From IMG/VR virus record IMGVR_UViG_3300050821_004831, positions 1 through 30,583 of that record: a stretch of DNA of 30,583 bases; one strand, given 5' to 3'. Below, one piece after another: positions 1 through 30,583 of the stretch (positions within the stretch are counted from its first letter, which is position 1; each line of letters opens with the position of its first letter). Position numbers and translations under genes: made by a program. The notes beneath the pieces are model-generated. The model saw only the letters and a list, made by a program, of their open reading frames with translations, was not told where the DNA came from and ran no database searches. The DNA is from a virus.

Positions 1-260
1 TCGTCCATCGCTACTCCGCCCAAGCCCATCATCGCTGCCACTTCGCCGTCATACAGGTACGTCCGGCACCACAGCGAGCCCTTGATCGAGGCCCGCAGCA
101 CCGCCCGCGGCCCTTTGCCTTGCGCCTGCAATTCCTCGATGTCGAGAAGACGAAGTGAGTCCGCGAGCGCGTCCATGTGCGCCATGGTGCAGGGCACGAT
201 CTGGATACGCGGGTCGGAAGGGAGAACATTGTGGCCGTGGTCGGCGGCGAGGTGGAGCAT
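1..260 (-). CDS. Phage GNAT-fold protein, T7 gp13/DUF2833-like (3' end outside window)
   Basis: The 86 visible residues resemble the DUF2833/T7 internal protein A family, an acetyltransferase-like fold common next to tail genes of podoviruses. Hallmarks are a helical stretch (MDALADSLRLLD, residues ~33-44), then an alanine/arginine helix leading to a W-C-R-T segment, a YDGEVAAMMG strand-turn and the GLGGVAMD loop. The reading frame is open to the window edge. An in-frame TAA lies directly before the ATG, so the ATG at 260 is the first possible start, but there is no Shine-Dalgarno sequence: the ~49-base repeat element fills the whole gap to the upstream gene. Later ATGs (about residues 30 and 33) are alternatives. 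Its place after the tail nozzle fits the T7-like gene order. Virion or enzyme role is inference. Confidence 0.6.
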   Translation of the reverse strand, partial: MLHLAADHGHNVLPSDPRIQIVPCTMAHMDALADSLRLLDIEELQAQGKGPRAVLRASIKGSLWCRTYLYDGEVAAMMGLGGVAMD

Positions 261-269
261 TTAGAAGAA

Positions 270-318
270 TTGGGTCACGAGAGGACCATCGTGGGATCGG
301 TGCCGGATTCGGTCAACG
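270..318 (-). promoter_or_regulatory. Dispersed promoter-like element, copy 1
   Basis: On the minus strand this has TTGACC, a 17-base gap beginning GAATCCGGC, CACGAT, then a TCTCGTGACCCAAT tail. CACGA and TCGTG form a 5-bp dyad around 8 bases. It fills the gap between the stop at 319 and the ATG at 260. It belongs to a family with copies near 10108, 11159, 17295, 23773 and 25845 and an inverted copy near 10469. Promoter/operator function is inferred from position and conservation. Confidence 0.65.
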
Positions 319-807
319 TTACACTTCATTCCATTCGATCACAGAATTCCAGTGTATGCGCCTACTCATGCGACGAGCCTCCGTACCATAAGGATCGGCG
401 ACACAACCCCTCACATTCCAAATTTCGGCCTTGAGCCATTCGCGCATTCGATTGAATCGCTGCGCTGGCGTTTCCTCCCATGCACCCTCGTCATTCAAAA
501 AAACAATCTCTCTCGCAAGCGCGTCCGCTATTCCAAAAACCGAGGCGACACGCGCACTATCTTCCGGGTCCAAGTCGTCCATTTCAAGGCCGCGCGCCTT
601 ACCAACCGCGCCAAGGGCACAGACGGCACCGCCCTTTTCAAGTTCGCCCGCCACAAGCTCGCGAGACGGTAGCGCGTCCAGTGCCGCCAACATTTCATTG
701 AGGAAGGCGTATCCGCGAGCGCCGCGAAGCGCAGCAGTGACGGCACCGCGCCACCGGATATGCTGCCAGGAATCGACGAGATCATCGACATAACCGGAAC
801 GGCTCAT
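319..807 (-). CDS. Conserved phage protein of unknown function (162 aa)
   Basis: I recognise the pattern but know no function. The protein has a run of small conserved blocks seen in many alphaproteobacterial phage and prophage proteins: RGAVTAALRGARGYAFLNEM (~20-39), a DALPSREL stretch, VCALGAVGKARG (~62-73), LDPEDSARVASVFGIADALA (~78-97), then REIVFLND and ETP..RF.RMREW. It is largely helical and acidic, without membrane segments. The ATG follows the previous gene's stop by one base, and that stop overlaps an AGGGGGTAGG ribosome-binding sequence. The stop codon touches repeat element copy 1, so this is the last gene of its transcription block. Confidence 0.8.
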   Translation of the reverse strand: MSRSGYVDDLVDSWQHIRWRGAVTAALRGARGYAFLNEMLAALDALPSRELVAGELEKGGAVCALGAVGKARGLEMDDLDPEDSARVASVFGIADALAREIVFLNDEGAWEETPAQRFNRMREWLKAEIWNVRGCVADPYGTEARRMSRRIHWNSVIEWNEV

Positions 808-808
808 C

Positions 809-1207
809 CTACCCCCTTACATCTCTTGGATCAATCGTAACGACACGAGCGCGAAAGCCGCCGCGCTTGGCGGCAGCCTCGATAATCAAATCATGCTGCT
901 GGTCAGAGGGACCATTGCTGACCCACTTCGCTTTTCTTTCTCCAACTTGATCCAAGGCAGCCTCGACTTCATTCCACCGCATGATCGGTAAAACATCATT
1001 ACAGAACGCTAGTGCAGCCTCTTCCGTCATAAAGGTCCACGGGAATTTCATGGCGCTTTTCACGTGAGTTACCGACCAGCATGGAAATTCATCGGGTCCG
1101 CAATAGACTTCGGTCAGATTCTGATGCACCAAAAATGGTCCCGACCGCCGTCCTGTGATCTTTCCACTACTTCCGTTTATCAGCAGTACTGTTGACGTTT
1201 CAAGCAT
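809..1207 (-). CDS. Hypothetical phage protein (132 aa)
   Basis: No family recognised. It is a soluble protein with two cysteines and several tryptophans in the first half (CGPDEFPCWSVTHV ~36-49), an amphipathic middle and a C-terminal segment rich in arginine and glycine. It begins two bases after the tail nozzle stop, with AGGGG of the nozzle's last codons as ribosome-binding site. Its last codons (DPRDVRG) and the nozzle's last codons (DPSDVRG) are near-identical in DNA, so the stop-plus-ribosome-site cassette appears duplicated. Real gene because of spacing, codon-like composition and neighbours. Confidence 0.7.
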   Translation of the reverse strand: MLETSTVLLINGSSGKITGRRSGPFLVHQNLTEVYCGPDEFPCWSVTHVKSAMKFPWTFMTEEAALAFCNDVLPIMRWNEVEAALDQVGERKAKWVSNGPSDQQHDLIIEAAAKRGGFRARVVTIDPRDVRG

Positions 1208-1209
1208 CG

Positions 1210-4200
1210 CTATCCCCTTACATCGCTTGGGTCCGTCGTGTCACCCGCCAGCACATCGGGCACCAAGGCGAGAACTGAAAGAGGCAACGGCTTATCCTGT
1301 TGCACCGCCACCATCCCCGGAGCCCTCGGCGCTTCCCCTGCCACCGGCACCGTATCGTTCGGCGTCGGATTGTAAACATTCCAATCCCCCCGGATCGAAA
1401 TATACCGATCCCCCGTGAACAACGGGGACGCCACCCCAAACGACGGCGACACCGGCAATTTCGATTTTACCGTGGTCATATTGGTCCAGGCATATTCCGC
1501 TTGGTTGGCCTGCTGCGACGCGATCGGCTGATCCTGTCCGATCGAGAACAACCCCGAGCCCTCGATGCGAGCCGTCACCCCCGGAATCTTGATCGCCTTG
1601 CCCTGCACCGTCTCGCCCCCGCCGCCCAATTCCGTGTGCATCGACTGCAACTGCGCGATGAAGCCGAGCCCCACTGTGACTGCCGACGCCGGTGCCGACA
1701 GATTGATCGCGCCATTCTCGACCACCTGCGGCGGGATCACCGAGCCGTCCGCGAGTCCCGTCACCGTCATGCCTTCGAGGTAATCTAATCCTCCGACGCT
1801 CGTGACTGGTGCCGCAATCGACCAGGAACCAGACACCGCGGGCACAGGCAGATTGTTCGGATCATTGGGGACGGTCTCGGTAATGGGCGCAAGGAAATTT
1901 GCCGTGACGATTGTCGAGGACGTGACGCCGGTGACGGTCGCCTTCCCTCCGCCCATCCGAATAACATTGCCAACATTCGCACCTGAAAACACTCCAGCCG
2001 AAGCCGTGAACGTCACACTCTTATCAAGCAACACCTGGGCCACGCAACCCGATCCCGTCGCATCCGTAAAGGAGATTTGCGGATTTTTATAATTGGCTCC
2101 CTCCGGGGCAATGGTGAATGCGGTAATTGAACCGGCAACCACCGTGACAGAATTAACAATCGCGCCTTCACCTTCACCTCCAGGATCGCTGATGATCCCC
2201 TGCACGGCGTTGCTGTAGTTCGAACCGCCGAGAAGGATGTTGCCGGGCAGGCAGCCGTTTGTTGGTGCAGCGCGCGAAGCAGTCAGCGTCGCGTTCGGTT
2301 GCGTCAGAGGAAGAGTAGCCCCTGCATCGACGCAATAGGTGGATTCAGGATCATTAGTCCACTGTCGATTGTCCATCCGTTCGAGGTAGTAAGCCCATTG
2401 TCCTTCGCCCGCGATATAGCGCTTGACAACGAAGTAAGGGGCGTCAACGGGCGGCTCCGTCGCAACGGCAACTGATTGGAAAAGTCCATTGGTATCGTGC
2501 CGCGTAATCCCAACAACTTCCTGCTCCTTCATGTACGTCATCGACAGCGCTTTGCCGTCGTTGCGCGTCATCCAGATCAGCTTATACGGCTGCCGCGCCA
2601 GCGCCCAACTTTCGATCTGATAATTCAGGAACAGGTGCGATGACAGGATCGAGATTTCCGTGCCGGCGTACATGTTGTTCCAGAAGTTATACTCCATGTC
2701 CTGGATCGAGGTGCCGACCTGTGGCACGTACAGAATGTGCCAGCTTATCCTGATCGGCTGTAGCGTCGCAGAGAATCCGTAGGATTCTTGGGGAGAGGCC
2801 GACTGTTGCGAAGGTGTGATGGGTGTACCAGCCCCACCCGTGCCACTCAACTGCCAAGCGTCCAAGCCAGTACCGACGATCAAACCTCCCGGCATCGGCA
2901 CCATGCACTGAATGCCGTTCACCTGCTGCGCCCATGGATCCCCCGAAATGGCATCGCTGTCGATCGGCGGCGTACCCGCATCGAAATTCAGATACGATCC
3001 CGGCTGCGACATCTGATAGGTGTCGGGATCGTTGAGCGTCGCCGCATAGGCGCGCCGCTGCTGGAAGTAGGCCACGTCGCCGGGATATGTGCCGGACTCC
3101 GGCCCGACCACGAGATCGCCCGTCGCCGACCCGCCGCCCGTGACCGTGATCGTCAGCGTATCGGTCTTGGCGTAATCCTCGCCCGGATCGACGACAATCA
3201 CCGCCGTCAGCGAACTCTCGATAATCGACGCTTGAAGAACCGCGCCCGACCCCGTCGAGGTGTTGATGGTAAATGTGGCGCCCGTCACCGTGCCGAGCGA
3301 CACCAGATTGTTGATATAAAGAATCTGCCCGCGCGCGAACGGATTGAGCGCCATCGGCGGCACGGTCGTGTAGTCGGGGATGACGTTGTCGTCCGTCCAC
3401 GACGTGGCACCGCCCGTCGAGCCTACATAGCCGAACAACTGGCCGCCAAACTGCCCGACGTTTGTCGCGTCCGGCGTCGTCTTATAGATATTGTAACCCG
3501 AAATCCCGTTCGGCGCATCGGCATCCGAAGGCGGATTCCACGTCACCACAATGGTGCCGAATGTCAGGTCAATATCGACGCTGTTGGTGGCAACGCCGAT
3601 GTCGGAGACGACGGATTCATCGCCGGTCAGCGCGTCGATCGCCGTCACCACATAACCGTAAGCCACAGGCCCCGGCAGCGGCGGATTGGCGCCCGAACTC
3701 CACGGATTTGACGGAATGGCCGAAACCGGATTGGGCGGCCCGATGCTCGTCCCGATCGCCGGCGGTGCAATCGTCCAGTTGTTGGCCGCGTGCCGCGTCA
3801 ATTCCTGCGGCGGATATTCCGTGTCGGTCTGAATGTTCACGCATGTCAAACTCATCACATCGGCCGACTGCGTGAATTTCAGATAGGGCAGATCGACCGC
3901 CGCGTAGGGCGTCGTCAGCGTGAAGATTCGAGCGGCGGTGCCCCCGGTCGTGTACGGATTAAAGAACGTCGTATCGAGCGGATTGCCGAACGTGTCGTTG
4001 AGCGTAACCGCAGAGCCAGCAACGCTCGCCACCACCGCCGTGATGGCGTTGAGCTGATACATCGAGGCCGCAGGAAAGCCCGAGAAGTAAATCCAGTCGC
4101 CGTCCGCAAAGTTGTTGCCGGGGATGGTGACGACGCCGGGATCAGCGTTGCTGACGCCGGTGACGGCGAAGGCGGTTTCGGTGACGTAGGCGCCGTTGGC

Positions 4201-4473
4201 GACGACCCGCATATATTGGTCGCCGAATTCCAGAATGTAATTTTGAAAGATCGAGAACGCGAAGCGGACGATGCGCGGCGGTGCGGCTGTTGCCGGTTGT
4301 TTGCATTGGCCAACAAAGGCCAAGCCCGCGCGCGAGGCAACGCCGCCCTGATAGCGAACAAAGACGTTTCGGGCGACACTGCAGCCACTTTGAAACTTAT
4401 TAAGGTCTGTTCGACCCCAAAGTGCGGGGGCAAGCTCGCCGCTTGCAAATGACGGCTTGATTAGGGCGACCAT
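1210..4473 (-). CDS. Tail nozzle / tail tubular protein B-like (1087 aa)
   Basis: The N-terminus has the signature of podovirus nozzle proteins (T7 gp12-type, also annotated as stabilisation protein): FASGELAPALWGRTDL, a short spacer, N-VFVRYQGGVASRAGLAFV (residues ~9-53), then RFAFSIFQNYILEFGDQYMRV. Such proteins sit at the tail tip below the adaptor. At 1087 residues it is longer than T7 gp12 (about 794). The extra length includes a fibronectin-III-like stretch at roughly 260-370 (YGYVVTAID, VTWNPPSD, GYNIYKTT) and repetitive beta-rich Gly/Ser/Thr segments toward the C-terminus. The region ~540-720 (QESYGFSATL, SWALARQPYKLIWMTRNDG) matches the conserved middle of the family. It starts three bases after the tail adaptor stop. 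Confidence 0.88.
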   Translation of the reverse strand: MVALIKPSFASGELAPALWGRTDLNKFQSGCSVARNVFVRYQGGVASRAGLAFVGQCKQPATAAPPRIVRFAFSIFQNYILEFGDQYMRVVANGAYVTETAFAVTGVSNADPGVVTIPGNNFADGDWIYFSGFPAASMYQLNAITAVVASVAGSAVTLNDTFGNPLDTTFFNPYTTGGTAARIFTLTTPYAAVDLPYLKFTQSADVMSLTCVNIQTDTEYPPQELTRHAANNWTIAPPAIGTSIGPPNPVSAIPSNPWSSGANPPLPGPVAYGYVVTAIDALTGDESVVSDIGVATNSVDIDLTFGTIVVTWNPPSDADAPNGISGYNIYKTTPDATNVGQFGGQLFGYVGSTGGATSWTDDNVIPDYTTVPPMALNPFARGQILYINNLVSLGTVTGATFTINTSTGSGAVLQASIIESSLTAVIVVDPGEDYAKTDTLTITVTGGGSATGDLVVGPESGTYPGDVAYFQQRRAYAATLNDPDTYQMSQPGSYLNFDAGTPPIDSDAISGDPWAQQVNGIQCMVPMPGGLIVGTGLDAWQLSGTGGAGTPITPSQQSASPQESYGFSATLQPIRISWHILYVPQVGTSIQDMEYNFWNNMYAGTEISILSSHLFLNYQIESWALARQPYKLIWMTRNDGKALSMTYMKEQEVVGITRHDTNGLFQSVAVATEPPVDAPYFVVKRYIAGEGQWAYYLERMDNRQWTNDPESTYCVDAGATLPLTQPNATLTASRAAPTNGCLPGNILLGGSNYSNAVQGIISDPGGEGEGAIVNSVTVVAGSITAFTIAPEGANYKNPQISFTDATGSGCVAQVLLDKSVTFTASAGVFSGANVGNVIRMGGGKATVTGVTSSTIVTANFLAPITETVPNDPNNLPVPAVSGSWSIAAPVTSVGGLDYLEGMTVTGLADGSVIPPQVVENGAINLSAPASAVTVGLGFIAQLQSMHTELGGGGETVQGKAIKIPGVTARIEGSGLFSIGQDQPIASQQANQAEYAWTNMTTVKSKLPVSPSFGVASPLFTGDRYISIRGDWNVYNPTPNDTVPVAGEAPRAPGMVAVQQDKPLPLSVLALVPDVLAGDTTDPSDVRG

Positions 4474-4476
4474 GGA

Positions 4477-5292
4477 TCAGAACGAAATGCCGCCAGGCAG
4501 ACTTATCGGGGACCACCCATAAGTTAGGGGCGCGCCATTTTCGTACGCGGAAAAGTTGAAGCCACCAGACCGAAATCTTGCAGCCATCCAATCGGGCAAC
4601 GAGTCATTAGAAGTAACTTCCTCATTGCCGTCAGAGATGCGCGCCGCTTCGATAAGCGTCTTGGCAACCGCCGCTCGTTCCTGGAGCAGAGAACTTTTCT
4701 GATTTAGCGGCCCGACAAAGTACGCACCCAGAACAGCGACAATAGCCTGCGTGAGTTGCGCATCCCACAAGTCGGGCTCGTTCGAAATATCGGCCGTGTA
4801 GATGAACTGTGCCGTGAACGCGTTTGTCAGAATGACTTTGACGCGGGCCGGGGGCACCTGCGTGTTCGTATCGAGTGCGATGACGAATGGCATGGCGACT
4901 GTGAGCCTCGCGAACGGCAGAACGGTCTGCGGCCCGGTGGTCAGCGGCGGCGATACTGCCGGCTGCGGCAGCGGCGTCGGCAGAATAAATCGGCCAGCAA
5001 GTGCATCAGCGGGCCAGCTATATTCATACAAAAACCCGAGCGGCGGAATTGGCAATGTGGTGCCGCTGACATTCGGCGGCGTACCCGCAGCAGCCTTCAG
5101 GAGCGTAAGCGGCGCCTGAAATCGACAGCAATTCCATTTTGCTGCGCGCAGAACTGCTTGCACCTGGGTGGTATAAAGTAGCGACGCCGCGTCTCCGAGC
5201 GGCGATCCGTCCGAGGGATTCACGCTGCTGCATTGTGCGCGCGAGCCCATCTGGCTCGCCGCTTGATTGACGATGTCAACGACCGCGACCAT
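4477..5292 (-). CDS. Tail tubular protein A-like head-tail adaptor (271 aa)
   Basis: The placement directly before the nozzle and the sequence pattern fit the T7 gp11-like adaptor family, which sits between portal and nozzle. Visible blocks are DIVNQAASQMGSRAQ at the start, LLYTTQVQAVLRAAKWNCCR (~39-58), a proline-rich PPLGFLYEYSWPADAL strand (~84-99), and a C-terminal helical part (LTQAIVAVLGAYFVGPLNQ, RAAVAKTLIEAARISDGNE). It uses ATG at 5292, with AAGGA 12-14 bases upstream overlapping the previous gene's end. The nozzle ATG follows the stop by three bases. Confidence is high for a tail adaptor and moderate for the exact T7-type assignment. Confidence 0.8.
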   Translation of the reverse strand: MVAVVDIVNQAASQMGSRAQCSSVNPSDGSPLGDAASLLYTTQVQAVLRAAKWNCCRFQAPLTLLKAAAGTPPNVSGTTLPIPPLGFLYEYSWPADALAGRFILPTPLPQPAVSPPLTTGPQTVLPFARLTVAMPFVIALDTNTQVPPARVKVILTNAFTAQFIYTADISNEPDLWDAQLTQAIVAVLGAYFVGPLNQKSSLLQERAAVAKTLIEAARISDGNEEVTSNDSLPDWMAARFRSGGFNFSAYENGAPLTYGWSPISLPGGISF

Positions 5293-5301
5293 AGAAGTCG
5301 G

Positions 5302-5712
5302 TCAATCCTTCGCCGCATCATCGTTTTGATCGTCAGGCTTCCGCCCCAGCGCTTCCTCAAGCGTCGGCGCCTGATCCTCCTTCGATTCAACAAGGAACGG
5401 CCCAGGCGGCGGATCGAAGGTCACGATTGAATCTTTCTTCGCGGCCTCCTTCGCCGCATCATCGTCAGGCTTCCGCCCCAGCGCTTCCTCAAGCGTCGGC
5501 GCCTGATCCTCCTTCGATTCAACAAGGAACGGCCCAGGCGGCGGATCGAAGGTCACGATTGAATCTTTCTTCGCGGCCTCGTCCTGCCGCCGCTGCACTT
5601 CGTAAGCGCCGAAATGCAGCGTGCGCGGCACTTGGCGGTCGCGAATATCGTCGCCCTTACGATCGACGATGGTTTCTTCGGCCAGTGTGGGGCCTGCGGG
5701 ATTGTTGCTCAT
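5302..5712 (-). CDS. Acidic protein with exact internal tandem duplication (136 aa)
   Basis: Unknown function. The first ~45 residues are unique (ETIVDRKGDDIRDRQVPRTL and so on). The rest is two virtually identical copies of a ~40-residue unit containing KKDSIVTFDPPPGPFLVE, SKEDQAPTLEEALGRKPDD. The copies match at DNA level, so the duplication is recent. The unit's LVESKEDQAPTLEEALG part could form a short amphipathic helix. It lies between the LamG-like surface protein and the tail adaptor and is probably a virion or assembly accessory; this is inference only. ATG at 5712, about 21 bases after the preceding stop. Confidence 0.75.
   Translation of the reverse strand: MSNNPAGPTLAEETIVDRKGDDIRDRQVPRTLHFGAYEVQRRQDEAAKKDSIVTFDPPPGPFLVESKEDQAPTLEEALGRKPDDDAAKEAAKKDSIVTFDPPPGPFLVESKEDQAPTLEEALGRKPDDQNDDAAKD
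5331..5580 (-). repeat. Tandem direct repeat, two 118-base identical blocks
   Basis: Bases 5331-5448 recur at 5463-5580 with an offset of 132. The short flank TCCTTCGCCGCATCATCG also recurs (5306 and 5447), here with an offset of 141 because one copy carries nine extra bases (TTTTGATCG). The reading frame is kept, adding 44 residues to the protein. The near-perfect identity indicates recent unequal recombination or replication slippage. Confidence 0.9.
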
Positions 5713-5733
5713 GTGCTATCTGCTCCGTTCTTT

Positions 5734-6558
5734 TTAGACGCCGACGAGCGTGCCGAAGGAACGCTTGAAGCCAAGCGAGCCGCGGAGCGCGCTAAACATC
5801 ACGTTTTGCACTTTTTGCGGATACCAGAAAGACCAAGGATCGGCCGCCCAAGCCAGAAGTGCGGGCATCGGCATAAACTTGACCGACATCATTGCCGCAG
5901 CGATGTAGGCGGCAGCGTAGTGACCGCTGCCGAAATCCTCGCCGATGCGCGGGGACGCACTTGACGCACCAAGCGTTGTGCTGGTCGTTGTTGCGGTGCT
6001 GAATATCTGGCCGGTGAGCAGGTTGGTCGCAACATGATTCACCTTCGATGAACTCAACACCGAGGTCGCGATAAAGTAGGGAATGCCCGTGGACAGAACA
6101 TAGTTCGACGCTATCACGGCATTGTTGTAAAAGTACTGAAAATTACTGCTGCTCGGGGCTCTGCCAAACTGATTGAAATGTCCCGAGGCGTTGTTTGTCG
6201 AGATGACCGTGTTTGTATTGCCATCTCCGGCGCCGGCAAATTGAACGATCGCCGCCATGGTCAGCGCGGTTGGCGTCAGCATCGATTGACCACTGGTCTG
6301 TACCGGCTGCGTCGTCGCGTTGACGAGCCCGCAAGGACCCAGCGCGCCAAGCGTGGACTTGGTCGGCAGACTGGACGAGATGGCGGTAAAGCTTAAACCC
6401 GCAACGAGATCAACAAACGTACCGTTGGCGAGCCAAACCGCGGAAAACCCCAGGCCATTTGATAGGCCTGCGGCGGCCGGGTGCGTCAGATCAAGCCCAG
6501 GAAGTCCGCCGGGGTAAGCAAACGGATTGCGCCGGACAATGCGCGACGCGACGCTCAT
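5734..6558 (-). CDS. LamG/concanavalin-like phage surface protein (274 aa)
   Basis: The protein looks like the lectin-fold (LamG/concanavalin-like) proteins encoded near phage fibre genes. It opens with a PGGLPGLDLTHPAAAGL motif (~17-33), carries a long beta-rich Ser/Thr/Asn middle and ends with AAAMMSVKFMPMPALLAWAADPWSFWYP (split here as AAYIAAAMMSVK and ALLAWAADPWSFWYP), the usual ALAxDPW..F ending of these proteins. It probably binds glycans or decorates the virion; this is inferred from family and context. The ATG overlaps the previous stop as TGATG, so the second of two apparent methionines is used. Confidence 0.65.
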   Translation of the reverse strand: MSVASRIVRRNPFAYPGGLPGLDLTHPAAAGLSNGLGFSAVWLANGTFVDLVAGLSFTAISSSLPTKSTLGALGPCGLVNATTQPVQTSGQSMLTPTALTMAAIVQFAGAGDGNTNTVISTNNASGHFNQFGRAPSSSNFQYFYNNAVIASNYVLSTGIPYFIATSVLSSSKVNHVATNLLTGQIFSTATTTSTTLGASSASPRIGEDFGSGHYAAAYIAAAMMSVKFMPMPALLAWAADPWSFWYPQKVQNVMFSALRGSLGFKRSFGTLVGV

Positions 6559-7040
6559 CAATTACCGTTGAGCTGCTGGTTATAGGTCCGATATTTGATC
6601 GTGCAGGCGGTCAAGTTGAAGCCGATGTTGTTCTGAATGCCCATGGCGAACGAGCCGGGCGGCAGGATGATGCCCTGCACGTAACCATAGACGCTTGTGG
6701 TGCTTCCAGCCGCCCGGATCGGCATGGTTGCGGCGGGAAACAGTCCAGGCGTGACGGCAGCAGGCGTTGTTGTCAGCGAATTGTCGCCGTAGGTCGAGCC
6801 ATCTTCCATCAAGGGCATCAGCCACAGCGCGAAGTTTGCGCCAGCGGCTATCGTTGCAGATGAAAGCGTCGCAATAAGCGACACGTCCATGAGCTGATCG
6901 AGCGTCGTGCCGCCGTTGGCGACCACGACCGAAGATAGGACAGAATCCGTCGAGGCCAGTGTGCCGACCTCCGATCCAAACAAAGAGCCCCAGGTTAATC
7001 CCTGGCCGCGACCGCCGATCCATCCGGTATTGTTGGTCAC
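6558..7040 (-). CDS. Phage structural protein, unknown family (160 aa)
   Basis: A beta-rich, low-charge protein with many Thr, Gly, Ala and Ser. It has motifs LMDVSLIATLSSATIAAGANFALWLMPL (in two parts, ~48-77) and GYVQGIILPPGSFAMGIQNN (~119-138), a pattern I associate with small virion/fibre-associated proteins. The GTG start at 7040 has AAGGAGCTAAG directly upstream, overlapping the end of the collagen-like gene. It sits between the collagen-like fibre and the LamG-like protein, so a part in host attachment is plausible but unproven. Confidence 0.7.
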   Translation of the reverse strand: MTNNTGWIGGRGQGLTWGSLFGSEVGTLASTDSVLSSVVVANGGTTLDQLMDVSLIATLSSATIAAGANFALWLMPLMEDGSTYGDNSLTTTPAAVTPGLFPAATMPIRAAGSTTSVYGYVQGIILPPGSFAMGIQNNIGFNLTACTIKYRTYNQQLNGN

Positions 7041-7041
7041 C

Positions 7042-8070
7042 TTAGCTCCTTGTCACTTCGAGCGAGCAAGTGACCCGCGTGATCGTCGTTGCGCTGACGA
7101 TGTCGTAGGCCAGAATGTCGCCGGCATTGATAGTCTTGGTCCAGCCGGTGAGCGTGGAATCCTGATAATCCTGCGCCGACGAGATTGTCGGAATATCGCT
7201 TGCCGTTATTGAGTTCCCTGACGATGGCGGAAAACTCGCATAAGCGACTTTCCAGATGTCCACCTCAACGGAGCCGGTTTGATCGGCCAGCAACGTCACG
7301 CGGTTGATGGTGCAGGCGAACGGAATTTCCAGATAGCCCTTGACGCCTGTCGTCAATGTCGAGCCGCCGCCATCGGCGATGAACTCGATGCCGGTGATAA
7401 GGCCGGTGCCGGTGCCGATCGAGCCGGTGGCTCCAGTAGCCCCGGTTGGGCCGGTCGGACCAGTGGGTCCGGTTACGCCCGTGGCACCCGTTGGGCCAGT
7501 CGGTCCTGTCGGGCCGGTGGCCCCGGCATTTCCGGGATTACCGTTATTGGTGGCGGTGACGTAACACAAGTCGCCGTTGGTAAACGATCCGCCGACCTCG
7601 ATGCTCTCAAGCGTCAGCGTGTACACACCACCGGCGTTGCTGACATTGCTGGCGACGGCAGTAAGGACAGCGCCCCCGTTGCTGTCCAGGATCGTTACAG
7701 CCGGTGCATTGAAGAATACTTCGAAATTAATACCGGCGCCGGATTCGGCGGTGAGCGAAAAGACAAGTTGGGTGGCGGCGCCTAGAGTGGCGTTGTTGGC
7801 GCGAAACGCGCCCGAGGCGGGAGTGCCGCTCGTTGCCGAGCTGAACGTGTAAGCAACGGCGCTTGCGGGGCCGGTGACGCCGGTTGGGCCGGTCGGTCCC
7901 GTTGGCCCTGTAGGTCCGGTCGGGCCCGTGGGTCCAGTTGACCCCGTGGCACCTGGCGACCCAGCAGCGCCGGTATCGCCCGTCGGTCCTGTGGGTCCGG
8001 TTGGACCCGCTGGGCCGGTCGGCCCTGTCGTGCCGCCGCCGCCAGTGGCCGGATTGATAATTGTGCTCAA
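7042..8070 (-). CDS. Collagen-like phage fibre protein (342 aa)
   Basis: Two Gly-X-Y blocks are visible: residues ~13-68, mostly GPTGPTGPT with GPA, GDT and GST variants, and ~180-225, with [10 protein letters not shown] and GSIGTG. Between them is a ~110-residue beta-rich globular part ([18 protein letters not shown] onward). A C-terminal beta domain of ~115 residues follows. Collagen-like triple helices are known in phage tail fibres, where they form trimeric shafts. Start is TTG at 8070, overlapping the stop of the preceding gene (TTGA). It lacks a signal peptide, unlike the secreted proteins further upstream. Confidence 0.85.
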
Positions 8071-8414
8071 ACCTGGATCACCCAGACGGTTCCGGCGAGC
8101 ACCGCGGAGCCATTCGAGAGCGCGGCGTAGAGCCCATTGCCCGAACTCGTCGTGTACCAGGCGTTACCCGAGTCATCGAGCACGATCGAGCCGTTGGCGA
8201 GCAGATCGAAAGGTCCCGACTTGGCTACTCCGCCCGCGCCGGGATCGCCGTCGTAGACTGTGACCGTCGTGGCGGCGGAAACGGTGAGCGCCATCCGGTA
8301 GAGCCGCACGATCTTCGACGCGGCGGCGGCGACCAGATAACCGGAGCCGGTGTTGTTAACTGGAACATCGTCTTGCGGAGAGGGATTGCTGTACCCTCTG
8401 GTTGCCGTGACCAT
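8067..8414 (-). CDS. Small beta-rich phage virion protein (115 aa)
   Basis: Compact beta-strand pattern with alternating hydrophobic residues: [23 protein letters not shown] at ~23-45 in two strands, [14 protein letters not shown] (~49-62), then [26 protein letters not shown] and [10 protein letters not shown]. This style is typical of small phage decoration or baseplate-type proteins that precede fibre genes, but I do not recognise a named family. ATG at 8414 lies six bases after the stop of the coiled-coil gene. The stop overlaps the TTG start of the collagen-like gene, suggesting translational coupling. Confidence 0.75.
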
Positions 8415-8420
8415 GCAAGT

Positions 8421-8972
8421 CTAGGCTTCCTGGGCGGCTTTGGCGATGCGGTCTTGGCGTTCGCGCAGGCGCTTTTCGCGTTCTGCAAGCTCGACCATGC
8501 GTGTGTTCAATTTCGCACGCACATCGGCAAGCTCCTGTTGCTCTGAAATCGCCTGCTTCTCCCATTGCGCCACTGCCGCGCGATGATTCTTCTGCTGGCT
8601 TGTCAGCGCATCAGTCTGCGCCGCAAGGTCGTTTTCCTTGGCCTTGAGCAGCGCGGCTTTCTGGTTCTGCTCCATCGCCGTGTTGCGGATGGCCTCATTC
8701 GCCTCGCGGGCGTGGGTTTCCTGGTCGGAAACTTTGCGAGCAAGCTCGGCTTCCTTCGCCGCAAGCGCTTCCTCGCGCTCATTGTGCTTGGCACCGAGGT
8801 CGGAAAGCTTGCTGGTCAGCGCGCGCGCCTCGGCCGCCGCCGCATCATGCTTTGCCGCTGCGGCTTGCAGGCTGTCCAGGACTTCCTTGGCCTTGTCTGG
8901 ATTGCGGATGACTTCCAGCAGCGAAGAAAGATCGTTGACGGCGCGCGAGGCCGCCGAGCCGGGCATGGTCAT
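8421..8972 (-). CDS. Long coiled-coil phage protein (183 aa)
   Basis: After a ~20-residue head the whole protein is a continuous charged, alanine- and glutamate-rich helix with heptad-like spacing: LLEVIRNPDKAKEVLDSLQAA, EALAAKEAELARKV, LNTRMVELAEREKRLRERQD. It has no cysteines and no membrane segment. It could be a tail or scaffold-type assembly protein, but the sequence alone gives only the coiled coil. AAGAGG lies seven bases before the ATG (8972). A second ATG two codons later is also possible. It is located between a small head protein and the fibre group. Confidence 0.8.
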   Translation of the reverse strand: MTMPGSAASRAVNDLSSLLEVIRNPDKAKEVLDSLQAAAAKHDAAAAEARALTSKLSDLGAKHNEREEALAAKEAELARKVSDQETHAREANEAIRNTAMEQNQKAALLKAKENDLAAQTDALTSQQKNHRAAVAQWEKQAISEQQELADVRAKLNTRMVELAEREKRLRERQDRIAKAAQEA

Positions 8973-8981
8973 GGAAACCTC

Positions 8982-9275
8982 TTATTGAGCGGCGATGACG
9001 GCAATGCGGTCGCCCGGCATGACGCCATAGATGCGCGGCCGGTCGGCTCCGATACGATGCTTCCCCGGATCGGCCTTGGGGTCCTTGCCAAAGGCGAGGC
9101 AGCAGGGATAATCGGCTTCGACCATGATGAGATCGGTGCGCAGGCTGAATGGCTTACTGGCGACCGAGGCGTCCTCGATGCCGAGGCTTTGCTCGGCGAT
9201 GATCGCGGTCGTATGAATGGCCGTTCCGCCGATCAGGGCGCCGTTTGGAAATTCCGTGATGTAGAGCGTCGCCAT
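8982..9275 (-). CDS. Small phage head/decoration protein (97 aa)
   Basis: The protein matches a pattern common in phage structural clusters: an opening LYITEFPNG block, an AIIAEQSLGIEDASVAS segment (~24-40), F..RTDLIMVEADYPCCLAFG (~43-63), KDPKADPGKHR and finally RIYGVMPGDRIAVIAA, a predicted small beta barrel. Proteins with the I-E-x-P-x-A-x-A-F-G layout are often annotated as head or decoration proteins; the role here is inference. The ATG overlaps the staple-like gene's stop as TGATG, so the two are translationally coupled. Confidence 0.75.
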   Translation of the reverse strand: MATLYITEFPNGALIGGTAIHTTAIIAEQSLGIEDASVASKPFSLRTDLIMVEADYPCCLAFGKDPKADPGKHRIGADRPRIYGVMPGDRIAVIAAQ

Positions 9276-9637
9276 CAGGCCGCTTCCTTCTTGCCGTAGC
9301 GGCCCTCGGCGCGATCTTCGGGGGACTTAGCCTCGTCCTCGTCGCCGCCTTCGGTCTGCATTTCAGTGCATTGAAGTTCGATGCGGCGCCCCATCTTGTC
9401 GGAGCTGACGCCCGTGACCTTGCCGGTGATGCAGAGATGGATTTCGTCGCCGATGTCGGGCATTTCCTCGATGCCGAGCTTTTCCAGCACTTCGTCGGTC
9501 AGGCAGATGCAGCATCCGGGCGGGTATTCGAGGCCGTCCGGCTTGGCGTCGATGAGGTCCTTCATCTTTTCTTCGTGCTTTTTCTTATCTTCTTCGGTGC
9601 GATGAAGCGACACCATCTTTGAGAAGTGGGAGGCCAT
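9275..9637 (-). CDS. Capsid staple-like protein (120 aa)
   Basis: The core YPPGCCICLTDEVLEKLG followed by MPDIGDEIHLCITGKVTGVSSD (~38-80) matches the small phage family annotated as capsid staple proteins, where a strand-rich domain stabilises the head lattice. In that family this core reads YP.GL.I.L.DEELEKL......GD......G.VT.V. The N-terminus has a charged helix (RTEEDKKKHEEKMKDLIDAK), and the C-terminus is acidic, ending DRAEGRYGKKEAA. Two adjacent cysteines plus C-x-C are unusual. CAGGAG lies six bases before the ATG. It is placed far from the capsid gene, in the tail half of the cluster. Confidence 0.6.
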   Translation of the reverse strand: MASHFSKMVSLHRTEEDKKKHEEKMKDLIDAKPDGLEYPPGCCICLTDEVLEKLGIEEMPDIGDEIHLCITGKVTGVSSDKMGRRIELQCTEMQTEGGDEDEAKSPEDRAEGRYGKKEAA

Positions 9638-9791
9638 GTTTGCTTGCTCCTGATAGTGCCGGTTTCAACCGATTTGCGGGGTGTATAGCGCCCCTCACGG
9701 GGACCGGCGCCTCACCGCATGGCATCGGCTGCGTGTGTGCCCTACCGACCGGCAACGGAACAGGGGAGAGGACGAGACGCCGGCAGAACTG
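9638..9791 (-). other. Non-coding gap with small hairpins
   Basis: No convincing gene in 154 bases. On the minus strand it holds CCCC-GTGA-GGGG (a stem closed by a GNRA tetraloop) and CGGTT-GA-AACCG in quick succession, 20-70 bases before the staple-like gene's ATG. They may shape the mRNA leader. I see no T-tract that would make either an intrinsic terminator. Confidence 0.4.
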
Positions 9792-10073
9792 TTAGGGGGT
9801 GCCGAGGTCGTGTTCCAGCGAACCGAGTTCGCCTTCGATTTCCAGAGCGAGCGTGTGGCAGCGATCAAGATAGCGCCGCAGCGTCGGCACCGGCTCGGGC
9901 GCGTTGCCTTTGCCACCTTCGAGCGGCTTGAGCGATGGGCCGTGCAGGGTGGTGGAGATTTTAGTGATGCGGGCGCGAATTTCAGCAAGCCGCTGGCAGA
10001 GGCCATCAATCGCTTGCATTGAAGTATTTTTCTCGGCTACTTCCGTTTGGTTCGACAGCGTTCCATAGCTCAT
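9792..10073 (-). CDS. Small helical phage protein (93 aa)
   Basis: Unknown function. Two predicted helices, MQAIDGLCQRLAEIRARITKISTTL (residues ~19-43) and PTLRRYLDRCHTLALEIEGELGSLEHDL (~63-90), flank a Gly/Pro-rich hinge (EGGKGNAPEPVP). This could be a helical hairpin, perhaps an assembly chaperone; that is speculation. The ATG at 10073 has a textbook ribosome site, AAAGGAG, eight bases upstream. Repeat element copy 2 ends about 35 bases before that, so this gene heads a transcription block. Confidence 0.75.
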   Translation of the reverse strand: MSYGTLSNQTEVAEKNTSMQAIDGLCQRLAEIRARITKISTTLHGPSLKPLEGGKGNAPEPVPTLRRYLDRCHTLALEIEGELGSLEHDLGTP

Positions 10074-10107
10074 GGTCGCTTCTCCTTTGTTGAACTGTTA
10101 AGAAGAT

Positions 10108-10156
10108 TTGGGTCACGCGAGGGCCTTCGTGGGGTCAGCGCCGGATTCGGTCAACG
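10108..10156 (-). promoter_or_regulatory. Dispersed promoter-like element, copy 2
   Basis: Minus strand: TTGACC, 17 bases starting GAATCCGGCGC, CACGAA, then GGCCCTCGCGTGACCC. The dyad here is CACG/CGTG. It lies between the stop at 10168 and the gene starting at 10073, 35 bases before a strong ribosome site. This is the arrangement expected of a promoter with a short leader. Confidence 0.65.
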
Positions 10157-10167
10157 ATCCGCAGAGA

Positions 10168-10446
10168 CTAAACCTCGACGGGACACGGCACCTGCGTGGT
10201 CTGATGATCCCAGATTTGCTCGAAGCCGAAATGCTGCAGCAGCGCATCATCCGCTTCAAGCCTGCGACGCACTGCATTCTTGCGAGGAAGCAACGGCACA
10301 TCTGAGAGAGCATAATGATTCGGCGCAAGTCGTATTCTGCTGCGGAGAAACCACGTTCGTCCGACACGGACACGCCCCTCATCTTCTAAGAGAAGCGTAA
10401 CCAGCTCACCGTCGGCCTTACGCTTAGCCACAAACGTACAGCACAT
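10168..10446 (-). CDS. Hypothetical basic protein (92 aa)
   Basis: No family recognised. The chain starts MCCTFVAKRKADGEL, has a strand-like LVTLLLEDEGRVRVGRTWFL stretch (~15-34), an arginine-rich middle (RSRIRLAP, RKNAVRRRLEADD) and a C-terminal HFGFEQIWDHQTTQVPCP. I chose the ATG at 10446, which has GGGAG seven bases upstream, over an in-frame TTG five codons earlier. It is flanked on both sides by repeat elements: an inverted copy upstream (10469) and a normal copy downstream (10108). That makes it a single-gene unit that may have been inserted. Confidence 0.6.
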   Translation of the reverse strand: MCCTFVAKRKADGELVTLLLEDEGRVRVGRTWFLRSRIRLAPNHYALSDVPLLPRKNAVRRRLEADDALLQHFGFEQIWDHQTTQVPCPVEV

Positions 10447-10468
10447 CTGTCTCTCCCGCAACTTAGCG

Positions 10469-10514
10469 ATGACCGAATCCGGTTCCCTGAATTAGCACCG
10501 CCCTCTCGTGAAAT
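10469..10514 (+). promoter_or_regulatory. Inverted degenerate copy of the dispersed element
   Basis: The plus strand carries ATGACCGAATCCGG, then a diverged 20-base spacer, then CTCTCGTGAAAT. Both conserved ends of the element family are present, but the gap is one base longer than in copy 4 and the CACGA half-dyad is lost. Unlike the other six copies it faces away from the late genes and no plus-strand gene follows. The rest of 10447-10595 holds no gene. Confidence 0.5.
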
Positions 10515-10595
10515 CGGGTAGCTTCCCTATCGCTGCTTTCAGGAAGCCTGGGCTGTTTGGCTGCTCCATGGAGCCCGCAGCGCAGCCCACAAAAC

Positions 10596-11132
10596 TTACG
10601 GCTCCGTGCCGCCCTTCCCCTTATCCTCGGTCTTACCGAGCTTAGGTGCGTCGTCCTTTTTCATCGCGCCGCCGGTCTCGGATTCCTTCTCGGTCTTGCC
10701 AAGCTTGGGACCGCCCTCTTTGACTTCCTTCGGCGCGCCGCCGCCTTCGGGCTTCGTCTCCTGACTGGCCCAATGTTCCTCGATCTCCTTGCCGTGACGG
10801 CTTCCCATGTCCTTCATTTCTTTGGCATGGCGTTCATGGATCCCGGCCATCGTCGATCCGACTTCCGCCGAATGACGAGAGTGCATTTCTTTCATCTCTC
10901 GCCCGTGCCTTTCCGCAACCTCGCCGAACGCCGGGCCATGTCCCGGCTCCGGACCAGGGTCAGTTTTACCTAGCGCGCCTTCCGGCTTCTCAGTCGTCGG
11001 CGGCTTTCCGGCGGTCTCTTCCGCCTTCATCTTGGCGGCGCCCGTCGCCTTGGCGGACGTACCGCCGCCCTGCTTGTCGGGATGCACCGGGTTCTCGTAA
11101 CGCTTGGATCGGTCAACAGCGGCTTGGGCCAT
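10596..11132 (-). CDS. Low-complexity His/Lys/Glu-rich phage protein (178 aa)
   Basis: A highly charged, probably disordered or coiled protein. Residues ~72-120 contain repeats of the type ERHGREMKEMHSRH / ERHAKEMKDMGSRH / KEIEEHWAS, giving regularly spaced histidines and methionines that could bind metal or form a helix. The C-terminus repeats a G-x-PKLGKTE motif twice (DAPKLGKTE and GGPKLGKTE), with a related GALGKTD earlier. No enzyme motif. CAGGAG lies nine bases before the ATG at 11132, and repeat element copy 3 ends just upstream. Functions such as scaffold-like or internal virion protein are guesses. Confidence 0.75.
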   Translation of the reverse strand: MAQAAVDRSKRYENPVHPDKQGGGTSAKATGAAKMKAEETAGKPPTTEKPEGALGKTDPGPEPGHGPAFGEVAERHGREMKEMHSRHSAEVGSTMAGIHERHAKEMKDMGSRHGKEIEEHWASQETKPEGGGAPKEVKEGGPKLGKTEKESETGGAMKKDDAPKLGKTEDKGKGGTEP

Positions 11133-11158
11133 TTATTGGTCTCCTGAATTTAGAAAAA

Positions 11159-11207
11159 TTGGATCACGAGAGTATCTTCGTGGGATGCACGCCGGACTCG
11201 GTCAACG
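11159..11207 (-). promoter_or_regulatory. Dispersed promoter-like element, copy 3
   Basis: Minus strand: TTGACC, 17 bases starting GAGTCCGGCGT, CACGAA, GATACTCTCGTGATCC. It keeps the perfect CACGA-N8-TCGTG dyad even though the 8-base centre differs (AGATACTC), a compensating pattern that supports a protein-binding or RNA stem function. It lies 27 bases before the ATG at 11132 and just after the stop at 11216. Confidence 0.65.
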
Positions 11208-11215
11208 TTCCGCTG

Positions 11216-11386
11216 TTATTCGACGAGCTCTCCAGCGTAATCTTCAGACTGGCGAAGCGCGTCAATAACCTCGCTCGCGAGCACGGCGAGTTCCCGGAGC
11301 GGCCCATCGTCCCATTGCGCGCAATCCAGATCGCTCTCTCGAAACGCCTTGACCAACGCTTCGACCTCTGGATCGGGCAGCACCAT
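11216..11386 (-). CDS. Small acidic hypothetical protein (56 aa)
   Basis: Short gene beginning MVLPDPEVEALVKAF and ending DYAGELVE. It has a predicted helical pair (EVEALVKAFRES and LRELAVLASEVIDALRQSE) and many acidic residues. The ATG directly follows the TAA of the upstream gene, and the stop is followed by repeat element copy 3, so it is the last gene of its block. No family recognised. Accepted because it precisely fills the gap with tight start/stop junctions and protein-like composition. Confidence 0.6.
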   Translation of the reverse strand: MVLPDPEVEALVKAFRESDLDCAQWDDGPLRELAVLASEVIDALRQSEDYAGELVE

Positions 11387-11671
11387 TTACTGCGGTCCTG
11401 CGGGGCCCATAGCGGCCTGTGGTGCCATTGCGCCGGGACCTACGCCCCCCGGCGCGGGGGCTGCCCCTGGCTGCGCGCCAGGGTCAGGCTGCGCCATCAA
11501 CTGCTGCGCATGAGCGGCCATCGCCTGATGGTTTTTCGCCTCGTCGGAATTGAGATAATCCGCAGCGTGCTCCTTCGTCCAGTCCTTGTGTGGGACGGAC
11601 TTGTGCGACTTCTTGCTCTTGGACTTTCCGGCTTTGCCGTAGCGGCCGGATTCGCGGGCGGCGTTATCCAT
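11387..11671 (-). CDS. Small basic phage protein with Ala/Pro/Gln-rich tail (94 aa)
   Basis: The N-terminus is strongly basic (ESGRYGKAGKSKSKKSHK, residues ~6-23). A middle KDWTKEHAADYLNSDEAKNHQAM follows, then a low-complexity Pro/Gly/Ala/Met/Gln tail. The RYGK motif recurs at the ends of three other small proteins in this window. The ATG at 11671 overlaps the end of the zinc-finger gene (ATGGATAA), so I reject a longer in-frame start that would read 14 codons into it. Possible nucleic-acid or capsid contact through the basic stretch is inference. Confidence 0.7.
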   Translation of the reverse strand: MDNAARESGRYGKAGKSKSKKSHKSVPHKDWTKEHAADYLNSDEAKNHQAMAAHAQQLMAQPDPGAQPGAAPAPGGVGPGAMAPQAAMGPAGPQ

Positions 11672-12023
11672 TTGCAGTCTCCAAAGAGCGCCCATCGGAC
11701 AAGCCGCGCTCATAGCCTTTTTCTTCTTCGCGACGAAGCGCGACCTGATGCTCCGCGCTCATGCGATAGAACTGGCGATCGGCGTCGGTATCCTCGGCCG
11801 CAATGCGCGCCTTCAATTCGGACAATTCATTCTCAAGCGCGCGGATTTTACGAACAAGCGACGCTTCACCACTCGGCACCCTCATGATGCACGCGGGCTC
11901 GCTTTCACAAGAGAGTCCGAAATGCTGCCGCGCCTGATGCCAACCGGCGAGGTTTCCCTCAAACGCCTCACCGCAGTGGAAACACACCCAGCCGTGTTTT
12001 GGCGTCGGATAGGAACTATCCAT
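11664..12023 (-). CDS. C2H2-type zinc-finger phage protein with coiled coil (119 aa)
   Basis: Residues C14, C17, H29 and H34 form a C-x2-C-x11-H-x4-H zinc-finger spacing inside WVCFHCGEAFEGN and AGWHQARQHFG. An additional C-ESEPAC pair follows. The second half is a coiled coil (LVRKIRALENELSELKARIA), then a polar helix (EHQVALRREEEKGYERG). Similar C-x2-C-G-x-F proteins are frequent among small genes of alphaproteobacterial phages, usually without known function. It overlaps the neighbouring genes by 8 bases on both sides, as is usual in this block. Confidence 0.75.
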   Translation of the reverse strand: MDSSYPTPKHGWVCFHCGEAFEGNLAGWHQARQHFGLSCESEPACIMRVPSGEASLVRKIRALENELSELKARIAAEDTDADRQFYRMSAEHQVALRREEEKGYERGLSDGRSLETANG

Positions 12024-12267
12024 TCATGGGTTCCTCGATGCGGGTATAGCCTTCCTCGAAGGCGTCCCTGGGCGACCAGCTTTCGTAATTATCGGCGTAT
12101 CGGACGTAATAATCGCCAGTCTTTGGCGTCCCACGCGCGACCAGATGCGGCCCGACGCTGATAACACCGCCGCCTTGCAGATGCCAGCGCATCCCGGCAC
12201 GGTCATAGGTGATGCTGACGATCTTGTCGGCGCGAACGGTCTTGTGGCATTTCCATTTGGGCAACAC
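12016..12267 (-). CDS. Conserved small phage protein (83 aa)
   Basis: A family pattern I recognise without a function: WKCHKTVRADKIVSI at the start, a GGGVISVGPHLVARG strand (~32-46), then GDYYVRYADNYESWSP followed by AFEEGYTRI (~51-77). The layout is beta-strand-rich, like small gatekeeper or inhibitor-type phage proteins in which YESW-SP-xAFE-GYTR is near-invariant. ATG at 12267. The end overlaps the start of the zinc-finger gene by 8 bases. Confidence 0.75.
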   Translation of the reverse strand: MLPKWKCHKTVRADKIVSITYDRAGMRWHLQGGGVISVGPHLVARGTPKTGDYYVRYADNYESWSPRDAFEEGYTRIEEPMNG

Positions 12268-12276
12268 ACCGGATAT

Positions 12277-12534
12277 CTATTTGCTCCCGTAGCGGCGTTT
12301 GGCGCGTTCATCGCTTCCAATCGAAGGGTATTTACGATGGACGGCGGCGCGGACTTTGGCCTTTTCCTCTGCGCTTCCATGTTGAGCCACCCGCGCGAGT
12401 GCGTTACGCGCGTGATTTGGGTCGTTTATGGGATAGCTCCCCGATCCCTTGCCGCTGGGGCCTTCGCCTTTTCCTGGCAGCGCAAATTGCGACGACGGCA
12501 TCTTCTTGCGCTTCCACGCCGACAGCTTGGCCAT
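12277..12534 (-). CDS. Small basic protein ending in KRRYGSK (85 aa)
   Basis: Contains SSQFALPGKGEGPSGKGSGSYPINDPNHARNALA (split as SSQFALPGKGEG and YPINDPNHARNALARVAQHG, ~14-53), then a basic helix EEKAKVRAAVHRKYPSIG. A short motif of this kind (QFALPG...YPI.D..HARNALARV) is widespread in phage and prophage small proteins. The C-terminal RAKRRYGSK closely resembles KAKRRYGGKT of the adjacent upstream gene, so the two may share an origin or partner. ATG lies immediately downstream of that neighbour's stop. Confidence 0.75.
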   Translation of the reverse strand: MAKLSAWKRKKMPSSQFALPGKGEGPSGKGSGSYPINDPNHARNALARVAQHGSAEEKAKVRAAVHRKYPSIGSDERAKRRYGSK

Positions 12535-12723
12535 CTATGTCTTGCCTCCGTAACGGCGCTTCGCTTTTTCGTCGTTGCTCACGTGCGCGGGCAACTTGCC
12601 ACCGGGATCGGCTTGGGTGAATTCCTCGGCGACGCTGTGCTTGATTCCGCGTTTCGCAGCTTCTTTTGGATTGTTCTTTGCCCACCAAAAAAGCTTGCGT
12701 TGGCTTTCCGAGACCGGAGGCAT
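12535..12723 (-). CDS. Small basic phage protein, SESQRKLFWWA type (62 aa)
   Basis: The start MPPVSESQRKLFWWAKN and the later VAEEFTQADPGGKLPAHV (~30-47) follow a pattern seen in many small phage proteins (usually SxxQRRLM.AA.... EF..ADPGGKLP); function unknown. The tail is EKAKRRYGGKT. The ATG overlaps the stop of the large secreted protein as TGATG; an in-frame GTG one codon earlier is less likely. Its position at the end of the secreted-protein series suggests it returns to the ordinary virion gene set. Confidence 0.75.
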   Translation of the reverse strand: MPPVSESQRKLFWWAKNNPKEAAKRGIKHSVAEEFTQADPGGKLPAHVSNDEKAKRRYGGKT

Positions 12724-14609
12724 CACGCCGCCTCGTCCATGAAGGCTGGGCTGTTGTCGTTTGAGGATGGATCGAGGTCGCGGTTGAGCAGATAGTTCTG
12801 GATCAGCAGCGTCGAGGTGGTCAGCGCCACGCCGGCCTTATGTCCGGTATTCGCCGTGACAATGCTGCTGTCGCCGTTGTGGTAGTAGGGAGTGCCAGGA
12901 ATGAGGGCGGCGCCTGCCTGATCGCTCAGGCCCGTGGCCGTTCCGCCAGGAAGTGTAATGGTCACGGCGTTGCCGGACGTGACGGCGGAGTTGGAGAAGC
13001 CGATCGGCGTTGACGAATTAATCAGCTCAAAATTGATGAGGCGTGCAAGCACATTCGAAGCGCCATCCACCAAGAGCGCGATGACCTGCGACGAACTCAA
13101 CGGCGCAAATGCGTAACTGACGATACCCGGATGAGAGACGCTGGGCGAAACTATTCCAGTGCCATCGCCTTCATAGATGTTCCAGAAGCCGTCGGTCCAA
13201 ATGAGGTTACTGCCAGCAGCAACTAACGACGGCCAGTTCGGTTGCCAGAACGAGGTTGTGATGGCCCCGAGCGGGTAGCTGCTGGCTCGCGAAGCGACTG
13301 AAAGCGCGGCGCCGGGAAGCGGAAACGGAGCGCCGAGTACAGGCGCGAGACTCGTCCCACTGATGGTGGCAATTGTTGGATGCGTTGCGCCCGCCAAAAA
13401 CGCTACTTTGCTCGAACTGAGCACAGCAATATAGGGCGGACTGGACGCAAAAGCGGAATTGACAACTTCCTGGCTTCCGAAACTGATTGAATCTGCGGAG
13501 ATCGACCCGACAGCCGCGAAGCATTCCTCTGTGCTATCGTTGTTTGAGCCGTTGGCGGCCCACGTTACGACAAAGCGCGAATCATCCAAGGCTGCTATGA
13601 CCGGCCAAGGCGTCCCGATAGCGCTCGAACTCGTCACGGTCGCAACGCTGTTCGGTGTAAAATCCGTGCCGGAAATAGTGGCCGTGAAGGCGCTGACGAG
13701 ATTGTTGGAGGAACTGTTGAAGTAAGCGATGACGACTTGCGTTGCGCTCATCGCCGCCATGGCGCCGTAGTCGGTGCCCGCCGACACGCCGGTGTTTGTT
13801 GGTGTGCCGAGCGATATTCCGCCGCTGAGAGTGCCGACCACGGCGTAAAGTTCTTGGCTCAGCGTATAGGTGAAAACGAACGACGTTTCGTTCAACGCGA
13901 CGAAAGGCTGACCACCAATAACGGCACTTGCGGCTCCGCTAATCGCAACTGGCTCGGTGAGCGAAATGACACCAGCGGAAACGGAACCGCTTTGCAAGTA
14001 GGTTTCTGAGCCATTCTGATAAGCAAAGACGAAGGTTTGGCCATCTCCCATGCCGATGGCAGCTTGAATGTTTCCGAGGCCGCCAGAAGTGGATGGCGTT
14101 CCGACTTCGATCGAATGGCCCGACGCAACAAATGAAACAGCGCCCTGCTCATTCGGGTAAGCTCCCGCGTCCACACCGCCTGGATTCGGCTGGTAAGCTA
14201 AGAATGTCGAACCCCCTAACGGGATGACGCCAGGGTTGAGACCATATAAAGCCGGAATGGATGCGGTAGGGCCGTTGAACAATGTTGCCGTGCCCGCAAT
14301 TTGCGGCGCCGGTCCCCACGTCTGTACCGCGTGGCCTGCCGCATTGATGCTGACCGAGGAGTGCGCGGCAATATCGGTATCGGCGGTGAGCGTGATGGTG
14401 TTGCCGCCGCCGCCCGCAAACGCCTTGATCGCATTCGCGGTCGTGAAGCAATTGACCGAGCACCCCGAAGGCGGCGCGTATTGCAGCACGAACTGCTCGG
14501 GGCCGGTGAGCGGGGAGATCGGGGTGGGCGCCGGCTGCGTGAGGACCGCGCTCGGGGCGAGTCCGAGCACCAGCGCGAGAAAGACGATGGGGAGAAGGAG
14601 CTTTTTCAT
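12723..14609 (-). CDS. Large secreted beta-rich phage protein (628 aa)
   Basis: It has a clear Sec signal peptide: MKKLLLPIVFLALVLGLAPSAVLTQ, with a basic start, a hydrophobic core and likely cleavage near residue 23-25. A short tail-fibre-like module follows (PISPLTGPEQFVLQYAP, FTTANAIKAFAG, ~31-65), then about 450 residues of repetitive beta strands, where each ~45-residue unit contains hydrophobic strand, S/T-rich turn and GTP or GT motifs, suggestive of a beta-propeller or beta-helix. The C-terminal part has GNAVTITLPGGTATGLSDQAG and HKAGVALTTSTLLIQNYLLNRD. It follows three other genes with leaders. Host-surface or periplasmic role is inferred. ATG at 14609 overlaps the previous stop (ATGA). 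Confidence 0.7.
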   Translation of the reverse strand: MKKLLLPIVFLALVLGLAPSAVLTQPAPTPISPLTGPEQFVLQYAPPSGCSVNCFTTANAIKAFAGGGGNTITLTADTDIAAHSSVSINAAGHAVQTWGPAPQIAGTATLFNGPTASIPALYGLNPGVIPLGGSTFLAYQPNPGGVDAGAYPNEQGAVSFVASGHSIEVGTPSTSGGLGNIQAAIGMGDGQTFVFAYQNGSETYLQSGSVSAGVISLTEPVAISGAASAVIGGQPFVALNETSFVFTYTLSQELYAVVGTLSGGISLGTPTNTGVSAGTDYGAMAAMSATQVVIAYFNSSSNNLVSAFTATISGTDFTPNSVATVTSSSAIGTPWPVIAALDDSRFVVTWAANGSNNDSTEECFAAVGSISADSISFGSQEVVNSAFASSPPYIAVLSSSKVAFLAGATHPTIATISGTSLAPVLGAPFPLPGAALSVASRASSYPLGAITTSFWQPNWPSLVAAGSNLIWTDGFWNIYEGDGTGIVSPSVSHPGIVSYAFAPLSSSQVIALLVDGASNVLARLINFELINSSTPIGFSNSAVTSGNAVTITLPGGTATGLSDQAGAALIPGTPYYHNGDSSIVTANTGHKAGVALTTSTLLIQNYLLNRDLDPSSNDNSPAFMDEAA

Positions 14610-15253
14610 TGGGTCGGCACCGTGCTCCAGAACACGGTGATTTTCATGGTGCCATCGCCGCCCGAATAGCCGCCGGTGCCTCCGGTCGCGCCCACGGCGT
14701 AATAGACCGGAAGATTGGCATAATCGGCAACCGGATTGGTGACATCATTGAGTTCGCTCAGACTGAAACAGAGTGATGATGCGCCAAGCGTCGGGCAGGA
14801 GGTGTCCCCGCCGTCGAGACCATTGCAGTTTGCGTAAGATACCGGGCTTGAGCAAGCCATCAGCCCCCCGAAGGCGCCGGAGCTCGCCGTGAACGCCGTG
14901 GTATTGAAAATCCACGCGTAAGTCACGGAATTCACGATTATGGCAGTGTTCGCCCCCTGGGCTGGGATGATCTGAACGGGGCTTGACGTGAAACCGGCGT
15001 TGGCGATCTGCGATGCCGACAGCAGAACCGTCGTCTGATGGACGAGGCCGAGGCCCTTGGCCGCCATATACGTCGCAAGCTGCGACGCCGTAATCTTGAC
15101 GCCGCCCGATCCGGCATTCTGCACGTCATAGAACAGATCGCCGTCCGTGATCGTCGTTCCGGCCGAGAGACTCGACAGCTTGGACGAAGCCGCGAGCGCA
15201 TAGCCGCAGGCGAGAACAAGGACAACGAGCGCCGCGCCAAGCCGCCTGAGCAT
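14606..15253 (-). CDS. Secreted protein with tail-fibre-like module (215 aa)
   Basis: N-terminal signal peptide MLRRLGAALVVLVLACGYALAA, probably cleaved after ALA. It is followed at ~23-65 by KLSSLSAGTTITDGDLFYDV and GGVKITASQLATYMA, which is the recurring start module of phage fibre proteins (SLP..TTV.DTDLF..VQ...KK.TASQL..Y), rarely seen behind a leader. The remainder is beta-rich with six cysteines (ACSSPVSYANC, DTSCPTLGASSLC), consistent with disulfides in the periplasm. ATG chosen at 15253, overlapping TGATG, rather than a start seven codons earlier inside the upstream gene. Confidence 0.75.
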   Translation of the reverse strand: MLRRLGAALVVLVLACGYALAASSKLSSLSAGTTITDGDLFYDVQNAGSGGVKITASQLATYMAAKGLGLVHQTTVLLSASQIANAGFTSSPVQIIPAQGANTAIIVNSVTYAWIFNTTAFTASSGAFGGLMACSSPVSYANCNGLDGGDTSCPTLGASSLCFSLSELNDVTNPVADYANLPVYYAVGATGGTGGYSGGDGTMKITVFWSTVPTQ

Positions 15254-15471
15254 CAACAGCCTCCTTCGAAGCACAAGTCGCTCGTGCCATCTTCCAGCAA
15301 CAGACTGTCAGTGCCGTTTTCCAGAAGCATATTGCCAGCCAACTGCGGCGGCGGTGGCCCAATGACATGATTGTTGTTGACGCTGCCCCAGCGCCACACG
15401 TCGGCCGCACGGGCGACCACGGTCAGCGCCAGGATGGCGAACACGATCAGAACGGCGGCGCGGATCACCAT
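15253..15471 (-). CDS. Small exported phage protein (72 aa)
   Basis: MVIRAAVLIVFAILALTVVARA is a signal peptide or N-terminal membrane helix; cleavage after ARA is plausible. The exported part has a VWRWGSVNNNHVIGP segment and a C-terminal double motif MLLENGTDSLLLEDGTSDL, the LLLEDG-type repeat common in fibre and tail-tip proteins. It ends CFEGGC, with both cysteines close to the C-terminus. ATG at 15471 overlaps the preceding stop by 7 bases, so a longer in-frame start is rejected. Confidence 0.7.
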   Translation of the reverse strand: MVIRAAVLIVFAILALTVVARAADVWRWGSVNNNHVIGPPPPQLAGNMLLENGTDSLLLEDGTSDLCFEGGC

Positions 15472-15953
15472 TGTGCCCAATACAGTATTGCTTGCACCGC
15501 AACGCCCGCGCTGGTGTTGATGCACACGTCATTCGACACCGGCGCCGGAATGAGCCCCTGATAGACCGGCAGGTGGTCGATCAATCCGGTCTGCGCGGTG
15601 AACTGGAACGCGGGGGTAATCTTCGTTGTGCCGGTGCCGCAGGCGCCCCCCGTGCCATAAACGAAATCGACGTTGACCGTGCCGGACGCGAGCAAGGTAA
15701 AGCCACAGACGTAAATCTGTTTGGTCGCCACCCCGACCACAAGCCGCGTCGATCCATTGGTCGAAGCGTCATAGATCGCCGACTGATTGCAGGCGGTGAG
15801 CAGATCGGGATTGGGCGCGATGCCGCCTTGGGCGTGGGCCTTCGGCGCGAACGCCAGCACCAAGGCGATAATGCCGAACACAAGCGCGGCAACCGCCAAG
15901 TGCGCGCCAATCGAGATTGCGAATGCGCGAGCAAGTGAAATCCGTTGGCTCAT
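15465..15953 (-). CDS. Secreted phage protein with cysteine pairs (162 aa)
   Basis: An N-terminal hydrophobic segment (VAALVFGIIALVLAFAPKAHAQ, ~20-41) ends in a classical AHA-Q cleavage site. The mature part is beta-rich with conserved-looking cysteines (C54, VCGF, GGACGTGTTKITPAF, VCINTSAG) and ends QAILYWAQW. Its architecture is close to the 167-residue secreted protein at 19434-19937: GxGxCGTGTxK/N, an S-T strand series, and a C-terminal aromatic end. The two may be distant paralogues on either side of the accessory island. ATG at 15953 overlaps the previous stop (ATGA). Confidence 0.7.
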   Translation of the reverse strand: MSQRISLARAFAISIGAHLAVAALVFGIIALVLAFAPKAHAQGGIAPNPDLLTACNQSAIYDASTNGSTRLVVGVATKQIYVCGFTLLASGTVNVDFVYGTGGACGTGTTKITPAFQFTAQTGLIDHLPVYQGLIPAPVSNDVCINTSAGVAVQAILYWAQW

Positions 15954-16306
15954 TTGTTCTCTTGCTCCTTGAGCTTCGCCAGCACGATCTGCCGATCGAG
16001 CGACAGATCGGCCGCGTAAGGATCGCGCTTCAAAGCCGCGTCAATTTCCGTGAGCACGATGGCGTCCGGCAGCCCACCGGGCTCCAGCATGATCGCCATA
16101 TCAGCGGCGACCCGCCGCAATCGCCACTCCAGCGGGAAGATTCTTGCCGCCCGATGCAGTTGGGTCATCGGCAATTGCTTGGGCCATGACCGGAACGCCT
16201 GGGCTTGGACTGCCTGCGCGGTCATCCAGCTCGTTGCGTACACGAGCGCCAACAGCACACAGATGGCCCGCCACGACGGCGAATAGAAACGCCGCCACCG
16301 GCTCAT
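15950..16306 (-). CDS. Membrane-anchored/periplasmic helical protein (118 aa)
   Basis: An N-terminal hydrophobic stretch SWRAICVLLALVYATSW (~10-26) ends near VQAQAF, followed by an arginine-rich helical domain resembling a short tetratrico-like repeat: MTQLHRAARIFPLEWRLRRV, then IVLTEIDAALKRDPYAADL and DRQIVLAKLKEQEN. The FPL....R..AA..AI..DP.AADL layout is often found directly after O-antigen ligase-like proteins. It overlaps that gene by about 206 bases in another frame. If a later ATG (near 16232 or 16172) is the start, the overlap shrinks but the membrane segment is lost. No ribosome site is visible before the chosen ATG. Confidence 0.6.
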   Translation of the reverse strand: MSRWRRFYSPSWRAICVLLALVYATSWMTAQAVQAQAFRSWPKQLPMTQLHRAARIFPLEWRLRRVAADMAIMLEPGGLPDAIVLTEIDAALKRDPYAADLSLDRQIVLAKLKEQENK

Positions 16307-17303
16307 AAAGAGGAAAGCCAAATAGACCAGCAACAAGCAACGATCCCATCGTGTAGGCCGCAGGCTCGTCTGATCGGGCGCCATATAAGGCCGTGGCGAT
16401 GAGCCATGCAAAGAGAACGACCCCAGGGATCCCAAGCTCAAAGGCAATCTCCAGAAAGTCGTTGTGGGCGTGCTCGGAATTGAGGTTGCGCGCGGCGAGG
16501 CGATGGCCTTTTTCCGGCACGGTGGCGCGATACTGGCCGATGCCGCGGCCAAAGAACGTCAAGCCGTCGTAGGTGTCGCGGTAGATGTCGAGGCGTTGGG
16601 CGCTGGCTTCGCGTGATTGCGGCGTCGTCATTGTGTAGGCAGCGCCCAGAATGGCGGCGCTGAAAACACATACGGCAACGATTTTGTCTCTTTTTTTCAA
16701 AGGCGACCACAGATGCAACGCCCACATCGAGGCGAGCCCAACAAAGCCGCCCCGCGACCCTGACAGCAGCATAGTGGCGAGCGCGGGGCCGACGGCGATC
16801 AGTGGCGGACATCGCCGCAGGGAGATCATGCCCAACGCGCTCGCCGCCACGGCGGCTGCCGCCTCACCGGCGAAATTCGGCTGGCCGAATGTGCCGCCGA
16901 GCGGGAACACCCCGCCAACCGAGAAGTAAACGCCGCAGCAGCGGACAGCCGCCATGTTGAGCATCGACGGGATGAACGCCAGCCCCGTCACGCTAAAGAA
17001 TAGCCGCAAGTCCTTTTCAGCGCCGCCCAGCATGAAGGCGCCAGCCAGGATCGACAGCCACGCGAAACCTTGCAGGCCGTCGTCGATGACCGGAGCCCAC
17101 AGCAGCGACAGGGCAGCCCAGGCCAGGAAACACAAGCCTACCCAATAGCCCTTGGTCATCTTGACCTTGGTGAAGCACAGCGCGAGCGCCACGGCGACCG
17201 CGAGGAACGACCATTTCGGGGCGGTGGCGTAGGAGCGGATGCCGGGGACCATGAGCAGGACGGCGATGGCCCCGATGGCTGGCAGCAGGAAGCGTTGTTT
17301 CAC
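16101..17303 (-). CDS. O-antigen ligase/polymerase-like membrane protein (Wzy_C family, 400 aa)
   Basis: A polytopic inner-membrane protein with about ten hydrophobic segments. It carries two hallmarks of the WaaL/Wzy-type family: SGSRGGFVGL (~185-195) and, in the large periplasmic loop, EHAHNDFLEIAFELGIPG (~287-304), preceded by FGRGIGQY. Enzymes of this family join or polymerise O-antigen units, and phages use them for surface conversion. I place the start at GTG 17303, giving VKQRFLLPAIGAIAVLL; the longer frame would translate repeat element copy 4. The start codon is the GTG inside that element. The C-terminal ~70 residues overlap the next gene in another frame. The gene begins the envelope-directed block. 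Confidence 0.8.
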   Translation of the reverse strand: MKQRFLLPAIGAIAVLLMVPGIRSYATAPKWSFLAVAVALALCFTKVKMTKGYWVGLCFLAWAALSLLWAPVIDDGLQGFAWLSILAGAFMLGGAEKDLRLFFSVTGLAFIPSMLNMAAVRCCGVYFSVGGVFPLGGTFGQPNFAGEAAAAVAASALGMISLRRCPPLIAVGPALATMLLSGSRGGFVGLASMWALHLWSPLKKRDKIVAVCVFSAAILGAAYTMTTPQSREASAQRLDIYRDTYDGLTFFGRGIGQYRATVPEKGHRLAARNLNSEHAHNDFLEIAFELGIPGVVLFAWLIATALYGARSDEPAAYTMGSLLVAGLFGFPLYEPVAAFLFAVVAGHLCAVGARVRNELDDRAGSPSPGVPVMAQAIADDPTASGGKNLPAGVAIAAGRR

Positions 17304-17343
17304 GAGAGGACCTTCGCGGAATTGGCGCCGGATTCGGTCAACG
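17295..17343 (-). promoter_or_regulatory. Dispersed promoter-like element, copy 4
   Basis: Minus strand: TTGACC, 17 bases starting GAATCCGGCGC, CGCGAA, then GGTCCTCTCGTGAAAC. The GTG of the conserved tail is also the start codon of the O-antigen ligase-like gene. The dyad has one mismatch. The upstream gap to the HTH gene (17344-17417) contains nothing else that I recognise, apart from TGACCCAAATCCTTAA on the plus strand, which resembles the element tail of copy 2. Confidence 0.65.
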
Positions 17344-17417
17344 TAGGCCCCGGAATGAGTCTGGGTGACCGCACTGAGATTACGCCGGAATGCCGTTGAA
17401 TGACCCAAATCCTTAAA

Positions 17418-17846
17418 CTACTTCGGCGGAAACCCCAACGGCCCAATATTGGTCCGCACCCCATAAGTCCTCTGCCCACACTTCTCCACCGTCGCCTCGA
17501 TCTTCGGATAGCCCCGGTCGATCCAGTATTCGCGAATCCGCGCTGCCGCCCGCTTTGCCCCAGAAGCCGTCGATCCGCTCGGTGCCGTGATCTTGTGCGT
17601 CCCAATAGAGACCAGGGGCACCTCGTCGGCTTCGCCGTTCGTCAGCGCATCAGCCTGCGCCCCCAACTCTGCCGCAATCTCCATGCGGCCAATCCGGCTA
17701 AGCCGCTCCGCCGTTCCAGGCCCCATCATGACCGGATTGGGAACCGACTGCCGCCGCAATGCCTTCACCTGCTTCTCAAGCACTCGTTTCCCCCGATGCT
17801 GCAATTGCCAGATCAGCGGCCCGACTTGAGTGACCGGCCGATTCAC
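17418..17846 (-). CDS. Helix-turn-helix protein; start uncertain, frame open to 17960
   Basis: The clear HTH, SLSRIVYDLAKQGQTIKQIA followed by AVVNRPVTQVGPLIWQLQHR, requires reading upstream of the GTG at 17846. The frame is open from a TAG at 17961-17963, yet contains no ATG, GTG or TTG before 17846; CTG at 17960 is the first codon after TAG. An ATG with GGAG upstream lies at 17986 but in another frame (a -1 shift would be needed). The C-terminus has AKRAAARIREYWIDRGY and YGVRTNIGPLGFPP. It could be a regulator of the island or the element family. Either a non-standard start, a frameshift or decay is implied. Confidence 0.65.
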   Translation of the reverse strand: MNRPVTQVGPLIWQLQHRGKRVLEKQVKALRRQSVPNPVMMGPGTAERLSRIGRMEIAAELGAQADALTNGEADEVPLVSIGTHKITAPSGSTASGAKRAAARIREYWIDRGYPKIEATVEKCGQRTYGVRTNIGPLGFPPK

Positions 17847-18005
17847 GACCGCCGCAATCTGCTTTATCGTCTGCCCTTGCTTCGCCAGATCATATACGAT
17901 CCGGCTGAGCGAGCCTTCCGAAGGAATAACCTTGACTCGGAAGTGGAAAGAGCCGTCCAGCTACCCACTGAACGGCCCCCTGCCATTTCCGCTCCCGCAC
18001 AACCT

Positions 18006-18078
18006 GGCCGGCTGCGGGAAACGGGCTACTGACTCCGGATTTTGAATCCGCTTATGCCCCACGTCAAGCCGGCCTCCA
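18006..18078 (+). other. tRNA-like fold, Gln-like anticodon arm, T arm missing
   Basis: Seventy-three bases start GGCCGGC and end GCCGGCC-T-CCA, a perfect 7-bp acceptor-like stem plus discriminator and CCA. In the middle, CGGA-TTTTGAA-TCCG forms an anticodon-like arm whose 7-base loop would read UUG (glutamine), followed by a 5-base variable region. The D region pairs only weakly, and the T arm is absent: 11 bases remain where 17 are needed and there is no TTC loop. It is therefore not a functional canonical tRNA, but perhaps a degraded tRNA or an mRNA structure upstream of the DUF3892 gene. Confidence 0.3.
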
Positions 18079-18100
18079 CAAGGCGAAAGGAGGCCCGCCA

Positions 18101-18361
18101 ATGGCGCGCCAAATTCTCTGTATCTTGACGATCAGTCGTACCCACCATGAGCACATCACCCAAGTTGGTGGTGCCTGGGGAACCATCTCACGGGAGGAAT
18201 GTGCCCGCCAGATTCACAGTGGTCAAGAAACCTACTATGTGGTGGGAGGCAGATATCGTGCCGATGTTGAAGCGTATCAGCGGGGCGGTATCTGGTACAT
18301 CAAGACGCAACCGGATGCTACGACAAAGGACAACCTTTTGAGCCTCCCGGATTGCAAGTGA
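18101..18361 (+). CDS. DUF3892 protein (86 aa), opposite strand to the late genes
   Basis: The sequence follows the DUF3892 pattern along its length: ITQVGGAWGTISREECARQI (~20-39), a YYVVGGRYRADVEAY strand pair (~45-59), then GIWYIKTQPDATTKDNLLSLPDC at the end. Family function is unknown. It has the strongest ribosome site in the window, AAAGGAGG five to eight bases before the ATG. It runs against the surrounding minus-strand operon and is followed by a plus-strand hairpin, so it looks like an independently expressed moron gene. Its last 44 bases overlap, antisense, the end of the small gene at 18318-18509. No confident promoter box is visible upstream. Confidence 0.85.
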   Translation: MARQILCILTISRTHHEHITQVGGAWGTISREECARQIHSGQETYYVVGGRYRADVEAYQRGGIWYIKTQPDATTKDNLLSLPDCK

Positions 18362-18509
18362 TTGAGTCGTAAGGTGACCTGAAAATCAGAGGGTCAGCCG
18401 CCCACACAAGCGCCTGTTGGGCCGAGTGCAAGCGGTCGAACTCCGGTCCCGGTGGAGTCTCAAGTAAGGCCGACCTAAGGCGGTCGGCCTCTCTTTCAGT
18501 GTAGCTCAT
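18318..18509 (-). CDS. Small conserved protein (63 aa), C-terminus possibly replaced
   Basis: The start MSYTEREADRLRSALLETPPG (split: MSYTEREADRLRSALL, ETPPGPEFDRLHSAQQAL) and VWAADPLIFRSPYDSI (~34-49) fit a small conserved family I have seen with the layout REAERLR..LL.TPPGPERDRLHAAQQALAWA...SPYD.I. TGAGG lies six bases before the ATG. After YDSIT, the last ~13 residues (CNPGGSKGCPLS) are simply the antisense of the DUF3892 gene's end. The natural C-terminus may have been overwritten when that gene was inserted. Function unknown. Confidence 0.6.
   Translation of the reverse strand: MSYTEREADRLRSALLETPPGPEFDRLHSAQQALVWAADPLIFRSPYDSITCNPGGSKGCPLS
18468..18496 (+). terminator. Candidate plus-strand terminator after the DUF3892 gene
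   Basis: GGCCGACC and GGTCGGCC form a perfect 8-bp stem with a 6-base loop (TAAGGC), followed by TCTCTTT. It lies about 105 bases after the DUF3892 stop. The same bases encode EADRLRS in the opposite small gene, so the dyad could be partly coincidental, but its perfection and T-rich exit favour a terminator. Confidence 0.45.
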
Positions 18510-18539
18510 AATAACCTCACATTTTTAAGTCAGCTAGCG

Positions 18540-19277
18540 ATTGGTGGTCTGATCGCGTTTGCGATCTGGGTTTTCGTCGCACTGCCCCTGTATTACGGCC
18601 CATGCGACGATACAGCCTCCCAAAAGTGCTCCACTAAAGAAGAGAAAGATTATGGGTTTTGGGAAAAGGCACGATGCGATCCCACGACATATTTGACGCT
18701 GGTCGGATTTACTAGCGTTTTGGCAGTCTCGACTATCGGACTGTGGTGGGTCACTTGGCGCAGCGGCGTAAGAACCCGCCGAATCGGCGAAGCGCAGGTT
18801 AGGGCCTATGTTGATATTAATGCCGCAACGATTAATTTCATCGCGCCGCCCTTCATGCACCCACTCGTTGGAATAAACGCCTTCAATAGCGGTCAGTCGC
18901 CCGCACTCGATTTTATCTGGCAGGCAACGCTCCAGTATATCCCGGTGCCAGGACGCATCCGCCAAGGCGTAATGCCTCCCAATTGGCGGGATCAAATCGG
19001 CGTAAATATTCCAGCTGGACGCCGAGGTGCTGTCGGCGGAATGCTGGTTCCACACCTGTCTTTCCAAGAACTTGTTGTCGCCGTCGTGCCCGACGCGGAT
19101 AACATCGTCATACGTCTGAAGATTGATTACAGATTCGCCGACGTCTTTGGCGAGGTTCACACCGAGGTTGCCTACTTCGCCGGTCTCGCCCGAAGGCGCA
19201 CGATGCCCGGACATTGGACTGTCGAAGTCAGCCCCGTGGCTCCCATACGCGATTGGGACGACAATGTAGAAACCTAA
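18540..19277 (+). CDS. Membrane-anchored protein without a normal start codon
   Basis: This plus-strand frame encodes two N-terminal membrane helices, GGLIAFAIWVFVALPLYYG and TLVGFTSVLAVSTIGLWWVTW, separated by CSTKEEKDYGFWEKARCDP. They are followed by a beta-sandwich-like domain with RTRRIGEAQVRAYVDI, NSGQSPALDFIW and VIIRLKIDYRFADVFG-type blocks. I recognise this as a family frequent in Bradyrhizobium-like phage regions, function unknown. The frame is open from 18468 but contains no ATG, GTG or TTG before TTG 18693, which would cut off the first helix. ATT at 18540 is only a placeholder. It may be 5'-truncated by recombination near 18500, where the opposite small gene starts. It ends at TAA 19277. 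Confidence 0.6.
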   Translation: MGGLIAFAIWVFVALPLYYGPCDDTASQKCSTKEEKDYGFWEKARCDPTTYLTLVGFTSVLAVSTIGLWWVTWRSGVRTRRIGEAQVRAYVDINAATINFIAPPFMHPLVGINAFNSGQSPALDFIWQATLQYIPVPGRIRQGVMPPNWRDQIGVNIPAGRRGAVGGMLVPHLSFQELVVAVVPDADNIVIRLKIDYRFADVFGEVHTEVAYFAGLARRRTMPGHWTVEVSPVAPIRDWDDNVET

Positions 19278-19433
19278 AACGATTGTGATTGCCGAAAGCC
19301 TCCACATTTCAACCTGCCGGAAGAAATATGGAAGGTGGCCATTCCGGCTGCTTGTGGCGTTTGCGCCATAATACCGGAATAACCCAGCCATCGGCGTCGC
19401 GCGCAAGAGCCCTCCGCCCCACTCATCGCCCCA
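19278..19433. other. Gap between converging plus- and minus-strand genes
   Basis: No gene supported in 156 bases. A small perfect dyad TGGCG-TTTG-CGCCA is followed by TAATA on the plus strand and might terminate either convergent unit weakly. Nothing else stands out. Confidence 0.4.
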
Positions 19434-19937
19434 TCAGAAGCAGTGGTAATACAGATCAGCGCTGGTCAGCGACCCAGAAATCACAAAATGCGCTGTGGTA
19501 ATCGCCGATGTGTAAGCGGCAGATGCCGCCCCAGCAGCGTTTCCGGGTCCCAGCGTACAGGACAGCGGCGCCGCCGGCAGCGTCGCGGAGAACGACACCG
19601 TGCAGGTCGAAGTCGCCGCCGACCCGATCAGCACCTCGCCGGTGCGGTTGGTGCTGCCCGAGGCCAAGGTCCCATTCGTCCCTGTGCCGCAAGCCCCAGA
19701 CGCAATCATCGGAGTGCCCGTGCCCTCGGTGGCGAAGTTCTGCACCGTCGAGAGCCCGATACCGGCCGACACCGTGTTGCTGATAATGTCCAGCACCTCG
19801 GACCCCGTAGGCGCTGTGATGACCTGGATACCAGGCGTAGGCTGCTGGGCCTTCGCCCAATGCTGGGCCAGCAGGGAATATCCCACACACAAAAGGAACG
19901 CCAAACCGCAGATGATCGCTTTACGGCTGTTTTGCAT
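19434..19937 (-). CDS. Secreted phage-encoded protein (167 aa)
   Basis: Signal peptide KAIICGLAFLLCVGYSLLAQHWAKA (residues ~6-30) ends before QQPTPG. The mature region is beta-rich with repeated Thr/Ser/Gly (TAPTGSEVLDIISNT, GTPMIASGACGTGTNG, SATLPAAPLSCTLGPGNAAG) and a C-terminal FVISGSLTSADLYYHCF. Three of its cysteines could form disulfides outside the cytoplasm. The composition resembles phage spike or fibre C-domains, but with an export signal. It precedes the accessory island and appears related in architecture to the protein at 15465-15953. Role not known. Confidence 0.7.
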   Translation of the reverse strand: MQNSRKAIICGLAFLLCVGYSLLAQHWAKAQQPTPGIQVITAPTGSEVLDIISNTVSAGIGLSTVQNFATEGTGTPMIASGACGTGTNGTLASGSTNRTGEVLIGSAATSTCTVSFSATLPAAPLSCTLGPGNAAGAASAAYTSAITTAHFVISGSLTSADLYYHCF

Positions 19938-20039
19938 CTTGATCCGCCGCGATGCGGCGCTCCTGGTGAGAGGTTCGGTGTCCGGCCTGCAGGCGCCGCG
20001 TTGCCCACCGGATCACCACGACCGCGGCTTCCTGTGAAG

Positions 20040-20771
20040 CTAAACCGGTTGCTGGCTCAACGGCGGCGACTGCACCGACCCCTGCACATTCGCCGTAGGC
20101 TCCGCCGCCTGCCCGACCACCTTGGTCCGCACCGGACCTCGTTTCGGTGCCGGCGGACGCTGTGGCGTACCCTGATGCGTGATGTTCGTGTTCGCCATCA
20201 GCGGCACATTGCTGCGATCGACGGCGCGCGGTGGCGGCTGGAAGGCCGCATTGTCGCCGCGCCCGTCTCGCCGGGTATCGATCCCCTTCGACAGCAAGGT
20301 CGCAAACACCGCAGCCTGCACCTCGCTGCCCGAGGCCCCAGGCCCCATGTCGCGCATGATCCGCGCCGTGGCGTCGATCATCTCGGAAATGCTCGGCTGC
20401 CGCCCCGGCGCCGGAAGCGACCGCATGTAGGCATTATAGTTATCCTCGGCCGGCTTATTACGCGGGATCATGAATTCGTTCGGCACGATGTCGCCCCGCA
20501 CGTCGGTGACGATCATGCCTTCCGGGTAATACACATCGTCCGGCGACACCCAAGGCTGCGCCAGTTCATAAACCGGCTGATCGTCGGCTTCGAGAATTCC
20601 GCCCGTCAGCGCCTTTTCAAGTTCGGCCTTTTGGTCCGACAGCACCGTGAAGCTTTTCGACAGCTCCCGGATTTGCTTCTGCATGGCGCGGAATTCTTGC
20701 GCCGATACTTCGATGGTGTCCGCCTTCTTGGTGGCAGGATCAGTCTGTGCTGCGGTGTCCTGGTCGGTCAT
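20040..20771 (-). CDS. Coiled-coil phage structural protein (243 aa)
   Basis: After a polar N-terminus comes a coiled coil, SAQEFRAMQKQIRELSKSFT and VLSDQKAELEKALTGG (~24-60). A conserved-looking middle follows (AQPWVSPDDVYYPEGMIVTDVRGDIVPNEFMIPRN), then SISEMIDATARIMRDMG and a Pro/Gln-rich tail. This suggests a virion-associated or assembly protein; no named family. I start at ATG 20771, which has AAAGGAG nine bases upstream, and reject 59 upstream codons that read through a non-coding hairpin region. It follows the cement gene after a 314-base gap. Confidence 0.7.
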   Translation of the reverse strand: MTDQDTAAQTDPATKKADTIEVSAQEFRAMQKQIRELSKSFTVLSDQKAELEKALTGGILEADDQPVYELAQPWVSPDDVYYPEGMIVTDVRGDIVPNEFMIPRNKPAEDNYNAYMRSLPAPGRQPSISEMIDATARIMRDMGPGASGSEVQAAVFATLLSKGIDTRRDGRGDNAAFQPPPRAVDRSNVPLMANTNITHQGTPQRPPAPKRGPVRTKVVGQAAEPTANVQGSVQSPPLSQQPV

Positions 20772-20906
20772 GAAAGCACTCCTTTTGTGTGATCGTCCAT
20801 CAGGTGAGCCGCCGTGTAAGCCATAGTCACCCATGGCTCGATCCGTCCATTTAGGTGCGGACCCGGCGAGACGGGCGGCTCGCCTCATGGCGCGGCCTCG
20901 GGTGAC

Positions 20907-20927
20907 CCCACGGGTCAAGCCCGTGGG
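20907..20927. repeat. Perfect 8-bp inverted repeat in the leader of the coiled-coil gene
   Basis: CCCACGGG-TCAAG-CCCGTGGG, 21 bases in the 177-base leader (20772-20948). Dyads with this centre are common dispersed elements in alphaproteobacterial chromosomes as far as I recall, so it may be host-derived or shape the mRNA. No T-tract follows. The rest of 20949-21016 holds nothing I recognise. Confidence 0.5.
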
Positions 20928-21016
20928 CAGGCTCATATCCGGTCTCAACTAAAAAGAGATGGCGGCAGCACCCGTCGAGGGATGGGGGGATGGTGGCAAC
21001 AGATGCCGCCGCCGAC

Positions 21017-21064
21017 GAAACCGCGACTTAGAAGGACCGGGGAGGAAAATCCAGTCGCGGTCTC
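21017..21064 (-). terminator. Candidate terminator/attenuator after the cement-like gene
   Basis: On the minus-strand RNA, GAGACCGCGACT pairs with AGTCGCGGTTTC over 12 positions (one G-U) around a 24-base loop, 22 bases after the stop at 21086. Only three T follow directly, so termination may be partial. It would lower expression after the abundant head proteins. Confidence 0.45.
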
Positions 21065-21085
21065 GTTTTCTTAAAAACTCAGGCC

Positions 21086-21670
21086 TTACGGCCCAACCGT
21101 AAACCCACCGCCATAATTCCCGGTCGGGTTATCGTCACGAGTCTCAAGGAAACCCGCAAAGTTGATGGACCCCGTCGTGGCATTCGACCCCGCCACGACA
21201 AAGTTCAACTGCAGGAACCGCGGCAGCGACCCATTCGTCCCCGCCGCTGCAATCTTGCGGTGCGGAAAATACTCCTTCCACAACGCTGCATTCGCCGTCA
21301 AAAGCGCCGTGACGATGGTGCCGCTCTCCGAATACGTGGCCCACGTCAGGCCACCGTAGGTCGTGCCGCCATTGTCCACCGCGCCCTGGAACTGAATATT
21401 CAAGGACGTGAGCGTGGCAAACGCCGCCGACCCCGAGTAGATCGCCAGCGGCAGCTTTTCGGGACCAATACCCAGGTCCTCGCCGAAGTAGAGGTTCGTG
21501 GCATTGGCACCCCATACCAGGGGTAGAGCACTCGACGCCGTGTAGGCACCGCCGGTGGCGATAGCCGTGCCCGTCGCGAGGTCGAGGTAGTACGCACTCG
21601 GCGCCGTCGCCGTGATCGTCTGCGGTGCCGCGCTCTGTACGAACATGAGGTTGATGTCTGACTGAGCCAT
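21086..21670 (-). CDS. Capsid cement protein, Bbp16-like (194 aa)
   Basis: Directly downstream of the major capsid gene and of the length usual for cement proteins. Blocks resemble the Bordetella phage BPP-1 Bbp16 type: SAYYLDLATGTAIATG (~25-40), a PLAIYSGSAAFATLTSLNIQFQGA strand pair, ANAALWKEYFPHRKIAAAG, then LPRFLQLNFVVAGSNATTGSINFAGFLETRDD (in parts, ~150-181). Such proteins form trimers on the head exterior and stabilise it. The ATG at 21670 is 14 bases after the capsid stop, with AAGGAG nine bases upstream. Good confidence for head decoration; the exact family is by pattern only. Confidence 0.72.
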   Translation of the reverse strand: MAQSDINLMFVQSAAPQTITATAPSAYYLDLATGTAIATGGAYTASSALPLVWGANATNLYFGEDLGIGPEKLPLAIYSGSAAFATLTSLNIQFQGAVDNGGTTYGGLTWATYSESGTIVTALLTANAALWKEYFPHRKIAAAGTNGSLPRFLQLNFVVAGSNATTGSINFAGFLETRDDNPTGNYGGGFTVGP

Positions 21671-21683
21671 TGTGGCGTTCTCC

Positions 21684-22712
21684 TTAAGTCAGCGCCGATT
21701 CAGTGTTGATCAACTGATCAACAATCCTGATCGGGATGCCACGGAACTCCACGATGGGCTGACCGTCGTATTCCGTCGGCTTGAGCAACACGTTCTTGTC
21801 CCTAATGGCTTGTATGTCCAAGTATTGGCGGACAGTACGATTGCAGTACCAAGCGGGCCGAATAGCCGGAGCCGGCTGGTTCGGCGCATCGACCTTCATG
21901 ATGCCCGAAATGCGCCGCCCCGAGGCCGGCAAGTGCACGACCATTTTCGACATGCCGGCGAACAGGTCGGGCGGGGTCGGACCCGCAAGGCCAGCCGTCG
22001 TCGTGTCGATGTTGGCGCCGCGCACCACATACTGCCAGTTTTTCAGGTGCAGGCCGGCCTTCCACATGAACATCGAGGTGTAAGCCTCGAATTCAAGCCG
22101 GTTGGCATCGAAGCCGGGGCGAATGTCGCCCTTGTCCTCAAACACCAGGCCTGCGCGCTGGCCTTTCGGGAAGATGCCATGGACCGTCTGTTCGCCCCAG
22201 CAGATCAGCCAGAGCGAGGTATTGGCAGAAGCCGTGCCGCCGAAGTTGAACACGTTGGCGGCGTTCTGGGCGTTCGCCAGCGAGATGGTGTTAAACCTGG
22301 GCGAGAGCCCGGTGAATTGCGCCTGCGTCACGGCGACGTTGCCATAGAAGTAGGTGCCGGCCATCTGCTGACTAAGCCCTTCGAGGTGGGCGTTGTCCTC
22401 GGAGAGCCGAAGTGCGGCGACGTTCCCTTCGAGGTCGGCTAGCGACCGATCGATTCTCGAATAGGCGAACAGTTCGCCGATGCCGTCCGTGACCTGCGCC
22501 ACGTTCGACTTGGTGAAGGCGACGCCCTGGTACATGTTGCGCCAGGTGCCTTGGGGAAGGCCGGTGCGGACGGTGCCGACATGGCCCAAAGCCATGTTGC
22601 CTTCGCGGATCAGCATGTCATCGAAGATTTCGTTGCACTGCGCGAGCAGTTCTCCGATGTCGTCGATTGAGCCGTCAGGCCCGAAGTGTCGGGCCCAATC
22701 TGCGAGGTTCAT
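21684..22712 (-). CDS. Major capsid protein (342 aa; possible ATC start at 22721)
   Basis: Identified by position after the scaffold and before the cement protein, and by a pattern I associate with BPP-1-like podovirus capsids. The N-arm has DIGELLAQCNEIFDDM (~18-33), then GHVGTVRTGLP, an E-loop-like region with FAYSRIDRSLADL, a core TYFYGNVAVTQAQFTGLSP, AQNAANVFNFGG and LWLICWGEQTVHGIFP, and a C-terminal P-like domain with AWYCNRTVRQYLDIQAIR and EFRGIPIRIVDQL. The ATG at 22712 is 17 bases from GGAG. An ATC three codons upstream (22721) has ideal spacing and the same surrounding bases as the ATG start of the gene at 10073. Confidence 0.88.
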   Translation of the reverse strand: MNLADWARHFGPDGSIDDIGELLAQCNEIFDDMLIREGNMALGHVGTVRTGLPQGTWRNMYQGVAFTKSNVAQVTDGIGELFAYSRIDRSLADLEGNVAALRLSEDNAHLEGLSQQMAGTYFYGNVAVTQAQFTGLSPRFNTISLANAQNAANVFNFGGTASANTSLWLICWGEQTVHGIFPKGQRAGLVFEDKGDIRPGFDANRLEFEAYTSMFMWKAGLHLKNWQYVVRGANIDTTTAGLAGPTPPDLFAGMSKMVVHLPASGRRISGIMKVDAPNQPAPAIRPAWYCNRTVRQYLDIQAIRDKNVLLKPTEYDGQPIVEFRGIPIRIVDQLINTESALT

Positions 22713-22788
22713 GTAACTGATGGTCGTTACTCCGTGAGGCGCGCAATCAATGCGCGCACAGAGGATTGAGGTTTAAGGGTGAAGCCAG

Positions 22789-22804
22789 CGTTTCACGTGA
22801 AACG
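22789..22804. promoter_or_regulatory. parS-like ParB-binding palindrome
   Basis: CGTTTCACGTGAAACG is a perfect 16-bp palindrome. Its inner 14 bases equal the core of the bacterial chromosomal parS site (TGTTTCACGTGAAACA). It sits in the 104-base gap between scaffold and major capsid genes. Weaker outer pairing (GCCA/TGGC with a one-base bulge) gives a long hairpin, but there is no loop and no T-tract, so a terminator is unlikely. ParB binding is inference. Confidence 0.55.
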
Positions 22805-22816
22805 TGGCAGGAACGC

Positions 22817-23752
22817 TTAACGCGGTGCGGGCGTGGTCCCGTTGTAGCGGGCCATGCCGCGTTCTTGGCGGTTAGGCTGTCGTTGGCGGGGTTCGTGGGC
22901 AGGAATCATAGAGGCTTCCTTGCCCATCATCGCGCCGAACGTGTGCAGCAAAAGCGCCAGATTCACATCATTGCCCATGCCGGTCGCTCGAAGTCGGTCG
23001 CGTAGGGCCGATTGCTTCTCGGGGGGCAAGTATTGTTCGATGACGGTGGCGATGGTGCGCATGGCGGTATCGAACCGCGCGCCCCCCACGACCTCGTCGG
23101 ATTTGAGTTCCGTCAGCCAGCCATTGGTCGTGGTGCGGAAGTTGTCCCAGGACTGTTCCTGCAGCCTTTGGGTAATTTTCGGGGTGATGTCGCGCAGTTC
23201 AGCAAGGTGCAGGTCAAGAAGTTTCTGGGCAACCTCCGGCTTGACCTTTTCGCCTTGCAGCGCGGTGCGCAGTTCCGTCAGCCGTTCCTGGTTGACCTGG
23301 TCGGGCTTGATGTCCTCGGGGAAGGCGAAGGCATACTCGATGGGCGCTTCTGCGGCGGGCGCGGGAGCGGCGTCTGCGGGCTTTGCAGCCTCACCTTCCT
23401 TCGGTTTTTCCGCAGGTTTTGCGGCGGGCGAAACTTCGGCGGGTTTGCCTTCGTCTTTCTTCGTCAGGCCGCCATCCATGGCGGTCGGCGGGAATTCGTT
23501 GGCTTTTGGTTCGGCGGCAGGTGCCGCTTCTGCGGGCCTCGGCGCAGGTTCCACTGCGGGAGCGACCGACGCCGGGACGACCGCGGACGGCCCCGGCGCC
23601 GGCTCCACTGCCGCAGGCGGTGAAGCCGCAGCAGCGGGAACGTTCCCTTGCACGGGAGCAGGACCGGCAGGCGCGGGCTCAGACGACACAGGTTGCGCTT
23701 GGGGGCTTGAGGCCGCTGGCGCGGCGCCTGCCGGATTGGGTTCGTTAGCCAT
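22817..23752 (-). CDS. Capsid scaffolding protein (311 aa)
   Basis: The first ~150 residues are a disordered Ala/Pro/Glu/Lys-rich tract. A folded helical part follows: EYAFAFPEDIKPDQVNQERL, LHLAELRDITPKITQRLQEQ, WDNFRTTTNGWLTELKSDEVVGG, then ATVIEQYLPPEKQSALRDRLRATGMGNDVNLALLLHTFG, given here in parts. This composition, and placement right before the major capsid gene, match scaffolding proteins of podoviruses, which direct head assembly and then leave. The helical C-terminal part would bind the capsid. ATG at 23752 with a weak ribosome site (GAG ten bases upstream), just after repeat element copy 5. Confidence 0.82.
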   Translation of the reverse strand: MANEPNPAGAAPAASSPQAQPVSSEPAPAGPAPVQGNVPAAAASPPAAVEPAPGPSAVVPASVAPAVEPAPRPAEAAPAAEPKANEFPPTAMDGGLTKKDEGKPAEVSPAAKPAEKPKEGEAAKPADAAPAPAAEAPIEYAFAFPEDIKPDQVNQERLTELRTALQGEKVKPEVAQKLLDLHLAELRDITPKITQRLQEQSWDNFRTTTNGWLTELKSDEVVGGARFDTAMRTIATVIEQYLPPEKQSALRDRLRATGMGNDVNLALLLHTFGAMMGKEASMIPAHEPRQRQPNRQERGMARYNGTTPAPR

Positions 23753-23772
23753 TAAGCTTGCTCAACGGTTGA

Positions 23773-23820
23773 TTGGGTCACGAGAGAGTGTTCGGGGGAG
23801 GATCGCCGGAGTCGGTCACC
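23773..23820 (-). promoter_or_regulatory. Dispersed promoter-like element, copy 5
   Basis: Minus strand: GTGACC, 17 bases starting GACTCCGGCGA, CCCGAA, then CACTCTCTCGTGACCC. The TGA inside the first box is the stop of the preceding gene. The tail continues CAATCAACCGTTGAGC, a 16-base stretch shared with copy 6 only. This is the most diverged forward copy, yet it precedes the scaffold-capsid genes, which need strong expression. Confidence 0.6.
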
Positions 23821-24109
23821 CGATCGCCCGTATTTCATGGCGAAGGATTTGCACCGGTTGGAAAGTCGTTTGGTCGATGAAGGTCAGGTCATCGAGGATT
23901 TCATTGGTTTGCGAAAGCATCTCGGCGATTTCACGGATGCGCTCGCTCGGCAGATGGCCCCAACCGACCAAGCTTTGCATCTTGGGCGTCGGCACGATGA
24001 TCGCCCGCACCGGCATCAGCGATGCGGCACGCACTACAGCCGGCGCAGCCACAACCAGCGATGCAAGGCCAGCAATGAAACCGCGGCGGCTGGTGATTAA
24101 CTGGCTCAC
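23816..24109 (-). CDS. Leader-bearing protein with capsid N-arm motif (97 aa)
   Basis: Two parts. Residues 1-36 form a twin-arginine-like or Sec leader: TSRRGFIAGLASLVVAAPAVVRA followed by SLMPVRAI, a combination common in Hyphomicrobiales prophages. Residues ~46-75 (LVGWGHLPSERIREIAEMLS, QTNEILDD) match the major capsid N-arm (LADWARHF...IDDIGELLAQ, CNEIFDD) in order and spacing. The rest ends LRHEIRAIG. Start is GTG 24109, with GGGAG eight bases upstream, overlapping the preceding stop. It may be a capsid-derived fragment joined to an export signal. Function not known. Confidence 0.65.
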   Translation of the reverse strand: MSQLITSRRGFIAGLASLVVAAPAVVRAASLMPVRAIIVPTPKMQSLVGWGHLPSERIREIAEMLSQTNEILDDLTFIDQTTFQPVQILRHEIRAIG

Positions 24110-24555
24110 TGATTGCTCCCATTATTCAACGAACTGACGGGCGCCTTATTCGCCGCCGCCCACTTGGCCTCGTCTGTCTCCCGCTGCGCATCCGCCATGC
24201 GTTCGATGTCGGTCACGCCCGTGAACGGCTTCGGCTCTGCCGCCTCGGCGTCCCGCTGCGCCTTGATGGCACGGCCAAGACGTGCGCGGCGTTCCCGGAT
24301 CATCTTGAGCAGCAAATCCGGGCAGAACCGCTCCAGCTCGCCCTCGATGAAGTCGCCAATCGAGGCGCGGCCGTCGCGCCATGCGGCGCCGAGTGCGTCG
24401 CCGTCGTTGAGATAGCGCTGCTGCCGCGACCCGCAGCGGTCCAAGAGCCGCTCGATGGTGTAGCGGCTCTTCGAGTCCGCCATGATCGCCGACCAGACGG
24501 CGCGGTCCCAATCGTCGAGCTTCGTGGTCTCGGATTGGGTGTCGTCGTCAGCCAC
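24106..24555 (-). CDS. Hypothetical helical phage protein (149 aa)
   Basis: All-helical and charged: DDWDRAVWSAIMADSKSRYT, LLDRCGSRQQRYLNDGDALGAAWRDG, FIEGELERFCPDLLLKMIRERRARL and ERMADAQRETDEAKWAAAN. No recognised family. The layout is loosely like small packaging or assembly helpers. The longer open frame to 24630 would overlap the capsid-like gene. I take GTG at 24555, a few bases after that gene's TAA, although no clear ribosome site is visible. The stop overlaps the next GTG start (GTGA). Confidence 0.65.
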   Translation of the reverse strand: MADDDTQSETTKLDDWDRAVWSAIMADSKSRYTIERLLDRCGSRQQRYLNDGDALGAAWRDGRASIGDFIEGELERFCPDLLLKMIRERRARLGRAIKAQRDAEAAEPKPFTGVTDIERMADAQRETDEAKWAAANKAPVSSLNNGSNQ

Positions 24556-24560
24556 AGAAG

Positions 24561-25262
24561 TTAGACCACACGCTGTTCGTTGGCGCTTAAGCCGACGGCG
24601 CGGACAAAGACGCCTCGAAACCGGCACCAAGCTTCATCGTTATCGTTCAAGGTCGCCCTGATATGAGGCGTGACGTAAATCGTGAAACGACACTTGGTCA
24701 GGTCCCGATGCGGCTCACAAGGCAGCGAGACTAAGGCGCGCGCCAGCAGTGCAAGGAGATGATTCTTGGGCGCATGGGGTTCGACATTGGCGACACGGCA
24801 AATATACCGCCAGTCCGCAATGACGAGGCCGATTTCACCGAGCCCGCTTGCCAACGGAGGCTGGCCATCTGGCGTCACCAAGTAAGTTGCATGGCGGCCC
24901 CAGCCGATGATCCACATTGATGTGAGGGCGGACTGATCGCGGCCTTTGCCGTCAAACACATGGACTGCGTTCTGCGCCCGTGTCGGGTCCATTGTAGCGT
25001 AGCAGGGCGCAAAGCCTGTGATCTGGTCGGTTCTGCGGTAGGAGTCGCCATAAAAGAGTTGCTGGATCATGTCGCGGTGAGGCATGAGGCCGATTGCATA
25101 GGACATTTGGCGGATACCGCCTGTGGTGCGCACGGTTGAGACATGCCCGTGCCGCAGGTTGGCCTGCCGCCAGTACACGTCGCTTTCCCAGGACTCTCGC
25201 GCGGCATCTTCCGGTTCACAGATGAACCCGGCGTCCCGGACTTGCGGAACTGTATCAAGCAT
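24561..25262 (-). CDS. Shortened major-capsid paralogue (233 aa)
   Basis: Aligns by eye along most of the 342-residue major capsid protein of this phage, in order: GHVSTVRT (GHVGTVRT in the capsid), QQLFYGDS, QITGFAP (QFTGLSP), AQNAVHVF (AQNAANVF), SALTSMWIIGWG (ANTSLWLICWG), DWRYICRVANVE (NWQYVVRGANID), LLALLARALVSLP (LFAGMSKMVVHLP) and CRFRGVFVRAV (VEFRGIPIRIV). The capsid N-arm and about 50 residues before the DW-Y motif are missing. It has an intact frame, an 8-base overlap with the preceding gene and tight junctions, so it is not obviously decaying. It may be a minor capsid, vertex or assembly regulator; this is inference. Confidence 0.75.
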   Translation of the reverse strand: MLDTVPQVRDAGFICEPEDAARESWESDVYWRQANLRHGHVSTVRTTGGIRQMSYAIGLMPHRDMIQQLFYGDSYRRTDQITGFAPCYATMDPTRAQNAVHVFDGKGRDQSALTSMWIIGWGRHATYLVTPDGQPPLASGLGEIGLVIADWRYICRVANVEPHAPKNHLLALLARALVSLPCEPHRDLTKCRFTIYVTPHIRATLNDNDEAWCRFRGVFVRAVGLSANEQRVV

Positions 25263-25650
25263 TCAACGCCCTCATTCTCCGCTTCACCTTCCGCCGCTGC
25301 GCTTCCTGATACCAGGCATCGAACAAGAGGATCAGCCGTTTGTCGTTGCCCCAGCCGGAGGCACCGAGCCATTTGATAAAGCCCAAGCCTGGCTGCTGTT
25401 CCGGGGCGGATCGGTCGAGCAGGCGGCGGATTTCGGCGACGACTTTGGTGGCGCGGCCGATGACTTGCGGCAGGTTAGGGATTTCGGCCTCGGCCTGAGC
25501 GGCGCCTTCGGGGTGCGCACCATCGGTTTCCAGGAGCTTCTCGAGGTCGGCGGTCAGCGTGCCGGGCAGCTCGGCGATGCGGGCGTATTCGACCACGATC
25601 CAGCGGAAGCGCTTGTCGAGGTCAACGGGGATGACGTGGGTGTGCGGCAT
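25255..25650 (-). CDS. Hypothetical phage protein (131 aa)
   Basis: No family recognised. An N-terminal helical part FRWIVVEYARIAELPGTLTA (~15-34) leads into an acidic helix and PNLPQVIGRATKVVAEIRRLL (~58-78). Then GFIKWLGASGWGNDKRLILLFDAWYQEAQRR gives an aromatic, basic C-terminal helix. A DNA-binding or packaging role is possible but unsupported. The ATG at 25650 overlaps the previous stop as TGATG. Confidence 0.7.
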   Translation of the reverse strand: MPHTHVIPVDLDKRFRWIVVEYARIAELPGTLTADLEKLLETDGAHPEGAAQAEAEIPNLPQVIGRATKVVAEIRRLLDRSAPEQQPGLGFIKWLGASGWGNDKRLILLFDAWYQEAQRRKVKRRMRALNA

Positions 25651-25853
25651 CAGTCAGCCATGACGGTTGGGATTGTGTGCCAGCAGCCGATGCCGCCTAC
25701 GCTATCGTGTGACCAATACTGCTGCAGGACTTTCTCGGTGTCGCCGGCGCGCGCGGGCCGATACCAGCGAAAGCAGATTCCAGGATGATAACCAGCCGCA
25801 ACAAGGTCAAGGTCCGGCCTATCGTCGATCGGCTCAACGGTTGATTGGATCAC
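25650..25853 (-). CDS. Small hypothetical protein starting inside the repeat element (67 aa)
   Basis: Only GTG 25853 gives a reasonable start: there is no ATG or TTG in the frame before the last codons, and a longer frame would translate element copy 6 and the antisense of the preceding gene. The protein begins VIQSTVEPIDDRPDLDL and contains HPGICFRWYRPARAGDTEKV and IGCWHTIPTVMAD, with two cysteines. No family is recognised. The GTG is the conserved one of the element tail, with AAGG nine to twelve bases upstream, exactly as for the O-antigen ligase-like gene. Confidence 0.6.
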   Translation of the reverse strand: MIQSTVEPIDDRPDLDLVAAGYHPGICFRWYRPARAGDTEKVLQQYWSHDSVGGIGCWHTIPTVMAD

Positions 25854-25892
25854 GCGAGGGCCTTCGTGGGATGCGCGCCGGATTCGGTCACC
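25845..25892 (-). promoter_or_regulatory. Dispersed promoter-like element, copy 6
   Basis: Minus strand: GTGACC, 17 bases starting GAATCCGGCGC, CACGAA, then GGCCCTCGCGTGATCC, and the 16-base tail CAATCAACCGTTGAGC shared with copy 5 (first 4 bases common to most copies). The stop of the preceding gene lies 15 bases upstream. The downstream gene starts at the element's own GTG. Confidence 0.65.
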
Positions 25893-25906
25893 ATGGCGCC
25901 GGGATT

Positions 25907-26413
25907 CTAGTTCGGCCGCGGCACAAAACCAGCCGGCAAGATCACTGCGCTCTTGCTCTGCTTCACCCGGATCAGCCGGGAGCAATCGTCGCGCAGCGCG
26001 TCGAGTGTATTCGCCACCCGCGACCAGCGCAGATCGCCCCGATGGCAGGCCGCCACCTGCCGAGCACCTTTGGCCGCCATATCGAGACCACGATAAACCC
26101 GGTCATAGGCCGCGTGCACCCCCATGTGCGCCGCGTTGAACTTTTCCTGGGACGGCATCGCGTCAACGCCTTCGGTTCCCATGCCGCCGAGCTTCGCCAG
26201 CGCCTTGCGCACATTGTCGAACGATTGCGCGCGCCGAGCCCACCCGGTGTCCTGCCGCGATTGCGCGAGATGCTGCGCGCCGTCGGAGGCCATCTTCAAG
26301 CCTTCGATCACGCGCTCGTAGCTCTCACGCTCCATCATGAGCGTGCCGCGCTTATCGACGACGACGGCTTCCTGCGGTTCGCCGCCGATGTCGGCGGGAT
26401 TGAAGTCATCCAT
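25907..26413 (-). CDS. Helical phage protein (168 aa)
   Basis: All-alpha, with repeated amphipathic segments (RESYERVIEGLKMASDGAQHL, RAQSFDNVRKALAKLGG, HAAYDRVYRGLDMAAKGARQ, TLDALRDDCSRLIRV), where two halves look internally similar: Y-RV-GL-MA--GA-. This suggests an ancient duplication of a ~65-residue helical unit. A role as an internal virion or assembly protein is possible. The ATG at 26413 overlaps the stop of the tiny membrane peptide (TGATG); an extra in-frame TTG one codon earlier is not needed. Confidence 0.75.
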   Translation of the reverse strand: MDDFNPADIGGEPQEAVVVDKRGTLMMERESYERVIEGLKMASDGAQHLAQSRQDTGWARRAQSFDNVRKALAKLGGMGTEGVDAMPSQEKFNAAHMGVHAAYDRVYRGLDMAAKGARQVAACHRGDLRWSRVANTLDALRDDCSRLIRVKQSKSAVILPAGFVPRPN

Positions 26414-26481
26414 CAATGCACCAGCACCGAGACGAAGAGGTAGGCGAAAGTGAAGCCGGAAAGCGCGAGCAGGGTTTTCAT
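26413..26481 (-). CDS. Tiny membrane peptide (22 aa)
   Basis: An ATG overlapping the previous stop (ATGA) begins a 22-residue reading frame, MKTLLALSGFTFAYLFVSVLVH, split here as MKTLLALSGFT and FAYLFVSVLVH. It is one membrane-spanning segment, and its stop overlaps the next ATG (TGATG). Exact coupling at both ends argues that it is translated. It might be a holin-like or signalling peptide, or merely a translational bridge. Confidence 0.5.
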   Translation of the reverse strand: MKTLLALSGFTFAYLFVSVLVH

Positions 26482-26648
26482 CGGGCCACTCGATTCAGAT
26501 AAAACCTCGCAAAAGCCCCCCAATCCTGGAGCCAGCGAGTCTCTCCATCAAACCACACGCAAAAGTCGGCGCTGTGGGAAAGGGCGTCCGGCTCCATCAA
26601 GCTGATGGTAGCGTGCATAAGTTGCAATGTCAGAAGCGTAGGCTTCAT
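26478..26648 (-). CDS. Small hypothetical protein (56 aa)
   Basis: Starts MKPTLLTLQLMHATISLMEP and ends ARFYLNRVAR. Contains an aromatic cluster (CVWFDGETRWLQDWGAFARFY). The ATG overlaps the portal stop by two bases (ATGA), and its own stop overlaps the 22-residue peptide. No known family. Protein-like composition and tight junctions support it. Confidence 0.6.
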   Translation of the reverse strand: MKPTLLTLQLMHATISLMEPDALSHSADFCVWFDGETRWLQDWGAFARFYLNRVAR

Positions 26649-28516
26649 CCCGGCACCCCGGCTCCCATGCCACTCGGTCCCCCGAGCATCAACTGCGCCG
26701 CATTGATCCCGCCGCCCACATCGGTCTCCGACAGGTTCTTCGCGGCCATGGCCAGTGCCGGCGTGATCGCCGTCGCCGCGTGCGACATCTGCGCGCCCTG
26801 CGCGGCCTGTGCCGCCGCCTGCTGCTTCTGCTTGCGGATGGCGAGAAGTTTTTCGGGCGGTACGAACACTTTTTGCGTCACTCCCAACTGATCGCCATAT
26901 TCCCGCAGGATTTCGTCGTCGTCAAGCAGGTCGAGGACCGCCGGATTGGTCGCTGCCATCTTGCCCTGCACGGCCAGCAACCGCTCTATACCTGCCGTGG
27001 CTGTGGCCCGCTGCGCAAGGGCCAGCATCGAGATATACTCGATCTGCACCGGCACATTGCGGAGAGATTGTGGCAACGGTGGCACAAGCTGCCGCCGCTG
27101 CATGATCGCGAACACCCGCTTAATCGCTTTCGATGCCGCCTCATTGTTGAAGCGCTCGATCACCGGGCCAAGGACTTGCAGCTTTTCCTGCTGGCGCTGG
27201 GCCACCTCGTAGGCAGTCATATCCTTGGTCTGTTCCGCCAGCATCTGGAACAAGTCGTTGAAGAAGCCGACCTTGATCCGCTGCTGAATTAAGGCAATGT
27301 CGGCGGTGATGTATTGCAGCGCCACCGGGTTCACGTCGAACACCGACTTGATACCCTTGGACGTATCGGACGTGTAGTTCTGCTTGCCCGGCAGAATCGA
27401 GGATGGCTGGTTCTTGAGTTCCACCGGCACGTTCAGCGGCGGACGGACGTGCTTTTCGAGAAGTTCGGCCTTGCGCAGCGTTTCCTGCTGCAACTGCATG
27501 ATGTCGGGCAGGCAATCCTTGCCGGGGCTGTCGCCATAGGCGGCCCCGGGCCTTAGCCACCATCGCGGCGCAATGAAAGGCTCGTCTTTGAAACCTCGAA
27601 TAGAAAGCGGTTGCCATTCCGACGAGCCATAGACCCAGTACACCTCTCGATAAGCAAAATCCCCGGCGACTTTGCCGTAGGCTCTTGGATCACCCGGACG
27701 CTGAATCTCGAAGTTCGGTTCGATAGCGTGCGCAATGATGCGCTCTTGCTCAAGGCTGCCGCCTTTGTTTTGCCAAAGGGAACGAACGTCTTGAGGTGCA
27801 ACGTCCAGTCCCCAAGCCTCGACAATCTGGCTGATGTTAAAAACGAATTGCCGGTAGAAGCTTTCGACACGATTGGACGCTCCCAAACTTAGATAATACT
27901 CGCCCGCGCACGGGTTGTAACAGCGGATGATGTCGTCGTCGTCCTCGTAGATCAGCATCGGGCCGGTGCCGTAGCTGATCAGGTCCTCCATCATCTGCGC
28001 GCCGCAATCGTAAAAGTTCGAATGCGACATGATCGCACTCATGCGCTCGGTGACTTCCTCGAACCACATGGTGGCAGCCCGATCCGGCGTGAAGTTCTTG
28101 GGACCTCCAAGTTTGAACCACGGCCGTGACGGGCTCATCAGCCCCTCGACCATGCCCGCCGCCGCAATCCGCATCGCCAAGGTGCCGGTCGGATCGAGGA
28201 TCGACTGATTGATCGGCAGATTGCGGATCATCGAGTTCGGCACCGGCTGGTCGTAACCGCCTTGCGTCAGCCATTGGCTACGTCGAGGCAGTAGGTATTG
28301 CGCGACCAGCGCATCGTGCTCCAACTCCGACGTGCGCCAGCCGCGCAGCATCATCAACCGGCCTTCGAGGTGGCTTCTCAGGTCCACCCATTCGGCGAGC
28401 TTTTGCCGGCTGCCGCCGAACTTGGTCGTCGGCGCCATGGGCGCGGTATTGGCGAGCGTCGCCGCGGTGGCGTGCTCATAGCGCGTGGCGGCGCGTTCGG
28501 CGGCGGAAGCGGCCAT
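26645..28516 (-). CDS. Portal / head-to-tail connecting protein (623 aa)
   Basis: Typical podovirus head-tail connector family. Visible blocks are LVAQYLLPRRSQWLTQGG near residue 70, MVEGLMSPSRPWFKLGG (~115), WFEEVTERMSAIMSHSNFYD (~145), YGTGPMLIYEDDDDIIRCY (~175-193), GEYYLSLGASNRVESFYRQF, a conserved WWLRPGAAYGDSPGKDCLPDI (~340-360) and QTKDMTAYEVAQRQQEKLQVLGPVI (~435). Twelve copies form the dodecameric channel through which DNA is packed. The length fits the family (500-700). The C-terminal ~60 residues are Ala/Gln/Met-rich. The start overlaps the preceding stop (TGATG). Confidence 0.93.
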   Translation of the reverse strand: MAASAAERAATRYEHATAATLANTAPMAPTTKFGGSRQKLAEWVDLRSHLEGRLMMLRGWRTSELEHDALVAQYLLPRRSQWLTQGGYDQPVPNSMIRNLPINQSILDPTGTLAMRIAAAGMVEGLMSPSRPWFKLGGPKNFTPDRAATMWFEEVTERMSAIMSHSNFYDCGAQMMEDLISYGTGPMLIYEDDDDIIRCYNPCAGEYYLSLGASNRVESFYRQFVFNISQIVEAWGLDVAPQDVRSLWQNKGGSLEQERIIAHAIEPNFEIQRPGDPRAYGKVAGDFAYREVYWVYGSSEWQPLSIRGFKDEPFIAPRWWLRPGAAYGDSPGKDCLPDIMQLQQETLRKAELLEKHVRPPLNVPVELKNQPSSILPGKQNYTSDTSKGIKSVFDVNPVALQYITADIALIQQRIKVGFFNDLFQMLAEQTKDMTAYEVAQRQQEKLQVLGPVIERFNNEAASKAIKRVFAIMQRRQLVPPLPQSLRNVPVQIEYISMLALAQRATATAGIERLLAVQGKMAATNPAVLDLLDDDEILREYGDQLGVTQKVFVPPEKLLAIRKQKQQAAAQAAQGAQMSHAATAITPALAMAAKNLSETDVGGGINAAQLMLGGPSGMGAGVPG

Positions 28517-28821
28517 CAGTGAGGGGCGTCGCCTTCGATCTCTATGGGAACGCCGTTGAAAGAGCGCACGGGATAGCCGTCGTGATCTTCATGGCAGGTT
28601 GACAGGATTTTCCCGTTGGAACGGATGGCCTCCAGGTCCATCTTTTGCGCCGTCGCTCGGTCGCAATGCCATCGGTGCGAAGCGATAAGGCTGTGGGTCG
28701 GATCATCGACAGGCAAATGGCAGAGTCGGTGAATGTCGCGCATGGCGGCAAAGTAGCCGCCCGCGGCCTCCACGATCTTCACAACCGGCTGTGCGCCGTC
28801 GGCACGTCGCAATTCAAGCAT
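28516..28821 (-). CDS. Protein resembling the major capsid C-terminus (101 aa)
   Basis: True start is ATG 28821 (MLELRRADGAQ), overlapping the stop of the duplicated small gene. A longer frame reads into other genes and is rejected. Residues ~30-98 parallel the end of this phage's capsid protein: FAAMRD..RLCHLP (FAGMSKMVVHLP), HRWHCDRATAQKMDLEAIR (RPAWYCNRTVRQYLDIQAIR), and HDGYPVRSFNGVPIEI (YDGQPIVEFRGIPIRI). It thus seems to be a capsid C-terminal domain encoded alone, next to the portal gene. Role unknown; perhaps a portal-vertex contact. The family link is my alignment by eye. Confidence 0.68.
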   Translation of the reverse strand: MLELRRADGAQPVVKIVEAAGGYFAAMRDIHRLCHLPVDDPTHSLIASHRWHCDRATAQKMDLEAIRSNGKILSTCHEDHDGYPVRSFNGVPIEIEGDAPH

Positions 28822-28890
28822 CACTGCCCCGTCAAGCTTTTCGCCGCCGACGGCGGCTTGCCCAGCACACCCTGCGGCCCGGTATCGAGC
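28820..28890. repeat. Direct repeat A, copy 1 (71 bp)
   Basis: Matches 29079-29149 with two mismatches, offset 259. A second matched block (28894-28929 with 29279-29314, two mismatches in 36) marks the other end of the duplicated gene. Together they show that the 35-residue gene is a shortened copy of the 77-residue gene. Confidence 0.9.
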
Positions 28891-28928
28891 CGCGCCGGGA
28901 TCGACGGCGGTGAGAACAGCGAGCCCAT
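28821..28928 (-). CDS. Very short copy of the neighbouring proline-rich gene (35 aa)
   Basis: MGSLFSPPSIPARLDTGP followed by QGVLGKPPSAAKSLTGQ. It equals the N-terminus (MGALLSPPSIPAP) joined to the C-terminus (LDTGPQGVLGKPATAAKSLTGQ, given in part) of the gene at 29080-29313, lacking its ~40-residue middle. It starts and ends with TGATG-type overlaps. Probably a duplicated copy reduced by an internal deletion that kept the frame. Confidence 0.55.
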   Translation of the reverse strand: MGSLFSPPSIPARLDTGPQGVLGKPPSAAKSLTGQ

Positions 28929-29080
28929 CACCAATGCCACAGTTTATGGTCGTGGACACCAAGGTCACGGTCGCAAATGTCGCACCAGCCGAACTTGCGG
29001 CTCGAAGTCGAGAGCAGGAACCAGCTTTGGCGATGAGCGATCATGCACCACGTTTTGCGCAAAAGAGCGACCAGTCCCAT
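28928..29080 (-). CDS. Small zinc-binding-like protein between duplicated genes (50 aa)
   Basis: The frame fits exactly between the two copies of the proline-rich gene, with TGATG overlaps on both sides. A basic N-terminal half (LLRKTWCMIAHRQSWFLL) is followed by GWCDICDRDLGVHDHKLWHW, in which C33, C36, H43, H45 and H49 could coordinate one zinc ion. No known family is recalled. It is too small for a nuclease; an RNA- or protein-binding knuckle is conceivable. Confidence 0.6.
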   Translation of the reverse strand: MGLVALLRKTWCMIAHRQSWFLLSTSSRKFGWCDICDRDLGVHDHKLWHW

Positions 29081-29149
29081 CACTGCCCCGTCAAGCTTTT
29101 CGCCGCCGTCGCCGGCTTGCCCAGCACACCCTGCGGCCCGGTATCGAGC
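29079..29149. repeat. Direct repeat A, copy 2 (71 bp)
   Basis: Partner of 28820-28890. It encodes the C-terminus of the 77-residue proline-rich protein. The zinc-like 50-residue gene lies between the two copies. Confidence 0.9.
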
Positions 29150-29313
29150 GTCCCGCCGTAGCCCGCACCTGATGCTCGTGCCGCCGCCGCCCGTTGACTC
29201 GCAGCGGCTTGCGTCACCTGCGCATTCGCCATCGTCGCCGGCATCGCCGCGGGCGGCAACGGCGGCGGCGGTGGAGGTGCCGGGATCGACGGCGGTGACA
29301 ACAGCGCGCCCAT
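29080..29313 (-). CDS. Proline/alanine-rich small phage protein (77 aa)
   Basis: Opening MGALLSPPSIPAPPPPPPLP, then an Ala/Gln/Thr-rich low-complexity middle and the C-terminus TLDTGPQGVLGKPATAAKS. Small proteins with M-G-x-L...PP starts and GxxGD/GK ends often lie between terminase and portal genes; function unknown. A shorter duplicate lies downstream. The ATG overlaps the previous stop. Confidence 0.65.
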   Translation of the reverse strand: MGALLSPPSIPAPPPPPPLPPAAMPATMANAQVTQAAASQRAAAARASGAGYGGTLDTGPQGVLGKPATAAKSLTGQ

Positions 29314-29567
29314 CAGGTCAACAGCTTAAAGCCAGGACCGCCGCCCGGCGGCTGGCCTTGTTGGGTTCCGGTGGTCGGAACGAGGCCGTAGCGCCCGGCC
29401 GGCGCCGCGGCGGCGCGGGTGGATTGGCCAGTGTTGGCACCAATGGCAGCTCCCAATTGTTTTGCACCATAGTCAGGCGGCGGCAGCGCCAGCGAGAGGC
29501 CGCCACCCAGCGGCACCGGCGGCGGGGTGGTGTTGAAGAAGTTGGTAAAAGCTGGCAGCGAGCCCAT
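29313..29567 (-). CDS. Small proline/glycine-rich phage protein (84 aa)
   Basis: MGSLPAFTNFFNTTPPPVPL at the start (similar in style to the two neighbours' MG-L starts), then LALPPPDYGAKQLGAAIGAN and a Gly/Pro/Gln-rich tail ending PGFKLLT. Unknown function, probably flexible. The ATG overlaps the preceding TGA; the stop region overlaps the next ATG. Confidence 0.65.
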   Translation of the reverse strand: MGSLPAFTNFFNTTPPPVPLGGGLSLALPPPDYGAKQLGAAIGANTGQSTRAAAAPAGRYGLVPTTGTQQGQPPGGGPGFKLLT

Positions 29568-29830
29568 CAGTGCTTCGCAAACCCCAATGGGTCATAGGTC
29601 TCGGCGTTAGCATAGCCATCGGCCACGATCGCCGCCAGCTCCATGTCCAGCCGGAGATAAACAAGCTGCTGTGCGGTCATGTGCATCAATTCGTTGGTCA
29701 GCGCCTTGCGCTTCTCGCCGTAGTCCCAGCGCTCTTGTGGGGCGAGTAGGGGCTTTCCGTCGGCGTCATATTTAATGCCGTAGCGGTGGGCCATCACACG
29801 GTTGATGAATTCTTCGCGTTCGTCGGTCAT
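29567..29830 (-). CDS. Conserved small phage protein (87 aa)
   Basis: A soluble helical protein: EREEFINRVMAHRYGIKYDA, KRKALTNELMHMTAQQLVYL and DMELAAIVADGYANAETYDP. No function known. It overlaps both neighbours by four bases (ATGA) or one to two bases. Lies two genes after the terminase. Confidence 0.7.
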   Translation of the reverse strand: MTDEREEFINRVMAHRYGIKYDADGKPLLAPQERWDYGEKRKALTNELMHMTAQQLVYLRLDMELAAIVADGYANAETYDPLGFAKH

Positions 29831-30030
29831 CGCGGGGCGCTTCCTGCCGCACGCTCAAGCGCGTCAGCGATCCGCGCAACGTCAATGAGGAACCCTTCCA
29901 GTAAGCCGATCCCGATCGTCACCAGGGCAATTACCTTCGCCCGTTCGTCAGGCGGCAGCTCGGCGGCAGCAAGTTCACCTGCCATTTTGCGCAAGGTGTC
30001 ACAACGGGTCTCGATTGTTCCAACCGTCAT
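29827..30030 (-). CDS. Small helical protein after terminase (67 aa)
   Basis: MTVGTIETRCDTLRKMAGEL, then PPDERAKVIALVTIGIGLLEGFLIDVARIADAL (in two helices). The hydrophobic helix VIALVTIGIGLLEGFLI is amphipathic rather than clearly transmembrane. The ATG overlaps the terminase stop (ATGA). Possibly an assembly helper; no family known. Confidence 0.7.
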   Translation of the reverse strand: MTVGTIETRCDTLRKMAGELAAAELPPDERAKVIALVTIGIGLLEGFLIDVARIADALERAAGSAPR

Positions 30031-30583
30031 CTGCGCACCTTGAACATCTCGGCAAAAGGCGAATATTCGGGAGATTCGTCTTTGCGCTTTAGCCTCAGCT
30101 TGTCGCTATGATCGCTCTGCCCAATCGGATAGGCGAACGTTAACGCCAGCGCGTCGCCACAATCCGGGCTCGATAGTCCGCGCTTTTTCATGTCCTCTTT
30201 CTTTTCGAGGATGATGCACTCATTGCCGTGCAGCGCGACATAACCGTATTGCACCGCCGGAAGTTCGGCTTTGAGTTCCACGTCATCGGCGATCGCCCCA
30301 TACGTCAGCCAATCCTTCATCGTCTGCCACATTTCCATGCGCTTGTTGCCATAGCGCACGGCGCCGGAACGATTGAGATTGAGCTTGTCCGGCGAGCCTG
30401 CGAACGAGACTGCGGTGACCGGCATGGCGCGTTGGCGGCAGATATCGACCACGCCTGCACCTATGCCGCCGTCGTCGATGAAGATTGCATCGGGGCGATG
30501 CACCTCGTTGACCTCGCCTAGCCGAGCGGCAACTTGCACATTGTCAAGGCCACGGAATTTCAACGGCGGGATCGAGCGGGCAT
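30027..30583 (-). CDS. Terminase large subunit, C-terminal nuclease part (5' end outside window)
   Basis: The visible ~185 residues are the C-terminal RNase H-like nuclease of a phage packaging motor. DAIFIDDGGIGAGVVDICRQ carries the acidic metal-binding residues (D-D pair), followed by RYGNKRMEMWQTMKDWLTYG, ILEKKEDMKKRGLSSPDCGD and ALALTF, the usual end-of-domain SPDxxDALxLT signature with its catalytic aspartate. The ATPase half lies beyond the window's right edge; the frame is open there. It cuts concatemeric DNA and starts this late gene series. Confidence 0.93.
   Translation of the reverse strand, partial: ARSIPPLKFRGLDNVQVAARLGEVNEVHRPDAIFIDDGGIGAGVVDICRQRAMPVTAVSFAGSPDKLNLNRSGAVRYGNKRMEMWQTMKDWLTYGAIADDVELKAELPAVQYGYVALHGNECIILEKKEDMKKRGLSSPDCGDALALTFAYPIGQSDHSDKLRLKRKDESPEYSPFAEMFKVRR

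Follow-up and report, generated by a model that had tools for sequence, protein, structure and literature searches.

Phage proteins in which a Tat-type signal precedes a piece of the same phage's capsid protein: possible weapons against, or regulators of, head assembly

Three small genes lying among the head genes of a phage were identified by profile comparison as accessory copies of parts of its major capsid protein (MCP), kept as small proteins. One of them, encoding a protein of 97 amino acids, belongs by its sequence to a family whose members carry a Tat-type signal peptide in front of a contact segment taken from the MCP of the same phage; no description of this family was found in the open-access literature. 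The comparisons show directly that the genes derive from the capsid, that the leader is there, that leader and capsid piece were joined repeatedly and independently, and that one group of tails is under selection. We tentatively suggest that the family provides weapons or regulators built from a Tat export signal and pieces of the phage's own capsid, which arose several times over, in no fewer than five unrelated capsid families, and are widespread in phages, many of them probably of Alphaproteobacteria; their target would be head assembly at the inner membrane or competing phages.

The window, meaning the whole stretch of DNA analysed, is a virus record of 30,583 bases in which the head genes are all on the minus strand. 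Along that strand the large terminase is followed by small genes including a 77-aa gene, and then by the 101-aa gene, the portal, a 169-aa gene, a 131-aa ORF, the 233-aa gene, a Bbp19-like gene, the 97-aa gene, a gene in the scaffold position and the MCP. The reading frames and coordinates of the three capsid-derived genes were correct in an earlier, sequence-only reading of this DNA. It had placed the 101-aa gene between the portal and capsid genes; the gene sits upstream of the portal.

21684..22712, minus strand: major capsid protein (MCP), 342 aa, of the epsilon15 gp7 / BPP-1 Bbp17 type (Pfam GP7, 8.2e-108; PHROG 212 major head protein; PDB 3j4u, 1.9e-107)
22817..23752, minus strand: scaffold-position gene, directly upstream of the MCP (PHROG 458, 3.1e-15; homologues precede the MCP in relatives)
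23816..24109, minus strand: 97-aa protein, Tat-type signal and MCP N-arm (N-arm HMM; GP7, 0.0015; shuffles; leader family; TIGR01409 sub-threshold)
24106..24630, minus strand: Bbp19-like gene (PF25181, 0.0011, under the cut-off; same place in relatives L004 and L016)
24561..25262, minus strand: 233-aa miniature MCP (GP7; AlphaFold; Foldseek; counterpart in L022)
25255..25650, minus strand: 131-aa ORF, coupled to the mini-MCP (weak likeness to the scaffold in its C-terminal part)
25907..26416, minus strand: 169-aa gene, kept after the portal in relatives
26645..28516, minus strand: portal / head-tail connector (PF12236, 1e-121)
28516..28821, minus strand: 101-aa MCP C-terminal (alpha-element) fragment (BLASTP; P-domain HMM; alignment)
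28821..28928, minus strand: degenerate duplicate of the 77-aa gene, 35 aa (repeats to 29078-29149 and 29279-29315)
29080..29313, minus strand: 77-aa gene, which precedes the portal in relatives L004 and L016 (PHROG 831, 2.8e-5)

The proposal that all three genes derive from the capsid protein was borne out, the relation being detected by profile searches for each of them and, for the 233-aa protein, by the predicted fold as well. The 233-aa protein passes the gathering cut-off of Pfam GP7 (PF20911; 27 bits) with 83.5 bits (E 1.6e-23). The 97-aa protein, at 17.9 bits, lies below it in the Pfam scan, and the 101-aa protein, scanned as a longer 150-aa ORF, had no GP7 match there. The homology of these two rests on sub-profile HMMs for the N-arm and the P-domain, which were run on all ORFs of 124 loci. 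The 97-aa protein matched the N-arm HMM with an E value of 6.6e-6, and none of 2000 shuffles was equally good; the 101-aa protein matched the P-domain HMM with 6e-5 and the C-terminal region of the MCP in BLASTP with 9e-11. Since the best unrelated ORFs in the same searches reached only E ~2, the matches are not due to chance, and a chance similarity to the MCP was rejected on these values, on the shuffles and on the control ORFs described below. Zhang et al. distinguished three parts in the BPP-1 MCP, called N-element (residues 1-168), beta-element (169-241) and alpha-element (242-331), and found the N-terminal arm in contact with the cement protein (PMC3863775). On this division the N-arm is represented in the 97-aa protein and the alpha-element in the 101-aa protein; the 233-aa protein has chiefly the beta-element together with the last part of the N-element.

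The 233-aa protein matches the window MCP in BLASTP (7e-13) and covers MCP columns 31-295 in the HMM, and its last ~30 residues can be aligned to the MCP C-terminus. The sequence-only reading had it retaining most of the core and C-domain. A capsid core is indeed predicted, and alignment with 43 MCPs shows three internal deletions, which take away the E-loop together with a stretch of the spine helix, the DKGDI hairpin, and a portion of the alpha-element. AlphaFold predicts an HK97 core (pLDDT 85, pTM 0.84), the prediction leaning on an input alignment made up mostly of MCPs, and a Foldseek search with the model found the Carin1 and BPP-1 capsid proteins (8cjz/3j4u) at ~1e-13. The model falls short of the whole BPP topology, to which an E-loop and a long spine helix belong: residues 39-56 make a tight hairpin in the position of the E-loop, and the spine helix is confined to residues 62-71. 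The predicted protein thus retains the HK97 core without the capsomer-linking E-loop and most of the N-arm, and because the loop that joins capsomers is gone it seems less likely to be a true vertex subunit. A counterpart of 226 aa with the same losses lies directly after the portal in a second phage, L022, the only locus besides the window to carry a mini-MCP among about 124 GP7 loci. The two mini-MCPs pair together (UFBoot 98), with topology tests leaving other placements possible (AU p 0.08-0.25). A recent self-copy of the phage's own MCP was rejected as the source of the 233-aa gene, the identity being only ~30% and the protein pairing with that of L022, subject to the placement not being firm. 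As the frame has stayed open in two phages despite ~30% identity, with the same deletions, the mini-MCP too would seem to be under selection. No mini-MCPs were found in cultured phages or in 385 alphaproteobacterial genomes, where the matches were true MCPs only in the former and full MCPs only in the latter, and an exact-pattern search of IMG/VR gave no direct copies of the 233-aa or 101-aa genes elsewhere. The 131-aa ORF before the mini-MCP scores 9 bits against the scaffold profile, which is not significant in the full ORF set; it may be a scaffold remnant, the similarity being only suggestive.

This arrangement could be read as serving the phage's own assembly, the three proteins acting as special portal-vertex subunits, cement contacts or membrane-bound procapsid nucleators. 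They are encoded on the head-gene strand beside the portal, scaffold and MCP, with start and stop codons that overlap or abut, and the N-arm is the part of the BPP-1 protein that contacts cement. However, relatives with a 75-80% identical MCP do without the mini-MCP and the 101-aa gene. Together with the rarity of the mini-MCP and the strand of two leader genes discussed below, this makes a role in the phage's own assembly rather unlikely in our view.

The 101-aa gene seems to be a recent arrival next to a duplication. Immediately upstream of it the 77-aa gene recurs in shortened form, with a 72-nt repeat at 97% identity to 29078-29149 and a 37-nt repeat at 95% to 29279-29315, and TGATG is found at every junction of the series formed by the 77-aa gene, a 50-aa ORF, the short copy, the 101-aa gene and the portal; it is these junctions and the adjoining duplicate that point to a recent arrival. 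No relatives of the 101-aa gene were found, and its predicted structure was not usable (pLDDT 51). The records compared are almost all metagenomic, and no independent copy of the window's rearranged part was found by exact-pattern search of IMG/VR.

For the 97-aa gene, the suggestion that it keeps the N-arm was confirmed for only half of the protein. The first ~35 residues form a Tat-type signal peptide that the sequence-only reading had missed, so that in this protein a Tat-type signal (SRRGFIAGLASLVVAAPAVVRAASLMPVR) is followed by the N-arm of the MCP (IREIAEMLSQTNEILDD). The twin-arginine motif is present, and the curated Tat models TIGR01409 and PF10518 score the leader just under their cut-offs (13.7 bits against 16.7 for TIGR01409). 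A profile of the leader, run on the 385 alphaproteobacterial genomes, picked up ordinary cellular proteins by the Tat signals at their N-termini, with the match confined to the first ~22 positions of the profile. By virtue of this signal the 97-aa protein becomes a member of a wide family of leader-plus-capsid-fragment proteins. Scanning with patterns made from the leader alone, which do not select for the capsid tails of other families, gave 49 further phage loci. The family pattern, to which the 97-aa protein of the window conforms, is RRxFLxGL..AAPAIVRASSLMPV[KR] followed by a piece of MCP. The relative L016 has a similar leader, and its tail contains two collinear pieces that are similar to the N-terminus of the MCP. 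The leader is kept as protein while its codons vary freely, including both serine codon classes, and an element acting at the DNA level was rejected on this ground. A search of INPHARED for the leader gave no match, with the BLAST low-complexity filter possibly masking it.

The tails were compared with MCPs at a threshold of E 0.01 or better. A match was found in 10 of the 47 distinct tails, but in none of the 1374 remaining small ORFs at these loci (Fisher p 6e-16) and in none of the 47 tails after shuffling. The MCPs matched by the ten are of the families GP7 (the window, two tails in L142, and L136), P22 coat (L138, two in L139, and L145), phrog_9953 (L170) and Phage_capsid_3 (L134). With phrog_371, which L173 matches (E 7e-5), the unrelated MCP families number five. 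Wherever the phage's own MCP is on record the tail belongs to the same family, and direct comparison of tail with own MCP gave E values of 2e-14 for L145, 3e-6 and 1.3e-5 for L142, 3.5e-6 for L134, 1.7e-16 and 7e-13 for L139 and 1e-5 for L138. A P22-type coat was present in just 2 of the 24 leader records searched, L138 and L139, both of which have P22-like tails. The captured segments are mostly N-arms or C-termini, and in L139 gene 2 and L173 two joined pieces are in permuted order. More than half of the leader tails show no detectable capsid match, and one, in L180, matches a portal (PHROG 332, 5.8e-5).

Purifying selection was measured in one tail group, the sole one with enough members. 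In this group (L152-L173) synonymous change exceeds amino-acid change, with dN/dS about 0.2-0.4 and Fisher p values of 1e-4 for L163-L173 and 1.7e-5 for L163-L167. These values bear on the possibility that illegitimate recombination keeps making in-frame capsid pieces behind leaders and at coupled junctions, most of them functionless. The 97%-identical partial gene duplicate that adjoins the 101-aa gene would be in keeping with such debris, as would the sometimes permuted tail pieces and the ease with which small ORFs stay open. It would not, however, account for the constraint on the tails, for a leader conserved as protein and not as codons, for a mini-MCP still open in two phages with the same deletions, or for the lack of capsid pieces in the control small ORFs, and we consider debris an unlikely explanation.

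The reading that we tentatively prefer, its functional part going beyond what the sequences themselves record, is that detached capsid contact surfaces hinder the head assembly of related phages, those with a Tat tag doing so at the inner membrane. Through the surface that it retains, each protein would bind either the complete MCP or something the MCP interacts with (cement protein, scaffold or portal), and the bound fragment, unable to extend the shell, would poison or delay head assembly, mainly in co-infecting or superinfecting relatives. The Tat-tagged forms would detain the capsid protein that they bind at the inner membrane and the Tat translocase, by a hitchhiker route; Tat can carry complexes (PMC4273604). 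Consistent with hindrance of assembly are the homology itself, the loss of the E-loop with the core kept, the recurrence in L022, the enrichment of capsid pieces in tails, their origin in the phage's own MCP family and the dN/dS values. By analogy, the moron-like position of the L142 leader genes, on the strand opposite to the head genes, and the cement-contacting role of the N-arm in BPP-1 would also fit. Precedents, described further below, are Ccm, which shows a capsid homologue subverting assembly, and Tab, a prophage-encoded blocker of assembly. Against it stand the many unmatched tails, the one portal match and the absence of such genes from most relatives, and the permuted tails of L139 gene 2 and L173 also fit random recombination. 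Only one of the three window proteins carries a leader, so a single mechanism may be too narrow for the set, and the tail that Tat would export may not fold alone.

The fragments could instead serve as decoys, occupying or removing sensors of capsid-detecting immunity such as CapRel before full MCP builds up. CapRel-SJ46 is directly triggered by an MCP (PMC9712102), and the fragments carry MCP surface without the ability to assemble. A fragment that binds the sensor could equally trigger it, though, and it is hard to see how a Tat signal would help against sensors in the cytosol, except by dragging them to the membrane; we think decoys very improbable. If the leader proteins do act on assembly, as in the reading preferred here, phages would possess a new means of controlling or attacking heads, and what capsid fragments do could be tested in a harmless laboratory host. 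Caulobacter vibrioides CB15 has GP7-type phages in Jess A, SR18 and RapA.

Full-size capsid paralogues are known already. The T4 vertex protein gp24 is a full-size capsid subunit encoded alongside the MCP of which it is a paralogue, whereas the window proteins are reduced or single segments. New, as far as the open-access literature searched shows, are the leader-plus-capsid-fragment proteins, with bodies taken from the same phage's MCP and the joining repeated in five unrelated capsid families. The window MCP belongs with those of epsilon15 gp7 and BPP-1 Bbp17 (Pfam GP7; PDB 3j40, 3j4u). The 233-aa protein resembles these in passing the Pfam cut-off and in a predicted fold that matches 3j4u, but lacks the E-loop, most of the N-arm and part of the spine and alpha-element, and the 97-aa and 101-aa proteins are single segments. 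The leader shares with the Tat signal peptides of alphaproteobacterial substrates (TIGR01409, PF10518) the RRxFL motif, a short hydrophobic stretch and an APAIVRA region; unlike them it continues into an almost invariant SLMPV[KR] and, in many cases, a capsid piece, and it scores under the curated cut-offs. Ccm of SaPIbov5, a capsid homologue that redirects helper capsids (PMC8569155), is likewise a second capsid homologue beside the real capsid protein, but it is a full HK97-fold protein with an E-loop that makes pentamers, while the 233-aa protein has no E-loop and lies inside a phage head operon. Tab, a prophage protein that blocks the virion assembly of invaders (PMC10884400), provides a precedent in function, with no sequence relation claimed, and differs in acting on tail assembly through the tape measure protein.

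An ORF of 131 aa (25255-25650) lying before the 233-aa mini-MCP, a shortened major capsid protein (MCP), has a weakly scaffold-like C-terminal part (GxGN region) and is possibly a scaffold remnant paired with the mini-MCP. A 75-nt direct repeat (79% identity) is found at 23760-23834, preceding the scaffold-position gene, and at 25832-25906, after the 169-aa gene, where the extra mini-MCP block starts. The repeat may be regulatory or the scar of a recombination event.

A partial second copy of the 77-aa gene is present at 28819-28930, its counterparts being 29078-29149 (97%) and 29279-29315 (95%), with the middle of the gene deleted. The copy is flanked on one side by the 101-aa C-terminal MCP fragment gene and on the other by the following:

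28928-29080, 50-aa ORF

TGATG is present at every junction around these three elements.

Among the other phage loci compared, L093 encodes a stand-alone MCP N-arm fragment lacking the Tat leader (213-404; N-arm HMM E 0.0025), with the small terminase downstream. The L093 large terminase (866-3526) appears to carry an intein at its nucleotide-binding region. Three genes bearing the Tat-type leader are found in a single phage, L139 (9618-12051), close to the small terminase, two of them carrying N- and C-terminal parts of that phage's own P22-type MCP. Behind the leader of the L180 protein (6270-6644) the tail resembles portal proteins (PHROG 332, E 6e-5), and that of L182 (9950-10264) looks portal-like as judged by eye only.
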